Part shown: positions 1-64,000 of the stretch, in pieces
How the letters are laid out: each line of letters opens with the position of its first letter
Position numbering within the stretch: position 1 is the stretch's first letter
Source: Bacteroidota bacterium
Lineage (GTDB): Bacteria; Bacteroidota; Bacteroidia; B-17B0; Aurantibacillaceae
Direction of reading: 5' to 3'
Assembly (NCBI GenBank): GCA_018267475.1
Contig: JAFDYI010000005.1
Span: 1 to 64,000 of the forward strand
Length of the DNA stretch: 64,000 bases
Translations under genes and position numbers: made by a program
The notes under the pieces: generated by a model
Told to the model about the DNA's origin: nothing
The model's database searches: none
What the model saw: the letters and a program-made list of their open reading frames with translations, nothing else

Positions 1-2
1 GT

Positions 3-518
3 ACTTATAAATTTACCAACCTAAATGCCGGAACCTATAGTTTTGTGGTTACTAAACCCGGTTACGGGCTTACTAAATATTTTGGCTTTGAGTTTGTAGG
101 TGGAGGTACTACTTATAAAAATTTTTCTCTAGCACAAATACCTTCTTTCAATGTTAGTACCGCTCAAACCGTTTTAGGGGTAGATACTATAATAATAAAC
201 GGGACAGTACCTCACCAACCATTTTTGGTAAACATAAAAATATACGTTTCTATTCCATCTCATACTTCTGTAAATGAGAATGCCGGCAACTATTCTACTG
301 TTTTGGGTAATTATTTTTCTCCCTCCTCCACTTCTTTTAGCAATAGTATAAGCACTCAAAATTTATATAGTTTGGGTTTTACGAGCGGAAGTACTGTTTA
401 TTTTGCCCTTTATATATGTAACATGAACGGATCGTCCTATCAAGACCCTATAACGGGCTTATTAGTATCTACCGCCCTAAGCAGCACTCCAGTAATAGTT
501 TCTGCTATAGTGCCTTAA
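3..518 (+). CDS. C-terminal part of a surface/secreted-type protein (5' end outside window)
   Basis: The reading frame enters from the left edge and stops at 516-518, giving 171 visible residues. The first residues (LNAGTYSFVVTKPGYG) resemble the end of a carboxypeptidase-regulatory-like or SpaA-like beta-sandwich, in which a YxFxNLxAGTYxVxVTKxGY pattern is common. The rest is rich in Ser, Thr, Asn, Gly and aromatic residues, as in exported Bacteroidota adhesin domains. No enzyme motif is visible. The frame stops just before an out-of-frame piece of a T9SS sorting domain (next entry), so this protein has probably lost its secretion tail. Function is unknown; a cell-surface role is inferred from composition. 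Confidence 0.55.
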   Translation, partial: TYKFTNLNAGTYSFVVTKPGYGLTKYFGFEFVGGGTTYKNFSLAQIPSFNVSTAQTVLGVDTIIINGTVPHQPFLVNIKIYVSIPSHTSVNENAGNYSTVLGNYFSPSSTSFSNSISTQNLYSLGFTSGSTVYFALYICNMNGSSYQDPITGLLVSTALSSTPVIVSAIVP

Positions 519-711
519 ACACAAGCTATGTCCAAATACTTTTTTATGATATGAACGGCAGGCTGCTGTACCAACAAAACTATGGCGCCAATGCAGGCAG
601 CAATAGCTACAAAATAGATATAAGCGGCTTAGATGCGGGCATCTATTTTGTGAGCCTTAGCGATGCCGATGGCTCGCCCATAAAGCAAGATAAAATAGTG
701 TTGTACAAATA
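518..711 (+). pseudogene. Out-of-frame remnant of a T9SS type A sorting domain
   Basis: A second frame, open from 422 to the stop at 709-711, encodes the second half of a type A sorting domain: it contains FYDMNGRLLYQQNYG, then IDISGLDAGIYFVSL, and ends KIVLYK. The usual first half with the YPNP motif is missing in all three frames. The preceding gene stops at 518 in another frame. A single frameshift cannot restore a full domain, so a small deletion plus frameshift, or a misassembly, is likely. Confidence 0.6.
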
Positions 712-963
712 ACGTTTTTAGGAGCTAAACGTATTGCAAAAAAACGTGTTTTTACCCACTTAAAGAATCGCAATTGTGCCGATGCTTTGCAAGCTAAACT
801 TGTGCTAAAAAAGGTGGCAATTCCACTTTTAGCTATGCTACAAAAATAGCATATTTTTTTTGCTATCCGTGGCATTTAAAATTTAATTATACTTTGTATA
901 TTTTTTTTATCTTTAGCCCTTATTAAAAACAAAATTCTTTTTTTAGAAATTCAATAAAACAAT
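712..963. other. Intergenic stretch with no gene seen
   Basis: An AT-rich gap between the sorting-domain remnant and the ABC transporter gene. It holds a weak hairpin (AAAAAC-GT-GTTTTT near 739-752) and a candidate -7 element at 908-915. I see no coding potential or RNA gene. Confidence 0.5.
908..915 (+). promoter_or_regulatory. Candidate -7 element for the ABC transporter gene
   Basis: TATCTTTA matches the Bacteroidota TAnnTTTG consensus at 7 of 8 positions and lies about 50 nt before the start codon at 964. Confidence 0.3.
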
Positions 964-3900
964 ATGAGCGAACGAATACTGAGAGCCCTCATGCAGCTTT
1001 TTGCCATCATTGCTAAGGTAGATGGCGTTACCAATACCGGCAGAACGGTGGTGCAACAGTTTTTAAAACAACAGTTAAACCAAGAGTTAGTAGAACAATA
1101 CCTTATTGTTTTTGATGAATTTTTAGAAGCACACCATCAGGTTACCAAAAAGAAAGACGGCACCGCCAAGCGCACCTCGCTAAACTCGGTAAAAGTGCTA
1201 AAAATATGTACCGAGATAAATAAAGAACTAGAGCAAAATCAAAAAATAATTGTGCTGATACGTTTGCTGGAATTTGTACACTCTTCCAACGAAATATCCG
1301 AACAAGAGTTGGAATTTGTAACTACCGTTGCCGAAACGTTTAATATATCCAACGAAGAGTTTAGCAACTTGCGTTATTTTGCTGAAAACAAAAAAGACAG
1401 CATCAACGCGCAAGAATTTTTAATTATTGATAACCACGCAGAAAACACACACGTATTTAAACATATACATTGCGAGCATTTTAACGATCAGATAGAAATA
1501 TGGGTTATATCCATACCCAGCGTGGGCATGTACGCGCTAAAACTAAACGGAAACCAAGAGCTTTTGCTAAACGGGCAAGCCGTTACCCCTCAAAAAATAT
1601 ACATTCTTACTCCGGGATCTTCCCTTAGAAGCCCGAAAGTAAAACCCATTTATTACTCCGATATTATTAGTCGCTTTTTAGCTGATAAATCCAGTGCGGT
1701 AGTGTCGTTTCAGGCGGTTGATTTGGAATACAAATTTTCAGGAGGCAAGTTAGGCTTGCGCGGCATCAATATCAATGAGCAAAGCGGCAAGCTGATAGGC
1801 ATTATGGGAGGCTCCGGAGCAGGAAAATCTACCTTGCTAAACGTATTAAATGGAAATGAAACACCCAGCGGCGGTGCCGTTTTAATAAACGGAGTAAACA
1901 TACATACCGAAAAACACAAAATAGAGGGCGTAATAGGACACGTAAGTCAAGACGATTTATTGATAGAAGAACTAACCGTATATCAAAACCTATTTTACAA
2001 CGCTAAACTTTGTTTCGGAAATTTAGACGACGTTCTTATTTCTGAGATGGTGATGAAAACCCTTACCGATTTGGGGTTGGAGCAAACGCGCGACCTAAAA
2101 GTAGGCTCCCCCTTAGAAAAAACCATTTCAGGAGGGCAAAGAAAGCGTTTAAATATTGGGCTGGAGCTTATTCGCGAACCGGCTGTACTGTTTGTTGATG
2201 AACCCACTTCGGGCTTGTCGTCAAGAGACTCAGAAAACATCATGGACCTACTAAAAGAGCTTTCCTTAAAAGGGAAATTAATTTTCGTAGTAATACACCA
2301 GCCCTCGTCAGACATATTTAAAATGTTTGACAAACTAATGATATTAGACGTAGGAGGCTACCCCGTTTACTACGGAAACCCCGTGGACGCCGTTATTTAT
2401 TTTAAACGATTAGTAAGCCATGTAAACGCCGAAGAAAGCGAATGCGTAGCCTGTGGTAACGTAAACCCCGAACAAATTTTTAACATCATAGAAACGAAAG
2501 TGGTAGATGAATTTGGAAACCTTACCAATAAACGAAAATTTTCTCCCTCAGAGTGGAGCGACCACTACCGAAAACTGATAGAAAAAAACATTCCTAAAGG
2601 AGGCTCTCACACCGATATACCCGAAAGCACTTTTAAAATTCCGAACAAAATAAAACAGTTCGTTATTTTTGCCACACGCGATATAAAAAGCAAACTTACC
2701 AATACCCAATACCTTCTTATCAATATGCTAGAAGCACCCGTATTGGCCGCCATCTTAGCCTTTGCCGTGCGCTACTACAACACCGATGCCGAAAATGGAA
2801 AAGGCTACATCTACCACGACAACGAAAACATACCCATTTATATGTTTATGAGCATTGTGGTTGCCCTTTTTATTGGCCTTACCGTAAGCGCCGAAGAAAT
2901 TATACGCGACCGAAAAATACAAAAGCGCGAATCGTTTTTGAACCTAAGCCGCATCAGCTACCTACTATCCAAAATGGGTATTATGTTCACCTTATCAGCC
3001 ATACAAACAGCCACCTTTATTTTGGTGGGCAACTCCATATTAGAAATACAAGGTATGTGGATAGACTACTGGTTGGTGCTCTTTACCACCTCGTGTTTTG
3101 CCAATATGTTGGGGCTTAACATCTCTTCAGCCTTCAACAGTGCCGTTACTATCTATATTATGATTCCTTTTTTAATTATTCCGCAACTGTTGCTAAGCGG
3201 CGTAATGGTAAAATTTGATAAGCTAAACCCCTCCATAGCCGTGCAAGGCGGAGTGCCTTTTATTGGCGAAGTAATGACCTCACGCTGGGCTTACGAAGCT
3301 TTGGCGGTTAATCAGTTTAAAACAAACGCCTACGAAAAACCATTTTATAAATACGACAAAGCCATATCGGAAGCCGGATACAAAAAAGATTACTGGGCGC
3401 AAAAAATGGCCGACAAATCATCTAAAATAGAAAAGCAATTAGGCAACCCAAAAAATAATTCGGAAACCGAAAAAGACCTGGAACTACTTCGTAATGAACT
3501 AAACAAAGAATATACTAAGCACAAAAACCTACCTAAATTTACCGATACCGAAAACTTATATTTAGGAAAGGTAAACCCGCAAATGTTGGATAATTTAAGA
3601 GACTACCTGCTTAATGCCAAGCCTAACTCATTAAAACAATACTATATAAACTTAGACAAAAGGGCTCGCGACGAGAAAGACAAAATAAACGCACAGTACA
3701 ACAGCCCCGAAACGCATGTTAAATTTATTGCCTTGATAAACGACTGCGATAACGAAGCGCTAAACAACCAACTAAAAAATGCCAACGATATAGGCGGCGA
3801 AGTATGTTTAGAAAAAGATGGGCGTTTTATACAACGAACCGATCCGGTGTTTTTAGACCCGGAAAACAACTACGGCAGAGCGCACTTCTTAGCCCCTCAA

Positions 3901-4077
3901 AAAAAACTATTTGGTGTAAAGTATCAAACCTTTTGGTTTAACATCAGTTTTATATGGACGATGAGCCTGCTTCTATTTGCATCGCTGTACTACGATTGGT
4001 TTAAAAATGTTTTAGATGGCTTTGGCAACTTATTTTCTTTTCTTATAAAAAAAATACGCAAGGCTAAAGCAGCTTAA
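964..4077 (+). CDS. ABC transporter, ABCG-like ATPase fused to permease, with TerB-like N-terminal region
   Basis: A 1037-residue fusion. Residues 1-145 are helical and acidic and resemble the TerB-like region of Bacteroidota transporters; residues 150-235 look beta-rich (FHA-like). The ATPase follows: Walker A GGSGAGKST near 281-289, signature ISGGQRKRLN near 386, Walker B VLFVDEPTSGL near 410, and H-loop VIHQPSSD near 443. This ABCG/White-type domain order (ATPase before membrane part) continues into a permease starting near 585. A hydrophilic stretch of roughly 200 residues (about 780-985) separates the main membrane part from a last transmembrane helix near residues 990-1012. The substrate cannot be told from sequence. 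The downstream lipoprotein gene has its own promoter but may work with it. Confidence 0.85.
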   Translation: MSERILRALMQLFAIIAKVDGVTNTGRTVVQQFLKQQLNQELVEQYLIVFDEFLEAHHQVTKKKDGTAKRTSLNSVKVLKICTEINKELEQNQKIIVLIRLLEFVHSSNEISEQELEFVTTVAETFNISNEEFSNLRYFAENKKDSINAQEFLIIDNHAENTHVFKHIHCEHFNDQIEIWVISIPSVGMYALKLNGNQELLLNGQAVTPQKIYILTPGSSLRSPKVKPIYYSDIISRFLADKSSAVVSFQAVDLEYKFSGGKLGLRGININEQSGKLIGIMGGSGAGKSTLLNVLNGNETPSGGAVLINGVNIHTEKHKIEGVIGHVSQDDLLIEELTVYQNLFYNAKLCFGNLDDVLISEMVMKTLTDLGLEQTRDLKVGSPLEKTISGGQRKRLNIGLELIREPAVLFVDEPTSGLSSRDSENIMDLLKELSLKGKLIFVVIHQPSSDIFKMFDKLMILDVGGYPVYYGNPVDAVIYFKRLVSHVNAEESECVACGNVNPEQIFNIIETKVVDEFGNLTNKRKFSPSEWSDHYRKLIEKNIPKGGSHTDIPESTFKIPNKIKQFVIFATRDIKSKLTNTQYLLINMLEAPVLAAILAFAVRYYNTDAENGKGYIYHDNENIPIYMFMSIVVALFIGLTVSAEEIIRDRKIQKRESFLNLSRISYLLSKMGIMFTLSAIQTATFILVGNSILEIQGMWIDYWLVLFTTSCFANMLGLNISSAFNSAVTIYIMIPFLIIPQLLLSGVMVKFDKLNPSIAVQGGVPFIGEVMTSRWAYEALAVNQFKTNAYEKPFYKYDKAISEAGYKKDYWAQKMADKSSKIEKQLGNPKNNSETEKDLELLRNELNKEYTKHKNLPKFTDTENLYLGKVNPQMLDNLRDYLLNAKPNSLKQYYINLDKRARDEKDKINAQYNSPETHVKFIALINDCDNEALNNQLKNANDIGGEVCLEKDGRFIQRTDPVFLDPENNYGRAHFLAPQKKLFGVKYQTFWFNISFIWTMSLLLFASLYYDWFKNVLDGFGNLFSFLIKKIRKAKAA

Positions 4078-4156
4078 TAAAAAAAGCCCCTCCCCTTTGT
4101 AGCATACTGCATGATGCCCCCCTTTTTTGGCTAATGCGTTTTAATATATTTTTTTA

Positions 4157-4164
4157 TATCTTTG
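4157..4164 (+). promoter_or_regulatory. -7 promoter element TATCTTTG for the lipoprotein gene
   Basis: An exact TAnnTTTG match whose last base lies 7 nt before the ATG at 4171. Transcription would start at or just before the start codon. The TTG at 4162, which would give a longer protein, lies inside this element and is rejected as the start. Confidence 0.6.
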
Positions 4165-4170
4165 TGCAGT

Positions 4171-4998
4171 ATGCGTATAAAAAAATTTATTTTATTTTTA
4201 ACGGTAATAACCAGTTTGTTCGCTTGCTCCTCTAACGAAAACGAGGAAAACATGAGCGATACAGCCGGTGCCGCCGAAAAGGCTGTGATAGAAGAACAAA
4301 AAATAAACGCTCAAAACGTATTTAACTCCATACCCGGTCCTAACGAACTATCTGAAATGGTAACACAAACCAATTTAGACTACGATATAAGCCTTACCAA
4401 CGACCCCATGAACCTCAACAAATACACCAGCGATGATGCTAAAGCCTTGGTACTGGGTATTTACGGGGGCGATATGGTATATGCCAATACTTACGAGCAA
4501 ACGCAAGAAAGCATGTCTTTTTTAAAATGCTTAAACAGCCTGTGCCGCAGCTTAGGTATTACCGATGCTTTTGACGATAAAACAGCAGACCGCCTGCAAG
4601 CCAATAGAGATAATAAAGACAGCCTGCTTACCATTGTTTCTAAATCGTTTAACCGCGCCGATGCTTTTTTAAGAGAGAACCAACGGCCGGGCACTTCGGC
4701 GCTAATGGTTGCCGGTGGGTGGATAGAAGGCTTGTACCTATCCGGTAAATTAGCTGAAAAATCAAAAAACAGACGATTGATACAAAAAATGAGTCAGCAG
4801 AAAAAATCGATTGCCGACCTAATTCAGTTAATACAAAACGGAAAAATAGCATCTGGAGCATCTTATGTGCTTACCGGCTTGCAAGATATACAAAACACCT
4901 ACAATAAAATTTCGGATACGGAGCCCATGAGCGAGGCACAACTATCGGAGCTAAACAATAAAGTTTTTGCTTTGCGTGCCAAAATGGTGGCCGTATAA
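4171..4998 (+). CDS. Putative lipoprotein of unknown function
   Basis: 275 residues from the ATG at 4171. The N-terminus is a lipoprotein signal: MRIKK, a hydrophobic run, then LFAC with the lipidation cysteine at position 19, followed by a Ser/Asn/Glu-rich linker. The mature part is mostly predicted helix, with a TPR-like or all-helical feel but no recognised motif, and includes a C-x6-C pair (FLKCLNSLCRSLG). It follows the ABC transporter on the same strand after 93 nt and has its own promoter. Export to the periplasm or outer membrane follows from the lipobox. I do not recognise the family. Confidence 0.7.
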   Translation: MRIKKFILFLTVITSLFACSSNENEENMSDTAGAAEKAVIEEQKINAQNVFNSIPGPNELSEMVTQTNLDYDISLTNDPMNLNKYTSDDAKALVLGIYGGDMVYANTYEQTQESMSFLKCLNSLCRSLGITDAFDDKTADRLQANRDNKDSLLTIVSKSFNRADAFLRENQRPGTSALMVAGGWIEGLYLSGKLAEKSKNRRLIQKMSQQKKSIADLIQLIQNGKIASGASYVLTGLQDIQNTYNKISDTEPMSEAQLSELNNKVFALRAKMVAV

Positions 4999-5029
4999 AA
5001 ATTCCGCATAAAAATACTTCGCGAAAAAT

Positions 5030-5368
5030 TTAATGCTGTTCAAAAAAAAGAGGATTTCCGTCCGGATCCAACACTAAAAAGTGCTTGCCGGAGCTGGTGC
5101 CTTCTTTAGCTTCTATCACAAACGGAATGCCTTTTTCTTTTAATTGTTTTTGTAATTCAAAAATATGTTGCACACTAAAGGTAATGGTATTGCGCGGAAT
5201 GACACCCTCATACAAGCCTACAATAAGCTGCCCGTTGCGCATAATAAGGTACTTTTGCTGCTCGTTGCTAAAGCGCTCGTCTATCACAAAACCCATTTTT
5301 TGATAAAAAGATTTTGATGCTTGCAAGCTCTTTACATTCAACGCGATGTGATGTTGCCCTAAATTCAT
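5030..5368 (-). CDS. VOC-family (glyoxalase/dioxygenase fold) protein
   Basis: A single VOC domain of 112 residues. The first strand carries HHIALNV, the middle has RNGQLIVGLYEG, and the end is LVLDPDGNPLFFEQH, the usual DPDGNxxxFE ending. This fold supports glyoxalase I, dioxygenases, fosfomycin-type transferases and antibiotic-binding proteins, so the substrate is not assigned. There are two close ATGs, at 5374 and 5368. The first overlaps the last base of a -7-like element (TACATTTA, 5381 to 5374), so the second is chosen, which makes the transcript nearly leaderless. It stands alone, convergent with the lipoprotein gene. Confidence 0.8.
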   Translation of the reverse strand: MNLGQHHIALNVKSLQASKSFYQKMGFVIDERFSNEQQKYLIMRNGQLIVGLYEGVIPRNTITFSVQHIFELQKQLKEKGIPFVIEAKEGTSSGKHFLVLDPDGNPLFFEQH

Positions 5369-5373
5369 ACGCA

Positions 5374-5381
5374 TAAATGTA
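5374..5381 (-). promoter_or_regulatory. Candidate -7 element for the VOC gene
   Basis: TACATTTA on the minus strand, 7 of 8 matches to TAnnTTTG, ending 6 nt before the chosen ATG. Confidence 0.35.
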
Positions 5382-5430
5382 CACTTTATTTACTTTCCCG
5401 CCAAAAAAGGAGGTGTTATTTTTTTCGTAA

Positions 5431-5469
5431 CCTTTTTAAAAAGGAGGGGCATCTCTATAAACTCCCTCC
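5431..5469 (-). terminator. Candidate terminator downstream of the RNase G gene
   Basis: On the minus strand GGAGGG and CCCTCC (5469-5464 and 5448-5443) pair around a 15-nt loop and are followed by TTTTT. The T run belongs to the perfect palindrome CCTTTTTAAAAAGG (5431-5444). It lies about 240 nt after the RNase G stop. The rest of 5369-5573 shows no gene. Confidence 0.45.
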
Positions 5470-5573
5470 AAAATTAGTCGTATTTATTAGTAGATAAAAA
5501 GCTGCTCATTCAAGCTAATAAATTTAATTAAACAAAAAACCTATGTTTAGGAAGCCCTTTCGAGGAGCTTACA

Positions 5574-5675
5574 ATGAGCCCACTCAATCCTCAGTATTTG
5601 ACAAAAAAGCAAAGTGTATTTCAGAGAATCCGTGCTTTTGTAGATACGTTTAAAGGAGTAGGAGAAAAAATTTGA
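5574..5675 (+). CDS. Possible small ORF (33 aa) behind a Shine-Dalgarno-like site
   Basis: ATG at 5574 opens a 33-residue frame ending [15 protein letters not shown] at 5562-5567 sits 6 nt upstream, an unusually good ribosome site for this genome. The peptide is basic (five Lys, three Arg) and could form an amphipathic helix. It lies alone on the plus strand in a 339-nt gap between convergent minus-strand genes, with no clear TAnnTTTG element before it. I do not recognise a family; it may be a remnant of a longer gene. Confidence 0.3.
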
Positions 5676-5707
5676 CTATCTATAATCATTTAGCATAATA
5701 GCAAACC

Positions 5708-7264
5708 TTAATACACAATTTCTTCATCGGCTTGGTTATAAAACTTAAATTGAGTAAAACCAAAAGAAGTCATGCTGCGCATGGTTATTTTACAACCTGT
5801 TGTTTTTTTCCATTTGTGCAGTAGGCTGTTCCAGAAAAAACCTTTGGTAATATAGGCTTCTATATATGGGTGCACGGCTAAGGTTAGCCTGTTTATTTTT
5901 TGCTCATTTACCACATACTTCAGGGCTGTTTCTATTTGCTCTACAAACAGTACGCTGGGCTGTATTTTTCCAGAGCCTTGGCAACTGGGGCAGCTTTCTT
6001 GCACGTCCACATTCATCTCGGGGCGTACGCGCTGGCGAGTAAGCTGTATCAAACCGAACCTGCTAGGAGGGAGTATGTTGTGCTTGGCCCTATCGCTTTT
6101 CATAAACTCTTTAAATTTTTCAAAAAGTTCTTTGCGATACTCAGGGTTTCGCATGTCAATAAAATCTACTACAATAATACCGCCCATATCGCGCAGGCGT
6201 AGTTGGCGTGCTATTTCGGCAGCGGCTTCTAAGTTTACAGCCAGTGCATTTTCATCTTGCGTATTAGCTGCTTTAGCACGGTTGCCGCTGTTTACATCAA
6301 TTACGTGCAAAGCCTCTGTATGCTCTACTATCAGGTAGGCTCCACTTTTTAAATAAACCGTTTTACCAAAAAGCGATTTTATTTGGCGCTCTACTCCAAA
6401 GCTATCAAAAATAGGTATTTTGCCTTCGTAAGGTTTTAGAATGTTTAGTTGGTCGGGGGCAATGTTTTTTAGGTAGGAAGTAATATCGCTGTGTATTTGC
6501 TTATCGTTGGTATGTATAGCTGAAAATTTTTCGTTTAGTATATCGCGCAACAAAGCATTGGTTCTATCTACCTCGCCCAACACTCGTGTAGGGGGAGTAG
6601 CTGTTTTTAATGTTTTAAAGCAAACTTCCCACTTGGCTATTAAATCATTCAGGTCGCTTTCTATTTCAGCTACGCTTTTGCCTTCGGCTACGGTGCGAAT
6701 AATGACTCCAAAGTTTTTGGGTTTGATGCTGGTAAGTAAATCTTTGAGGCGGTGTTTTTCTTCGTTGCTGCGAATTTTTGAAGATATAGATACTTTATCT
6801 GAAAACGGGATAAGCACAATAAAGCGCCCCGCCAAAGACACTTCGCAGGTAACGCGAGGCCCTTTAGCCGAAATGGGTTCTTTAGCTACTTGAATGAGTA
6901 TTTCTTGTCCGTTTTTTACTAATTCATTTATTTTTCCGTCTTTGGCAATATCCGCCTCCGGCTTAAAATACATGAGGTTTGATGAGTTTTGCTTGCCGCT
7001 GCGTACTTGCTCTACATACTTGTTGAGTGAAGATGCTTGGGGCCCTAAGTCAAGGTAGTGCAAAAAGGCGTCTTTTTCATAGCCTACATCTACAAAGGCG
7101 GCGTTTAGTCCGGTCATTACTTTTCCTACACGGCCAAAATAAATATCGCCTACCGCCCACTTTAGGTTTCCTTTTTCGCGATGCAGCTCTACCAAACGTT
7201 TATCGTTTAAAAGGGCAATAACAACATCTTCCGAAGTTTTATTGATAATAAGTTCGTAATTCAC
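5708..7264 (-). CDS. rng: Ribonuclease G/E family endoribonuclease
   Basis: 518 residues, the normal length for RNase G and for the catalytic half of RNase E. An S1-type RNA-binding region is embedded near residues 35-130 (AVGDIYFGRVGKVMTGLNAAFVDVGYEKDAFLH). Catalytic metal-binding aspartates appear in VIDVNSGN and in VVDFIDMRNPEYR, and the zinc-link CPSC motif follows. These enzymes cut single-stranded AU-rich RNA from a 5' monophosphate and act in rRNA maturation and mRNA decay in the cytoplasm. Translation starts at GTG (7262-7264). A 9-bp hairpin lies 35 nt upstream, between this gene and the tiny mS38-like gene. No C-terminal degradosome scaffold is present. Confidence 0.93.
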   Translation of the reverse strand: MNYELIINKTSEDVVIALLNDKRLVELHREKGNLKWAVGDIYFGRVGKVMTGLNAAFVDVGYEKDAFLHYLDLGPQASSLNKYVEQVRSGKQNSSNLMYFKPEADIAKDGKINELVKNGQEILIQVAKEPISAKGPRVTCEVSLAGRFIVLIPFSDKVSISSKIRSNEEKHRLKDLLTSIKPKNFGVIIRTVAEGKSVAEIESDLNDLIAKWEVCFKTLKTATPPTRVLGEVDRTNALLRDILNEKFSAIHTNDKQIHSDITSYLKNIAPDQLNILKPYEGKIPIFDSFGVERQIKSLFGKTVYLKSGAYLIVEHTEALHVIDVNSGNRAKAANTQDENALAVNLEAAAEIARQLRLRDMGGIIVVDFIDMRNPEYRKELFEKFKEFMKSDRAKHNILPPSRFGLIQLTRQRVRPEMNVDVQESCPSCQGSGKIQPSVLFVEQIETALKYVVNEQKINRLTLAVHPYIEAYITKGFFWNSLLHKWKKTTGCKITMRSMTSFGFTQFKFYNQADEEIVY

Positions 7265-7298
7265 GATTGTAAAATTGAATTATATACATACACCAAAA

Positions 7299-7322
7299 GC
7301 TGAAAAGAATATCCTTTTCAGC
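7299..7322 (-). promoter_or_regulatory. Perfect 9-bp hairpin upstream of rng (attenuator or terminator)
   Basis: GCTGAAAAG and CTTTTCAGC pair around a 6-nt loop. On the minus strand it is followed by TTTTGG, a short U run. It lies 29 nt after the mS38-like stop and 35 nt before the rng GTG, so it could partly end the upstream transcript or be a cleavage/control site in the rng leader. Confidence 0.5.
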
Positions 7323-7350
7323 CTAAGGCGATTTTATTTAAAAAAAATGA

Positions 7351-7440
7351 TTATTTCTTTTTATGGCGATTCTTTCTCAAACGTTTTTTGCGTTTGTGAG
7401 TAGCCATTTTATGACGTTTTCTTTTCTTTCCGCTTGGCAT
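7351..7440 (-). CDS. Small basic ribosomal protein, AURKAIP1/COX24 (mS38, bS22-like) domain
   Basis: A 29-residue protein starting MPSGKKRKRHKM and containing HKRKKRLRKNRHKKK; over half the residues are Lys, Arg or His. This pattern is the AURKAIP1/COX24 domain of mitochondrial small-subunit protein mS38, whose bacterial counterpart (bS22, as in mycobacteria) sits on 16S rRNA near the decoding region. Very short versions are found next to rng in Bacteroidota, as here: it lies between the TPR gene and rng on the same strand. A ribosomal role is inferred from the family. It is short enough to be missed by automatic gene callers. Confidence 0.85.
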   Translation of the reverse strand: MPSGKKRKRHKMATHKRKKRLRKNRHKKK

Positions 7441-7512
7441 AGTTTCTTTTTTTTGTGCTTTGGTATTTTGTTACCTCAGCTGGTTAAACATGATTCTATT
7501 TTCTCTTTTTAT

Positions 7513-8340
7513 TTAGCTATTCTGCAACTGCAGAATGTATTTTTTTATTTGTTCTTTAATCTCTTTGTCGGGCGTTAAAGCCACATATTTTTTTAGTGTT
7601 TCTATTGCTTTGTTTTTTTCACCTTGCTTTTCGTACGCATCGGCCAAAAACAGGTAGGCTTCCATGTAATCGGGCTGCAAGCGTAGTACTTTTTGGTACC
7701 GCAGCAGTGCTTTATCGTATTGGGCTGACTTTACCGCAAAACCCGCCAGCACCATTTGTACTTGCACATTAGTGCTATCGGCTTGTTCTACTTCTTTTAG
7801 CAGCGCAATGCCTTTCATGGGGTTTGTGCTTCCTTCTACCATACACGATGCTAATTGAATTTTGGCATCGGTATAATCAGCTTTTAAGGCTAATGCTTTG
7901 CTATAACAAAAGCTAGCTGCTGCAAGCAAACTTTGTTTTTGGGTGGCTTCTTGCACAAAGCCCGTAGTATAAAAATAACGGTTTCCGGCATGATACCACA
8001 TTTTTGGGGTGTTTGCTTTTTCTGCCTTTTTTTGAAAAAAGAAGCAGGAGGCTGCAGGCATTTTTTTTTCGTTGCAAAAATCAACTAAGGTATTAATGCT
8101 GGCCGTATCGTTTATATTTTTAGAGAGTGTCTGGAATTGCTCTTTATCTTTGGGCGATAAAACAGCTATTTGGGCATCTACTATCGTTTTTAAATCTACC
8201 GAAGGAGCGGCATCCTGTGGCGTTGCAGGCGCAACCGCAGTATCGGCTTTTTTTTCCGATTTTTTGTTGGCAATAAATAAAAGAACGAACAGAACAGCAG
8301 AGCAAGCAACAATAAGGAGTTGGAGCTTATTTGCTTTCAT
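7513..8340 (-). CDS. TPR-repeat protein with N-terminal membrane anchor
   Basis: 275 residues. One N-terminal hydrophobic helix (residues 7-24, LLIVACSAVLFVLLFIAN) is followed by a charged linker, then at least three tetratricopeptide units toward the C-terminus (AQYDKALLRYQKVLRLQPD, MEAYLFLADAYEKQGEKNKAIETLKK). TPRs mediate protein-protein contacts; the partner is unknown. The helix suggests the repeats face the periplasm. Its start overlaps the end of the HU gene by 14 nt, so the two are co-transcribed and probably translationally coupled. The HU-TPR-rng order is conserved in many Bacteroidota. Confidence 0.85.
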   Translation of the reverse strand: MKANKLQLLIVACSAVLFVLLFIANKKSEKKADTAVAPATPQDAAPSVDLKTIVDAQIAVLSPKDKEQFQTLSKNINDTASINTLVDFCNEKKMPAASCFFFQKKAEKANTPKMWYHAGNRYFYTTGFVQEATQKQSLLAAASFCYSKALALKADYTDAKIQLASCMVEGSTNPMKGIALLKEVEQADSTNVQVQMVLAGFAVKSAQYDKALLRYQKVLRLQPDYMEAYLFLADAYEKQGEKNKAIETLKKYVALTPDKEIKEQIKKYILQLQNS

Positions 8341-8626
8341 TTACTTTCACATTTTTTTTAATTTTTTCTGAAAATGTTTTGGCGGGTTTAAACGCCGGTA
8401 TGTAATGTGCAGGTATTTTTATTTCTTGGTTTTTGGTAATAATGCGCCCTACTTTAGCCGCTCTTTTTTTGCATAAAAAAGTACCAAAACCGCGTAGGTA
8501 GATATTTTCTCCTTTCACCATATTGCCTTTTACTACTTTCATAAACGACTCTATGGTATTTAATACTATAGCCCGCTCTACTCCGGTTTTTTCAGCAATC
8601 TCGTTTATTATGTCTGCTTTTGTCAT
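8327..8626 (-). CDS. hup: HU-family DNA-binding protein
   Basis: 99 residues from ATG 8624-8626, with the typical start MTKADIINEIAEKTG and the arm region RGFGTFLCKKRAAKVGR followed by IPAHYIPAFKPAKTF. HU dimers bend DNA and compact the nucleoid; the IHF/HU fold is clear, but which subgroup it belongs to is not. An upstream in-frame start at 8659 would read through the promoter element at 8648-8655 and is rejected. A C-terminal basic tail follows the standard fold. It heads the operon with the TPR protein, the mS38-like gene and possibly rng. Confidence 0.93.
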   Translation of the reverse strand: MTKADIINEIAEKTGVERAIVLNTIESFMKVVKGNMVKGENIYLRGFGTFLCKKRAAKVGRIITKNQEIKIPAHYIPAFKPAKTFSEKIKKNVKVNESK

Positions 8627-8647
8627 GGTAATTTTAAAAATAGGCGG

Positions 8648-8655
8648 CAAATATA
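8648..8655 (-). promoter_or_regulatory. -7 element TATATTTG for the HU gene
   Basis: An exact TAnnTTTG match on the minus strand, 22 nt before the HU ATG. No TTG was found at the usual 19-nt distance. Confidence 0.55.
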
Positions 8656-8713
8656 GCATTAAATTCGCAATGTATATTATTTTATAGAAAATAAAGCATA
8701 AAGAGGTGCCTTA

Positions 8714-9655
8714 TTATTCTATCCCTATATGCAGTAGAGCGTCGCCTTGGCTTACTACGGGCTGGTTGTTTACCCCTACCAAATAACCATCGCAGGGGGC
8801 TGTAATACGTACTTCTACCTGCCCAAAAGGGCTGCATATAGCCCCTAAAATATCATCTTTACGCACGTAGGCCCCGTTAGGCACCGATATGTGAAAGAGC
8901 CCCGATAGTTTGGCGCGAACCCATATACTTTTTTTTAATTTCACTACGGCGTTGGCCGGTGTTTGTACCTCAACCATTTGGTAGTGGTGCAGCAAGCGCA
9001 GGCAGCCTTGTATGCCTTCGTTTATAGAATGGTAGTCAAAACGCGAGCTCTCGCCGCCTTCAAAGACTAAAATGGGTTTTTCTTTTTTTGCGGCTTCTTT
9101 ACGCAGGGTACCCTCTCGATACAGACTGTTTACTATAAGTGGGGCTGCAAATATGCGGGCTACTTGCAAGCTGGCAGCATCATCAAACACGCAGCGCAGT
9201 TGGGGGTAATTGTTTATTTTGGCGCCTCCCGTGTGAAAGTCAATGCCTACATCTATAAGGGGGATAATTTCTTTCATTAAATCGTAAGCAATACGTCCGC
9301 CTAAGGAACCGTTTTTGGCTCCGGGGAAACAGCGGTTTAGGTCGCGCCCATCGGGTAAATCGCGGCTTTGATATAAAAACGAAATGGGGTTCATAACCGG
9401 AATGGCTATAAGGGTGCCGCAAAGCAGGTTTTGTACTTCTTTACGACCTACTAATTTTCGTATAATTTCTATTCCGTTTATTTCATCGCCGTGCATACCG
9501 GCACTAAATAAAAGGGTAGGCCCTTCTCTATCCGACCTAAAAACGTGTACGGGTATTTCTATTTTTGTTTTGGTAGGAAGTTCGTATGTGTTTAGTAAAA
9601 CGGTTTTATTTTCGCCCGCTAAAATGGGTTCTCCACAAATAGTGATGGATTTCAT
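8714..9655 (-). CDS. AstE/AspA-family zinc deacylase (succinylglutamate desuccinylase/aspartoacylase type)
   Basis: 313 residues. The M14-like zinc site is visible: GMHGDEING gives His and Glu ligands near residue 54, and DFHTGG the third ligand near 139. A candidate catalytic Glu lies in LVFEGGES. Residues 230-313 form a separate beta-rich domain (RITAPCDGYLVGVNNQPVVSQGDALLHIG) like a biotinyl/lipoyl barrel, normal for this subgroup. Such proteins remove acyl groups from amino-acid N-termini; the exact substrate is open. The family is often paired with a RimK-type ligase, but none is seen here. It begins 1 nt after the M23 peptidase stop, so the two form an operon. Confidence 0.85.
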   Translation of the reverse strand: MKSITICGEPILAGENKTVLLNTYELPTKTKIEIPVHVFRSDREGPTLLFSAGMHGDEINGIEIIRKLVGRKEVQNLLCGTLIAIPVMNPISFLYQSRDLPDGRDLNRCFPGAKNGSLGGRIAYDLMKEIIPLIDVGIDFHTGGAKINNYPQLRCVFDDAASLQVARIFAAPLIVNSLYREGTLRKEAAKKEKPILVFEGGESSRFDYHSINEGIQGCLRLLHHYQMVEVQTPANAVVKLKKSIWVRAKLSGLFHISVPNGAYVRKDDILGAICSPFGQVEVRITAPCDGYLVGVNNQPVVSQGDALLHIGIE

Positions 9656-9656
9656 A

Positions 9657-10595
9657 CTACACTTTTAGCTTTTGCCCCAGGCGCAGCACCTTGTTTTTGC
9701 TGATGCCGTTTTTTTTGCAGAGAGCCGCTATGGTGGTATGGTTGCGGCGTGCTATTTTTTCAAGTGTATCGCCTTTTTTTACAAACACCAGGTGAGTGCC
9801 TCCGGCATTTTTATATACAGGGGCCGCATGGCTTTTAGATGCTATCTGATGGGCATGTATGCTTCGCAAATCGTATTTGGCGCCAAAGTCGGATTTGTAT
9901 AATACAAACGAGGTATTTTTTAGCTCTTGTTTTTCATAATCCACCAAATCTTCGGTGTCAATGGCTTTGCCTAAATACCTGATTTCAAAATGCAGATGGC
10001 TGCCGAATGAACGCCCTGTGTTGCCTCCCAAGCCTATGGTCATGCCGTTAGTTACGTTATCTCCGGGCTGTACCAATATCTTTGAAAGGTGGGCATATAC
10101 AGTTTCTAAGCCGTTGTTGTGGCGTACTATAATTACATTACCGTAGCCGCCAATGTAGCGGGCTATACGTACTTTGCCATCAAAAGCAGCGCCCACGGTA
10201 TCGCCTATATGCAGTGCAATATCGGTGCCGTAGTGCGGGCGGCGATGGCGCCAACCAAACTCAGAGGTAATGATGCCTTTGGTGGGCATCGTAAAACCGC
10301 AATTTTCATCATCTAATAAATACACCACGGCCGAATCGCCGGCGAATTGTTGTTCAAATAAATTAGGATGACAGGCTACCGTATCCCAAGCACCGTATAA
10401 ATCATGAGAAGGAAACATAAGCAACGAATCCACATCATCATAAGCTACGGTAGTATTAATGGTTTGTGTGGTATCTTCTTTTTTGTGTTTTTTGTCGTCG
10501 GATAGTTTTCGGTTGTTATCACCAAAACCGGCAAAAGACCAAGCAGGAAGCATGGCTCCGGCTAACAATAAAGTATGTAAAATAGTCTTTTTCAT
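9657..10595 (-). CDS. Secreted M23 metallopeptidase with C-terminal LysM
   Basis: 312 residues from ATG 10593-10595. A signal peptide (MKKTILHTLLLAGAMLPAWSFA) is followed by a low-complexity linker. The M23 domain covers about residues 105-215: HYGTDIAL supplies zinc-binding His and Asp, and SHLHFEIR the HxH. A LysM repeat forms the end (HLVFVKKGDTLEKIARRN to GQKLKV), so it should bind and cut peptidoglycan cross-links in the periplasm, unless it is a non-catalytic activator; the zinc ligands look intact. A longer start at a TTG (10622) would overlap the -7 element and is rejected. Confidence 0.9.
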   Translation of the reverse strand: MKKTILHTLLLAGAMLPAWSFAGFGDNNRKLSDDKKHKKEDTTQTINTTVAYDDVDSLLMFPSHDLYGAWDTVACHPNLFEQQFAGDSAVVYLLDDENCGFTMPTKGIITSEFGWRHRRPHYGTDIALHIGDTVGAAFDGKVRIARYIGGYGNVIIVRHNNGLETVYAHLSKILVQPGDNVTNGMTIGLGGNTGRSFGSHLHFEIRYLGKAIDTEDLVDYEKQELKNTSFVLYKSDFGAKYDLRSIHAHQIASKSHAAPVYKNAGGTHLVFVKKGDTLEKIARRNHTTIAALCKKNGISKNKVLRLGQKLKV

Positions 10596-10619
10596 TTCTT
10601 TTTTGAAAAATGAGATTTG

Positions 10620-10650
10620 CAAAACTATTTTTTAATTTGAAATGCACAAA
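10620..10650 (-). promoter_or_regulatory. Promoter for the M23 peptidase-deacylase operon
   Basis: On the minus strand TTTG (10650-10647) and TAGTTTTG (10627-10620) are separated by 19 nt, the classic -33/-7 arrangement of Bacteroidota. The predicted transcript start leaves an 18-nt leader. Confidence 0.65.
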
Positions 10651-10705
10651 CTTTTTTTTTGCTTTTAGGCAAAATAGTTATTCAACCGGCTTGTTGATTG
10701 CTTAC

Positions 10706-10750
10706 AACTTATTGATTTTAAATAAGTTAACTGTAAAAATTTATTTTTAC
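10706..10750 (-). terminator. Two adjacent AT-rich hairpins after the amidohydrolase gene
   Basis: AACTTATT/AATAAGTT (10706-10713 with 10721-10728) and GTAAAAA/TTTTTAC (10733-10739 with 10744-10750) are perfect inverted repeats just past the amidohydrolase stop at 10766. They may end that transcript, although the stems are AT-only or nearly so. Confidence 0.4.
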
Positions 10751-10765
10751 AAAAAAATTATTTTT

Positions 10766-13700
10766 TTACTCATTTCCCATAGTATCGCAGTGGTAGGGCT
10801 TTTGTTTTTTATGTGGAGGTTTTTGGGTAGGGGCGCCGTTTTGTTTTTCTTGTATCATTTTTTGTATGATTCGGGCGCGTTCTTTATCTATGTTTTTTCT
10901 TTGATTAGCATCTTCATCGGCGTCGTAATAAATAATACCATCAACAATGGTTTTATCTGCCTTAGCATTGATGGATAAGGGATTGTCCGTCCACAGTACC
11001 AGGTCAGCAACTTTACCTACTTTTATACTGCCTACTTTATCGTCTATATGCAATATCTTGGCGGGGTTTAGGGTAATCATTTTCAGTGCTTGTACTTCGC
11101 TTAAAGCTCCGTATTTAATACATTTAGCTGCTTCTTGATTCAGTCGCCTGCCCATTTCGGCATCATCGCTGTTGATGGCGGTAGTAATTCCCATTTGGGT
11201 TAATATAGCGGCGTTATAGGGTATGGCTTCCATTACTTCCATTTTGTAAGCCCACCAATCGGCAAAAGTAGCGGCGTTGATATTGTGTGCTTTCATTTTA
11301 TCGGCTACCTTATAGCCTTCTAAAATATGGGTAAAGGTGTTTATTTTAAAGTGCATGCTGTCGGATACGTCCATAAGCATATTCAGTTCTGATTGCACAT
11401 ATGAGTGGCAGGTGATATGCCGGGTGTCGTTTAGAATTTCTACCAAAGCATCTAGTTCCAAATCTTTTCGTTTCATGGGGTTTTTATTTTTCTCGTACTC
11501 TTTAGCACGAATAAAGTAATCGTAATATACCTGCTCTACCCCCATCCGGGTTTGCGGGAAACGGATATTCTGCATATCGCCCCAGTTGCTTTGTTTTACG
11601 TTTTCGCCTAAGGCAAATTTAATAAATTGAGGTGCTTTTTCGTACTTCATATCCTCTGGAGATAAGCCCCAACGGAGTTTAATAATTTGCGATTGCCCTC
11701 CAATAGGGTTGGCCGAACCGTGTAGCAACTGGGCTGTAGTTACCCCCCCTGCCAACTGCCTGTATATATTGATGTCTTCGCTGTTTAACACATCGCCTAT
11801 ACGCACTTCGGCGCTGCTGGCTTGGGTGCCTTCGTTTACCCCTTCGCTAATGGCAATATGGCTGTGCTCATCTACTATGCCTGCCGTAAGATGCTTTCCT
11901 TTAGCATCAATTATTTTAGCAAAAGCCAATTTAGGCGCATCTATGTTAGGAGCTATTCGTACAATTTTTCCTTCTACTATATATACGTCGTGATTGGTTA
12001 AGATGCTGTCGTTTTCATTAGTCCATACGGTGGCATTTTTTATTAAAATAGCGCCCAACCTGTTTTTAAATTTTTTAATCATGTTTTCGTGCGTTTCGGG
12101 CTTCCCGAATGAAGTAAAAGGGTAATACACGGCGCCATAATCTATTGCGTTATTTTTTTCTTCCTTCTTTTTTTTGTCTTTTTCTTTGGTTGTGTTCGGT
12201 GTGCTCATCTTTACCAAAGTGGCATCGTACCAGGTGCCATCTGCGGTTTGCACCTTGCCATATAAAGAACTATCGGAAGCCCTGTAGTTTAAGCTTATCC
12301 TGTCAAAAGAAAGGCTGTCTTTAGAAAAAATAAAGTTTAGTGTATTGTTCTTAAAATTTAGGTTCACGTTTTTTTTAACAGAGTCTTTTATCACAATATC
12401 GGCACCGGGCTTGTCGGCTTCGTTTCCGGATATCGTAGTTTTAAAAGAGAAGCCGTTGTATTGCAACGAGTATATTCCCCTAATATCTACATTGGTTGCA
12501 TTGCTATAGTGATAGGGAAAGCCGCCTACCCAATTTTCACAAATAAAGGCCTCGTCTTCAAATATATTTTTTGAGGTAATAATGAAGTTGGCATACATTC
12601 CTTTTTTTAAAGCGCCCACTTGCTCGTTGATGCCCAGTATTTTGGCTGGTATTTCAGTAAGGCTGCGCAGCGCTTCTTTTTCGCTTAAACCGTATTGAAT
12701 GGCTTTTCGTATGTTTTTTAAAAACTTACTTTTGTCTTTTAAATCAGCCGATGTAAACGCAAAAACAACGCCGGCTTCGTGTAACAAGGCAGCGTTGGCC
12801 GGTGCCATTTCCCAGTGTTTCAGTTCCTCCATGGTTATATTTTCTGCCTCGTATGGATCTTCAATATCATAAGCATCCGGGTAATTAACCGGTATAATAA
12901 ACTTACAAAAGGTTTGTTGTATATCATCTACACGTTGGTACTCGTCTCCTTTTCCTTTTATGATATACTTTATTTTAAATTCATCACCTACTTTATCGGC
13001 TCGCAAGGCGTTTAGTTTGTTGCTTGCTTCAAAGATAGAGGGAAGCGTTTGGAGATTATTAAACATTTCTAAAGAAATGTTGTATTCTGTTTTGTTTTTA
13101 TTGTTTTGATACCATTGCGCATCGTAATAGGTTTGTCTTAATAAAGCAATAGAGCCCATAAGCGAAGAAGGATAATCTTGCGTGGAGCTTCCCTTGTTGA
13201 AAGAATAGAAAGCGGCTGCTTTATCTTTCAATATATTTTCGTTTTCTTTTTTTTGTGTGTTTAATAAAACTAAAGCGCCGCTTCCGCGCACAATTCCATC
13301 TTTAGGTGAGGTAAGCACCAAGCCAAAGCCTTGTTTTCTCAGTTCATTTGCCTTATCGTTTTGATTTAAAAAAAACTTGTATGCTTCTACATCGGCTTTT
13401 ATAGCTTGATTCCATCCGTAAGCGCCTTTGGTGTTGCTTTCCATTTGTGGCCCGGTGTACGCACGGTGGGTGGATTTGTTTTCGGGCATTCCGTAATCGC
13501 TATACAACTCTATAAAAGAGGGATAAATATGCTTGCCTTGTACATCATACACAACAGCATCGGCCGGTATGTTTACCTTTTCGGCGGCTTCTACAACACG
13601 GTTGTCTTTTACAAGAAGGGTGGCCTTGTTTAGCACGATATTTGCATCTATATGAAGGGTGGCATTAGTAAAAGCATAACAAGTGTGCGTATTGTTTACT

Positions 13701-13792
13701 GCCCCGTTGCTAGGAAAGGTTTCTGTTTGTCCTTTTACTGTAAGAGAAAAAAAACTAAGGATTAAAAAGACGTATTGTAAATGCTTTTTCAT
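10766..13792 (-). CDS. Exported two-domain amidohydrolase (second domain catalytic)
   Basis: 1008 residues with signal peptide MKKHLQYVFLILSFFSLTVKG. Two amidohydrolase-like units follow. The first (about 45-420) keeps the fold ends (VYDVQGKHIYPSFIELYSDYG and TEIPAKILGINEQVGALKKGMYANF) but has lost the metal-binding HxH. The second (about 590-960) has HSH near residue 644 (GIVDEHSHIAISEG), later histidines in ITCHSYVQ and FTHILEGYK, and the Asp of INSDDAEM, so it should be a metal-dependent hydrolase of the imidazolonepropionase/dipeptidase-like class. Such long proteins are common periplasmic proteins of Bacteroidota; the substrate is unknown. It follows hemH after 17 nt. The C-terminal tail is Lys/Pro-rich. 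Confidence 0.85.
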   Translation of the reverse strand: MKKHLQYVFLILSFFSLTVKGQTETFPSNGAVNNTHTCYAFTNATLHIDANIVLNKATLLVKDNRVVEAAEKVNIPADAVVYDVQGKHIYPSFIELYSDYGMPENKSTHRAYTGPQMESNTKGAYGWNQAIKADVEAYKFFLNQNDKANELRKQGFGLVLTSPKDGIVRGSGALVLLNTQKKENENILKDKAAAFYSFNKGSSTQDYPSSLMGSIALLRQTYYDAQWYQNNKNKTEYNISLEMFNNLQTLPSIFEASNKLNALRADKVGDEFKIKYIIKGKGDEYQRVDDIQQTFCKFIIPVNYPDAYDIEDPYEAENITMEELKHWEMAPANAALLHEAGVVFAFTSADLKDKSKFLKNIRKAIQYGLSEKEALRSLTEIPAKILGINEQVGALKKGMYANFIITSKNIFEDEAFICENWVGGFPYHYSNATNVDIRGIYSLQYNGFSFKTTISGNEADKPGADIVIKDSVKKNVNLNFKNNTLNFIFSKDSLSFDRISLNYRASDSSLYGKVQTADGTWYDATLVKMSTPNTTKEKDKKKKEEKNNAIDYGAVYYPFTSFGKPETHENMIKKFKNRLGAILIKNATVWTNENDSILTNHDVYIVEGKIVRIAPNIDAPKLAFAKIIDAKGKHLTAGIVDEHSHIAISEGVNEGTQASSAEVRIGDVLNSEDINIYRQLAGGVTTAQLLHGSANPIGGQSQIIKLRWGLSPEDMKYEKAPQFIKFALGENVKQSNWGDMQNIRFPQTRMGVEQVYYDYFIRAKEYEKNKNPMKRKDLELDALVEILNDTRHITCHSYVQSELNMLMDVSDSMHFKINTFTHILEGYKVADKMKAHNINAATFADWWAYKMEVMEAIPYNAAILTQMGITTAINSDDAEMGRRLNQEAAKCIKYGALSEVQALKMITLNPAKILHIDDKVGSIKVGKVADLVLWTDNPLSINAKADKTIVDGIIYYDADEDANQRKNIDKERARIIQKMIQEKQNGAPTQKPPHKKQKPYHCDTMGNE

Positions 13793-13809
13793 ATTATTTT
13801 TTTAACGGA

Positions 13810-14832
13810 CTAATTTTCTTTTTTTATCATTTTTTCTAAAGCCTGCACCCAGCTGTCGCTGCTGTTTAAACTAGGAACAAGTTGTACCTGTTCGCCTCCG
13901 TAGCTTTTAAAAGCATCGTTGTACTCATGGCTTATTTCATATACCGTTTCTAAGCAATCGGCTACAAAAGCAGGCGAAAAAGCCAATATCTTTTTATCTC
14001 CTTTGGCGGCACGCTCTTTTAAAACCACATCGGTATAAGGCTTTACCCACTCGCTGCGGCCTAAGCGGCTTTGGAAACAAATAGTATATTTTTCTTTGGG
14101 TAATTGCATTTTTTTTGCAATTAGTTGGGTAGTTTTAAAACAGTTGGCGCGATAGCAGTACTGATTTTTTTCTGTAATATGTTCGCAGCAAGCATCAAAA
14201 TGACAGGTATTACCCCCATAATGTGCGGAAGCCTTGTGTATTTGCCTTTCGGGCAAGCCGTGGTAGCTAAACAAAACATGGTCGTAGGTGTTTACATCAA
14301 ATTTTTTTGCGTTTTCAACAAAGCAATCCACCATATCCTCGTTGTCAAAAAAATTACTAAACAGATGCAGTTCCGGTATTACTTCCCAGTTTTTTATTTC
14401 ATTAAAAAAAGCCTCTAAGGTAGAGCCGGTGCTTGAGGATGCGTAATGCGGGTACAGAGGCAGTACTATTATTTTTTTGGGTGCTTTTTTTCGTAAATTT
14501 TCTAAAGCCTTTTTTATACTTGGTTTTTGGTAGCGCATGGCCAACTCCACGCAAAATTCTGTGCCTAAGCGCTGTTGCAATTTTTCTTGCAGTTGGTGGC
14601 TGTGATGTAGTAACGGAGAGCCTGTTTTTTTATCCCAAATTTGCTGATACAGTTTAGATGATTTGGCCGAGCGAAAAGGAATAATAAAAAAATTTACTAA
14701 AAAAAAACGACTTAAAGCCGGTATATCAATAACGCGGCTATCGTTCAAAAACTGAGTTAAATACTTTCGTACCGATTTTTTAGCTGCATCGTTTGGGGTG
14801 CCTAAATTTACTAACAAAACGCCTACCTTCAT
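13810..14832 (-). CDS. hemH: Ferrochelatase
   Basis: 340 residues. It inserts iron into the porphyrin ring, the last step or last but one of heme synthesis. Family marks: GVLLVNLGTP at the start, active-site His in FSYHGLPE near residue 193, FQSRLGRSEW, and the acidic helix FVADCLETVYEI. A cysteine cluster with C-x4-CC-x9-C-x4-C spacing follows the active His (near residues 211-232); some bacterial ferrochelatases bind a [2Fe-2S] cluster, so this may be a ligand set. It lies between era and the amidohydrolase with short gaps, so it is probably part of one operon. Heme supply links it to the cytochrome c maturation genes further right. Confidence 0.95.
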   Translation of the reverse strand: MKVGVLLVNLGTPNDAAKKSVRKYLTQFLNDSRVIDIPALSRFFLVNFFIIPFRSAKSSKLYQQIWDKKTGSPLLHHSHQLQEKLQQRLGTEFCVELAMRYQKPSIKKALENLRKKAPKKIIVLPLYPHYASSSTGSTLEAFFNEIKNWEVIPELHLFSNFFDNEDMVDCFVENAKKFDVNTYDHVLFSYHGLPERQIHKASAHYGGNTCHFDACCEHITEKNQYCYRANCFKTTQLIAKKMQLPKEKYTICFQSRLGRSEWVKPYTDVVLKERAAKGDKKILAFSPAFVADCLETVYEISHEYNDAFKSYGGEQVQLVPSLNSSDSWVQALEKMIKKEN

Positions 14833-14869
14833 ATATCCTTCTTTTCTATTTTTTTTACAATTTGTATGA

Positions 14870-15748
14870 TTAGTAATGATAGCCGTATCGTTTTAAGCGC
14901 TTATCGTCATTACGCCAATTTTTATCCACTTTTACATACAGTTGCAGGTGTATGTGTTTATCAAAAAAAGCTTCGCAATCGGTACGTGCCTGTATTCCCA
15001 TTTTTTTTATGGTTTCGCCTTTGTGCCCAATAAGAATGCCTTTTTGGCTGTCGCGCTCTACAAAAATAGTAGCTTCTATACGAATTATTTTTTCTTCTTC
15101 TTTAAAGCTTTCTACTACCACCTCTACGCTGTAGGGTATTTCTTTTTGATAGTTCAACAAAATTTTTTCGCGAATAATTTCCGATACAAAAAAGCGCTCC
15201 GGCTTATCCGTTATTTGGTCTTTATCATAAAAAGGGGCATGTAGGGGCAGCAGGTGCAAAATACGCTTCATTACCACATCTATATTGGCATTATGCAAGG
15301 CCGAGATGGGTATGATTTCGGCACGTGGTATTTTCTCTTTCCATTGTGCTACTTTAGCGTGCAGCTTAGTTTCGTCTGTTAAATCAATTTTATTTATGAG
15401 TAATAAAACAGGCTGTTCTGCTTCATTCAATTTTTTGATATAGCTTTCTTCTAAGGCAATATCTTCAAACATATCGGTAATAAGTAAAAAAATATCGGCG
15501 TCTTCTATTGCTTCAGATACGAAGCGCATCATTTTTTCATGCAGTTTATAATTCGGTTTTAAGATGCCGGGTGTATCCGAAAAAATAATTTGATATTCGG
15601 GTTCGTTTACAATACCCATCACCCGATGCCGCGTAGTTTGGGCTTTAGAGCTGATGATAGAAAGCTTTTGCCCTATCAAAGCATTTAAAAGAGTTGATTT
15701 TCCTACATTAGGGCAACCGATGATATTTACAAAACCCGCTTTATGCAC
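14870..15748 (-). CDS. era: GTPase Era
   Basis: 292 residues. The G domain has G1 GCPNVGKST near residues 11-19, switch region SSKAQTTRHR, G3 DTPG, G4 NKID and G5 SALH. A C-terminal KH domain (GILIGHKGETIKKMGIQAR) binds the 3' end of 16S rRNA, and Era aids 30S assembly in the cytoplasm. The start is GTG at 15746-15748. Divergent from thrS, it leads the era-hemH-amidohydrolase series with gaps of 37 and 17 nt. Confidence 0.95.
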   Translation of the reverse strand: MHKAGFVNIIGCPNVGKSTLLNALIGQKLSIISSKAQTTRHRVMGIVNEPEYQIIFSDTPGILKPNYKLHEKMMRFVSEAIEDADIFLLITDMFEDIALEESYIKKLNEAEQPVLLLINKIDLTDETKLHAKVAQWKEKIPRAEIIPISALHNANIDVVMKRILHLLPLHAPFYDKDQITDKPERFFVSEIIREKILLNYQKEIPYSVEVVVESFKEEEKIIRIEATIFVERDSQKGILIGHKGETIKKMGIQARTDCEAFFDKHIHLQLYVKVDKNWRNDDKRLKRYGYHY

Positions 15749-15876
15749 TGTTTATTTTTTGAAGAACTGTTTTTATTTAGGCTTTAAAAGTACTTGTTTT
15801 TTGTTATGTGGGCAAAACAAGCTATTGCGCGCAGGTGTTTGTTGAAATATTTTTTATACAAACGGTAAATAATATG

Positions 15877-15884
15877 TACCTTAG
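15877..15884 (+). promoter_or_regulatory. Candidate -7 element for thrS
   Basis: TACCTTAG, 7 of 8 matches to TAnnTTTG. A transcript starting about 6 nt later would have a leader of nearly 40 nt containing the hairpin at 15903-15919. Confidence 0.4.
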
Positions 15885-15902
15885 CCGTCTAAAAAAAACA
15901 AG

Positions 15903-15919
15903 CTCACGTTGTAAGTGAG
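15903..15919 (+). promoter_or_regulatory. thrS leader hairpin resembling the tRNA-Thr anticodon arm
   Basis: CTCAC and GTGAG form a perfect 5-bp stem closing the 7-nt loop GTTGTAA. Numbered as an anticodon loop this gives U33, anticodon UGU (threonine), A37 and A38. It ends 10 nt before the thrS ATG, inside the ribosome footprint. Escherichia coli ThrRS represses its own mRNA by binding a similar mimic; the same logic is inferred here. Confidence 0.65.
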
Positions 15920-15928
15920 AGCAATGAT

Positions 15929-17902
15929 ATGATAAAAATAACCCTACCCGATGGTTCTGTAAGAGAATACCCAAAAGGAACCACCTCTTTGCAAGTAGCG
16001 CAAAGCATTAGTGAAGGCTTAGCACGCAACGTATTAGCCGCAAAAGTAAACAGCCAGGTGTGGGATGCCACCCGCCCCCTTACCGAAGATGGCCAGGTAA
16101 CCTTACTTACTTGGAACGATGCCGAAGGCAAACAAACCATGTGGCATAGTTCGGCGCACTTAATGGCCGAAGCACTTGAAGCACTGTACCCTGGCGTAAA
16201 GCTAGGTATTGGCCCTCCTATAGAAAATGGTTTTTATTACGATGTGGACTTTGGGGCAACCAGCGTTACCACCGAAGACCTACCTAAGATAGAAGCCAAA
16301 ATGCAAGAGCTGGCGGCAAAAAAAAGCGAATACCTGCGCAAAGATGTTTCTAAGGCCGATGCCTTAAGATATTTTACCGAAAAAAACGATCCTTACAAAT
16401 TAGAACTAATACAAGATTTACCCGATGGGCAAATAACGTTTTATACACAAGGCCATTTTACCGATTTGTGCCGCGGCCCACACATACCCAACACCGGTTT
16501 TATAAAAGCCATCAAGCTAATGAACGTAGCCGGTGCCTACTGGCGTGGTAATGAAAAAAACAAAATGCTTACCCGCATTTACGGCATCACATTTCCAAAA
16601 GATAAAGAACTAAAAGAATACCTTACCGTGCTGGAAGAAGCCAAAAAGCGCGACCACCGTAAACTGGGTAAAGAACTGGAACTGTTTCATTTTTCTGAAA
16701 AAGTAGGCATGGGCTTGCCCTTATGGCTGCCCAAAGGAGCTGCCCTGCGCGAGCGCCTGATACAGTTTATGCAAAAAGCCCAAATGCAAGCCGGCTATGT
16801 GCAAGTAGCTACACCGCATATAGCGCATAAAAACTTATACGTTACCTCCGGGCATTATGAAAAATACGGTAAAGATTCGTTTCAGCCCATAAAAACGCCA
16901 CAAGAGGGCGAAGAGTTTTTTTTAAAACCGATGAACTGCCCGCATCACTGCGAAATTTACAAATCATCGCCGCGCTCGTACAAAGATTTACCTTTACGAT
17001 TGGCTGAATTTGGCACCGTATATCGTTACGAACAACATGGAGAACTACACGGGCTAACCCGCGTGCGCGGCTTTACACAAGACGACGCTCACTTGTTTTG
17101 CCGGCCCGACCAGGTAAAAGAAGAATTTTGTAAGGTCATTGACTTAGTACTAATCGTGCTAAACGCTTTAGATTTTAGAAATTACACGGCGCAAATTTCG
17201 TTGCGCGATAAAGAAGACCGCAGCAAGTACATTGGTAACGAAGCCAACTGGCAGTTGGCCGAACAAGCTATTATAGAAGCAGCCGCCGAAAAAGGACTAA
17301 CCACCGTTACCGAATACGGCGAAGCTGCCTTTTATGGGCCCAAACTAGATTTTATGGTAAAAGATGCCTTAGGCAGAAAATGGCAACTGGGCACCATACA
17401 GGTAGATTACAACCTACCCGAACGCTTTGAACTAGAATACACCGGAAGCGACAACCAAAAGCACCGCCCTGTAATGATACACCGCGCACCCTTTGGTAGT
17501 TTAGAACGTTTTATAGCCGTACTAATTGAACACTGTGCAGGCAATTTCCCGCTATGGCTCACGCCAGACCAAGTAGCTATACTCCCTATTAGCGAACGTT
17601 TTAATGAATACGCACATCAAGTTTTGCAATTACTGAATAATTACGATATTCGCGGCTATGTTGATGATAGAGATGAAAAAATAGGACGAAAAATACGCGA
17701 TAACGAAATGAAAAAAACACCCTATATGCTTATTGTAGGCGAAAAAGAAGTAGCCGACAAAAAAGTAGCCGTGCGCAAGCATAGCAAAGGAGATGAGGGC
17801 GTTTACTCGGTAGAGGAATTTTCAAATATCATCAAAACAGAAATAGAAAACGATTTTAAAAAAGGAATAGCTACTAGCGAAAAGGAAACAACACACCACT
17901 AA
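15929..17902 (+). CDS. thrS: Threonyl-tRNA synthetase
   Basis: 657 residues, class II synthetase. Domains in order: TGS (1-62), editing domain ([11 protein letters not shown] near 72 and DLCRGPH near 182), catalytic core with zinc ligand Cys in [10 protein letters not shown] near 335 and motif 2 [26 protein letters not shown], motif 3 [11 protein letters not shown], and an anticodon-binding domain from about 550. It charges tRNA-Thr in the cytoplasm. The start ATG overlaps the stop of a two-codon frame (ATG ATA TGA, 15924-15932), and the leader carries an anticodon-arm mimic. infC follows after 63 nt, the widespread thrS-infC pairing. Confidence 0.97.
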
Positions 17903-17954
17903 TAGCTGATATAAAAATGATTAAGCAACTATATATTTTAATAACTAAAAAAAC

Positions 17955-17968
17955 AGGAGGTTCCCATC
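17955..17968 (+). promoter_or_regulatory. Perfect Shine-Dalgarno site and ATC start of infC
   Basis: AGGAGG at 17955-17960 lies 5 nt before ATC at 17966. Most genes in this window lack any such site. No ATG, GTG or TTG exists in frame between the upstream stop (17942) and GTG 18104, which is too far inside IF-3 to be the start. Confidence 0.7.
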
Positions 17969-18568
17969 GCAGCACCATTTAGACCAGCAGGCCCTAAACC
18001 CGCCTTTGCAGGAAAAAAACCAGGAGAAAGACGCCCCTTTAACAGAGGCCCACAAAAAAAAGAAGATGCACACCGCATCAACCAACGCATTACCGCACCC
18101 GAAGTGCGCGTAGTAGGCGAAGGAATAGAAGCCGGAGTATATTCTATACGAGAAGCCCTGGCTATGGCCGAAGCGCAAGGCTTGGACTTAGTGGAAATAG
18201 CCCCACAAATAAGCCCACCCGTATGCAAAATTATTGACTATAAAAAGTTTTTGTACGAGCTAAAGAAAAAACAAAAAGAAGCTAAATCAAAAGCAGCTAA
18301 AGTAGTAGTAAAAGAAATTCGTTTTGGCCCACACACCGATGACCACGACTATAATTTCAAAAAAAATCACGCTATTGAGTTTTTAAAAGATGGCTTTAAG
18401 GTAAAAGCGTTTGTGTTTTTTAGAGGGCGCGAAATTGCCTTTAAGCAAAACGGTGAAATTTTATTGCTGCGCTTTGCCAACGAACTGGAAGAATACGGGA
18501 AACCCGAACAGCTACCACAACTAGACGGCAAACGCATGATTATGATTTTATCACCTAAGAAAAAATAA
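17966..18568 (+). CDS. infC: Translation initiation factor IF-3 (ATC start)
   Basis: 200 residues if started at ATC 17966. After a basic, Pro/Gly-rich extension (about 45 residues) the N-domain begins at [18 protein letters not shown], continues [24 protein letters not shown], and a Lys-rich linker leads to the C-domain ([14 protein letters not shown]). IF-3 keeps subunits apart and rejects wrong start codons, acting on the 30S subunit. Starting at GTG 18104 would cut the N-domain. In E. coli the AUU start of infC lets IF-3 repress its own synthesis; ATC suggests the same. Ribosomal genes rpmI and rplT, usual downstream partners, are absent here. Confidence 0.93.
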
Positions 18569-18834
18569 TCTTTTTTTCATTTATCGAGATTCGCACCTTT
18601 GTGTGTGCACTTATCCATGTATGGTATGAGCCCCGTTCGTTACTTTTGAAACATCGTAATAGTAATGGTTTCGGAAGATTTTATCTATCACCTTTTCTAA
18701 TGCATAGCATTAGAAATTGAATTTTAGAAACACCCATGTTATCAAGGGGTACAGGTCAAAATAACGGAGCAAAAATTGCCTAATGCATAATCTGGGTTTA
18801 TATTTCATCAAATAGGCCTTTGTACAATACACAA
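18569..18834. other. Gap between convergent infC and rplQ, with one strong hairpin
   Basis: No gene is seen. A perfect 10-bp inverted repeat with a 3-nt loop (18694-18703, 18707-18716) is the only strong structure; it lacks a U run on either strand. An orphan TACTTTTG (18641-18648, plus strand) precedes it but leads to no ORF, so an untranslated small RNA is possible but unsupported. Confidence 0.4.
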
Positions 18835-18862
18835 AAAAACCCGAAAAATTTTTCGGGTTTTT
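18835..18862 (-). terminator. Bidirectional terminator closing the ribosomal operon
   Basis: A perfect 28-bp palindrome (AAAAACCCGAAAAA and its complement) 23 nt after the rplQ stop. The minus strand continues with seven T, the stronger direction; the plus strand has five T, so it may also stop infC transcripts. Confidence 0.9.
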
Positions 18863-18884
18863 GCATTTACTAATGGGCTTGCCA

Positions 18885-19367
18885 TTATTCTTCTGATTTC
18901 GTTTCTGGTGCTGCGTCGCTTTTTGCTTCTGCTTTTTTGGCGCGTCCGCGACGTGTTGTTTTCTTTTTGCTTTCAGCTGAGGTGGTTTTGCTGCTTCCGC
19001 TATATAGTTCGTTAAAATCAACCAACTCTATCATAGCTGTATCTGCTGCATCACCGGGGCGGAACCCTGTTTTTATAATACGGGTATAGCCTCCTTTACG
19101 TTCCGCAATTTTAGGCGAAATATCTTTAAAAAGAGTAGATACTGCCGATTTGCTTTTAAGGTACGCAAATACCGTACGGCGGCTGTGTGTGGTATCGTCT
19201 TTACTTTTAGTCAGCAAAGGCTCTACATATACGCGCAAAGCTTTAGCTTTTGCTACCGTAGTAAAAATGCGTTTATGTTCAATCAAAGAGCAGGCCATAT
19301 TGGCTAATGTAGCTTGGCGGTGTGCGCTCTTTCTTCCTAGGTTATTTATTTTATCTCCGTGTCTCAT
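18885..19367 (-). CDS. rplQ: 50S ribosomal protein L17
   Basis: 160 residues against about 120 in E. coli. The L17 core ([38 protein letters not shown]) ends near residue 118; the remaining 42 residues are a low-complexity tail of Lys, Ala, Arg, Ser and Glu, a common extension in Bacteroidota. L17 sits near the peptide exit tunnel. It is the last gene of the operon, 57 nt after rpoA, and is followed by the terminator. Confidence 0.97.
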
Positions 19368-19424
19368 ATTATTTTATTTAAAGGTTAATTTTGATTTTTT
19401 ACATTTCCGTATTAACCTGATTTT

Positions 19425-20417
19425 TTATTCTTTTTCTGATAAGTATTTACCTACGTTCATACCAAACTCTAAATTTTTTGCAGCAATTAGGTCTTCCAAT
19501 TCGGTAAGTGATTTTTTACCAAAGTTGCGGAATTTCAATAAGTCGTTTTTATTGAAAGCTACCAGCTCTCCTAAGGTTTCCACATCGGCGGCTTTTAAGC
19601 AGTTTAAGGCGCGCACCGAAAGGTCTAAATCAACCAATTTAGTTTTTAGTAATTGGCGCATGTGCAGGGTATGCTCATCAAACTCAGCTTCTTTCTTTTT
19701 TTCTTCGGCATCAAGGGTGATGCGCTCATCAGAAAACAGCATAAAGTGGTGTATCAAAATTTTAGCTGATTCTTTTAATGCTTCTTTTGGGTGGATAGAG
19801 CCGTCGGTAACAATATCCAACAACAAGCGTTCGTAATCTGTTTTTTGTTCTACGCGGTAGTTTTCTACTACGTATTTTACGTTTTTGATGGGTGTATAGA
19901 TAGAATCTATTGCTATTACTCCATGTGCCGCGTTGTTGGCTTTATTCTCTTCGGCGGGTACGTATCCACGGCCTTTGTTGATGGTTAATTCCATTTTTAG
20001 TTTTACGTTGCTTTCGCAATGCGCAATTACTAGTTCTGGATTTAACACTTGAAAGCCGCTTAAAAATTTAGATAAATCACCGGCAGTGATAGTAGTGCTG
20101 CTTCCAAAGTTGCAGGTTACTTTTTCAAAATCGTGATTATCTAGTTGGCGTTTAAAGCGAATTTGTTTTAGGTTTAAGATAATTTCAGTTACATCTTCGG
20201 CTATCCCTTTTATGGTAGAGAACTCGTGGTCCACCCCATCAATTTTTACAGAGGTAATTGCATATCCTTCTAAAGAAGAAAGTAAGATGCGGCGCAGGGC
20301 ATTTCCTATGGTAATACCAAAGCCGGGTTCTAAGGGGCGAAACTCAAATTGTCCTTCTGTTTCGGTTGAACCAACCATGATTACTTTATCGGGGCGTTGA
20401 AAATTTAATATTGCCAT
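19425..20417 (-). CDS. rpoA: DNA-directed RNA polymerase alpha subunit
   Basis: 330 residues. The N-terminal assembly domain ([28 protein letters not shown]) forms the dimer platform for beta and beta-prime. The C-terminal domain (about 255-325) carries the HhH-type region [17 protein letters not shown] and [16 protein letters not shown] that contacts upstream DNA and activators. Position between rpsD and rplQ is the conserved alpha-operon order. It transcribes the TAnnTTTG promoters listed here with the primary Bacteroidota sigma factor. Confidence 0.98.
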
Positions 20418-20493
20418 TATTTTTTAATTTTTAAGTGTTCGTTTTTACTTTTTTATCCCTACTTTTTTTAATTTCTCTATTTGTGATTATCCT

Positions 20494-21099
20494 CTATTTA
20501 GAGTACAACTCTACAATTAGTTGTTCTTTTATGTTTTCGGGTATTTGCTGTCTTTCAGGGCGGTTAATAAATTTACCGGAAAGGTGTTTCATATCAAAAT
20601 CCAACCAGGAGTATTTGTTTGTAGTTCCTGCAACAGAGTTGTTAATTGCTTCCAATGTTTTTGATTTTTCGCGTACGGCTACCACGTCTCCTGCTTTTAG
20701 GATGTAGGAAGCTACGTTTACCACCGCACCATTTACGGTAATGTGGCAATGGCCTACCAATTGGCGAGCTCCTGCGCGGCTAGGCGCAATACCCAAACGG
20801 TACACCACGTTATCTAAACGACTTTCGCACAGTTGTAAAAGCACTTCGCCGGTAACACCGTGTTCTTTTTGCGCTAAGGTAAACATACGCCAAAACTGAC
20901 GCTCTAAAATACCATAGGTATATTTGGCTTTTTGTTTTTCAGAAAGCTGTACGGCATATTCGCTTTGTTTAGCGCGTTTTTTATTGATGCCGTGTTGCCC
21001 CGGAGGGTAATTTTTTCTTTCTAATGCTTTATCGGCACCAAAAATGGGTTCTTTAAATTTTCTTGCAATTTTAGACTTAGGTCCTATATATCTGGCCAT
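20494..21099 (-). CDS. rpsD: 30S ribosomal protein S4
   Basis: 201 residues, starting [20 protein letters not shown]. The S4 RNA-binding motif lies in [35 protein letters not shown] (about residues 90-125). The N-terminal zinc-finger cysteines of some S4 proteins are absent, so it is the zinc-free form. S4 nucleates 30S assembly on 16S rRNA and in E. coli represses the alpha operon; no matching pseudoknot was recognised upstream of rpsM. Confidence 0.98.
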
Positions 21100-21145
21100 T
21101 TTCTTTTATTTAATTTTAGGTGTTAATTTTTAAATACTAAACTGG

Positions 21146-21559
21146 TTATACACGACGGCGTTTGGGAGGGCGGCAGCCGTTGTGTGGTATGGGGGTAATA
21201 TCCACAATTTCCATTACTTCTATGCCTACAGTTCCTAAAGAACGTATGGCTGATTCGCGTCCGCCTCCTGGGCCTTTTACATACACTTTTACTTTGCGTA
21301 AGCCGGCATCGTAAGCCACTTTTCCGCAATCTTGTGAGGCCATTTGTGCGGCATAAGGTGTATTTTTTTTAGAGCCACGAAACCCCATTTTACCGGCGCT
21401 GCTCCAGCTAATTACCTGGCCGGCGGTATTGGTTAATGATATAATAATGTTATTGAAGGTAGCGTTTATATGAGCATCGCCAATAGCTTCTACTTTTACC
21501 ACTCGTTTTTTGGCGGCGGCTTTAGCTGATGCGGGTGCTCCTGATTGTTGCTTTGCCAT
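21146..21559 (-). CDS. rpsK: 30S ribosomal protein S11
   Basis: 137 residues. Family marks are [40 protein letters not shown] and the end [18 protein letters not shown]. An Ala/Lys-rich N-terminal extension of about 20 residues precedes the core. S11 forms part of the 30S platform around the mRNA exit. It lies 35 nt after rpsM and 46 nt before rpsD. Confidence 0.98.
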
Positions 21560-21594
21560 GTTACTTTTAATTCTTTATTTTTAATTCTTAATTA

Positions 21595-21972
21595 TTACTT
21601 AGTCGCCATTTTTTTGTTAGCGATGGTTTTACGTCTTCCTTTGCGGGTGCGGGCATTGGTTTTGGTACGTTGGCCGCGCACGGGCAAGCCGCTACGGTGA
21701 CGAATGCCTCTAAATGCTCCTATGTCGGTTAAACGTTTTACGTTCAACTGTGTTTCAGAGCGTAGGGCGCCTTCTACTTTTATGCCATCGTTAATTACTT
21801 TACGAATAGCGTTTTGTTCCGCATCGTTCCACTCGCTTACTTTTTTGCCAAAGTCCACTCCGGCTTCGGTCAATATCTTTTTAGCTAAGCTACGTCCAAT
21901 ACCGAAAATATAGGTTAAACCTATTTCTCCTCTTTTATTTTTGGGTAAATCTATACCAGCAATCCTTGCCAT
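21595..21972 (-). CDS. rpsM: 30S ribosomal protein S13
   Basis: 125 residues beginning [20 protein letters not shown], with the H2TH-type region and the basic tail [26 protein letters not shown]13 lies in the 30S head and bridges to the 50S subunit. It is preceded by rpmJ with a 61-nt gap. Confidence 0.98.
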
Positions 21973-22033
21973 TTTTTATTCTGTTTTTTAAAAAAGTTTG
22001 CGAATTTACAAAATTATTTCGTTTTACCAAGCA

Positions 22034-22150
22034 TTATCCTTGGCGTTGTTTAAATTTAGGGGTTTTCTTATTGATAATGTACAACTTACCCTTGCGACGT
22101 ACGATTTTACAGTCGGCGCTCCTTTTTTTTAGTGATGCTTTTACTTTCAT
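22034..22150 (-). CDS. rpmJ: 50S ribosomal protein L36 (zinc-free form)
   Basis: 38 residues: it starts [20 protein letters not shown] and ends [10 protein letters not shown]. Three of the four zinc ligands of the classic C+ form are replaced (RSADC and INKK where CxxC and C are expected), leaving one Cys, so it should fold without zinc. The gene is very short and easily missed. It sits between infA and rpsM, the standard place. Confidence 0.93.
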
Positions 22151-22210
22151 CTTTTTTTTGTTTTTTTATTTTTCGTATATAATCCGAGGGTTTTATTCCT
22201 CTCCTAGCTT

Positions 22211-22429
22211 CTATTTGTATCTCAATATAATTCTACCTTTTGTTAGGTCATAGGGCGACATTTCTAATTTCACCTTATCTCCTACCAGTATTTTTATGTA
22301 GTGCATGCGCATTTTGCCTGATATATGGGCTATGAGGGTGTGTCCATTTTCCAGTTGTACCCTAAACATAGCGTTACTTAGTGCTTCTAAAATAGTTCCA
22401 TCTTGCTCTATTGCGTTCTGTTTAGCCAT
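22211..22429 (-). CDS. infA: Translation initiation factor IF-1
   Basis: 72 residues with a single OB (S1-like) fold: [48 protein letters not shown], ending in [15 protein letters not shown], the classic IF-1 ending. It binds the 30S A site during initiation. It starts 6 nt after the secY stop; the map gene often found between these two is absent. Confidence 0.98.
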
Positions 22430-22435
22430 CTGCGC

Positions 22436-23782
22436 TTATCCTACTTGTTGTTGCATCATATTATTAGCACGTCCTTTTATTCTTCCACTCTTCATCAAAC
22501 CATCGTAGTGGCGGTTTAATAAGTAACTTTCTATCTGCTGAAGAGTGTCTAAAACTACACCCACCAAAATCAATAAAGAAGTACCTCCATAGAAGTTAGC
22601 AAACTCATTGCTGATGCCTAATTTCATAGCAAAAGCGGGCATGATAGCTACTAAGGCAAGGAATATAGAACCGGGTAAGGTTATTCTGGACATTACTTGA
22701 TCTAAAAATTCGGCTGTTTTTTTACCTGGTTTTACACCGGGCACAAAACCTCCGTTTTTCTTCATGTCATCAGCCAGTTGGTTCGGATTCACCATGATAG
22801 CTGTATAGAAGTAGGTAAAGGCTATAATCATCATAGCAAACACCAAGTTATACCAAAAGCCAAAGTTGTTGGTAAAGGCTGATAGTACGCTGCCGGTTTT
22901 TCCACCGCTCATTTGCGCTACGGCTGCGGGTATAAACATAATAGCTTGCGCAAAGATGATGGGCATTACCCCTGCTGCATTTACTTTTAGAGGTATGTAT
23001 TGGCGTACACCGCCGTATTGTTTGTTGCCTACAATTTTTTTAGCAAATTGCACCGGTACGCGGCGTGTACCTTGTACCAATAAAATAGAAGCAATCACTA
23101 CAAAAACTAAAAACACTAGTTCTATCAAAAGCATGATTAAACCACCGCCTTGAGATTCTACTCTATGACTTAATTCAGAAAAGAACGCAAAGGGCAAGCG
23201 GGCTATAATACCAATCATAATCAATAAAGAAATACCGTTTCCGATACCTCTGTCGGTAATTTTTTCGCCTAGCCACATTACAAAAATAGTACCGGTAACT
23301 AAAACTAAAATGGTTTGTACATACCAATAAGTAGTAATGTTGGGCACTACCCCTGCATAATTAGTTATTTGCGTAGCTACGTATCCGGGTGCTTGTACAG
23401 CGGTAACGGCTATGGTTAATATACGGGTGTATTGATTTATTTTGTTACGGCCGCTTTCGCCTTCTTTTTGCATTTTTTGAAAGTAAGGAACCGCCATTCC
23501 TAACAGCTGAATGATGATAGACGCTGTGATGTAGGGCATGATACCCAAACCAAAAATAGAAGCGCGGCTAAAAGCGCCTCCTGCAAAAATGTTGATTAAA
23601 GCCAAGATACCGTTTTGGTTGGCATGACTTCTGGCTTCTGATAAGGCTTGCGCATCTACCCCGGGTAATACCACGTAAGAGCCCAAACGATATATCAGAA
23701 TAAGACCAAGCGTAAGCAAAATACGTTGCTTAAGCTCTTCTATCTTCCAGATATTTTGTAAGGTATTTAAAAACTTTTTCAT
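22436..23782 (-). CDS. secY: Preprotein translocase subunit SecY
   Basis: 448 residues with ten hydrophobic segments. Conserved pieces include LGIMPYITASIIIQLL (TM2), GNGISLLIMIGI, and the cytoplasmic loop before TM7 with RRVPVQFAKK. SecY is the channel of the inner-membrane Sec translocon, needed before outer-membrane transfer by T9SS. It begins 3 nt after rplO, implying translational coupling. Confidence 0.97.
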   Translation of the reverse strand: MKKFLNTLQNIWKIEELKQRILLTLGLILIYRLGSYVVLPGVDAQALSEARSHANQNGILALINIFAGGAFSRASIFGLGIMPYITASIIIQLLGMAVPYFQKMQKEGESGRNKINQYTRILTIAVTAVQAPGYVATQITNYAGVVPNITTYWYVQTILVLVTGTIFVMWLGEKITDRGIGNGISLLIMIGIIARLPFAFFSELSHRVESQGGGLIMLLIELVFLVFVVIASILLVQGTRRVPVQFAKKIVGNKQYGGVRQYIPLKVNAAGVMPIIFAQAIMFIPAAVAQMSGGKTGSVLSAFTNNFGFWYNLVFAMMIIAFTYFYTAIMVNPNQLADDMKKNGGFVPGVKPGKKTAEFLDQVMSRITLPGSIFLALVAIMPAFAMKLGISNEFANFYGGTSLLILVGVVLDTLQQIESYLLNRHYDGLMKSGRIKGRANNMMQQQVG

Positions 23783-23785
23783 ACG

Positions 23786-24232
23786 TTATAGTTTGGTAGC
23801 GGTGCCACCTTGTGCTTCAATTGCTTTTTTAGCTGCTTCTGAAAAAGCATGTGCTTTGATGCTTACTTTTGATTTTAACTCGCCGGTGCCTAAAATTTTC
23901 ACCAAATCATTTTTAGAAGCAATTCCGTTTGCCATCAATACCTCTAAGGTTATGTCGCTTACTTTTTTGCTTTCTACTAATTTTTGAATGGTGCTAAGGT
24001 TTACGCCCACGTATTCCACACGGTTTATATTTTTAAAACCAAATTTAGGTAAACGACGTTGCAAAGGCATTTGTCCGCCCTCAAAGCCGCGTTTGCTTGA
24101 ATATCCTGAACGAGATTTAGCTCCTTTATGCCCACGTGTAGCGGTTCCGCCCCCACCCGATCCTTGTCCGCGACCGCGGCGGTAGTTTGTTTTTACCGAG
24201 CCTTTTGCCGGTGTTAATGTTGCTAGTTTCAT
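23786..24232 (-). CDS. rplO: 50S ribosomal protein L15
   Basis: 148 residues. A Gly/Arg-rich N-terminal part (GRGQGSGGGGTATRGHKGAK) penetrates 23S rRNA; the C-terminal domain follows from about residue 60. The sequence between rpmD and secY and the 4-nt separation from the rpmD stop are as in the conserved spc operon. Confidence 0.97.
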   Translation of the reverse strand: MKLATLTPAKGSVKTNYRRGRGQGSGGGGTATRGHKGAKSRSGYSSKRGFEGGQMPLQRRLPKFGFKNINRVEYVGVNLSTIQKLVESKKVSDITLEVLMANGIASKNDLVKILGTGELKSKVSIKAHAFSEAAKKAIEAQGGTATKL

Positions 24233-24236
24233 ATTT

Positions 24237-24416
24237 TTAAATTTTTTCTACTTTTAATAAGTGAGCTACTTTATCAATCATGCCTTGTACAGCCGGTGTA
24301 ACTTCTTTTTCTACCGGGCGTTGCATTTTTGTGATGCCTAAAGCCAACAGGGTTGCTTTTTGGTCTTTTGGGTGTTTAATACCGCTTTTTACTTGTGTGA
24401 TTCTAACTTTTGTCAT
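24237..24416 (-). CDS. rpmD: 50S ribosomal protein L30
   Basis: 59 residues: MTKVRITQVKSGIKHPKDQK, then LLALGITKMQRPVEKEVTPAV. These are the L30 strand-helix elements, including the conserved ALGLxKMxxxV-like helix end. Short, and flanked by rpsE (12 nt upstream) and rplO. It lies on the solvent face of the 50S subunit. Confidence 0.93.
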   Translation of the reverse strand: MTKVRITQVKSGIKHPKDQKATLLALGITKMQRPVEKEVTPAVQGMIDKVAHLLKVEKI

Positions 24417-24428
24417 GTTTTCTCAATA

Positions 24429-24947
24429 TTATCCGTTAAACACTTTTTCTACTGAAATACCGCGTGTGCGAGCTACTGTAATAGGGTCGCGCATTTTCAT
24501 CAAAGCATCAAGCGTAGCTTTTACCACGTTGTGCGGGTTTGACGAGCCTTTTGATTTGGCTAACACGTCTTTTACTCCTACGCTTTCAAGTACGGCGCGC
24601 ATAGCACCACCGGCTATTACTCCGGTACCGGCAGAGGCGGGTTTTAAAAACACGCGCGAACCTCCAAATTTCCCATTTTGTTCGTGGGGTACGGTAGCTT
24701 TAAAAACGGGTACTTTCACCAAATTCTTTTTTGCATCTTCTATCCCTTTGCTGATGGCATCGCTTACCTCGTTAGCTTTACCTAAGCCGTAACCAATCAC
24801 GCCTTTTTCGTTTCCTACTACCACTATGGCTGCAAAGCTAAAGTGACGGCCTCCTTTGGTTACTTTTGTTACGCGGTTTACAGCTACCAACTTATCTTTT
24901 AGTTCAATATCTGTTGTTTTTACTCTTTTTACTACTTCTTTTGACAT
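24429..24947 (-). CDS. rpsE: 30S ribosomal protein S5
   Basis: 172 residues. The double-stranded RNA-binding fold spans about 15-80 ([43 protein letters not shown]). The second half holds the S5 C-domain ([20 protein letters not shown]). S5 lines the mRNA entry channel and affects decoding accuracy. Confidence 0.98.
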
Positions 24948-24975
24948 TTCTTTTTATCTTTAATTTTGATGAAAA

Positions 24976-25329
24976 TTAGAATTTTAGACCACCTTCTCTA
25001 GCGCCTTCGGCTAACGATTTTACACGACCGTGGTACAAGTACCCACCGCGGTCAAAAACAACAGATTCTATGCCGGCTGCTTTGGCTTTTACTGCAATAG
25101 CTTTGCCTACTTGATGGCTTACTTCGCTTTTGGTGCCATTGGCTTTAAAGCCTTTTTCTAAAGAGCTGGCCGCTGCCAAGGTTTTGCCCGTTTTATCATC
25201 TACTAATTGAGCGTAGATAGCAGCATTGCTGCGAAACACGCACAAACGGGGGGTTTCAGCGGTTCCTGATATGCGCTTGCGAATTCTGTGTTTGATGCGA
25301 ACTCTTCTATCTGATTTTTTAAGTGCCAT
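24976..25329 (-). CDS. rplR: 50S ribosomal protein L18
   Basis: 117 residues with basic N-terminus [18 protein letters not shown], then [18 protein letters not shown] and the end [29 protein letters not shown]18 binds 5S rRNA with L5 in the central protuberance. The 85-nt AT-rich gap upstream, after rplF, is one of the longest inside this operon and shows no structure. Confidence 0.98.
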
Positions 25330-25414
25330 TTTTTGTAATTTTTAAATGTTAAACTATAAACCTTAAATTGCTTTATATGAATCTATAATTTTAATTATTA
25401 ATTTTATTTTTTAA

Positions 25415-25966
25415 TTATTTCCCAGCCGATTTGCCTGCTTTTCTACGTAGTATTTCGCCTGCAAATTTAATACCTTTTCCTTTGTATGGTTCTGGTTTAC
25501 GTAACGAGCGTATTTTGGCTGCTACCTGCCCTAAAAGCTGTTTGTCGCAGCTTTCCATAATAATTTTTGGGTTTTGTCCTTTTTCTGCGGTGGTAGTTAC
25601 TTTTATTTCTACAGGCAATTCAAAGGTAATGTTATGTGAGTAACCTAAAGCAAGTTCCAACACTTGTCCTTTGTTGGATGCTCTGTACCCCACCCCTACC
25701 AATTCTTGTTCGGTTTTGTATCCTTCTGATACACCGTGAACCATGTTGGCTACCAAAGCGCGGGTAAGCCCGTGCAGCGCACGGTGGCGTTTTTGGTCGG
25801 TGGGACGGCTTACGGTTAAAGTAGTTCCTTCTACCGCTAAGTTGATATCGGGGCTAAACGACTGAGTAAGCGAGCCTTTTTTACCTTTTACGGTAACGTG
25901 ATTTTTATCTATTTTTACTTCTACGCCTTGCGGAAGTGTTATGGGTAATTTTCCTATACGTGACAT
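25415..25966 (-). CDS. rplF: 50S ribosomal protein L6
   Basis: 183 residues, two repeats of the L6 fold; the C-terminal signature KPEPYKGKGIKFAGEILRRKAGK is present. L6 lies near the factor-binding site. Its ATG is preceded by a perfect AGGAGG (25981-25976) with 9-nt spacing, unlike its neighbours, which may set its translation independently of the preceding rpsH. Confidence 0.98.
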   Translation of the reverse strand: MSRIGKLPITLPQGVEVKIDKNHVTVKGKKGSLTQSFSPDINLAVEGTTLTVSRPTDQKRHRALHGLTRALVANMVHGVSEGYKTEQELVGVGYRASNKGQVLELALGYSHNITFELPVEIKVTTTAEKGQNPKIIMESCDKQLLGQVAAKIRSLRKPEPYKGKGIKFAGEILRRKAGKSAGK

Positions 25967-25975
25967 GACTTTTTT

Positions 25976-25981
25976 CCTCCT
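25976..25981 (-). promoter_or_regulatory. Perfect Shine-Dalgarno site before rplF
   Basis: AGGAGG on the minus strand, 9 nt before the rplF ATG. No other gene of the 32-gene operon appears to have one. Confidence 0.6.
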
Positions 25982-25988
25982 ATCCTAA

Positions 25989-26387
25989 TTAATAAATATA
26001 ACATAAAACTTCACCGCCTACATGTTGCTTTTTAGCTTCTTTGTCGGTCATTACACCTTTAGAAGTAGATAAAATAGCAACACCCAAGCCATTCATTACG
26101 CGGGGCATACGGTTTGTAGCCGTATATTTACGTAAACCGGGTGAAGATATACGATCTAAACCGCGGATAGCCGATTGCTTGGTTTCAGGGTGATACTTCA
26201 AGGCTATTTTTATTAAGCCTTGTTTATTTTCTGTATCTTCAAATTTGTAATTTAAGATATAACCTTTTTCCATCAAAATTTTGGTTATTTCTTTTTTTAG
26301 GTTCGATGCCGGAATTTCTACAATTCGGTGATTGGCTTTGATGGCATTCCTAACGCGGGTTAGGTAGTCTGAAATGGTATCTGTCAT
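25989..26387 (-). CDS. rpsH: 30S ribosomal protein S8
   Basis: 132 residues: MTDTISDYLTRVRNAIKANH at the start and the signature STSKGVMTDKEAKKQHVGGEVLCYIY at the end. S8 binds the central domain of 16S rRNA and in E. coli represses the spc operon. A 7-bp hairpin lies in the 79-nt gap before it. Confidence 0.98.
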   Translation of the reverse strand: MTDTISDYLTRVRNAIKANHRIVEIPASNLKKEITKILMEKGYILNYKFEDTENKQGLIKIALKYHPETKQSAIRGLDRISSPGLRKYTATNRMPRVMNGLGVAILSTSKGVMTDKEAKKQHVGGEVLCYIY

Positions 26388-26407
26388 GGTTCTTTTTTTA
26401 GAGCATC

Positions 26408-26427
26408 TTGTTCTTTCTTTAGAACAA
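26408..26427 (-). promoter_or_regulatory. Hairpin in the rpsN-rpsH gap
   Basis: TTGTTCT and AGAACAA form a perfect 7-bp stem with a 6-nt loop, about 20 nt before the rpsH start. No U run follows in the minus direction, so a control or processing site is more likely than a terminator. Confidence 0.35.
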
Positions 26428-26466
26428 TTATGCGGTTTATATTTGTTTTATTTTATGATTTTTTTT

Positions 26467-26736
26467 TTAGAAGCTGCATTTGGTAACGCCGGGTAGCAAT
26501 CCGTTTACAGCCATTTCGCGAAACGTTACACGGCTGATGCCAAAGGTGCGCATATATCCGCGTGGGCGTCCGGTTAGCTTGCAGCGGTTGCGTTGTCTTA
26601 CTTTAGAAGAGTTGCGGGGTAATTTTTGCAATTCGTCCCATTTTCCCTCTTTTTTTAGTTGTTCGCGGCGCTCTGCATATAAATCGCCTAATTTTTTGCG
26701 TTTCACCTCGCGGGCTTTCATTGATTCTTTTGCCAT
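26467..26736 (-). CDS. rpsN: 30S ribosomal protein S14 (zinc-free, long form)
   Basis: 89 residues, the long form without zinc ligands. The end [39 protein letters not shown] is diagnostic. S14 sits in the 30S head near S3 and S10. Located between rplE and rpsH as in other spc operons. Confidence 0.97.
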
Positions 26737-26749
26737 CTTTTTTTATCTA

Positions 26750-27307
26750 TTATTTTTTGAAAGGAAATCCAAATTCGGTTAATAATGCTTTTGCTTCGTT
26801 GTCATTTTTAGCGGAGGTTACAAAGGTAATATCCATTCCGTTAAGTTTGCTTACTTTATCAATATCTATTTCCGGAAAGATAATTTGCTCGGGTATGCCC
26901 AGCGTGTAGTTTCCGCGCCCGTCAAACCCTTTGGGGTTAATGCCTTTAAAATCGCGGATACGAGGCAAAGAAGCTGAAATTAAACGGTCTAAAAACTCGT
27001 ACATGGTAGTTCCGCGTAGGGTAACGCGTACGCCTATGGCCACTCCTTTACGAAGTTTAAAGTTTGAAATATCTTTGGTAGAGTAGGTTGGCACTGCTTT
27101 TTGACCGGTAATGGTGGTCATTTCCTTTACTGCGCTTTCTATCAATTTTTTATCTGATACCGCATCGCCTACACCTTGGTTGATGCATATTTTTTCTAAT
27201 TTAGGCACTTGCATTACGCTGCTAAATTTGAATTGATCTTTTAGGGCAGGCACTATTTCTTTAGCGTATCTGCTTTTCAATCGGGGGGTATATCCTGTTT
27301 TTGCCAT
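26750..27307 (-). CDS. rplE: 50S ribosomal protein L5
   Basis: 185 residues. Family marks include [33 protein letters not shown] and [22 protein letters not shown]5 contacts 5S rRNA and the P-site tRNA. It starts 1 nt after rplX, so the two are tightly coupled. Confidence 0.98.
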
Positions 27308-27308
27308 C

Positions 27309-27632
27309 TTACTTTATTACTTCTTTTGTTTTTTTAGAAATACGAACCAGTTTACCGGTTTTTTCGTCTAATTTTCGCCCTACGCGTACGGTTTTTCCGC
27401 CTTCTACCAACATTACGTTTGATATATGCACAGAGCCTTCTTGCTTCACAATTCCGCCTTGAGGGGTTTTAGCATTGGGCTTGGTATGTTTAGATATCAT
27501 GTTTACACCTTCTACCAACACGCGGTCTTTTTTGGTAATAATTTCTAAAATTTTACCTTCTTGGCCTTTTGCCTCACCAGAGATTACTCGTACCAAATCT
27601 CCTTTTTTTAATTTCAATTTTTTTTCTGCCAT
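27309..27632 (-). CDS. rplX: 50S ribosomal protein L24
   Basis: 107 residues with an N-terminal KOW motif ([20 protein letters not shown]) and [12 protein letters not shown]; it is an early 50S assembly protein near the exit tunnel. Gap to rplN is 12 nt. Confidence 0.98.
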
Positions 27633-27644
27633 TTTGCTATGATA

Positions 27645-28013
27645 TTAAAGCACTTCGGGTGCTAATGAAATAATTTTACTATATTGTTTTTCGCGCAATT
27701 CGCGGGCTACCGGTCCAAAAATACGGGTACCGCGCAGCTCGTCGGTAGCGTTTAAAAGTACGCACGCGTTGTCATCAAAGCGTATGTAAGAGCCATCAGC
27801 ACGACTAATTTCTTTTTTGGTGCGCACCACTACGGCTTTTGATACGGTTCCTTTTTTTACGTTACCTGAGGGTAAAGCGTGTTTTACAGTTACCACTATT
27901 TTATCTCCAACCGATGCGTAACGGCGTTTGGTGCCTCCTAAGATGCGGATGACAAGCACTTCTTTGGCTCCGCTGTTATCGGCTACTGCTAATCTTGATT
28001 CGTTTTGTACCAT
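27645..28013 (-). CDS. rplN: 50S ribosomal protein L14
   Basis: 122 residues beginning [20 protein letters not shown] and containing [30 protein letters not shown] and [13 protein letters not shown]. All match the highly conserved L14 barrel, which forms intersubunit contacts. Confidence 0.98.
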
Positions 28014-28045
28014 TTCTTAATTTTTTATCTTCTATAACTCCCTAT

Positions 28046-28327
28046 TTATTTTGCTTTTTCTATTACTTCTACCAGGCGCCAGCATTTTGTTTTGCTTAAG
28101 GGGCGGGTTTCCATAATGCGCACGGTATCTCCTATTTGGCACTCGTTTTTTTCATCGTGGGCCACAAATTTAGAAGTTTTATTTAAAAACTTACCGTATT
28201 TACCGTGTTTTACTTTACGCTCTACCGATACTACTATCGATTTTTGCATTTTATTGCCGGTAACAACCCCTACTTTTTCTTTTCTGAAGCTTCTGGCTGC
28301 TTCTGTATGTTCTACTTTATTTTCCAT
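28046..28327 (-). CDS. rpsQ: 30S ribosomal protein S17
   Basis: 93 residues. An OB fold with [28 protein letters not shown] and the signature [22 protein letters not shown] short charged N-terminal extension precedes the core. S17 is a primary 16S rRNA binder. Confidence 0.98.
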
Positions 28328-28336
28328 GTTTCAATA

Positions 28337-28537
28337 TTATTTTGAAGCAGCTTTGCTTTTTTTGGTTAATTCGGTGCTTAAACGGGCAATTAATTTACGA
28401 GTAGTTCTAATTTTCATCGGGTTTTCTGCCTGAGAAATTTTATGAGCCACATCCATTTTCAATAAGATTTGTTTTTCTTCTTGAATTTTCTCTTTTAGTT
28501 CTTTTGCCGAAAGGGCTTCTATGTCTTTTTGTTTCAT
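28337..28537 (-). CDS. rpmC: 50S ribosomal protein L29
   Basis: 66 residues forming two helices (DIEALSAKELKEKIQEEKQ, PMKIRTTRKLIARLSTELTKK). L29 lies at the tunnel exit, where SRP and trigger factor dock. Order rplP-rpmC-rpsQ is the conserved S10-operon order. Confidence 0.96.
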   Translation of the reverse strand: MKQKDIEALSAKELKEKIQEEKQILLKMDVAHKISQAENPMKIRTTRKLIARLSTELTKKSKAASK

Positions 28538-28563
28538 TGTAATTTTTGTTTTTAGAACCTTAG

Positions 28564-28995
28564 TTATGCTGTTTTTTCTTCGGCGTAATCTCTTCTTACT
28601 ACAAATTTGGTAACGATTGGTAGTTTTTGAGCGGCCAGGCGCAGGGCTTCTTTAGCTGTTTCCATAGGTACACCTTCGGCTTCAAAAATAATACGGCCTG
28701 GTTTTACGGGGGCTACCCATAATTCAGGATTTCCTTTACCTTTACCCATACGTACCTCGGCGGGTTTTTTGGTGATGGGTTTGTCTGGAAAAATTCGAAT
28801 CCAAACTTGCCCTTCGCGTTTCATAAAACGAGTAATGGCTACACGGGCTGCTTCTATCTGGCGAGCTGTAACCCAGGCGCCGTCCATTGCTTTTATACCA
28901 AATGAACCAAAGGCTAATTGGTCGCCACGTTTGGCGTTGCCTCTCATTTTCATTTTATGCACTTTTCTGTGCTTTGATCTTTTTGGTTGTAACAT
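28564..28995 (-). CDS. rplP: 50S ribosomal protein L16
   Basis: 143 residues: [68 protein letters not shown]16 organises the A-site side of the peptidyl transferase centre. 31 nt after rpsC. Confidence 0.98.
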
Positions 28996-29026
28996 CTTTT
29001 CCTAAAATTCTAATTTTTAATTTCTC

Positions 29027-29797
29027 TTAGTTATTTTCTTCTTTACGTGGGCGGCGGTTTCCTCCAAAGCGGGGTTTATCGCCACGGTCGTTGCGTTCAT
29101 TACGCTCGCCCCCGCGGCCACCTTCACGTTTGCCTTCGCGGTTGTTGTTTTGATTGGGGGTTAAATCGCGTTTACCGTATATTTCGCCTTTGCAAATCCA
29201 TACTTTTACGCCAATTAAACCATAAGCGGTAAGTGCTTCGCCCAAAGCATAATCAATATCAGCACGGAACGTATGTAACGGAGTACGTCCTTCTTTCAAC
29301 CACTCAGAGCGGGCAATCTCAGCGCCTGCTAAACGACCTGATACTTTTATTTTAATACCTTCGGCACCCATACGCATGGTAGAGCCCATAGCCATTTTGG
29401 CGGCACGACGGTATGAAATACGACCTTCTATTTGGCGTGCAATACTATCTGCTACCAAACGAGCGTCTAATTCCGGACGTTTAATTTCGTATATGTTTAT
29501 TTGAACTTCTTTTTTAGTTATTTTTTTAAGTTCTTCTTTCAATTTATCTACTTCTTTGCCTCCTTTACCTATAATGATACCGGGGCGCGCTGTATGAATT
29601 GTAACGGTAATAAGTTTCAAGGTGCGCTCTATTACTATCTTAGAGATGCTGCTTTTTGGTAAACGTGCTTTAAGGTATTTGCGCAAGTTGGTGTCTTCTA
29701 CCAATTTATCGGAAAAATCTTTTCCGCCATACCAGTTAGAATCCCAACCTTTAATAATTCCTAAACGAACTCCTATTGGATTTGCTTTTTGTCCCAT
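29027..29797 (-). CDS. rpsC: 30S ribosomal protein S3 with disordered basic tail
   Basis: 256 residues; E. coli S3 has 233. A type II KH domain spans about 45-105 ([21 protein letters not shown]). The S3 C-domain ([30 protein letters not shown]) ends near residue 210. The last 40 residues are Arg, Gly, Asn and Glu rich and probably disordered, a tail seen in other Bacteroidota. S3 helps unwind mRNA at the entry channel. Confidence 0.98.
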
Positions 29798-29807
29798 TCT
29801 GTTTTTA

Positions 29808-30200
29808 TTATTTTTTTGAACCTATTACTACTGTTACGTGATTTGAACGTTTTCTCATACGGTATGCACGACCTTGTGGAGCCGGTAGCATGCGTTTTGT
29901 CATCATGGCGCTATCTACCATAATTTCGTTTACAAACAAACTATTTTCTTCGGGGCGAGCGCCTGTTTTTTGCTCGTAATTGGCTATAGCCGAAGTTAAT
30001 AATTTTTCCAAGCGTTTAGCTGGATGTTTCGTGTTGTATTTCAATATGTTAAGTGCCATATATACTTCCTTTCCGCGAACTAAGTCGGCTACCATACGCA
30101 TTTTGCGAGGTGAGGTAGGACAGTTGTTAAGCTTAGCAAAGTAGCTGCCTTTGTTGGCCTCTTTGCGTGCTTCGGCTACTAATCGTTTTCTTTTGCCCAT
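29808..30200 (-). CDS. rplV: 50S ribosomal protein L22
   Basis: 130 residues. Marks include [33 protein letters not shown] and the end [16 protein letters not shown]; the long hairpin reaching into the exit tunnel contains [18 protein letters not shown]. Confidence 0.98.
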
Positions 30201-30226
30201 TGTGTTACTTTCTTAATACTGGTTAA

Positions 30227-30496
30227 TTACTTTTTATTATGACCTGCGTGACCTTTGAATATACGGGTTGGGGCAAATTCGCCCAACTTGTGCCCTACCA
30301 TGTTTTCGGTAACGTACACCGGTATAAATTTGTTTCCATTGTGTACAGCAAAGGTATGCCCTACAAATTCTGGTGGGATAGTAGAACGGCGTGCCCAGGT
30401 TTTAATAACCGACTTTTTGCCGCTTTTTTCCATTTTTTCTACCTTTCCGGCCACGTTGTGGTCTATAAAAGGTCCTTTTTTTAACGATCTAGCCAT
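30227..30496 (-). CDS. rpsS: 30S ribosomal protein S19
   Basis: 89 residues starting [20 protein letters not shown], with [22 protein letters not shown] and [21 protein letters not shown]19 lies in the 30S head with S13. Confidence 0.98.
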
Positions 30497-30545
30497 TTTT
30501 TGTTTTTAGTTTTGAATTTCTTACGAAACCATTAAACGTTTATAT

Positions 30546-31370
30546 TTATTTTTTTCTTCTTTCTATGATGTGTTTGTTCGATGCTTTTTTAGGATAGCGG
30601 GTTTTCAAACCTTTAGCTTTCAAGCCTTTGCGAGAGCGTGGATGCCCACCTGATGCGCGTCCTTCACCACCACCCATGGGGTGATCTACCGGGTTCATCG
30701 CTACCGCACGGGTGCGTGGGCGGCGACCTAGCCAGCGGCTGCGGCCTGCTTTTCCTGATAATTCTAAACTATGATCCGGGTTAGATACCAAGCCTATAGT
30801 AGCTTTGCAAGTTGTTAGTATCATGCGAACTTCGCCCGATGGCATACGCAAAACAGCGTACTTACCTTCGCGAGCCGAAAGTTGTGCATACGAGCCGGCG
30901 CTGCGAGCCAAAGCCGCTCCTTGACCGGGGCGTAACTCAATGTTATGAATAGTAGTTCCCAAAGGTACATCGGCTAAAAACAGGGTGTTACCTACTTCAG
31001 GGGTAGCTTTTTTACCCGACATGATTTTTTGCCCTACTTGCAAGCCTTGTGGAGCAATGATATAGCGTTTTTCGCCATCTTTATACACTACAAGAGCAAT
31101 GCGCGCGGTACGATTAGGATCATACTCAATGGTTTCTACTTTAGCCGGTATTCCGTCTTTATCTCTTTTAAAATCGATAATGCGGTATTTTTGTTTATGA
31201 CCTCCTCCAATATAGCGCATAGTCATTTTACCATCGGTGTTGCGCCCACCGCTTTTGCTGCGGGGTGCCAAAAGACTTTTTTCGGGTTTAGAAGCTGTAA
31301 TTTCCGAAAAATCGCTTACTAATTTAAAGCGCTGTCCGGGAGTTAAAGGTCTTAATTTTTTTAGTGCCAT
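30546..31370 (-). CDS. rplB: 50S ribosomal protein L2
   Basis: 274 residues. The OB and SH3-like barrels are followed by the catalytic-centre loop [20 protein letters not shown], which contains the conserved His near the peptidyl transferase centre. L2 is needed for subunit association. 26 nt after rplW. Confidence 0.98.
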
Positions 31371-31396
31371 CTCTATTAAAATTCTTAAATGTTAAA

Positions 31397-31687
31397 TTAA
31401 ATATTTGCGTAAAAATCTATTTTATCACCATCTTTTAGTGTAACAATCGCTTTTTTACTTCTGTTTACACGTCCTACGGCTAAACCTTGTGTGGTATTAC
31501 GCATTTTTACTTTGCCTACGTATTGTTGGGTGTTTACATCCACCACGGTTACACCATACATTTTTTCAACGGCTGCGCGAATTTCTATTTTATTCGCTCT
31601 TTTATCTACCACAAAGCCATAGCGGTTAAAAGTATCTGCTTGCGCCGTGTATTTTTCTGTGATAATGGGTTTTATTAGTACTTCCAT
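31397..31687 (-). CDS. rplW: 50S ribosomal protein L23
   Basis: 96 residues: LIKPIITEKYTAQADTFNRY, VDKRANKIEIRAAVEKMYGVTV and VNTQQYVGKVKMRNTTQG. L23 is the docking site for SRP and trigger factor at the tunnel exit. 5 nt after rplD. Confidence 0.97.
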   Translation of the reverse strand: MEVLIKPIITEKYTAQADTFNRYGFVVDKRANKIEIRAAVEKMYGVTVVDVNTQQYVGKVKMRNTTQGLAVGRVNRSKKAIVTLKDGDKIDFYANI

Positions 31688-31692
31688 GTTGC

Positions 31693-32319
31693 TTAGCTTA
31701 AAATGTTTTCAATTACTTTTATTGAACCTTCTGCAAGAATGAGGTTGCCTGCGTTTAGGATATCGTACGTGTTGATATCGCTGGCATTTACAACTTTAGC
31801 ACCTTGCAAGTTACGAGCTGATAAATGCACGTTTTTATTGTGTGCGGGCAATACCAATAGGGTTTTAGCTCCTGCTAAATTCAAATTAGTAAGCAACTCG
31901 TTATAGTTTTTTGTTTTTGGGGTTTCAAAGTTAAAGTCTTCTACCACGGTAATGGCGTTTTCTTTTGCTTTGTATGTTAAAGCCGAGATACGTGCCAGGC
32001 GTTTTACTTTTTTATTTAGTTTAAACGAATAGTCGCGTGGTCTAGGTCCAAAAACACGGCCTCCACCCACAAACACGGGCGATTTCATAGATCCCGCACG
32101 TGCTCCGCCGGTACCTTTTTGGCGTTTTAGTTTTTTGGTAGTACGGTTTATTTCGGCACGCTCTTTTGATTTGTGTGTACCTTGGCGTTGGTTAGCCAAA
32201 AACTGTTTTACATCTAAATAAATGCAATGATCGTTTGGCTCTATGTTAAAAATGGCTTCTGCTAACTCAGCTTTTTTGCTGGTTTTTTTGCCGCTTATAT
32301 TTAAAATTTCTACTTGCAT
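31693..32319 (-). CDS. rplD: 50S ribosomal protein L4
   Basis: 208 residues with the tunnel-lining loop RRTTKK-like region [21 protein letters not shown] and [20 protein letters not shown]. In E. coli L4 represses its own S10 operon through a leader structure; the 21- and 24-nt gaps before rpsG and rpsJ here leave no room for such a leader. Confidence 0.97.
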
Positions 32320-32325
32320 GATAAA

Positions 32326-32952
32326 TTATTTCTCGATGGTTACATAAGAGCCTTTTGCACCCGCTATCGAACCTTTAACGATAAGCAAGTTTTTTTCGGC
32401 TATAATTTTTACTACGGTAAGGTTTTGTGTTTTTACACGGTCGCCGCCCATTCTGCCAGCCATACGCATACCTTTAAATACGCGTGCAGGCTCTGAAGAC
32501 GCTCCTAACGAACCCGGAGCGCGCTCGCGATCGTGCTGACCATGCGATTTGTTGGCATGCCCTACCCCGCTAAAGCCGTGGCGTTTTACAACCCCTTGAA
32601 AGCCTTTACCTTTTGAAGTGCCTACCACATCAACAAAGTCTCCTTCTGCAAAAATGGTATCTACTGTTAAAACATCGCCTAAATTTTTAGCCGCTTCAAA
32701 GTGTTTAAACTCAATGGCCTTGCGCTTAGGTGTTGTTTTTGCTTTTTCAAAGTGCCCTTTCATAGCTGTAGAAGTGTGTTTTTCTTTTTTCTCGTCAAAA
32801 GAAAGTTGCAACGCTTCGTAGCCGTCATGGTCTTTGGTTTTTACTTGCGTAACTACGCAAGGACCCGCTTCTATAACTGTGCACGGCACGTATTTGCCGG
32901 AGGCATCAAAGAAGCTCGTCATTCCGATTTTTTTACCAATTAATCCTGACAT
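32326..32952 (-). CDS. rplC: 50S ribosomal protein L3
   Basis: 208 residues: [20 protein letters not shown], then [20 protein letters not shown] and [21 protein letters not shown]. The extended loop near the peptidyl transferase centre is intact. L3 is an early 50S assembly protein. Confidence 0.98.
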
Positions 32953-33001
32953 TTTTCTGTTTATTATTTACGTTTATTTATTTTTCTTTTAGTACTCTCT
33001 G

Positions 33002-33307
33002 TTAAACTTTAATCTCCACCTCTACTCCACTAGGAAGTTCTAATTTCATTAAAGCATCTACTGTTTTTGATGAGGAACTGTAAATGTCTAACAAACGTTT
33101 GTAGGTGCAAACTTGAAACTGCTCACGTGCTTTTTTGTTTACGTGGGGCGAGCGCAATACGGTGAAAATGCGTTTGTGCGTAGGCAACGGAATAGGTCCG
33201 TTTATGGCTGCGCCGGTTGCTTTTACTGTTTTTACGATTTTCTCAGCCGATTTATCTACTAAGTTAAAGTCGTACGATTTTAATTTTATTCTTATTCTTT
33301 GGCTCAT
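33002..33307 (-). CDS. rpsJ: 30S ribosomal protein S10
   Basis: 101 residues: [48 protein letters not shown], ending in [14 protein letters not shown]10 also acts as NusE in transcription antitermination. It follows fusA directly after 24 nt; the tuf gene usually found between str and S10 operons is absent. Confidence 0.98.
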
Positions 33308-33331
33308 GTTTTCTTGTTTCTCTATTGAAAA

Positions 33332-35452
33332 TTAAACTTTTTCTGCTTTATTACCTTTTGCTTTTGCTATTACATCGGCGGCTACGTTGGCAGGAGCTTC
33401 CGCATAATGAGAGAACTCCATGGTAGAGGTGGCGCGACCCGATGTTAAGGTACGTAACTGGGTTACATAGCCAAACATTTCAGAAAGGGGTACTTTTGCT
33501 TTCACTACTTGCGCGGTTCCTTTGCTATCCATGCCCTCTATTTGTCCACGGCGGCGGTTTAAATCGCCTACCACATCACCCATGTTTTGCTCCGGAGTTA
33601 ATACCTCTATTTTCATAATAGGCTCCATCAATACCGGTTTACATTTTGGTAGCGCTTCACGGTATGCGTTACGAGCGCAAATCTCAAACGAAAGTGCATC
33701 AGAATCCACGTTGTGATAAGAACCATCGTTTAAGGTTACTTTCAAACTTTGTAGCGGATATCCGGCTAAAACTCCATTTGCTAAGGAACCTTTAAAGCCT
33801 TTTTCTACGGCCGGTATAAACTCGCGTGGAATGTTACCACCGGTAATTTCGTTCACAAACTGAAGTTCGCCTTGTTTAGCCACGTCCCAATCTGCATCAA
33901 TAGGTCCAATTTCAATGTTAATATCAGCAAATTTACCACGGCCACCTGTTTGTTTTTTGTACACTTCGCGGTGGTTGGTGGTAGAGGCAATGGCCTCTTT
34001 ATAGGCTACTTGCGGAGCGCCTTGGTTTACTTCTACTTTAAACTCGCGTTTTAGGCGGTCCACAATAATTTCTAAGTGAAGCTCACCCATACCGCTAATG
34101 ATGGTTTGCCCCGAATCTTGATCTGTTTTTACGCGGAAGGTAGGATCTTCTTCGGCTAATTTATTTAAGCCCACCCCTAAACGGTCAAGGTCGCCTTGAG
34201 TTTTAGGCTCAATAGCAATACCGATTACAGGCTCGGGGAAATTCATGGCTTCTAAAACAATCGGATTTTTTTCATCGCAAAGGGTATCTCCGGTACGAAT
34301 ATCTTTAAAACCTACGGCAGCGCCAATATCACCGGCTTCGATAAATTCGATGGGATTTTGTTTGTTGGCGTGCATTTGAAAAATACGAGAAATACGCTCT
34401 TTGTTGCCCGAACGGGTATTTAACACGTAAGAACCGGCATCTAAACGACCTGCATAGGCGCGGAAGAAGCAAAGACGTCCTACAAAGGGATCGGTAGCAA
34501 TTTTAAAGGCTAAAGCCGTAAAGGGCTCTTTAGCATCGGGTTTGCGAATAACTTCTTGTTCTGTATCGGGGTTGGTGCCTTTAATGTTTTCTTTATCTAA
34601 AGGAGAAGGCATCAATTCCATCACCAAATCAAGCATGGTTTGCACGCCTTTATTTTTGAATGAAGAACCGCACACCATAGGAACAATTTTATTAGCTAAG
34701 CACGCTTTGCGCAAGGCAGCTAATACTTCGGCTTCGGTAATAGTATCCGGAGCATCGAAGAATTTTTCCATAATTTTATCATCAAATTCAGAAACGGCTT
34801 CCAGCATTTTTTCGCGCCATTCAGCCACTTCTTCTTTCATATCATCAGGAATGGGTACTTCGGTAAAGGTCATGCCTTTATCGTGTTCATTCCAAACAAT
34901 ACCACGGTTGTTGATTAAATCAACTACTCCTTTAAAGTTATCTTCAGAGCCTATGGGTAATTGCAAAGGTACTGCATTACCACCTAAAATTTCTTTTACT
35001 TGTTTTACAACATTAAGAAAATCAGATCCTTGACGGTCCATTTTATTAACAAAACCGATACGGGTTACGTTGTAATTATCGGCTAGGCGCCAGTTGGTTT
35101 CTGATTGAGGTTCTACCCCATCAACAGCAGAAAACAAAAACACCAATCCGTCCAAAACACGTAACGAACGATTTACCTCAACGGTAAAATCTACGTGGCC
35201 TGGGGTATCTATGATATTTAATTTGTACTTATTGTTACGGTAATTCCAAAAACAAGTAGTAGCAGCCGAGGTAATGGTAATACCGCGCTCTTGCTCTTGC
35301 GCCATCCAGTCCATAGTGGCGGCACCTTCGTGCACCTCACCTATTTTATGGTTTACCCCGGTATAGTACAATATACGCTCAGTGGTAGTGGTTTTCCCGG
35401 CATCAATGTGGGCTGCAATCCCAATGTTTCTTGTATATTTTAAATCGCTCAT
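33332..35452 (-). CDS. fusA: Elongation factor G
   Basis: 706 residues, canonical length. G1 [19 protein letters not shown] near residues 15-33, switch region [16 protein letters not shown]3 DTPGHVDF and G4 NKMDRQG are intact; domains II-V follow, with domain IV containing [21 protein letters not shown] drives translocation. No sign that it is a paralogue such as EF-G2: all G motifs are standard and it lies in the str position between rpsG and rpsJ. Confidence 0.97.
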
Positions 35453-35479
35453 TTTATATCTTTTCTTCTTTAATAATGT

Positions 35480-35947
35480 TTAGAAACGGAAATGCGAGAA
35501 TGCTTTGTTAGCTTCGGCCATTTTATGTACATCTTCTTTCTTTTTAAATGCAGCACCTTCCTCTTTAGAGGCCGCGATAATTTCTCCGGCTAATTTTTGA
35601 GCCATTGATTTTTCGTTGCGTTTGCGCGCATAACCTACCATCCAGCTCATAGCCAAGGCGGTTTTACGCTCTGGGCGAACTTCTGACGGTATTTGAAAGG
35701 TAGCTCCACCTACGCGGCGTGAACGAACCTCTACCTGAGGGGTAACGTTGGCCAAGGCTTTGCGCCATACTTCCAAACCATCTTCGCTGGTACGTTTGGC
35801 TACGGTTTCAATAGCTTCGTAAAAAATAGACGAGGCAATTGTTTTTTTGCCATCGTACATTAAGTTGTTGATAAAGCGTGTTACCAAAGTATCATTAAAC
35901 TTTGGATCGGGTAACAAATATCTTTTTTTTGCTTTTGACTTTCTCAT
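35480..35947 (-). CDS. rpsG: 30S ribosomal protein S7
   Basis: 155 residues with [56 protein letters not shown] and the end [14 protein letters not shown]7 organises the 30S head and E site. Only 21 nt separate it from rpsL, so the S7-binding leader of E. coli cannot be here. Confidence 0.98.
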
Positions 35948-35968
35948 GGTATTTTATACTAATGCTTA

Positions 35969-36376
35969 TTATTTTTTACCTTTTGCTGCCGGAGCTGCTG
36001 CACCCGCTTTGGGGCGTTTAGCGCCGTATTTAGAGCGTTGTTGTTTACGACCTTCTACTCCGCCGGTATCCAAAGTGCCGCGCACGATGTGATAACGAAC
36101 CCCCGGCAAGTCTTTTACACGACCACCGCGCACCAACACAATGCTGTGTTCTTGCAGGTTGTGCCCTTCGCCCGGAATGTAGGCAATAACCTCTTCCTGA
36201 TTGGTTAAACGAACTTTAGCCACTTTACGCAAAGCCGAATTGGGCTTTTTAGGCGTAGTGGTGTACACGCGCGTGCATACGCCGCGGCGTTGTGGAGAAG
36301 AGTTTAAAGCCGCAGATTTACTCTTATTTGCAGCTTTGGTTCTTCCTTTTCTTACTAATTGCTGTATGGTTGGCAT
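35969..36376 (-). CDS. rpsL: 30S ribosomal protein S12
   Basis: 135 residues. The decoding-centre loops [20 protein letters not shown] and [20 protein letters not shown] carry the wild-type lysines at which streptomycin-resistance changes occur, so the sequence is of the sensitive type there. A short Ala/Lys/Pro tail extends the C-terminus. First gene of the 32-gene operon, with a consensus promoter 65 nt upstream. Confidence 0.98.
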
Positions 36377-36440
36377 CTTTTATCCTTTGAATGAGCTGAT
36401 TTTTCTACTATTTTTACTATATTCCTATTTTTAGGGACGG

Positions 36441-36470
36441 CAAAGGTAATACTTTATTTCTATTCAACAA
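36441..36470 (-). promoter_or_regulatory. Promoter of the 32-gene ribosomal operon
   Basis: On the minus strand TTG (36470-36468) and an exact TACCTTTG (36448-36441) are 19 nt apart. Predicted leader to the rpsL ATG is nearly 60 nt; only a weak 4-bp hairpin is visible in it. Confidence 0.7.
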
Positions 36471-36553
36471 GTCCTTTTTGTTGTTTTTTTTAATTTTTTG
36501 TTGAAAACTTTTTTCTACCCATTTTTTAAGGCACGGTTTTTGCTCTAAAAAAA

Positions 36554-37204
36554 TTACGCAATAACGCTTATCCCTCCTTTTACCACTTCATTTAGCTGCA
36601 CTTGTACTTTAGTGCCAATAGGCAAAAAAATATCAACCCTAGAGCCAAATTTTATAAACCCAAACTGCTGACTTTGTTGTGCTGTATCGCCCTCTTTGCT
36701 GTACATAACAATACGGCGCGCCAAAGCCCCGGCTATTTGCCTAAAAAGTACCTGGGTACCGTCTTTTTTTGTTACTACTACGGTAGTGCGCTCGTTTTCG
36801 GTAGATGATTTGGGGTGCCAAGCTACCAGATATTTGCCGTGGTGGTGTACAGCATAGCTTACCGTGCCACTTACCGGATAGCGGTTTACATGCACATTGG
36901 TGGGCGACATAAATATAGAAACCTGCAAGCGTTTATCTTTAAAAAACTCGGTTTCTTCTACCTCTTCTATTACCACTACCTTACCATCGGCGGGGCAAAC
37001 CACTTTGGCTTCATCTTTTGTCCAGTTACGACTGGGGCTTCTAAAAAATTGCAGTACCACTACCAGCACAAAAGCACTTATAGTGTATGCGGTGTAAGCC
37101 GCTACCGCACTCTCAGGAAAAAAATAAAAAGCAATACCAATAAGTATGGCCGAAAAAACAAATGCAAGTGCAATAGTTGGGTAGCCCTCTTTGTGAATAG
37201 TCAT
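36554..37204 (-). CDS. psd: Phosphatidylserine decarboxylase, short family
   Basis: 216 residues from ATG 37202-37204 (MTIHKEGYPTI). Two hydrophobic helices (about 12-55) anchor it. The catalytic part has VCPADGKVVVIEE, FMSPTNVHVNRYPVSG, and the self-cleavage site Gly-Ser in FIKFGSRVDIFLP, which yields the pyruvoyl cofactor. It makes phosphatidylethanolamine at the inner membrane. The longer reading frame to 37396 runs through the promoter and is rejected. Divergent from the PorE-like gene. Confidence 0.93.
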   Translation of the reverse strand: MTIHKEGYPTIALAFVFSAILIGIAFYFFPESAVAAYTAYTISAFVLVVVLQFFRSPSRNWTKDEAKVVCPADGKVVVIEEVEETEFFKDKRLQVSIFMSPTNVHVNRYPVSGTVSYAVHHHGKYLVAWHPKSSTENERTTVVVTKKDGTQVLFRQIAGALARRIVMYSKEGDTAQQSQQFGFIKFGSRVDIFLPIGTKVQVQLNEVVKGGISVIA

Positions 37205-37228
37205 AATTTGATTTAAAAAATAAAGCGG

Positions 37229-37259
37229 CAAAGCTATATCTTTAAAGGATAAAAGCAAA
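37229..37259 (-). promoter_or_regulatory. Promoter of psd
   Basis: TTTG (37259-37256) and an exact TAGCTTTG (37236-37229) on the minus strand with 19-nt spacing; the element ends 25 nt before the psd ATG. Confidence 0.65.
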
Positions 37260-37297
37260 ATGCTTCTTTTTTTTTTACGCGCGAAAAATAAAAACCG

Positions 37298-37305
37298 TAC
37301 TTTTA
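37298..37305 (+). promoter_or_regulatory. Candidate -7 element for the PorE-like gene
   Basis: TACTTTTA, 7 of 8 matches, 14 nt before the ATG at 37319. A second partial match with a 3-nt spacer lies at 37308-37316. Confidence 0.35.
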
Positions 37306-37318
37306 TGTAATTTTTGTT

Positions 37319-39274
37319 ATGCAACAAAGGCCATCTTATCTTATATACTCCTTTTTTTTCGTGCTGATGTTGTTTCAGTCGCCGGTTTATGCTCAAAACA
37401 TCAAAAAGCTTTTAAAACAAGGTGAAGAGGCTATGCAGGATAAAAATTATTTTTCAGCCGCGCAAGTGTATAACCAAATCATCTTACAAGATTCTTTTAA
37501 CCTAAGCTACCAGTACTTATATGCCGATGCCAGTCGCCTCAATTTTGACAACGATATTTCCTTGCACTGGTACCAAAAAGTTTTTAAAACCGATAACGGA
37601 AAAAACTACCCGGAAACCATTTTTTGGATAGGAGAACTGCTAAAGAGCAAAGCGCAATACAAACAAGCTAAAAAATTTTTTACCAAGTTTGCCTCCTCTA
37701 ACCGCCGAAGTAAAAATGAGCATACAAAACTATTGGTAGAAAAAGCCAAACTAGAGAGCGAGGCCTGCGACCTTTCGCAATTAATGATGAAAAACCCGCT
37801 GGCTATAGTAGTAGAACATTTGGATAGTAATATAAATTCAAAAGTATCGGAATACGCGCCTATAGAGGCCGACAGCCTGTTGTATTTTTCATCGCTGCGA
37901 AACAAAAACGACAAAGACACCAAAAACGATATCGCCTTCAATAAAATTTTTATTTCAAAAAAAGAACAACAAAAATGGAAACGCGCCCAAGAGATGGACA
38001 GCCTCATAAACCAACAAGGTGTGCACACCGCCAACACCTGTTTCAACAGCAACTTTACCGAAATTATTTTCTCGCAATGCCAACAAAAAGATGCTTCTAC
38101 CTTTGTATGCCAACTATACCAAGCCCAATACCTACAAGGCAAATGGAGCAAGCCTACCCTATTGCCCAGCCCTATTAACACAGAAGGCAGCAGCAGCACC
38201 CAGCCTGCCTTGGCACAAATAAATAACGATACCTATTTGTTTTTTTCATCTAACCGCAGCGGCGGGCAAGGCGGTATGGATATTTGGTATGCAAAAAAAA
38301 CAGCCGACAACAGCTATTCGGCCCCCACAAACGCAGGAAAACTAATAAACAGCTACGAAGATGAGATAACCCCTTATTTTGAAGATATCACACAAACTCT
38401 TTATTTCAGCTCCAACCACCATAAAGGCATGGGAGGCTTTGATGTATTTAAAAGCGAATATAAAAACGAAACATTTAAAGCCCCTGAAAACGCAGGCTAT
38501 CCGCTTAATAGTCCGCTAAACGATATTTACTACAGCATTAACAGCAAAAAAGACAAAGCCTATTTATCTTCTAATCGAATCGGTTCTTTTTTTGAAGAAA
38601 AGCAAAGCTGTTGCAATGATATATACGCTTTTGCCATTACCCCCCTTATACAAAACGAACCGGCCAAACCCATAGATACCTCTTTGCAAATTATCAGCAA
38701 AATGAAGCTGCTGGTGCCTCTTACTTTGTACTTTCATAACGACGAACCCGATGCTAAAACCAAAGCCATTACTACCAAAAAAAATTACAAAAAAACCTGC
38801 GAAGACTACCTGGCTATGAAACCCCTGTACCTAAAAGAGTTTTCTAAAAATTTAAAAAACGAAGAAAAACAAGGGGCTGAAAACCGCATTGAAAACTTTT
38901 TTGAAGACAGCGTACAGGCCGGCTTCAACGATTTAGAAAAATTTTCGCTGCTGCTGGAGGAAGTACTAAACCGTGGGGAAACCGTAAAAATAACCATGCA
39001 GGGCTTTTGCTCCCCCTTAGCCTCTACCGACTACAATATAAATTTAGCCAAAAGAAGAATCAGTAGTTTGCAAAACTATTTTAACCAATACAAAAATGCA
39101 TTGTTTGTTCCCTATGTACAAAGCGGAAAACTTATTTATTACGAAGAGCATGTAGGCGAATTGCCCGCCAGCAAACAAAGCGACGATTATTACGACACAC
39201 GAAATAGTATTTACAACACCGGAGCCGCTGCCGAACGAAAAATACAGATTATTGCCGTATCCGAAATACGGTAA
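37319..39274 (+). CDS. PorE-like envelope protein: TPR, PD40/WD40-like propeller, OmpA-like C-domain
   Basis: 651 residues with a signal peptide (to about residue 25, ending SPVYAQ). Residues 27-140 form TPR-like helices. From about 165 to 445 there are PD40-type blades (YLFFSSNRSGGQGGMDIWYAKK, TLYFSSNHHKGMGGFDVFKS, KAYLSSNRIG). The last part (about 510-651) resembles an OmpA-like peptidoglycan-binding domain (VKITMQGFCSPLASTDYNINLAKRR). This TPR-propeller-OmpA order is that of PorE, which ties the T9SS to peptidoglycan, but the family has several paralogues and no lipobox is present, so the T9SS role is a suggestion. No partner gene adjoins it. Confidence 0.75.
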   Translation: MQQRPSYLIYSFFFVLMLFQSPVYAQNIKKLLKQGEEAMQDKNYFSAAQVYNQIILQDSFNLSYQYLYADASRLNFDNDISLHWYQKVFKTDNGKNYPETIFWIGELLKSKAQYKQAKKFFTKFASSNRRSKNEHTKLLVEKAKLESEACDLSQLMMKNPLAIVVEHLDSNINSKVSEYAPIEADSLLYFSSLRNKNDKDTKNDIAFNKIFISKKEQQKWKRAQEMDSLINQQGVHTANTCFNSNFTEIIFSQCQQKDASTFVCQLYQAQYLQGKWSKPTLLPSPINTEGSSSTQPALAQINNDTYLFFSSNRSGGQGGMDIWYAKKTADNSYSAPTNAGKLINSYEDEITPYFEDITQTLYFSSNHHKGMGGFDVFKSEYKNETFKAPENAGYPLNSPLNDIYYSINSKKDKAYLSSNRIGSFFEEKQSCCNDIYAFAITPLIQNEPAKPIDTSLQIISKMKLLVPLTLYFHNDEPDAKTKAITTKKNYKKTCEDYLAMKPLYLKEFSKNLKNEEKQGAENRIENFFEDSVQAGFNDLEKFSLLLEEVLNRGETVKITMQGFCSPLASTDYNINLAKRRISSLQNYFNQYKNALFVPYVQSGKLIYYEEHVGELPASKQSDDYYDTRNSIYNTGAAAERKIQIIAVSEIR

Positions 39275-39349
39275 AAGAAAAAAATACTGCGCTCATACCA
39301 AAACGAATGCCCTTTATTGATTGTGCAACCATAACACCAAACTTATACA

Positions 39350-40100
39350 AAATAAAGAAGCCCCTGCGTGCAGGGGCTTCTTTACAACTAATAAACAGAG
39401 TATGTTTAATCCTTAATAAACTTGATGTAAGTACCTTGGGTTAATATGGTATAAATACCCGAAGCATAAGCACTTACGTTTAATTGAGTTTGAGTGTCTT
39501 TTACTTGCAGCACTTCTACTACCTGTCCAATAGCGTTGTAAACCGTAATCGTTCCTAACTCGCTACTGGCTTGTACCGTTACTTGGTTGCTGGCCGGGTT
39601 GGGGTAAACAGATAAGTTATTTTGTGCATAACGGGCTATCCCGGTGCAAGCATCTACTACTAAAGCCACGCTGTCTTTATTAGAACAAGAAGTGGTGCTA
39701 TTGGTATAGCTATACACTACATTAAAAGTACCGGTAGCTGCAGTGGGGGTAAAGGTGTTGCCGCTTACATGAGTACCGCTATATACGCCTCCTGCGGGGC
39801 TTCCGGTTAAAGTTATAGGAGTACCATTTACACATACGCTGGGCGATGAAGCCGTTAATGAAAGCGTAGGCAAAGCATTTACATTTACCGCTACTGTAGC
39901 GGTGTTTACACAACCGTTGGCATCGGTACCCGTTACGGTGTAAGAAGTGGCTGCGGTAGGGCTAACACTTATATTAGCGCTAGTAGCAGACGTATTCCAT
40001 GCGTAACTTACAGCACCTGTAGCACGTAGGCTATCGCTGCTGCCTGTACAGATTGCAGCAGAAGCAGCCGTAGCGGTTACGTTGGGTAAGGCATTTACAG
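39350..40100 (-). repeat. 3' cassette copy A: terminator, sorting domain and last Ig-like repeats
   Basis: Near-identical to 42490-43240; by eye roughly 30 mismatches and no indels over about 750 nt. Covers the terminator, the non-coding spacer, the sorting domain and two upstream domains. Confidence 0.85.
39354..39383 (-). terminator. Strong hairpin terminator after the FG-GAP adhesin gene
   Basis: AAAGAAGCCCCTGC and its complement pair almost without loop; the minus strand continues TTTATTTTG. It is shared by the convergent PorE-like gene. An identical copy lies at 42494-42523. Confidence 0.9.
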
Positions 40101-42318
40101 GGACAGAAACGGTATCCATATTGACGCAACCATTAACATCAGTGCCCACTACGGTATATGTTGTAGTAACCGTAGGTGTTATGGTAATGCTTACCGTAGT
40201 AGCACTGGTACTCCATGTATAAGTAGAAGCGCCACTAGCGTTTAGTATATCATTGCTGCCTGAGCATATAGCTGTTGTAGATGTGGCCGTGGCTGTTACC
40301 GTGGGTAAAGAATTAACCGTAACAGTGGTAGTAATTGCGTTAGAAACACAGCCTACACTAGTAGTACCCACTACGTTGTACGTAGTGTTAACCGTAGGTG
40401 TTACGCTTATGCTAGCAGTGTTATCAGATGTACTCCAAGTATAAGTACTTACGTTATTGCTAGCTGTGAGCGTGGTGGTGCTGCCTATACAAACGCTTGT
40501 ATTCCCGCCTACCGTAATAGTGGGCGCTACGTAAGCAGGTGCGTAACTAGCGCTGGTAACAGCACCCGGGGTTACCCAGTTGCTATTTGCACCGTTTAAA
40601 GTAAAATTAGCCATAGGTATATCGTTGCTGTTTCCAGAAGAGTCTCTTATAGTTGTAACAGAGGCGTTGTTTAATCCCGCAGCTCCTTCGTTAAATTTAT
40701 AATAGGCTAACAATCCATTTTGAGGCATGGGCAACTCACCGTACAGGTAGTTTTGTATCTCGGTTTGGCATAATGCCCTATTCCAAAAACGAACCTCATC
40801 TATATCTCCATCAAATTTTTCTGTTCCTCCTTGGTTAGAGCCAATTGCAAAAGAGCCGGACGGAGTATTAGGGATAACGGTGGTAGTAAAAGTGTAAGCC
40901 GCCCCATTTACATATAACATCCAATTGTTTCCTTGAGAGGTAACCATCACATTAGTCCATACATTAGGAGCGACAGTAACCGTAGAAGTAAGTATAAAAA
41001 CACCTCCAACTACAACAGATAAATATTGTGAATTATCCATAAAAAGAGCATAACCCGAAGATCCAGTGTTACCATTAGAAACAATCATTTGATTACCACC
41101 TGTATTTACTCCCGACCAGTTTACATAAGCACCAAATGTAATATTATCGGTGAGGGTTGAAAAGTTAGGGATAATAGCATTGTTGCTAGTAGAAGCTTGA
41201 AAATTTAAAGCAGCACCGGGGGTAACACATTGTAGCAGTACAGATGCGTTGTAATCAGAGCTATTAACATTTGCCAAATCTATTTTACTGTCTCCGTTAA
41301 AATCAGTAGCTATTGCGCAATATGGCCCATTGCCTACCATATAGCTTCCGCCTGATCCAAAAGTACCACTTCCGCTATTTAATAATACTGTAGCATTCTT
41401 GCTTCCAAAATTTACAGTAGCTAAATCCATCTTAGTGTCTCCATTAAAATCTGCAGAACACACAGAGTACACACCATTTCCCACGCTATAACTAACTGCT
41501 GTGCTAAAAGAAGTTCCGGTGCCATTGTTTAACAACACGGAAACGTTGTTTCCGCTATAGTTAGCAGCCGCTATATCGGCTATACCATCTCCGTTATAAT
41601 CGGCAGCCGTTACAGAAACAGGCATTGCTCCCACATTGTAATTAGAAGCTGCACCAAAAGTACCTGTTCCGCTATTTAAAATAACAGATACGTTATTAGA
41701 TGATGAGTTCGCCGCTACCACATCTGGTTTTCCATCTCCATTAAAATCAGCAGTAGCTATATATAAAGGAAAACTTCCAACCCCATAATAAGCTGTTGAA
41801 CCAAAAGTACCGGTACCGCTATTTAACAGAATAGATACATTGTGAGTAGCCTCGTTAGCCGTTGCTAAGTCAGGCGAGCCATCTCCATTAAAATCCGCTG
41901 AAACTACACAATAAGGAGAATTGGCAGTTGTATAAGTTACAGCAGCAGCGAAAGTGCCCGTACCACTGTTTATATACACCCCCACTTTATTGTCCCCTTC
42001 ATCAGCTACAGCTAAATCTTGCTTTCCATCACCATTAAAATCAGCAGCACAAATAGAATACGGATAACTCCCTGCCGGATAATTTACCATAGAGGAAAAA
42101 GTACCGTCACCATTATTAAACAACACTGAAATGTTGCTGCTAGAAGCGTTTGCTGTTGCCATATCCGGATGCCCATCACCGTTAAAATCGGCAGAACATA
42201 CCGAATACGGCTCGGCTCCTGTACCATAGGTTACTTGAGGACTAAAGCACAATCCCTGCGCTGTTCCTTTTACATTCATAGCCGCTAAGACAGCTATACT
42301 TAGTAGTATTTTTTTCAT
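39406..42318 (-). CDS. Large T9SS-secreted adhesin: seven FG-GAP repeats, LamG domain, Ig-like repeats
   Basis: 970 residues from ATG 42316-42318 (MKKILLSIAVLAAMNVKGTAQ is the signal peptide). Seven FG-GAP/VCBS units follow (about 25-365), each with a calcium-loop-like D-x-N-G-D-x-x-x-D motif (e.g. ADFNGDGHPDMA). Next are a LamG jellyroll (about 370-600; GDIDEVRFWNRALC), several PKD/Ig-like repeats of about 80 residues (TYTWSTSDNT, TYTWSTSATT, SYAWNTSATS) and a type A sorting domain (YPNPASNQVTVQAS to TYIKFIKD). A surface or secreted binding protein, ligand unknown. Its 3' end is nearly identical to that of the next gene. The start at 42366 is rejected because it lies upstream of the promoter's -7 element. 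Confidence 0.88.
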   Translation of the reverse strand: MKKILLSIAVLAAMNVKGTAQGLCFSPQVTYGTGAEPYSVCSADFNGDGHPDMATANASSSNISVLFNNGDGTFSSMVNYPAGSYPYSICAADFNGDGKQDLAVADEGDNKVGVYINSGTGTFAAAVTYTTANSPYCVVSADFNGDGSPDLATANEATHNVSILLNSGTGTFGSTAYYGVGSFPLYIATADFNGDGKPDVVAANSSSNNVSVILNSGTGTFGAASNYNVGAMPVSVTAADYNGDGIADIAAANYSGNNVSVLLNNGTGTSFSTAVSYSVGNGVYSVCSADFNGDTKMDLATVNFGSKNATVLLNSGSGTFGSGGSYMVGNGPYCAIATDFNGDSKIDLANVNSSDYNASVLLQCVTPGAALNFQASTSNNAIIPNFSTLTDNITFGAYVNWSGVNTGGNQMIVSNGNTGSSGYALFMDNSQYLSVVVGGVFILTSTVTVAPNVWTNVMVTSQGNNWMLYVNGAAYTFTTTVIPNTPSGSFAIGSNQGGTEKFDGDIDEVRFWNRALCQTEIQNYLYGELPMPQNGLLAYYKFNEGAAGLNNASVTTIRDSSGNSNDIPMANFTLNGANSNWVTPGAVTSASYAPAYVAPTITVGGNTSVCIGSTTTLTASNNVSTYTWSTSDNTASISVTPTVNTTYNVVGTTSVGCVSNAITTTVTVNSLPTVTATATSTTAICSGSNDILNASGASTYTWSTSATTVSITITPTVTTTYTVVGTDVNGCVNMDTVSVPVNALPNVTATAASAAICTGSSDSLRATGAVSYAWNTSATSANISVSPTAATSYTVTGTDANGCVNTATVAVNVNALPTLSLTASSPSVCVNGTPITLTGSPAGGVYSGTHVSGNTFTPTAATGTFNVVYSYTNSTTSCSNKDSVALVVDACTGIARYAQNNLSVYPNPASNQVTVQASSELGTITVYNAIGQVVEVLQVKDTQTQLNVSAYASGIYTILTQGTYIKFIKD
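40550..41215 (-). repeat. LamG module shared between the two adhesins, copy A
   Basis: Encodes the same LamG domain as 43480-44146 with few amino-acid differences; starts GAALNFQASTSNNAI and contains GDIDEVR(F/L)WNRALC. Confidence 0.8.
41230..42260 (-). repeat. Seven tandem FG-GAP repeats within the adhesin gene
   Basis: Units of about 145 nt, each encoding (Y/V)S(V/I)xxADFNGDGxxDxA, then NxSVLxNxGxGTF. They differ from one another, so they are old, not recent copies. Confidence 0.8.
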
Positions 42319-42336
42319 ATTTTTTAAAAATTTAAG

Positions 42337-42366
42337 CAAAAATAAACTTAAATAGATAAACCGCAA
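42337..42366 (-). promoter_or_regulatory. Promoter of the FG-GAP adhesin gene
   Basis: TTG (42366-42364) and an exact TATTTTTG (42344-42337) on the minus strand, 19 nt apart; leader about 12 nt. Confidence 0.6.
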
Positions 42367-42489
42367 GAATACATTTTAATTATTTAACATATTTTGTGCT
42401 TTATTAACTAAAAAAACAGAATATGTAATAAAAAGTCATTCGTCTTTAACAATATATTTTGCAGAAAGTGCTTTTTTTACCCCTCTACA

Positions 42490-43240
42490 AAATAAAGAAG
42501 CCCCTGCGTGCAGGGGCTTCTTTACAACTAATAAACAGAGCATGTTTAATCCTTAATAAACTTGATATAAGTACCTTGGGCTAATATGGTATAAATACCC
42601 GAAGCATAAGTACTTACGTTTAATTGAGTTTGAGTGTCTTTTACTTGCAGCACTTCTACTACTTGTCCAATAGCGTTGTAAACCGTAACCATGCCTAACT
42701 CGCTACTGGCTTGTACCGTTACTTGGTTGCTGGCCGGGTTGGGGTAAACAGATAAGTTATTTTGTGCGTAACGGGCTATGCCGGTGCAAGCATCTACTAC
42801 TAAAGCCACGCTGTCTTTATTAGAACAAGAAGTGGTGCTATTGGTATAGCTATACACTACATTAAAAGTACCGGTAGCTGCGGTGGGGGTAAAGATGTTA
42901 CCACTTACATGAGTACCGCTATATACGCCTCCTGCGGGGCTTCCGGTTAAAGTGATAGGGGTACCATTTACACATACGCTGGGCGATGAGGCCGTTAATG
43001 AAAGCGTAGGCAAAGCATTTACATTTACCGCTACTGTAGCGGTGTTTACACAACCGTTGGCATCAGTACCCGTTACGGTATAAGAAGTGGCTGCAGTAGG
43101 GCTAACGCTTATATTAGCGCTAGTAGCAGACGTATTCCATGCGTAACTTACAGCGCCTGTGGCTCGTAAGCTATCGCTGCTGCCTGTACAGATTGCAGCA
43201 GAAGCAGCCGTAGCGGTTACGTTGGGTAAAGCGTTTACAG
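42490..43240 (-). repeat. 3' cassette copy B: terminator, sorting domain and last Ig-like repeats
   Basis: Partner of copy A at 39350-40100, same orientation, 3.1 kb away. Conservation runs through the non-coding terminator, which selection on protein function alone would not explain. Confidence 0.85.
42494..42523 (-). terminator. Hairpin terminator after the LamG adhesin gene
   Basis: The same 14-bp stem as at 39354-39383, followed by TTTATTTTG on the minus strand. Confidence 0.9.
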
Positions 43241-46061
43241 TAACTGTTGTAACGGCTACATTTGATGGACAGCCTAATAAAGTCCCGCTTACTGAATACG
43301 TAGTATTTACGGTAGGGCTTTCTACCACACTTGTCGTATTATCGCTTGTGCTCCAAGTATAAGTATCCAATGTGGTGCCTGTTGCTGTTAATGTAGTAGT
43401 AGCACCTATACAAATGCTTACTGTATTACCGCTTATGGTAATAGCAGGCGCTACATAAGCAGGCGCGTAACTGCCTGTCGTTACGGCACCGGGGGCTACC
43501 CAATTGCTATTTGCACCATTTAAAGTAAAATTAACCATAGGTATGTCGTTGCTGTTTCCAGAAGAATCACTTACGGTTGTAACAGAGGCATTATTCGCTC
43601 CTGCGGCTCCTTCGTTAAATTTATAATAGGCTAACAATCCGTTTTGAGGCATAGGCAACTCACCGTACAGGTAATTTTGTATCTCAGTTTGGCATAATGC
43701 TCTATTCCAAAGACGAACTTCATCTATATCTCCATCAAAATTTTCAGTACCTGCCTGATTAGAACCAATTGCAAACGAGCCGGACGGAATATTAGGGGTA
43801 ACGGTGGTAGTAAAAGTATAAGCCGCTCCATTTACATATAACATCCAATTGTTTCCTTGAGAGGTAACCATCACATTAGTCCATACATTAGGAGCGACAG
43901 TAACCGTAGAAGTAAGTACAAAAACGCCTCCAACTACAATAGATAAATATTGTGAATTATCCATAAAAAGGGCGTAACCCGAACTAGCAGTATTTCCATT
44001 AGTTACAATCATTTGATTGCCACCTGTGTTTACTCCCGACCAGTTTACATAAGCACCAAAAGTAATATTATCGGTAAGGGTTGAAAATACAGGAGAAATA
44101 GCATTGTTGCTAGTAGAAGCTTGGAAATTTAAAGCAGCGCCGGGGGTGTTAACAGTAACCGTGCTTGTTGCCATAGATGTACATCCATTAGTTGTACCGG
44201 TTACCGTATAATAAGTTGTTATAGTGGGTGTAACGGCTATAGAAGCTGAGGTAGCTGAAGTGCTCCAACTGTAAGTAGTAGCACCATTAGCAGTTAAAGT
44301 AGCTGTACCACCTATAAAAATAGCTGGGCTATTAACTGTTACCGTTGGGGGAACAAAAGCAGGCGCGTAACTGCCTGTAGTTACGGCACCGGGGGCTACC
44401 CAATTGCTGGTAGTGCCGTTTAAGGTAAAGTTGGTTAGCGTACCGTTATTTCCATTTCCTGATGAGTCAGCAGCAACAGTAACAGTTGCGTTATTAACCC
44501 CTGCCAAACCTTCATTAAATGGATAATAAGCCATTAAGCCGGTTTGAGGCATTTTTAACTCTGCGTTCATGCTGTTTTGTATTTCTCCTTGACACAAGGC
44601 ACGATTCCAAATACGTACTTCATCTATAGTACCATTGAAGTAATTAATGCCGGTTAAGATGCGACCAATGTCTATTTGGGCAGGAGCATTACGCGGGTTT
44701 GTGCTTCCTGTACCGGTTGATTCCAATACGCCATCAACATAAACCGACATCGCGCCTGTACTCATAACCCAAGTACCAGCTACGTGATGCCAATTGCCAT
44801 CATTAATAGATGTAGTAGAAGTTATTGTTACATCAGGGTTACCTATGCCTAAAGCAAAGTTATTTCCAACTAAAGCCGTTCCAAAATCATTAACAACGCC
44901 AGAAACTTCGGCATCAACCATCCCTATGCCGCTATACCATTGCGGACCACCACCTGTTTGTGTGGTTTTTACCCAGTATTCAATAGTAAAATCGCTGCTT
45001 ATAACTTCATTGATAGGAACATAATTATTAGTGCCGTTAAAGTTTAGGGCGGCTCCTTTTATTATTATGGTATCTTGTGTTGATGACACACAGCCTACTG
45101 CACTTGTTCCACTTACGGTGTAAATAGTTGCGATGGCAGGTGATACAACTGTTGTATTCGTATTATCACCCGTGCTCCAAGTATAAGTAGCTGTGCCGCT
45201 TGCCGTTAAAGTTGTTGAAGTGCTTGGAAGTACTGTAGTAGATGTTGGATTTACAGTCACAACTCCTCCTCCGTTACCAACAAAATTTGATGTAGTGCCC
45301 GTAAGTGCAAAGTTATTTAAACTACCATCATAGCCATGACCTGTAACATCAATAACGCTTGTTATAGCCGTATTGTTTCCATCAGCAATACCGTTATCAA
45401 AATTATAGTAAGCCAAAAGCCCGGTAGCTGTTCTTACGGTAGAGCACATATCGGTCTGCACATCGCTTTGCGAACGAGTAATAGTCCAAACACGCAGTTC
45501 ATCCAAACTTCCTTTAGATTGCTCACCGCCACCTGCGCTTAACGCCCCCATAGTAAGGGTATTTCCGCCCATTGAGCTGGTAAGACAATCTCTATAGGTT
45601 TGCCCGGCATACGGAGGGCCATAAGTAGTTGTGCCGCTGCCTACCACATTTCCATTGGCAAAAAAAGTATAGTTCCCGCTTCCGTCTATGGAAAAAGCAA
45701 CATGCACCCATTGTCCGGCGGTATAGGTAAAAGGCGCCTGAATGCCTGTATTATCCCAAGCAGTACCAGAGTTATAACCAATATCACAATAAATTTTATT
45801 ACCATCAACCAATTTAAAATCAAAAGTGTTGTTGTAGTTAGATGGATTTCCGCCTCTTGTACTTACTACTACAAAATCAGTTCCAGTAGTAGCCACCGCT
45901 GGGTTTACCCAGGCTTCTACAGTAAAAGGCGTCAGTATGCCCTGTGGGAGGGTACCAACCACTACTCGGTCATCAACTCCATCAAAATTGAGAGCGGCTC
46001 CCGTTTGTGCGTTTGCATTTAAACAGCCAAATGCAAAAGCTGATAATAAAAATTTTTTCAT
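42546..46061 (-). CDS. Large T9SS-secreted adhesin with three LamG domains and Ig-like repeats
   Basis: 1171 residues from ATG 46059-46061; signal peptide MKKFLLSAFAFGCLNANAQ. Order: LamG 1 (about 22-250), Ig-like, LamG 2 (about 340-590; GTIDEVRIWNRALC), Ig-like, LamG 3 (about 670-900; GDIDEVRLWNRALC), three Ig/PKD-like repeats, and a type A sorting domain (YPNPASNQVTVQAS, ending IKFIKD). LamG folds bind glycans or proteins. LamG 3 through the sorting domain closely matches the neighbouring FG-GAP adhesin. Expression may be under the AraC-type gene just upstream, whose stop lies 120 nt before this ATG and whose gap carries direct repeats. The longer start at 46142 would read through the promoter and is rejected. 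Confidence 0.88.
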   Translation of the reverse strand: MKKFLLSAFAFGCLNANAQTGAALNFDGVDDRVVVGTLPQGILTPFTVEAWVNPAVATTGTDFVVVSTRGGNPSNYNNTFDFKLVDGNKIYCDIGYNSGTAWDNTGIQAPFTYTAGQWVHVAFSIDGSGNYTFFANGNVVGSGTTTYGPPYAGQTYRDCLTSSMGGNTLTMGALSAGGGEQSKGSLDELRVWTITRSQSDVQTDMCSTVRTATGLLAYYNFDNGIADGNNTAITSVIDVTGHGYDGSLNNFALTGTTSNFVGNGGGVVTVNPTSTTVLPSTSTTLTASGTATYTWSTGDNTNTTVVSPAIATIYTVSGTSAVGCVSSTQDTIIIKGAALNFNGTNNYVPINEVISSDFTIEYWVKTTQTGGGPQWYSGIGMVDAEVSGVVNDFGTALVGNNFALGIGNPDVTITSTTSINDGNWHHVAGTWVMSTGAMSVYVDGVLESTGTGSTNPRNAPAQIDIGRILTGINYFNGTIDEVRIWNRALCQGEIQNSMNAELKMPQTGLMAYYPFNEGLAGVNNATVTVAADSSGNGNNGTLTNFTLNGTTSNWVAPGAVTTGSYAPAFVPPTVTVNSPAIFIGGTATLTANGATTYSWSTSATSASIAVTPTITTYYTVTGTTNGCTSMATSTVTVNTPGAALNFQASTSNNAISPVFSTLTDNITFGAYVNWSGVNTGGNQMIVTNGNTASSGYALFMDNSQYLSIVVGGVFVLTSTVTVAPNVWTNVMVTSQGNNWMLYVNGAAYTFTTTVTPNIPSGSFAIGSNQAGTENFDGDIDEVRLWNRALCQTEIQNYLYGELPMPQNGLLAYYKFNEGAAGANNASVTTVSDSSGNSNDIPMVNFTLNGANSNWVAPGAVTTGSYAPAYVAPAITISGNTVSICIGATTTLTATGTTLDTYTWSTSDNTTSVVESPTVNTTYSVSGTLLGCPSNVAVTTVTVNALPNVTATAASAAICTGSSDSLRATGAVSYAWNTSATSANISVSPTAATSYTVTGTDANGCVNTATVAVNVNALPTLSLTASSPSVCVNGTPITLTGSPAGGVYSGTHVSGNIFTPTAATGTFNVVYSYTNSTTSCSNKDSVALVVDACTGIARYAQNNLSVYPNPASNQVTVQASSELGMVTVYNAIGQVVEVLQVKDTQTQLNVSTYASGIYTILAQGTYIKFIKD
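43480..44146 (-). repeat. LamG module shared between the two adhesins, copy B
   Basis: Partner of copy A. LamG 1 and LamG 2 of the same gene are far less similar, so the copying was between genes and not within this one. Confidence 0.8.
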
Positions 46062-46086
46062 ATTTTTTGTTTTTAAGTTTAGGACA

Positions 46087-46094
46087 CAAAAGTA
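46087..46094 (-). promoter_or_regulatory. -7 element TACTTTTG of the LamG adhesin gene
   Basis: An exact match, 26 nt before the ATG. No TTG lies at the 19-nt position (the nearest is 11 nt away), which fits a promoter needing an activator. Confidence 0.6.
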
Positions 46095-46119
46095 AAGGGT
46101 AGCTACAAAAAAAAGATAG

Positions 46120-46163
46120 CCCGAAAAGGTTTTATTAAACAAATAACAACCCGAAAAGGTTTT
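46120..46163 (-). promoter_or_regulatory. Two direct repeats AAAACCTTTTCGGG, 30 bp apart (candidate AraC operator)
   Basis: Minus-strand copies at 46163-46150 and 46133-46120 are identical over 14 nt and exactly three helical turns apart. The near copy begins 25 nt upstream of the -7 element, where class II activators bind. The gene just upstream encodes an AraC-family regulator. Confidence 0.6.
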
Positions 46164-46181
46164 TTTAGGTTATTTTAAGGA

Positions 46182-47258
46182 TTACTTTGCCTTAGAAGGT
46201 AAAAAACCATAGTGTTTTTTAAATGCCGCCGAAAACTTACCCACATTTTCATAACCTAATTTATGGGCTATTTCTTTTACATACAAATTACTATCCTGAC
46301 TTAATAATTCTTTAGCCAACTGCATTTGTTTTTGCTGAAAATACTGAAAAACAGGTTGCCCAAAGGTTCTTTTAAAATCTTTTTTTAGTTTGGATTCGGA
46401 TATGTCATGACAGCCAGCCAGAACCGCAATGCCCGGGAATTTCCCATCAATGCTTTTCATAAGCTCTTTTTCTACTTTGCGCATCGTTATTAAGTCCGTT
46501 TTTTCTATTTGCTCTGTATTTTCTTCAAAATCTTCGTTTAGATGAAGGTTAAAAAGGGTATTAAACAAATTAAAGGTATGCGATTTAAGACTCAACATAT
46601 CTACCTTGCTTTTTTCTCTATCTACCCTTACCAGGTTTTCAAAAACAGAAAACTCGTTGTTGATGTGCTTAGGAGCTAAGGGCTGCATGATGAAGGTGTT
46701 TTTAGAAAGCACAAAATCGCTTAATTTATTCTTTACAAAAACATCGTGGTGCATTAAATTGGCATCTAACCATTGCTTGCTAAAATAGAAACTGATGTAG
46801 CGACAATCAGAGCCTTTCGTATTCACGTCGCCAAAAATCTGACGAGGCTTTAAAAACGTCCAACTGTATTGAGGCAAACTCAACTCCCTTTTATCTAATA
46901 GCTTATACACGGTTTTACGATTGGCTGTAAGATTAAGGCTTATCATGTAATAATCATTGGGCATTTGCTCATCGTATATCATGTTGTAGGCCACATTAGC
47001 TTTGTAATAAACCGTAGAATACAACAAAAACAAACCCTCTTCTATTTTTTGATAATAAAAACCTCCTTTTAAAAAAGGGGTATTTGATTGCAATAATTGT
47101 AGCTTTTTATCGTGCTTTACAAAAGGCAGTTTTTGCATACTGGCCACCATGGTTTCGGGCGAGTTGGCCAAATACGGAATGTTGTAAAACCCTTTAGAAT
47201 ACGTTACCAAATACTTTTTGTAACCCAAAAACCATCTTTTTATCGCCTCTTGCAGCAT
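46182..47258 (-). CDS. AraC-family transcriptional regulator
   Basis: 358 residues. The C-terminal 95 residues hold two helix-turn-helix units: VLAGCHDISESKLKKDFKRTFG and VKEIAHKLGYENVGKFSAAFKKHYGFLPS, the AraC signature. The N-terminal 250 residues are not a cupin I recognise; they contain KGGFYYQKIEEGLFLLYSTVYYKANV, which may be a sensing domain. It probably binds direct repeats located in the 120-nt gap after its stop, upstream of the LamG adhesin. A partial -7 (TATCTTCG, 47287-47280) lies 22 nt before its ATG. No transmembrane segment is present. Confidence 0.9.
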   Translation of the reverse strand: MLQEAIKRWFLGYKKYLVTYSKGFYNIPYLANSPETMVASMQKLPFVKHDKKLQLLQSNTPFLKGGFYYQKIEEGLFLLYSTVYYKANVAYNMIYDEQMPNDYYMISLNLTANRKTVYKLLDKRELSLPQYSWTFLKPRQIFGDVNTKGSDCRYISFYFSKQWLDANLMHHDVFVKNKLSDFVLSKNTFIMQPLAPKHINNEFSVFENLVRVDREKSKVDMLSLKSHTFNLFNTLFNLHLNEDFEENTEQIEKTDLITMRKVEKELMKSIDGKFPGIAVLAGCHDISESKLKKDFKRTFGQPVFQYFQQKQMQLAKELLSQDSNLYVKEIAHKLGYENVGKFSAAFKKHYGFLPSKAK

Positions 47259-47299
47259 ATCAACACCTTATCTGTGCGGCGAAGATACTGTTAAAATTG

Positions 47300-47321
47300 T
47301 TAAAACAAACAATTGTTTTAA
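47300..47321 (-). terminator. Hairpin overlapping the polA stop codon
   Basis: TTAAAACAA and TTGTTTTAA form a perfect 9-bp stem with a 4-nt loop; the TAA of polA (47318-47320) lies in the stem. AT-rich and without a clean U run, so terminator function is tentative. Confidence 0.4.
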
Positions 47322-50194
47322 TGTGCTTCTAACCAATTAGCCCCCACGCCCATACCTACTTCTACCGGCACCTCTAAGGGCATGGCGTTTTTCATACAAT
47401 TTTCTATAAGCGGTTTTAAAACAGATAATTCGTCTTTATGCACATCAAAAATAAGCTCGTCGTGTACTTGCAAAATCATTTTGCTTTGCAGCCCTTGTTG
47501 TTTTATTTCTTTGTGAATCTGTATCATGGCTAATTTTATCATATCGGCAGCCGAGCCTTGTATGGGCGCGTTGATAGCATTACGCTCGGCAAAGCCACGT
47601 ACCACCGCATTAGCCGAGGTGATATCGCGTAGCCAGCGGCGGCGGCCTAAAAGTGTTTGTACGTAGCCGTTTTCTCGGGCAAAGTGTATCATATCATCCA
47701 TATATTTTTTTATAGATGCGTACTCTTTAAAATAGTTATCAATAAGTTGTTTGGCTTCGGCACGAGAAACGCCAATGTTTTCAGCCAATCCAAAAGCTCC
47801 TTGTCCGTATATAATACCAAAGTTTACGCTTTTAGCTTTGTAACGCATTTCTTTGGTTACCTCACTTTCGTTAATGCCGTAAACCTTAGCCGCTGTGGCG
47901 GTGTGAATGTCTTTACCCAATCTAAAAGCCTCACACATAGCTTCGTCTTTACTAAACGAGGCTACAATGCGCAGCTCTATTTGCGAGTAGTCGGCGCTAA
48001 GCAGTACATGGTTGTCATCGCGCGGCACAAAGGCCTTGCGTATGTAGCGACCACGCTCGGTACGTATTGGTATGTTTTGCAGGTTGGGATTATCCGAACT
48101 TAAACGTCCGGTAACAGCCACCACCTGGTTGTATGAGGTGTGTACCCTACCGCTGTTTTTATAGACCAGCTGCGGCAAGGTATCTACATAAGTGTTTTTT
48201 AGTTTCATCACTTCTCTATACTCCAAAATTTTGGGCACTATGGGGTGCTTTTCAGTCAATTTTACAAGCACCTCCTCGCCGGTGGCGTACTGCCCGGTTT
48301 TGGTTTTTTTAGGTTTCTCGGTTATTCTAAGATAATCAAACAACACTTCGCCAACCTGTTTGGGCGAGGATACATTAAAAGGAGTGCCTGCTAATGCCTG
48401 TATTTCATCGTCTATTTTCACAATCTCTTTTTCTAATTCGTGCGCATACTCTTGTAGCATAGAGGTATCTATTTTTACGCCTTCGTATTCCATATCGGCC
48501 AACACCGGCACCAACGGAATTTCAACTTCAGAAAACAACTGTTCTACCTTATTTTCTTGCAACTTAGGGGCAAATACTTGCTGCAATTGCAAAGTAATAT
48601 CCGCATCTTCGGCAGCATATTCTTTAATAACATCAATTGCTACATCGCGCATAGAGCCTTGGTTTTTCCCTTTTTTTCCTATTAAGGTTTCAATGCTTAT
48701 GGGAGCATAATTCAAATACGTTTCGGATAGCACATCCATACCGTGGCGCATCTCGGGCTGAATAAGAAAATGAGCGATCATGGTATCAAACAGTTTGTTT
48801 TTTATTTCAATACCATAGTTTTTCAGCACCTGCAAATCGTATTTTATGTTTTGCCCTATAAGCGTTTTACTTGTATCAGAAAAAAGAGGAGCAAACTCAT
48901 TTATTATTTTTTGTGCTTCTTCTCTATTGCTTGAAAAAGGAATGTAATAGGCTTCGTGTGCTTTTATAGCAAAAGATAGACCTACTAACTCTGCTTCAAA
49001 GGTATTTAAGGAAGTAGTTTCGCTATCAAAACAAAATTGCGTTTGCTGAAGCAAAAGGTGCAGCAGTTCTTTTCTTTTTTCCTCCGTATCTACCAACCTA
49101 TATTGGTGCGCGATGGTGCCGGCTGTTTCGTGCTGCTTTTCAAGAGGGAGGTCGTTTTCTGTTAGTACTTCCGTACCTTCTTCTTTTTCGGGAGAATCAA
49201 ACAAGTTGGGCTGCGCGTAAGCATCTTTTGTTTTTTTGGTGTTTTGTTTGTCGCCAAACAACGTGCGGTTTGCCAATGAGGCCTCGGCTTCAATGGGAGA
49301 AGCAATAGGTTCTCCTAAAATTTTTTGAGCTAACGCTCTAAACTCCAACTCGGTTAGAAGCTCACGAAGGGAATCTTTATTAATGTCTTTTCTTAGCAAA
49401 CCTTCTTCGTTAAGCGTTATAGGTACATCAAGTGTTATGGTTGCCAATTTTTTTGACAAAAAAGCTTTTTCTTTATTTTGCTCTACCTTCTCTTTTAGTT
49501 TTCCTTTTAATTTTTCGGTATTGGTGTATAAATTTTCTATAGAATGAAACTCTTTTACTAATTGTATCGCTGTTTTTTCGCCTACGCCGGGTATGCCGGG
49601 TATGTTGTCTGAGGCATCGCCCATCAAACCTAAAATATCAATAAGTTGTATTACATTTTGTATCTGCCATTTATCGCAAATTTGCGAGGCACCCAAAATT
49701 TCGGCGCCATTGCCCAAGCGGGCGGGCTTGTATATAAACACATTATCATCCACCAGTTGCCCGTAATCTTTATCAGGTGTCATCATATAAGTAGTGAAAC
49801 CTTGCCCTTTGGCTTGCAGAGCCAGCGCTCCAATAACATCATCAGCTTCATAACCCGGTACCGAAAGGGCGGGTATATTAAACCCTTCTAACAAGCGAAA
49901 CACATAGGGAATGGATTTTCGTAAATCGTCGGGCATTTCCTCTCTATTGGCTTTGTAATCTTCAAACTCTACATGTCTGTGCGTAGGGCCTGCTAAATCA
50001 AAAGCAACGGCTATATGCGTAGGTTTTTCTTTATTAAGCACTTCCAGCAAGGTGTTGGTAAAGCCAAAAACAGCCGAAGTATTGAGACCTTTGGAATTGA
50101 TGCGCGGGTTGCTGCTAAATGCAAAATAGGCTCTGTAAATAAGCGCATAGGCATCTAACAAAAATAATTTTTTGGGAACGTCTTTTGTAATCAT
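47318..50194 (-). CDS. polA: DNA polymerase I
   Basis: 958 residues, full three-domain form. The 5'-3' nuclease occupies about 1-300 (FLLDAYALIYRAYFAF, DDVIGALA, GDASDNIPGIPGVGEKTA). The proofreading domain (about 370-560) keeps its acidic residues: FDSETTS, NIKYDLQVL and YAAEDADITLQL. The polymerase part has motif A SADYSQIELRI near 735, motif B YKAKSVNFGIIYG and motif C QVHDELIFDV near 910. It fills gaps in repair and replaces Okazaki primers. A 7-of-8 -7 element ends 5 nt before the ATG, so the mRNA may be leaderless. Divergent from ispH. Confidence 0.97.
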   Translation of the reverse strand: MITKDVPKKLFLLDAYALIYRAYFAFSSNPRINSKGLNTSAVFGFTNTLLEVLNKEKPTHIAVAFDLAGPTHRHVEFEDYKANREEMPDDLRKSIPYVFRLLEGFNIPALSVPGYEADDVIGALALQAKGQGFTTYMMTPDKDYGQLVDDNVFIYKPARLGNGAEILGASQICDKWQIQNVIQLIDILGLMGDASDNIPGIPGVGEKTAIQLVKEFHSIENLYTNTEKLKGKLKEKVEQNKEKAFLSKKLATITLDVPITLNEEGLLRKDINKDSLRELLTELEFRALAQKILGEPIASPIEAEASLANRTLFGDKQNTKKTKDAYAQPNLFDSPEKEEGTEVLTENDLPLEKQHETAGTIAHQYRLVDTEEKRKELLHLLLQQTQFCFDSETTSLNTFEAELVGLSFAIKAHEAYYIPFSSNREEAQKIINEFAPLFSDTSKTLIGQNIKYDLQVLKNYGIEIKNKLFDTMIAHFLIQPEMRHGMDVLSETYLNYAPISIETLIGKKGKNQGSMRDVAIDVIKEYAAEDADITLQLQQVFAPKLQENKVEQLFSEVEIPLVPVLADMEYEGVKIDTSMLQEYAHELEKEIVKIDDEIQALAGTPFNVSSPKQVGEVLFDYLRITEKPKKTKTGQYATGEEVLVKLTEKHPIVPKILEYREVMKLKNTYVDTLPQLVYKNSGRVHTSYNQVVAVTGRLSSDNPNLQNIPIRTERGRYIRKAFVPRDDNHVLLSADYSQIELRIVASFSKDEAMCEAFRLGKDIHTATAAKVYGINESEVTKEMRYKAKSVNFGIIYGQGAFGLAENIGVSRAEAKQLIDNYFKEYASIKKYMDDMIHFARENGYVQTLLGRRRWLRDITSANAVVRGFAERNAINAPIQGSAADMIKLAMIQIHKEIKQQGLQSKMILQVHDELIFDVHKDELSVLKPLIENCMKNAMPLEVPVEVGMGVGANWLEAH

Positions 50195-50198
50195 TCGG

Positions 50199-50206
50199 TA
50201 AAAATA
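50199..50206 (-). promoter_or_regulatory. Candidate -7 element for polA
   Basis: TATTTTTA on the minus strand, 7 of 8 matches, 5 nt before the ATG. Confidence 0.35.
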
Positions 50207-50267
50207 AGGAATTGAAAATAAGTAAGAGCCTTTCTTTACAAAGATTCATTTATTCAAATAAAAAAAC

Positions 50268-50275
50268 GACCTTTG
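50268..50275 (+). promoter_or_regulatory. Candidate -7 element for ispH
   Basis: GACCTTTG, 7 of 8 matches, 10 nt before ATG 50285. The TTG at 50273 lies inside it. Confidence 0.4.
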
Positions 50276-50284
50276 CTATCGTTT

Positions 50285-51511
50285 ATGAAAACGTTTCAAA
50301 TACCGGACTCGTACAAAAGCACTATCATTGCCAAACTAAAAACGCTCCGCAGGGTGCAAGACCCTCGCAAAAAAGATATAACGCCCACCTATTTAGATTT
50401 TGGGCCGGTAGGGTTTTATATAGCACGCCATTTTGGTTTTTGTTACGGAGTAGAAAATGCAATAGAAATTTCATTTAAGGCTGTAGCCGAAAACAAAGGC
50501 AAGCGCATTTTTTTGCTTAGCCAGATGATACACAACCCCGAAGTAAACCAAGATTTAGCTGAAAAAGGCGTGCAATTTTTACAAGATACTAATGGAAAGC
50601 AACTCCTCTCATTAGATGAATTAAAAAAAGACGATATTGTTATTATTCCGGCTTTTGGCGCCACCCTGCAAAACGAGGCCGAACTAGAGCGCCGAGGAAT
50701 AGAAATACAGAAATACAATACCACCTGCCCCTTTGTAGAGCGGGTGTGGAAAAAATCGGAGCAAATAGGAAAAGAAGAATACACCATCATCATTCATGGA
50801 AAGCATACGCATGAAGAAACGCGCGCCACTTTTTCGCGCAGCGAAAAAAATGCGCCAACCGTGGTAGTAAAAGATTTGGCCGAAGCAAAAAAACTAGGCG
50901 CCTATATTTTAGGAACAAAAGAAACGGCCCTCTTTTACGAAGATTTTAAAGACAAACATTCTCTAAACTTTGATGTAAATATTCATTTGCAAAAAGTGGG
51001 CGTTATAAATCAAACCACTATGCTTGCCACTGAAACGCAAGAAATTGCAGATTACTTTAAGCAATTAATGCTTAGCAAATACGCGAATGAGCCGCTAAAA
51101 AATCATTTTTCTGACACACGCGATACGCTTTGCTATGCCACCAACGAAAACCAAGATGCCACCCAAGGCTTGCTGCAAACAAGGGCTGATTTTGCGGTGG
51201 TAGTAGGGGGGTATAACAGCTCTAACACCTCGCATTTGGTAGAACTATTAGAGCAAAAATTCCCGACCTATTTTATTTCTTCCGAACAAGAGATAGAAAG
51301 CAATACCTGCATTCATCATTTTGATTATACGCATCAAAAAAAAATAAGCACCTCTTATTTTATTCCTAAAAAAAACAAAGTAAACATTGTACTTACCAGC
51401 GGCGCCTCGTGCCCCGATACCACGGTAGAACGTGTGTTGTTGCGTTTGCTGTGTTTTTTTGAAAACACCAGGAACCCGGAAGAGGTTGTTGCTTCCATTT
51501 TAAAATCGTAA
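50285..51511 (+). CDS. ispH: 4-hydroxy-3-methylbut-2-enyl diphosphate reductase
   Basis: 408 residues from ATG 50285, the longer form found in Bacteroidota (E. coli IspH has 316). The three iron-sulfur cysteines are in HFGFCYGVENAI, NTTCPFVERVW and SGASCPDTTVERV. Substrate-binding His and Glu residues occur in GKHTHEET, and TTMLATE follows. It performs the last step of the non-mevalonate pathway, giving IPP and DMAPP. Monocistronic as far as seen; the dacB-like gene converges with 3 nt between stops. Confidence 0.95.
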   Translation: MKTFQIPDSYKSTIIAKLKTLRRVQDPRKKDITPTYLDFGPVGFYIARHFGFCYGVENAIEISFKAVAENKGKRIFLLSQMIHNPEVNQDLAEKGVQFLQDTNGKQLLSLDELKKDDIVIIPAFGATLQNEAELERRGIEIQKYNTTCPFVERVWKKSEQIGKEEYTIIIHGKHTHEETRATFSRSEKNAPTVVVKDLAEAKKLGAYILGTKETALFYEDFKDKHSLNFDVNIHLQKVGVINQTTMLATETQEIADYFKQLMLSKYANEPLKNHFSDTRDTLCYATNENQDATQGLLQTRADFAVVVGGYNSSNTSHLVELLEQKFPTYFISSEQEIESNTCIHHFDYTHQKKISTSYFIPKKNKVNIVLTSGASCPDTTVERVLLRLLCFFENTRNPEEVVASILKS

Positions 51512-51514
51512 TTT

Positions 51515-52978
51515 TTATAAAAGCTCGTACACTTTCAAAAAAATTTGTTCCATTTTTTTTCTGGTTTCTGAGGGACTGCCATTGAAATTAGTAACTATAA
51601 GGCTGATGCAAATTTCTTTTCCGCTTTTTGTTTTCATATAGCCTGCATAGGAGCGCACACGCGTAATATAGCCGCTTTTGGCTTTAAAATTATTTTCTAA
51701 GGGGCTGCCTTTACCTATTTTTTTTAGAGAACCACTAACGCCCGCCACCGGCAAAGAATTGATAAAAGCATTTTTTACTACCGTATCGCTATACATAAGG
51801 TGCAGCAACTTGGACAAATGCTCGGCAGTAACGGCATTGCTGCGCGACAAGCCACTCCCATCATTTATAAACAAACCATTTTCATCAAACCCCTGAGATT
51901 TAAGATGATTGACTACTGTTTGAATAGCCAGCCAATTGCTGCCCCAGCCCGCCTTTTTTACAGCAAGGGTTCTAAAGATGCTTTCGGCATACAAATTATT
52001 ACTGTGCAAATTGGTTTGAGCAACTATTTTCTCTAAAATAGGCGATTTATAATTATACAAAACCGTAAGATTTTGGCTATACTGCTTTTTATTTTCGGCG
52101 GTTATTTTTAAAATAGGTTTATCCGCCATATCAATACCTTCTTTTTTCATAGCTTGCTTCAAATGCATAGCTAAGAGTATTTCCGGGTGTGGCATAGAAA
52201 CCTCTATTGACGAAGGCTTGTTGCTTACGGGTAGGGTGCCGGTAATTTTAATTTCGGAAGATGCCGGGGCTCTGTATGCCGAAGCATTGTCTTCATGACC
52301 ACCGGCTTTCACCTCATTTTTTATAGTGCTGCTTTCTATATACGGTACTGTTTTTTTTATTCGTAAGCTATCCCCTGCTTTGGCAGAAGGCTCATACACT
52401 ACATACATTTTGTTATCGCTATACGACAAGCCATTGGGGCCGGCTCCAAAATAATTACCCATATCACCCCAAACCCAGTTAGCGGGTATATCTTCTTCAA
52501 AACAACTAACATCAATTACTATTTGTCCGGTTATTTTTTTTATCCCTTTTTCTTTTAAAACGGCAGCCCACCTGTTAGCTACAAAAAAAGTATCCTCGGC
52601 CTTTCTAAAGTATTCTGAATTAAGAGAAGGGTCGCCGCTTCCTTTTATGTATAAGTCGCCATTAATGGTTCCGCTTGCCTTATCAAAATTACCTGAGTAT
52701 TGTAGCAGTGTTTCATATCTGAAATTTTTTCCTAAAATTTGAAGAGCACAAGCGGTAGTTATAATTTTTAATGTGCTGGCCGGTGTTAAGCTTATGTTTT
52801 TATTATACTCTTCTATTAAGGAGCCCGAAGCGGCATCTAACACGCAAAATCCAACGCTAGCACTATTCCATGTTTTTTCTTTTTTTAGCTCATCGATATA
52901 TTTAACCACGTCTGTTTGCGAATAAACAAGCGTATATAAAAAAACAGCTATAATTGTGGTAAAAAAGCGAGGCTTCAC
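51515..52978 (-). CDS. dacB: D-alanyl-D-alanine carboxypeptidase/endopeptidase, PBP4 (S13) type
   Basis: 487 residues with signal peptide (to about residue 20, LVYSQ). Catalytic motifs: STLK near residue 65 (SxxK), SNN in LHSNNLYAES (SxN), and KSG in NNFKAKSGYITRV (KTG class). The family's large insertion lies between the first two motifs (WGDMGNYFGAGPNGLSYSDN is typical). It trims or cleaves peptidoglycan cross-links in the periplasm. It starts at GTG 52976-52978, 5 nt after an exact -7 element, so the transcript should be leaderless. Confidence 0.93.
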   Translation of the reverse strand: MKPRFFTTIIAVFLYTLVYSQTDVVKYIDELKKEKTWNSASVGFCVLDAASGSLIEEYNKNISLTPASTLKIITTACALQILGKNFRYETLLQYSGNFDKASGTINGDLYIKGSGDPSLNSEYFRKAEDTFFVANRWAAVLKEKGIKKITGQIVIDVSCFEEDIPANWVWGDMGNYFGAGPNGLSYSDNKMYVVYEPSAKAGDSLRIKKTVPYIESSTIKNEVKAGGHEDNASAYRAPASSEIKITGTLPVSNKPSSIEVSMPHPEILLAMHLKQAMKKEGIDMADKPILKITAENKKQYSQNLTVLYNYKSPILEKIVAQTNLHSNNLYAESIFRTLAVKKAGWGSNWLAIQTVVNHLKSQGFDENGLFINDGSGLSRSNAVTAEHLSKLLHLMYSDTVVKNAFINSLPVAGVSGSLKKIGKGSPLENNFKAKSGYITRVRSYAGYMKTKSGKEICISLIVTNFNGSPSETRKKMEQIFLKVYELL

Positions 52979-52982
52979 GTAC

Positions 52983-52990
52983 CAAAGATA
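52983..52990 (-). promoter_or_regulatory. -7 element TATCTTTG of the dacB gene
   Basis: An exact match on the minus strand; last base is 5 nt before the GTG. No TTG at the 19-nt position. Confidence 0.6.
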
Positions 52991-53101
52991 ACAATTTAAA
53001 CATTGCCATAAGAGCTTCCTTAAAGGTTTTACGCCCGTTATACTTAAAGCCGCTCTAAATATTTTTTAAATAGCTTCTTATTAAATCATCTTTTTATTTA
53101 G

Positions 53102-53109
53102 TACCTTTG
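53102..53109 (+). promoter_or_regulatory. -7 element TACCTTTG of the acyltransferase-like gene
   Basis: An exact match, 10 nt before ATG 53119. The alternative TTG start at 53107 falls inside it. Confidence 0.6.
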
Positions 53110-53118
53110 GAGCATACT

Positions 53119-54060
53119 ATGCAACCCATTATAGAAAGAATAAACCGAAAATTTCTTTTAGGCGAGCTTACGCCCGATAAATTTGTGCGAAAAACCAACA
53201 ATGGGAATAACGAAATATACATCATTACTCATCAAGACTCCCCCTATGTAATGATGGAAATTGGGCGCCTGCGCGAACTTACTTTTCGTTATGCAGGAGG
53301 CGGCACCGGAAAAAGTTTGGATATAGATGAGTACGATGTTTCTTCGCACCCGTATAAACAATTGTTGGTTTGGAACCCCGAACATAAAGAGATTGTAGGA
53401 GCCTATCGCTACATCAAATGCAAAGAAGCAGGGTATAAAAACAAAATGGTAGATTTAGCTACCACCGAGTTGTTTGAGTTATCTGAAAAATTCATTCAAA
53501 AATACTTAGCGCAAACCATTGAATTAGGGCGCTCGTTCGTACAACCCAATTATCAACCCGGAGAAAATTTTAGAAAGGGCTTGTTTTCTTTAGACAACCT
53601 GTGGGACGGACTAGGAGCTATTGTTGTGGATAACCCTGATTGTCACTACTTTTTTGGAAAAGTAACTATGTACACGCATTTTAATAAGCAAGCCCGCGAT
53701 TTATTATTAGCTTTTATGGAGTACTACTTTCCAGACAAAGAAACTATGGTGCTACCTATACAAGCAGTAGAAAAAAAAACAGATGTATCTTCTTTTTTAA
53801 AAAGCCTTGAAGGGCTCTCCTACAAAGAGGGGCACTTAATTTTAAACAAGCACATGCGCGAGCTTAACGAAAATATCCCTCCGCTAATTAACGCGTACAT
53901 GAACCTATCGCCCACCATGAAATCATTTGGAACCGCCATAAACACTCATTTTGGGGGCGTAGAAGAAACCGGAATTTTAGTAGATATAAACGACATTTAT
54001 GAATCAAAAAAACAACGCCACGTAGATTCGTATATTGCTGAAAAAGAAATGAGAAAATAA
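53119..54060 (+). CDS. GNAT-fold N-acyltransferase-like protein (OlsB/GlsB, 'hemolysin' family)
   Basis: 313 residues from ATG 53119. The sequence EIGRLRELTFRYAGGGTGKSLDIDEYD followed by LLVWNPEHKEIVGAYRY and IELGRSFVQPNYQ matches the acyltransferase family of OlsB and GlsB, which put a fatty acyl chain on the amino group of ornithine or glycine to start amino-lipid synthesis. Bacteroidota make glycine and ornithine lipids by this route. The second acyltransferase (OlsA/GlsA) is not adjacent or fused here. The substrate is inferred from the family only; some members have no proven activity. Confidence 0.7.
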   Translation: MQPIIERINRKFLLGELTPDKFVRKTNNGNNEIYIITHQDSPYVMMEIGRLRELTFRYAGGGTGKSLDIDEYDVSSHPYKQLLVWNPEHKEIVGAYRYIKCKEAGYKNKMVDLATTELFELSEKFIQKYLAQTIELGRSFVQPNYQPGENFRKGLFSLDNLWDGLGAIVVDNPDCHYFFGKVTMYTHFNKQARDLLLAFMEYYFPDKETMVLPIQAVEKKTDVSSFLKSLEGLSYKEGHLILNKHMRELNENIPPLINAYMNLSPTMKSFGTAINTHFGGVEETGILVDINDIYESKKQRHVDSYIAEKEMRK

Positions 54061-54071
54061 GGGATTAGCCG

Positions 54072-55640
54072 CTATTCTTTACTAATAATTATGTGTAGCG
54101 ATGAAACAACCCTATCGTTTTGCTCTATGGTTACAAAATAATTTCCTGCGTTTAAGAAAGAAAAATCTAATAGGTTATCTGCATTTGAATACACTCTCTG
54201 AAAAGAAAGTTCTTCCCCTAGAACGGAGTACAATTTCATGGTAAAAAAGGGGGCCAATGTGTTTTTTATAAAAAGATGAATTGAGCCTGTGCTTGGATTG
54301 GGATAAATACTTACCGCTACATTTGGAGCATAATTTCTTATAGAAGCTTGGCTTAGAGAAAGGGTATCGGTGTAGGAATTAATAATAAACGTATTAATAG
54401 CGGTATTTTTAATAGAATCGCTATTTAAACGAACTAAAAACACATCATCGCTTCCTGCCCCATAACTATACGTACTCCCCACTGCAATTATTTTTCCTTT
54501 AGAAGTGTACAGGCCGCTGTAACCATAATCATTTTGCACTCCCCCTGCTGCAAAGGCAAAATCAGGAATGAAGCCGTTGTACTGATTAAACCCTACCAAA
54601 AATGTCCCGGTGCCCCCCAATCCTCCATTTTTAGTACCAACTAAGCAAATGCTTCCATAGCTGGTATTCAGTACTTTATAGTACGATTCGTAATACCCTT
54701 TTGACACGATAAGGTCACCGCTTTCTATAACCGAATTAACCGCTAAACTTGTGTCGTACTTAGCAATAATTCCTACCGTGGTGTTGCTGTCTGGATGAAA
54801 AGCAGAACCACCTATGGTAAATAAGCTATCGTTATACGGCGTAATCGCATTTATGGTTTCCTGCAAAGGGCCTGTATATGCGACAAAATTTTGCTGCAAC
54901 AAGTTGCCATTAAAATCTATTTTTGCAAGCCAGGCATCAGCTATCCCATCTGCAGGATACGAAGCGTTAGCCCCTACCGCATATAATCTGTTGTGCATTA
55001 CGCATATACTATTAAAAACGTCGTCTTTATTTCCCCCATATTGGCGCGTCCACAAAGTATCTCCATTTTTATTGATGCGTATTAAATAAGCGTCTGCATT
55101 TCCTTGGGCGGTAGCATACGTTTGCCCGCACAACACAAAACCACTATCGGGCATAGCACATGAGCCATAAGCAAAACTCCATGCACCTTTATCAATACTT
55201 TTTTGCCATAATAAATTTCCGTTTCTATCTATTTTTAAATAATAGGCAGAGTAATTATGCATGCTGCTCGTCGAGAACGAATTGCTGTAACCTACCACTA
55301 AATAACAACTATCCATCGTGCGCTGCACGCTGTACGCCCAATCATTTTCTGCTCCTCCCTGGGTGTTACTCCATTTATGATTGCCTAAGCTATCGGTTTT
55401 TACAATATAAAAAGAAGTATTTCCTTGCCCAAAGCTGCTAGTAGTCCCTACTAAAAGATACCCTTTGTCGTATGCCTCCACAACATCACGGGCTTCATCG
55501 TTATTAACACCCCCATACGTATAATAAAAAGCCGTATCGGCGGGTAATTTATGTACTTGTGCTTCTGAATGAAAGAAAAAAAACAAGCTCAAGCAAAGTG
55601 TTAAGAGGAGTATCTTTTTATTGCGTGTGATAGTTGGCAT
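54072..55640 (-). CDS. T9SS-secreted beta-propeller-type protein
   Basis: 522 residues with a signal peptide (to about residue 27, HSEAQ). Repeats of 45-55 residues with GGxxxDxA, GYLLVGTTSSFGQGNTSFYIVKTD and GDTLWTRQYGG patterns form SBBP-like propeller blades (about 35-410). The end is a type A sorting domain (VSIYPNPSTGSIHLFI, LNAGNYFVTIEQND). Secreted or surface-held; the ligand is unknown. The C-terminal sequence is unlike that of the two large adhesins, so it is not part of their copied cassette. It is divergent from ccmF. Confidence 0.85.
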   Translation of the reverse strand: MPTITRNKKILLLTLCLSLFFFFHSEAQVHKLPADTAFYYTYGGVNNDEARDVVEAYDKGYLLVGTTSSFGQGNTSFYIVKTDSLGNHKWSNTQGGAENDWAYSVQRTMDSCYLVVGYSNSFSTSSMHNYSAYYLKIDRNGNLLWQKSIDKGAWSFAYGSCAMPDSGFVLCGQTYATAQGNADAYLIRINKNGDTLWTRQYGGNKDDVFNSICVMHNRLYAVGANASYPADGIADAWLAKIDFNGNLLQQNFVAYTGPLQETINAITPYNDSLFTIGGSAFHPDSNTTVGIIAKYDTSLAVNSVIESGDLIVSKGYYESYYKVLNTSYGSICLVGTKNGGLGGTGTFLVGFNQYNGFIPDFAFAAGGVQNDYGYSGLYTSKGKIIAVGSTYSYGAGSDDVFLVRLNSDSIKNTAINTFIINSYTDTLSLSQASIRNYAPNVAVSIYPNPSTGSIHLFIKNTLAPFFTMKLYSVLGEELSFQRVYSNADNLLDFSFLNAGNYFVTIEQNDRVVSSLHIIISKE

Positions 55641-55754
55641 TTGAGGCTACTAAGTTAAAAAAATAAATGGCACGCGCGCGCACTATGGCCTATTTTCTTA
55701 AAAAGTAATTTTATGCCGTAAATTAAACTTCTTAAATAATCCCTACAATTTATA

Positions 55755-55762
55755 TACCTTTG
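55755..55762 (+). promoter_or_regulatory. -7 element TACCTTTG of ccmF
   Basis: An exact match, 15 nt before the GTG at 55777; AAAAAGG lies just before the start codon. Confidence 0.6.
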
Positions 55763-55776
55763 CAGCCGCAAAAAAG

Positions 55777-58371
55777 GTGAATCCGGATATACAATATATA
55801 GGCGAGCGGTTGTGGGCAGGCACGGTAGGGCATTTTTTTATTATCCTTTCTTTTGTGGCCTCTTTACAAGCTGCGGTTGCCTATTTTTTTGCAGAAAAAA
55901 ATCCTACTCAAACAAGCTGGTTAACCTTAGCCCGTTTTTCTTTTAGAGCGCATGTAGTAGGCGTGGCAGGCATTATGGCTACCTTGTTTTTTTTACTATA
56001 TAACCACTATTACGAGTACTCCTACATTTGGCAACACTCCAGCAACAGCATGCCTATGCGCTATATCTTTTCTTGCTTTTGGGAGGGGCAAGAGGGTAGT
56101 TTTTTATTGTGGACCGTTTGGCACGCCTTTATTGGTTTGATACTGCAACGCACTGCCAAATCATACGAAACCGGCGTTATGTGCATTTTATCTTTAGTGC
56201 AAGCTTTTTTGGCCACGATGCTGTTAGGCATCGTCGTTTTTGGAACTAAAATAGGCAGCAACCCTTTTATTTTATTAAGAGAAAATCCCGATTTTAGCAA
56301 CATCCCCCTTTTTAACAACCCGAAATATATAGAGAAATTAGATGGAAGAGGCTTAAACCCGCTGCTGCAAAACTACTGGATGACCATACACCCCCCTACC
56401 CTATTTTTAGGTTTTTCTCTTACGGTAGTACCCTTTGCCTATGCGCTAACAGGGCTGTGGCGTAAAGAATTTGCGGCATGGCAAAAACCGGCCTTGCCTT
56501 GGGCTTTTACGGGTGTTATGGTTTTGGGCTTAGGCGTACTTATGGGCGGCGCCTGGGCTTATGAAGCACTAAGCTTTGGAGGCTTTTGGGCTTGGGATCC
56601 GGTAGAAAATTCTTCATTAGTACCCTGGCTTACTCTTGTAGCAGCAGCGCATTTAATGTTGGTAAACAAATCAAGAGGTAATTCTTTGTTTTCTTCCACT
56701 CTTTTAACACTATCCAGCTTTATCCTAGTGTTGTACTCTACCTTTCTTACACGTAGCGGTGTATTGGGCAGCGCATCGGTACATGCCTTTACCGATTTAG
56801 GTATGCAAAAACAATTATTACTATACTTATTAAGTTTTGTTTTCTTAAGCGTTTATTTACTACAACAACACAAAATAATAGCTTTTGCTTATACCTGCAT
56901 AAGCGCTGTATTCTTTTTATCCATTTTTGCTTTTAATATATACCCGGGTACATTGCTCTCAATATGGGGGGGCACGTCCTTTGTGCTTTTATTTTTAGCT
57001 TATTTCTTTTCTTTTCCTAAAGATAAAGAGGAAGAACAAATTTACAGTCGCGAATTTTGGCTGTTTATTGCTGCTTTTATTTTGTTTTTATCGGCTCTTA
57101 CCATTAGTATTTTTACTTCTATCCCCGTTTTCAACAAAATGTTTGGCACACACAAAGCGCCTTTTACTATTGACAAATACAATGCCTGGGAAATACCTTT
57201 TGCTATCATCATTGCATTGCTATTGGCGGTAGGGCAGTTTTTCAAATATAAAAAAACAGACAAAAAAGATTTTTTTAACCATTTTAAAATATCAGGATTG
57301 GTCGCTTTATTTTTTGGCGGACTGGCTGCCTCTGCTTTATTCCTGTCGCACGGTTGGCAGGCTCTTTCTTCCGAACAAAAAACAAACAACATTCTGTACT
57401 CTATCCTAATGTTGGTATCTGCTTTTGCCCTTTTTGCCAATACCGAATATTGGCTGCGCATCTTAAAAGGGCGCATCAAACACTTAGGGGCCTCGTTGGC
57501 TCATATTGGTTTTGCCCTACTGTTAATAGGCGCTCTTATATCTACTTCAAAAAAAACAACGCTTTCTAAAAACACATCACAAAAAAGCGTGTCTTCATTA
57601 GGTAAAGAGTTTGACGACAAAAAAAGCATTTTGTTAGTGCGTGGCGATACCTTGCCAATGCCTCCTTATTATGTAAGCTATGTGGGCAAACAAAAAGAAG
57701 GAGTAAACATGAAATTTAAAGTAGAATACTTTACACAAAAAGACAAAAAATACAAAAAAGTTTTTGAGCTATCTCCTTTGGTACAAATGAATGCCCGCAT
57801 GGGTAATATAGCGGAGCCCGACACCCGCCGCTTCCTGTCGCGCGATATATACACACACGTTACCTATGCCAACTTAGATAACGACGATGAAAAGCAAACC
57901 GTAAACGACTATGCCGAACCTCAAGACAACCTCATTCATCTACACGACACCTTGTATTCCTCTAATGCCATCCTTATTTTAGATTCGTTGCGCACCAACC
58001 TTACGCAAGAGCAGTACCAGAAAAACGATTCAGCTCTTACTGTTACAGCCGTGTTTCATGCTTTTGATATAGAGAAAAAAATACATCGCGCTTACCCAAA
58101 ATATCGTTTAATAAAAAATAGCGTAGAACCTATTAGCGATTCTATTCCTGAGTTAGGCTTGCGTCTTACCTTTTGGAAAATAAACCCGGAAGAAGGCTCG
58201 GTAGGTATTATGCTGAGCAAACGAAAAAACAATCAAAAAGATTTTATTGTGATGCAGGCTTATATGTTTCCTTATATCAATATATTGTGGCTAGGTTGCC
58301 TTACCATGGTGGTAGGCACCGGCATTGCTGTTTGGCAACGCGTAAAAAAAAATTATTTTTCCCAAGTTTGA
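55777..58371 (+). CDS. ccmF: Cytochrome c maturation protein CcmF/CcsA type (heme lyase)
   Basis: 864 residues, GTG start. About a dozen or more hydrophobic segments. The heme-handling WWD domain is at residues 256-285 (GGAWAYEALSFGGFWAWDPVEN), and other conserved stretches are WEGQEGSFLLWTVWH and NPLLQNYWMTIHPPTLFLG with a periplasmic His. A soluble region of roughly 240 residues (from about 600) precedes the last membrane helix (ILWLGCLTMVVGTGIAVW), as usual in this family. It attaches heme to apocytochrome c at the periplasmic face. ccmB begins 5.5 kb downstream, so the system is split. Its 3' end overlaps folA. Confidence 0.93.
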   Translation: MNPDIQYIGERLWAGTVGHFFIILSFVASLQAAVAYFFAEKNPTQTSWLTLARFSFRAHVVGVAGIMATLFFLLYNHYYEYSYIWQHSSNSMPMRYIFSCFWEGQEGSFLLWTVWHAFIGLILQRTAKSYETGVMCILSLVQAFLATMLLGIVVFGTKIGSNPFILLRENPDFSNIPLFNNPKYIEKLDGRGLNPLLQNYWMTIHPPTLFLGFSLTVVPFAYALTGLWRKEFAAWQKPALPWAFTGVMVLGLGVLMGGAWAYEALSFGGFWAWDPVENSSLVPWLTLVAAAHLMLVNKSRGNSLFSSTLLTLSSFILVLYSTFLTRSGVLGSASVHAFTDLGMQKQLLLYLLSFVFLSVYLLQQHKIIAFAYTCISAVFFLSIFAFNIYPGTLLSIWGGTSFVLLFLAYFFSFPKDKEEEQIYSREFWLFIAAFILFLSALTISIFTSIPVFNKMFGTHKAPFTIDKYNAWEIPFAIIIALLLAVGQFFKYKKTDKKDFFNHFKISGLVALFFGGLAASALFLSHGWQALSSEQKTNNILYSILMLVSAFALFANTEYWLRILKGRIKHLGASLAHIGFALLLIGALISTSKKTTLSKNTSQKSVSSLGKEFDDKKSILLVRGDTLPMPPYYVSYVGKQKEGVNMKFKVEYFTQKDKKYKKVFELSPLVQMNARMGNIAEPDTRRFLSRDIYTHVTYANLDNDDEKQTVNDYAEPQDNLIHLHDTLYSSNAILILDSLRTNLTQEQYQKNDSALTVTAVFHAFDIEKKIHRAYPKYRLIKNSVEPISDSIPELGLRLTFWKINPEEGSVGIMLSKRKNNQKDFIVMQAYMFPYINILWLGCLTMVVGTGIAVWQRVKKNYFSQV

Positions 58372-58850
58372 AAGGTAAACGAATACGGGTTTTTCTCATC
58401 AGCCGATACCAAAGTACTATCCACTAATTTCCAAGCAGAAGGCAAATCAGGAAAAAAAGCATCGCCGTCAAAACTATGATGTATGCGGGTAAGATACACT
58501 CTATCGCAGCTATCAAGCATTTGTTTGTATATCTCCGCTCCTCCTATAACAAAAACCTCTTCGTTTTCAAAGTGTTGCTTCGCGTACTGTATAGCTTCTT
58601 GTATAGACGATACGACAACAGCCCCTTGCGCATCGTAGTTTTTTTGACGGGTAACAACAATATTGGTTCTATCGGGCAGAGGACGGAATTTTTTAGGAAT
58701 GGATTCGTAGTTTTTTCTACCGGTAATAACGGCATGCCCCTTTGTTTTATCTTTAAAAAATTTCATATCAATAGGTAAGTTCCATATCAGGGCATTGTCT
58801 TTTCCTATTACATTATTTTGAGCCGCAGCTACTATGATGGATACTAGCAT
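58353..58850 (-). CDS. folA: Dihydrofolate reductase
   Basis: 165 residues: MLVSIIVAAAQNNVIGKDNAL, WNLPIDMKFFKDKTKGHAVITGRKNYESIP, and VFVIGGAEIYKQML. The active-site acidic residue is Asp in LPIDMKFFK. It supplies tetrahydrofolate. The stop codon lies inside the end of ccmF on the other strand (19-nt overlap). Its start is 9 nt after the porin gene on the same strand, so the two share a transcript. Confidence 0.95.
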   Translation of the reverse strand: MLVSIIVAAAQNNVIGKDNALIWNLPIDMKFFKDKTKGHAVITGRKNYESIPKKFRPLPDRTNIVVTRQKNYDAQGAVVVSSIQEAIQYAKQHFENEEVFVIGGAEIYKQMLDSCDRVYLTRIHHSFDGDAFFPDLPSAWKLVDSTLVSADEKNPYSFTFQTWEK

Positions 58851-58859
58851 ATTTAAAAA

Positions 58860-60254
58860 TTAAAATTCTATATGAGCGCGACAACTAAGTACATTTACAG
58901 GGCCTCTATCCATATTGTACCCGGGGTTTAAAACAAATTGATAATCGAGTGTAGCCCAAAGCCATGAAGTAAGTTTGCATTTGTAAAACACCTCCGCTAT
59001 TTGCTCGTACCCATATCGAGTAAGTTTCCCATCGCCCAGCATAAAACCATATCCTCCATCATTCAAATAATTACGATGCGTTTTAGATATACCATTTACT
59101 ACGTAGGCTAAACCAAAATGGTCGTCGGGGCGCTTGATATGGGTAGGCGTATAACGAAACCCACCGCTTAAGGTTTGGTCAATTTCGGTAAATGCCCAAG
59201 TAGCCGTGTGCCCATCGTTCCAACCAACACGGGCAAACACGCCAAAATTGTTTGTTATTTCTTGATTGTAGCTAATACCCCCTCCATACTTTAGGCCTCC
59301 GTAGTAAAAACCGGTGCGGTTTCCATCTATAACACTCGTATAAGAGCTATCTCCTTGTTTCATAGCATTTATGGCGTTGCTGTATGAGGGTGCCGAAGAA
59401 AAAGTGGCATAACCCATAAAGTGTAAATTACCCGGATGCCCTTTTATATTAAACATTTTTTCAAACTCTACCGTTTCGCCATTTGCTTTACCTATATTCA
59501 TATCGTAAACAGAAGAGTTGGCTATTTTGGGTACCAGCACACTAGACGCGCGAATGGCATAGCCCGGCTTTATCAACTCTATCACAGCGCCCCAGGTATA
59601 GCCGCGTGTGTTGGCCGGATAATCCCAAGCGCCATTATCCATAAGCGACCAGTTCATAAACTCCGTACGGGGGTCGTGGCTATAGATATTATCGTCAAAA
59701 AAATCCGCTAAACTGAACTTTCCTACCGAAATGGTGATGCGCTCGGAAGGGACATTTTCTGCTATTTGATTTTGCTCATCATCTCGATGCACACTTTTTC
59801 TTGATTTACCTATGGCAATATGCTGCTCAAAGAAACAACGCGCTACATACACAGCCGGCGCCGGATCTCCTACACGAAAGGTTTCGCCATTGGTAGCCCC
59901 GGCTAAACCCATGGCATAGCTAAAACCTTTGCCTCCGGCAATTTCGGGGTTAAGAAAGAGGGAAGCCCCTTTCCATAACTTCCTGCCTAAATACAAGGTA
60001 GCGGTGGTTGAAAGAGCCGATTCGGTTATATTTTCTAAACTGTTTCTGCCCGAATACTTAGCTGCAAAAGGCGGGTGGTACTGCATAATGCCGGTAAACT
60101 GAAAATGGCAACTCCATTTTTTTAAACTATCTATTCTATCAAACAACAAGCCCTTGTAATTGTTGTTTAGGTTGTTATCGCCCTGTGCGGTTATTTTTTG
60201 GGCAACCACAAATAGCAAGATAAGTACAAAAACTATGTTTTTTATTTTTAGCAT
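58860..60254 (-). CDS. OprB-family carbohydrate-selective porin-like protein
   Basis: 464 residues with signal peptide (MLKIKNIVFVLILLFVVAQKITAQ). The OprB pattern is visible: FQFTGIMQYHPPFAAKYSGRNSL near the start, ATLYLGRKLWKGASLFLNPEI, SVGKFSLADFFDDNIYSHDPRTEFMNWSLMDNGAWDYPANTRGYTWG, and the final aromatic AHIEF typical of outer-membrane barrels. Likely an outer-membrane channel for sugars or related solutes; the substrate is not established. It is upstream of folA on one transcript, with no evident functional tie. Divergent from hutH across 177 nt. Confidence 0.85.
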   Translation of the reverse strand: MLKIKNIVFVLILLFVVAQKITAQGDNNLNNNYKGLLFDRIDSLKKWSCHFQFTGIMQYHPPFAAKYSGRNSLENITESALSTTATLYLGRKLWKGASLFLNPEIAGGKGFSYAMGLAGATNGETFRVGDPAPAVYVARCFFEQHIAIGKSRKSVHRDDEQNQIAENVPSERITISVGKFSLADFFDDNIYSHDPRTEFMNWSLMDNGAWDYPANTRGYTWGAVIELIKPGYAIRASSVLVPKIANSSVYDMNIGKANGETVEFEKMFNIKGHPGNLHFMGYATFSSAPSYSNAINAMKQGDSSYTSVIDGNRTGFYYGGLKYGGGISYNQEITNNFGVFARVGWNDGHTATWAFTEIDQTLSGGFRYTPTHIKRPDDHFGLAYVVNGISKTHRNYLNDGGYGFMLGDGKLTRYGYEQIAEVFYKCKLTSWLWATLDYQFVLNPGYNMDRGPVNVLSCRAHIEF

Positions 60255-60419
60255 AAAAAGCCTGCGAATTTAAGAAAAAATAAAATTTAGTAGCATTAAA
60301 AAACGTTGTGTTCTTACAGCAGCTTGTACTTCATAGCTGGCTAAACGGTTTCATGCGTAATGTTGGGTTAAATTAGATGAGGTTCATAAAAAAAGTACAC
60401 ATAAAAACGAGCATAATCT

Positions 60420-60427
60420 TATCTTTG
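60420..60427 (+). promoter_or_regulatory. -7 element TATCTTTG of hutH
   Basis: An exact match whose last base is 5 nt before the ATG at 60432, so a typical start point would make the mRNA leaderless. Confidence 0.6.
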
Positions 60428-60431
60428 TGAG

Positions 60432-61919
60432 ATGATATTTACACTAAATCCTAAAAAAAAAATACACATTGCCGATATAGAAAAAGTTATTTCGAGCCAT
60501 GCTACTCTTTCTTTTTCTAGCGAAGCTTTAAAAAAAATAAAAAGCTGTCGCGCTTGGCTGGATAAAAAACAGCAAGCCCAAAAAGAACCTATTTATGGCG
60601 TAAACACGGGCTTTGGCTCTTTATGCAATGTGGTAATAGCCCCTAACGAATTGCAAAAGTTGCAAGAAAACTTAGTAAAATCGCATGCTTGCGGCATGGG
60701 CGATGAAGTGCCTCAAGAAATTGTGCGCATCATGCTTTTTTTAAAAATATGCAATTTTATTCATGGAAAATCGGCCGTAAGTGTAGATACCGCCGAGCGT
60801 TTTTTATTTTTTTATAATCAACAAATTTTTCCGGTAGTGTATCAACAAGGCTCATTAGGCGCTTCGGGCGATTTAGCTCCTTTAGCGCATCTTACCCTAC
60901 CGTTGCTGGGTTTGGGCGAGGTATATCACAAAGGAAAAAAAACAAGCACACAAAACCTGTATAAAAAATTAAAGCTAAAGCCTATTGCCTTACAATCAAA
61001 AGAAGGCTTGGCATTGCTAAACGGTACGCAGTTTATGAGTGCCTACGGTACCTGGTGCCTCATCAAAAGCAGGCACCTTAATTCCTTAGCTGATTTTACA
61101 AGTGCTATTTCGGTTGATGCTTTTTTAGGCAGAATAAACCCTTTTAGCGAATTGATACAAAAAGTACGCCCCCATAAAGGGCAAATAAATACAGCAGCTG
61201 CTATCAGGCAACATTTAAAAGGAAGCCAACTCATTACTCAAAAAAAAGAATGGGTGCAAGACCCTTATTCTTTCCGCTGCATACCGCAAGTGCATGGCGC
61301 TACTAAAGATGCCCTGCAGCATGTACAAGAAATAATAGAAACAGAAATCAACTCTGTTACCGACAATCCTACTGTTTTTGCCGAGGAAAACGAAATTATA
61401 TCCGGAGGCAATTTTCATGGACAACCCTTAGCCCTGGGCTTGGATTACTTAGCCATAGCGATAGCCGAGTTGGGAAACATATCCGAAAGGCGCACCTATC
61501 AACTTATTTCCGGGCTTAGAGGCTTGCCTCCTTTTTTAGTAGCCAAGCCGGGCATCAACTCGGGCTTTATGATTCCGCAATATACGGCTGCCTCTATTGT
61601 AAGCCAAAACAAGCAGCTATGCACACCCGCATCTATAGACAGCATTGTTTCATCAAACGGGCAAGAAGACCATGTAAGCATGGGAGCCAATGCCGCTACA
61701 AAATGCTATAAAGTAATAGATAACGTATATAAAATAATGGCTATTGAATTTATGAATGCAGCACAAGCATTAACCTTCAGAAAACCCGCAAAGTCATCTC
61801 CTATTATAGAAAAAACCGTTTCTGAATACAGAAAAAAAGTACCTTTTATAGAAAACGATACCATTATGTATATTGAGATAGAAAAAACACTTCGTTTTGT
61901 AAAAAACCTTTATTTGTAG
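60432..61919 (+). CDS. hutH: Histidine ammonia-lyase
   Basis: 495 residues. The MIO cofactor triad Ala-Ser-Gly lies in GSLGASGDLAPLAHL near 141-155. YGVNTGFG holds the catalytic Tyr near 57, and LVKSHACG near 80-87 has the Ser-His pair typical of HAL instead of the Phe-Leu or His-Leu of PAL or TAL. NSVTDNPTVF and MGANAATK are also present. It turns histidine to urocanate. The other hut genes (urocanase, imidazolonepropionase) are not adjacent. Two short genes follow on the same strand (4-nt gap, then an ATGA overlap). Confidence 0.93.
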   Translation: MIFTLNPKKKIHIADIEKVISSHATLSFSSEALKKIKSCRAWLDKKQQAQKEPIYGVNTGFGSLCNVVIAPNELQKLQENLVKSHACGMGDEVPQEIVRIMLFLKICNFIHGKSAVSVDTAERFLFFYNQQIFPVVYQQGSLGASGDLAPLAHLTLPLLGLGEVYHKGKKTSTQNLYKKLKLKPIALQSKEGLALLNGTQFMSAYGTWCLIKSRHLNSLADFTSAISVDAFLGRINPFSELIQKVRPHKGQINTAAAIRQHLKGSQLITQKKEWVQDPYSFRCIPQVHGATKDALQHVQEIIETEINSVTDNPTVFAEENEIISGGNFHGQPLALGLDYLAIAIAELGNISERRTYQLISGLRGLPPFLVAKPGINSGFMIPQYTAASIVSQNKQLCTPASIDSIVSSNGQEDHVSMGANAATKCYKVIDNVYKIMAIEFMNAAQALTFRKPAKSSPIIEKTVSEYRKKVPFIENDTIMYIEIEKTLRFVKNLYL

Positions 61920-61923
61920 CGTT

Positions 61924-62268
61924 ATGGATGCAGATTTTTCGGTGCAAGAATACCTAACTCAAGAGGCCTTTTTAAAAAAAACGGCTCAACAAATAGAAAA
62001 AGATTTTTCTTTTTACAACGTACCTCTTTCGCTTTACACAAGTACTTATGCCGAACTGTTTGACTCGCTGCTACCACACGTAGTGCATATTCTAAACTTA
62101 GATTCAGGAAAAATATATGCGCTTCTATATCGAATTGACATTAGTGAAGAACAAATAAAAAGCGAAACAATTAAAAATTCAGATAAAAGTACCGAAGAAA
62201 TTATTACGGCACTTATCATTAAGCGTTGTTTACAAAAAGTAGTATTAAAAAAGATATTTTCCTCATGA
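61924..62268 (+). CDS. Small conserved-type protein of unknown function
   Basis: 114 residues, mostly predicted helix, Lys/Glu/Leu rich, no signal peptide or cysteine motif. The middle LLPHVVHILNLDSGKIYALLYRIDISEEQI may form a strand-helix core, and LIIKRCLQKVVLKKIF ends it. It lies 4 nt after hutH and shares ATGA with the GNAT gene. Position suggests a link with hutH, but I do not recognise the family. Confidence 0.7.
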   Translation: MDADFSVQEYLTQEAFLKKTAQQIEKDFSFYNVPLSLYTSTYAELFDSLLPHVVHILNLDSGKIYALLYRIDISEEQIKSETIKNSDKSTEEIITALIIKRCLQKVVLKKIFSS

Positions 62269-62738
62269 GTAGTCGCATTAGGCCCGGTACAAAAGCCGAT
62301 TTACCCCATATATTAGTTTTAATAAAAGAATTGGCTCTTTATGAAAAAGCGCCCAACGAAGTAGAAGTAAGCGTACAAGAAATGGAACGATGGGGCTTTG
62401 GCAACGAAAAGCTTTTTGATTTTTTTGTAGCTGAAGATAAAGAAAAAATAATTGGAGTAGCCCTGTATTACTACAAATACAGCACCTGGAAAGGCAAGTG
62501 TTTATTTTTAGAAGACATTATAGTAACGCAAACACATAGGGGGTGCGGCATAGGCTCTGTATTGTTTGAAGAAGTAATAAAAGTAGCACAAAAACAACAG
62601 GTAAGGCGTATGGAATGGCAAGTGCTAAACTGGAATAAACCGGCCATACGTTTTTATGAAAAATACCAAGCCCTGCTTGACGAGGAGTGGATAAACGGAA
62701 AGCTTAACTACCAACAGTTGCAAAACACGATTAAATAG
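62265..62738 (+). CDS. GNAT-family N-acetyltransferase (diamine acetyltransferase-like)
   Basis: 157 residues from ATG 62265. RIRPGTKADLPHILVLIKELALYEKAPNEV at the start, LFLEDIIVTQTHRGCGIGSVLFEEVIKVA (the acetyl-CoA loop) and LNWNKPAIRFYEKYQA are typical of the spermidine/diamine acetyltransferase branch. Substrate not proven. The ATG overlaps the preceding stop (ATGA), so translation is coupled. An in-frame start at 62226 lies inside the previous gene and adds a non-conserved leader. Its end overlaps the convergent kinase gene by 8 nt. Confidence 0.88.
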   Translation: MSSRIRPGTKADLPHILVLIKELALYEKAPNEVEVSVQEMERWGFGNEKLFDFFVAEDKEKIIGVALYYYKYSTWKGKCLFLEDIIVTQTHRGCGIGSVLFEEVIKVAQKQQVRRMEWQVLNWNKPAIRFYEKYQALLDEEWINGKLNYQQLQNTIK

Positions 62739-63756
62739 TAAGAGGTAACGTGATAAGCGTTTGTACTTTTCCACTTTCATTCGTGATGAACAAATCGGCC
62801 TCGGCACCAAACACTAACTGCAAGCGGCTCCGTGAATTTTGAATGCCATAACCGGAGGCTGGGCGCTCGCCTCCTTCTACATACATTCCTGAGTTTAAAA
62901 TTTGTATTTGCAGTTTTTTATCAGCTAGCTGCTTAGCCCGTATGCTTATAGTGCCTCCCTCTGTTAGCTTAGAGATGCCGTGTTTTACTGCGTTTTCAAC
63001 TAAGGTTTGCAAAATCATAGGAGGAATTTTATAGCTATATGCTTCGTCGCTAATGTCAAAAGAATAGAGCAATCTGTTTTCGTAACGTGTTTTTTCTAAA
63101 GATAGATAGTCATGAACTAAATTTATTTCGTCAGAAAAAGGGATTACTTTATTTTTTTCCAGATTAAGTGTTTGTCTTAATATATTTGCTAATTGAGTTA
63201 CTGCCTGTTTTGCTTTTTGAGGATTTTCATCTACCAAAGCCCTGATGCTGTTCATGGCATTAAACATAAAATGCGGATTGAGTTGCATTTTTAGTTTGTG
63301 AAGCTCCGCCTCTTTTAAAGCGGCTTGCATTTTTAGCTGCTCTATTTCTGTTTTTCGATAATTTACCACATAGTGAAATGAAAAATAAAGAATACCCCAC
63401 ACAAAAAACACAAACCAAAAATTAAACAGTGAGGTAAAAAAAGAAACCATAGTAAGCCCACCTGAGGCGCCAAAAACAAGTATATTAAATACCCATTGTA
63501 TCACTAAAAACAAAAAAGAAAGAAGCAAACTGCACAGGGCTACTATTATTATTTGAGCTGCTATATTTTTTTGCAACCACCCCTTCTTTATTATAAAATA
63601 CCGAAAACCATGCGTAAGCGCCATCACAGAAGGTATCAATAAAACATGAAATAAAGCATCTTTTAAGGTGGGCTTGTAAAAAAAGAAAAAATTAACAGAA
63701 AAATAAAGCAACCACCCACATAGCTGCACAATCCAATACATACGCTTTTTTTGCAT
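62731..63756 (-). CDS. LytS/YpdA-type sensor histidine kinase
   Basis: 341 residues from ATG 63754-63756. Four transmembrane helices (about 6-145) lead to a short coiled coil (TEIEQLKMQAALKEAELHKLK) and the His_kinase domain: phospho-His in LNPHFMFNAMNSIRALV near residue 163, N-box LVENAVKHG, G-box GYGIQNSRSRLQLVFG. The family usually works with a LytTR response regulator encoded next door; here the downstream neighbour is a convergent GNAT gene, so the partner is elsewhere. The start at 63771 (GTG) lies upstream of the -7 element and is rejected. Confidence 0.92.
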   Translation of the reverse strand: MQKKRMYWIVQLCGWLLYFSVNFFFFYKPTLKDALFHVLLIPSVMALTHGFRYFIIKKGWLQKNIAAQIIIVALCSLLLSFLFLVIQWVFNILVFGASGGLTMVSFFTSLFNFWFVFFVWGILYFSFHYVVNYRKTEIEQLKMQAALKEAELHKLKMQLNPHFMFNAMNSIRALVDENPQKAKQAVTQLANILRQTLNLEKNKVIPFSDEINLVHDYLSLEKTRYENRLLYSFDISDEAYSYKIPPMILQTLVENAVKHGISKLTEGGTISIRAKQLADKKLQIQILNSGMYVEGGERPASGYGIQNSRSRLQLVFGAEADLFITNESGKVQTLITLPLTI

Positions 63757-63760
63757 AGGG

Positions 63761-63768
63761 TAAAAGTA
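63761..63768 (-). promoter_or_regulatory. Candidate -7 element of the histidine kinase gene
   Basis: TACTTTTA on the minus strand, 7 of 8 matches; last base 5 nt before the ATG. Confidence 0.4.
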
Positions 63769-63787
63769 CACTTATTTTGCAGTAAAA

Positions 63788-63807
63788 TACCTCCTTAAAA
63801 AGAGGTA
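63788..63807. promoter_or_regulatory. Inverted repeat between divergent kinase and ccmB promoters
   Basis: TACCTC and GAGGTA, perfect, separated by 8 nt. It lies about 20 nt upstream of each -7 element, where a regulator could affect both genes. Confidence 0.4.
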
Positions 63808-63823
63808 GCACATTCTTTTTTTG

Positions 63824-63831
63824 TACTTTTG
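63824..63831 (+). promoter_or_regulatory. -7 element TACTTTTG of ccmB
   Basis: An exact match, 12 nt before the TTG proposed as the ccmB start. Confidence 0.55.
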
Positions 63832-63842
63832 CGCTTATACAT

Positions 63843-64000
63843 TTGAATAGCGACCGCATCATAGCTTTATTAAAAAAAGAGTTTTTGTTAGAATTTAGAC
63901 AAAAAACTTCTTTAGCCAGCATTTTGCTATATGTGCTGAGTACGGTTTTTATTTTTTTTCTTAGTTTTAAAAGCAATATAAAACCCGACGCATGGGGCAT
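63843..64000 (+). CDS. ccmB: Heme exporter protein CcmB, N-terminal part (continues past window)
   Basis: 52 residues visible. The frame reads NSDRIIALLKKEFLLEFRQK, then SLASILLYVLSTVFIFFLSF, which is the cytoplasmic start and first membrane helix of CcmB in Bacteroidota. No ATG or GTG is available near the promoter; TTG 63843 is the best start. CcmB is the permease of the CcmABC complex, which prepares heme for cytochrome c attachment, so it works with CcmF at 55777. The antisense frame at this edge is a shadow. Confidence 0.8.
   Translation, partial: MNSDRIIALLKKEFLLEFRQKTSLASILLYVLSTVFIFFLSFKSNIKPDAWG

Follow-up and report, generated by a model that had tools for sequence, protein, structure and literature searches.

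Paired Direct Repeats as Predicted Operators of a Probable AraC-Type Activator beside a T9SS Adhesin Gene in Bacteroidia

In the window, the 64-kb stretch of DNA that was analysed here, a 14-nt repeat occurs twice in the short gap between a gene for an AraC-type regulator and a gene for a LamG adhesin that carries a type IX secretion system (T9SS) sorting domain. The explanation that we regard as highly probable is that the two direct repeats are operators from which the regulator, acting as an activator, turns on expression of the adhesin next to it. A link between the two genes had been proposed in an earlier note on this DNA, and comparative genomics now supports it strongly; binding and activation are what we infer from the comparison. 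The regulator belongs to a previously undescribed family that almost always adjoins a large secreted surface protein. The features of the region are collected in Table 1.

Table 1. Features of the regulator-adhesin region, with positions in the window.
Feature	Position	Strand	Basis or remark
AraC-type regulator, 358 aa	46182-47258	-	HTH_18, residues 285-356
Distal repeat AAAACCTTTTCGGG	46150-46163	-	Predicted distal operator, 30 bp further upstream
Proximal repeat AAAACCTTTTCGGG	46120-46133	-	Core of the predicted proximal operator, next to the -33 position
Extended proximal operator TAAAACCTTTTCGGGCTAT	about 46115-46133	-	Predicted
-7 element TACTTTTG (TAnnTTTG) of the LamG adhesin promoter	46087-46094	-	Sequence
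LamG adhesin, T9SS sorting domain	42546-46061	-	Predicted target; Pfam; ATG at 46061
FG-GAP adhesin promoter TTG-N19-TATTTTTG	42337-42366	-	No operator; predicted outside the regulator's control

The Repeat Pair and the Adhesin Promoters

The two copies of AAAACCTTTTCGGG lie on the minus strand in the 120-nt gap that separates the regulator stop (46182) from the LamG adhesin ATG (46061). Both this gap, downstream of the AraC-type gene, and the exact start-to-start distance of 30 bp agree with the earlier note; the three helical turns that it had read into this distance are 2.86 turns rather than exactly three. AAAACCTTTTCGGG is the sole 14-mer that recurs at 14-100 bp within the window, where Markov models of order 1-4 lead one to expect 0.03-0.2 such pairs per 64 kb, or 0-0.025 pairs if six or more G/C are required, as in AAAACCTTTTCGGG. 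A scan of the organism's own genome (2.76 Mb) for such pairs, which had been suggested as a check, returned a single occurrence of CCTTTTCGGG-N20-CCTTTTCGGG, even when three mismatches were allowed. The single copies of AAAACCTTTTCGGG with one mismatch were all intragenic (7/7) and were not commoner than those of the reversed control. With the pair unique and these single copies all within genes, a motif dispersed over the own genome was rejected.

The two 30-nt units of the repeat pair are 80% alike and the distal copy can form part of a weak hairpin, as might be expected if the pair were the product of chance or of a slippage-made tandem duplication, or belonged to a hairpin that terminates the regulator gene, and had no regulatory role. 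We find this hardly credible, since the folding equals that of shuffles (z = -0.08), a search of the gap for a terminator found none, and unrelated gaps contain a related motif whose promoter spacing is the same, as described below. A hairpin or terminator role of the repeats was rejected on the first two of these results.

The predicted target of the regulator contains three Laminin_G_3 domains and a Por_Secre_tail domain (Pfam), the latter with 42.2 bits against a cut-off of 27, which identifies the LamG adhesin as T9SS cargo. Its promoter was described earlier as having a -7 element without a well-spaced -33, and this description holds: no TTG or TTTG was found at 15-24 nt before TACTTTTG. 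The good -33 ascribed to the other adhesin of the window was likewise recovered, as TTG-N19-TATTTTTG, and the repeat motif, looked for upstream of this FG-GAP adhesin, was absent. Because it has a normal promoter and no operator site, the FG-GAP adhesin is probably outside the control of the AraC-type regulator.

A strong, terminator-like hairpin, AAGAAGCCCCTGCACGCAGGGGCTTCTT, is located directly after the FG-GAP adhesin stop (39355-39382) and is found again between the LamG adhesin stop and the FG-GAP adhesin promoter. As this hairpin follows each adhesin stop, each of the two adhesins probably has a transcript of its own. The last 233 residues of the two proteins (window positions 39406-40107 and 42546 onward) are 97% identical, and their N-terminal parts differ. 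Another adhesin paralogue on contig C13 of the same genome shows 89% identity over its final 320 residues. These tails point to a recent exchange or duplication. The upstream regions of the adhesin paralogues in the own genome were also examined, and the motif was absent from them.

The Regulator Family and Its Genomic Partners

Membership of the regulator in the AraC/XylS family is given by HTH_18, which scores 63.6 bits against a Pfam gathering score of 33.6. The N-terminal half of the protein has no family match and no sequence match in the Protein Data Bank, and a single-sequence structure model was too poor for use (mean pLDDT 35). With TIGR04094 (adjacent_YSIRK), the regulator scores 51.9 bits, far below the curated cut-off of 200, and only the HTH part aligns; it is therefore no member of that family. 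To our knowledge, no shared operator is known for the TIGR04094 family.

Profile searches of whole genomes identified 20 further members of the regulator family in class Bacteroidia. Ten are copies within the same taxonomic family, in 9 of its other 86 genomes (a search at the order level is the same as one at the family level, as the order contains the same 87 genomes), and 10 more full-length members come from other families of the class. Most pairs of regulators are 25-40% identical. The distribution is patchy, within the genus as well, and the polA neighbourhood, examined in congeners, showed no araC-adhesin pair. Named genomes that were scanned with a peptide pattern for the regulator gave no match; the members were recovered with profiles.

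Gene maps revealed a secreted surface protein next to the regulator in 19 of the 20 loci that could be judged, the window included; locus G099, which is cut by a contig end, was excluded. Of these 19 neighbours, 14 carry a Pfam T9SS sorting domain (Por_Secre_tail or CHU_C). Four of the remainder end at contig or stretch limits before the C-terminus, and that of G301b was matched by our own CTD profile only. This profile was built from the tails under study and had one mis-framed training row, so it was used for the controls and G301b only, and the members rest on Pfam. The neighbours are divergent, on the same strand downstream or, in G230, on the same strand upstream; a small secreted gene separates the regulator from the surface-protein gene at one of the G096 loci and at one of the G301 loci, and the G200 neighbour is a T9SS protein of 158 aa. 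In their main domains the neighbour proteins are unrelated, with LamG, RCC1, NHL, FG-GAP, SprB repeats and DUF7948 among them.

Among control AraC-type genes, only one in 24 (18 control loci) had such a neighbour, in genomes whose background is about 100-150 or more T9SS sorting domains each. On strict counts, the pairing with a surface protein is 15/16 versus 1/24 (Fisher p = 6e-9). The one control gene with such a neighbour (L254) scores 118 bits with the regulator family profile, and this AraC-type gene may be a distant member of the family.

Two of the homologous loci (L113 and L114) come from different genera and have regulators that are 84% identical and the same operator pair, next to adhesins of unrelated architecture (FG-GAP/LamG and DUF7948/CHU_C). 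It looks as if a regulator-plus-operator cassette had moved between adhesin genes.

The Shared Motif of the Predicted Operators

De novo motif discovery with the window left out yielded ATGTCTTTTnGG(G/AG)C upstream of the surface-protein genes at the homologous regulator loci, with a log-likelihood of 146 compared to 51-60 in shuffles. When the gap of the window was scored with the matrix trained in this way, the repeats were its two best sites, with 9.2 bits for the proximal site (46117-46132) and 4.3 bits for the distal one (46147-46162). By eye, TAAAACCTTTTCGGGCTAT agrees with AAATGTCTTTTCGGGCTAT at 15 of 19 positions. The window repeats are a diverged version of this class-wide motif. On score alone the proximal site ranks only 13th in the 64 kb, since its left half-site is AAACC and departs from the ATGTC of the motif. 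Within the window, it alone combines at least 9 bits with a TAnnTT at 25-26 nt.

The earlier reading had been staked on repeats beside orthologous regulator-adhesin pairs, and these are present: for most of the 20 homologous regulators, the motif stands upstream of the adjacent surface-protein gene, as a direct repeat or as one copy, and its spacing to the -7 element is constant. Direct repeats of TTTTAGCTTTTAGGGCAGATT occur 32 and 31 bp apart in the G108 and G075 gaps, and those of ATGTCTTTTTGGGCTAT 53 bp apart in a G096 gap, the second G096 locus having imperfect copies at 21 bp. The direct repeats of the G418 and G301 gaps are 31 and 21 bp apart, respectively. Two-mismatch repeats in the G032 and G004 gaps were at chance level and were set aside. 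G066 has a weak site only, and the strong site of G004 faces the regulator, not the adhesin. No site was found at G301:C13, the sole regulator without an adhesin neighbour, and in G230, where the adhesin is upstream of the regulator, the site accompanies the adhesin promoter.

The surroundings of the homologues (295 kb) contain 23 sites of at least 15 bits, nearly all of them upstream of surface-protein or regulator genes, compared to four in 423 kb of control DNA, which are all intragenic and lack the -7 spacing. Exact-pattern searches of 16 genomes added a few intergenic sites, mostly before further secreted-protein genes, such as a second T9SS gene (G163:C15:12692) and an unlinked LamG gene (G230:C3:64914 and 65146). 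One such site precedes the regulator gene itself in G061 (G061:C1:5129258), which suggests that this regulator is autoregulated. In G010 (L070 5566), a second operator-like site of 16.8 bits faces another LamG/T9SS gene (5658-8603) across the regulator, and the regulator may serve two surface proteins there.

A Thr in the first recognition helix (S-x-T-K) goes together with TGTC in the left half-site, and regulators with another residue at this position, Ser in the window and Ala in G108 and G075, have other left half-site bases. This co-variation of recognition helix and operator emerged in hindsight and is no more than suggestive.

At both G096 loci (L115 and L116), a TPR histidine kinase and a LytTR response regulator are encoded just upstream of the AraC gene and precede the adhesin as well. 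In the own genome, the closest LamG adhesin paralogue (L061, contig C13, positions 1283-3786 and 3943-6480) also follows such a kinase and response regulator. These arrangements suggest a second, linked layer of adhesin control.

The G096 loci would also fit a motif that belongs to another factor, for example a LytTR response regulator or a special sigma factor, with the AraC gene as a mere neighbour. This seems very unlikely. Most loci lack a kinase or response regulator, what they share being the AraC gene, and the own-genome adhesin behind the kinase and LytTR pair has no motif. The -7 element, moreover, fits the ordinary consensus, which is TAnnTTTG in Bacteroidota (PMC7366714; PMC2483708), and the bases of the left half-site change together with the AraC protein's first recognition helix, in the post hoc comparison given above.

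Promoter Geometry and Proposed Mechanism

In 12 of 17 promoters, the GG of the proximal site is 25 nt from TAnnTT, and in three it is 26 nt; every other distance occurs at most twice. The window has 26 nt between the proximal GG and the -7 element. At 25-26 nt before the -7 element, the operator site adjoins the -33 position. The repeats themselves are spaced at 21, 21, 30, 31, 31, 32 and 53 bp, close to whole helical turns, and these spacings are in phase with a period of 10.5 bp (R = 0.93, p = 5e-4), although some of them belong to related regulators and cannot be counted as independent. The G401 pair, which is 204 bp apart, was left out of the phasing test.

Taken together, these results predict that the repeats serve as operators for the AraC-type regulator whose gene lies immediately upstream. 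The regulator would bind the proximal copy, which adjoins the -33 position on its upstream side, and also the distal copy, which lies on approximately the same helical face. Once bound, it would recruit RNA polymerase, to which this promoter offers a good -7 and no -33, and the T9SS-exported LamG adhesin would be switched on by class-II-type AraC activation. The N-terminal domain would sense an effector or signal that governs the regulator.

Sequence alone does not give the direction of control, and a regulator bound to a site next to the -33 region could also block the polymerase, covering the upstream promoter region and repressing the adhesin until a signal releases it; repeats as far apart as 53 bp (G096b) or 204 bp (G401) could then support a loop. 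Such repression is unlikely, since a fixed distance between site and -7 element at the target promoters is needed for contact by an activator, not for repression, and a promoter without -33, as in the window, is what is expected if transcription depends on an activator. A known analogue, EbrB of Enterococcus faecium, is an activator: its deletion lowers the expression of the neighbouring Esp gene (PMC3669262).

Comparison with Known Systems and Significance

The closest analogue of the predicted activator and its adhesin is formed by EbrB-Esp and the TIGR04094 (adjacent_YSIRK) regulators of Gram-positives, such as Spy1337/R28 (PMC7098570). In these systems, too, an AraC-type regulator is encoded beside the surface-protein gene that it controls, control being predicted in our case. 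They differ in phylum, in the N-terminal domain of the regulator and in the export route of the surface protein, with a YSIRK signal and LPXTG there and T9SS here. AggR of enteroaggregative Escherichia coli is similar in that an AraC-family site is placed at a fixed short distance upstream of a core promoter element at adhesin (fimbrial) genes, 21-23 bp from the -10 (PMC6392122) compared to 25-26 nt from the -7 here. However, AggR acts globally and its TATC site is AT-rich, whereas the present family has mostly one regulator per neighbour and a CTTTTnGGG-like motif, usually or often as direct repeats. Regulation tied to the type IX secretion system of Bacteroidota is also represented by PorXY of Porphyromonas gingivalis, where PorX does not bind the promoters of T9SS machinery genes (PMC5005315); in contrast, the dedicated regulators described here appear to serve single cargo genes. 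Searches of the open-access literature turned up no AraC regulator described as dedicated to T9SS cargo.

More broadly, we lean slightly towards a portable one-regulator-one-adhesin module across Bacteroidia, in which an AraC subfamily, set apart by an N-terminal domain and an operator of its own (ATGTCTTTTnGGGC, placed 25 nt before the -7), would act on unrelated T9SS targets, the operator being read by a code in the recognition helix that changes along with it. The regulator family matters because the genomes have about 100-150 or more T9SS sorting domains each, and open-access papers yielded no published dedicated regulators for individual cargo genes. The operator and its -7 spacing offer a handle for finding more such regulator-adhesin pairs. 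With the target marked by its position and a recognisable operator, conditional adhesin expression becomes testable at about 20 loci. Operator and regulator are probably the means by which these bacteria turn on individual adhesins.
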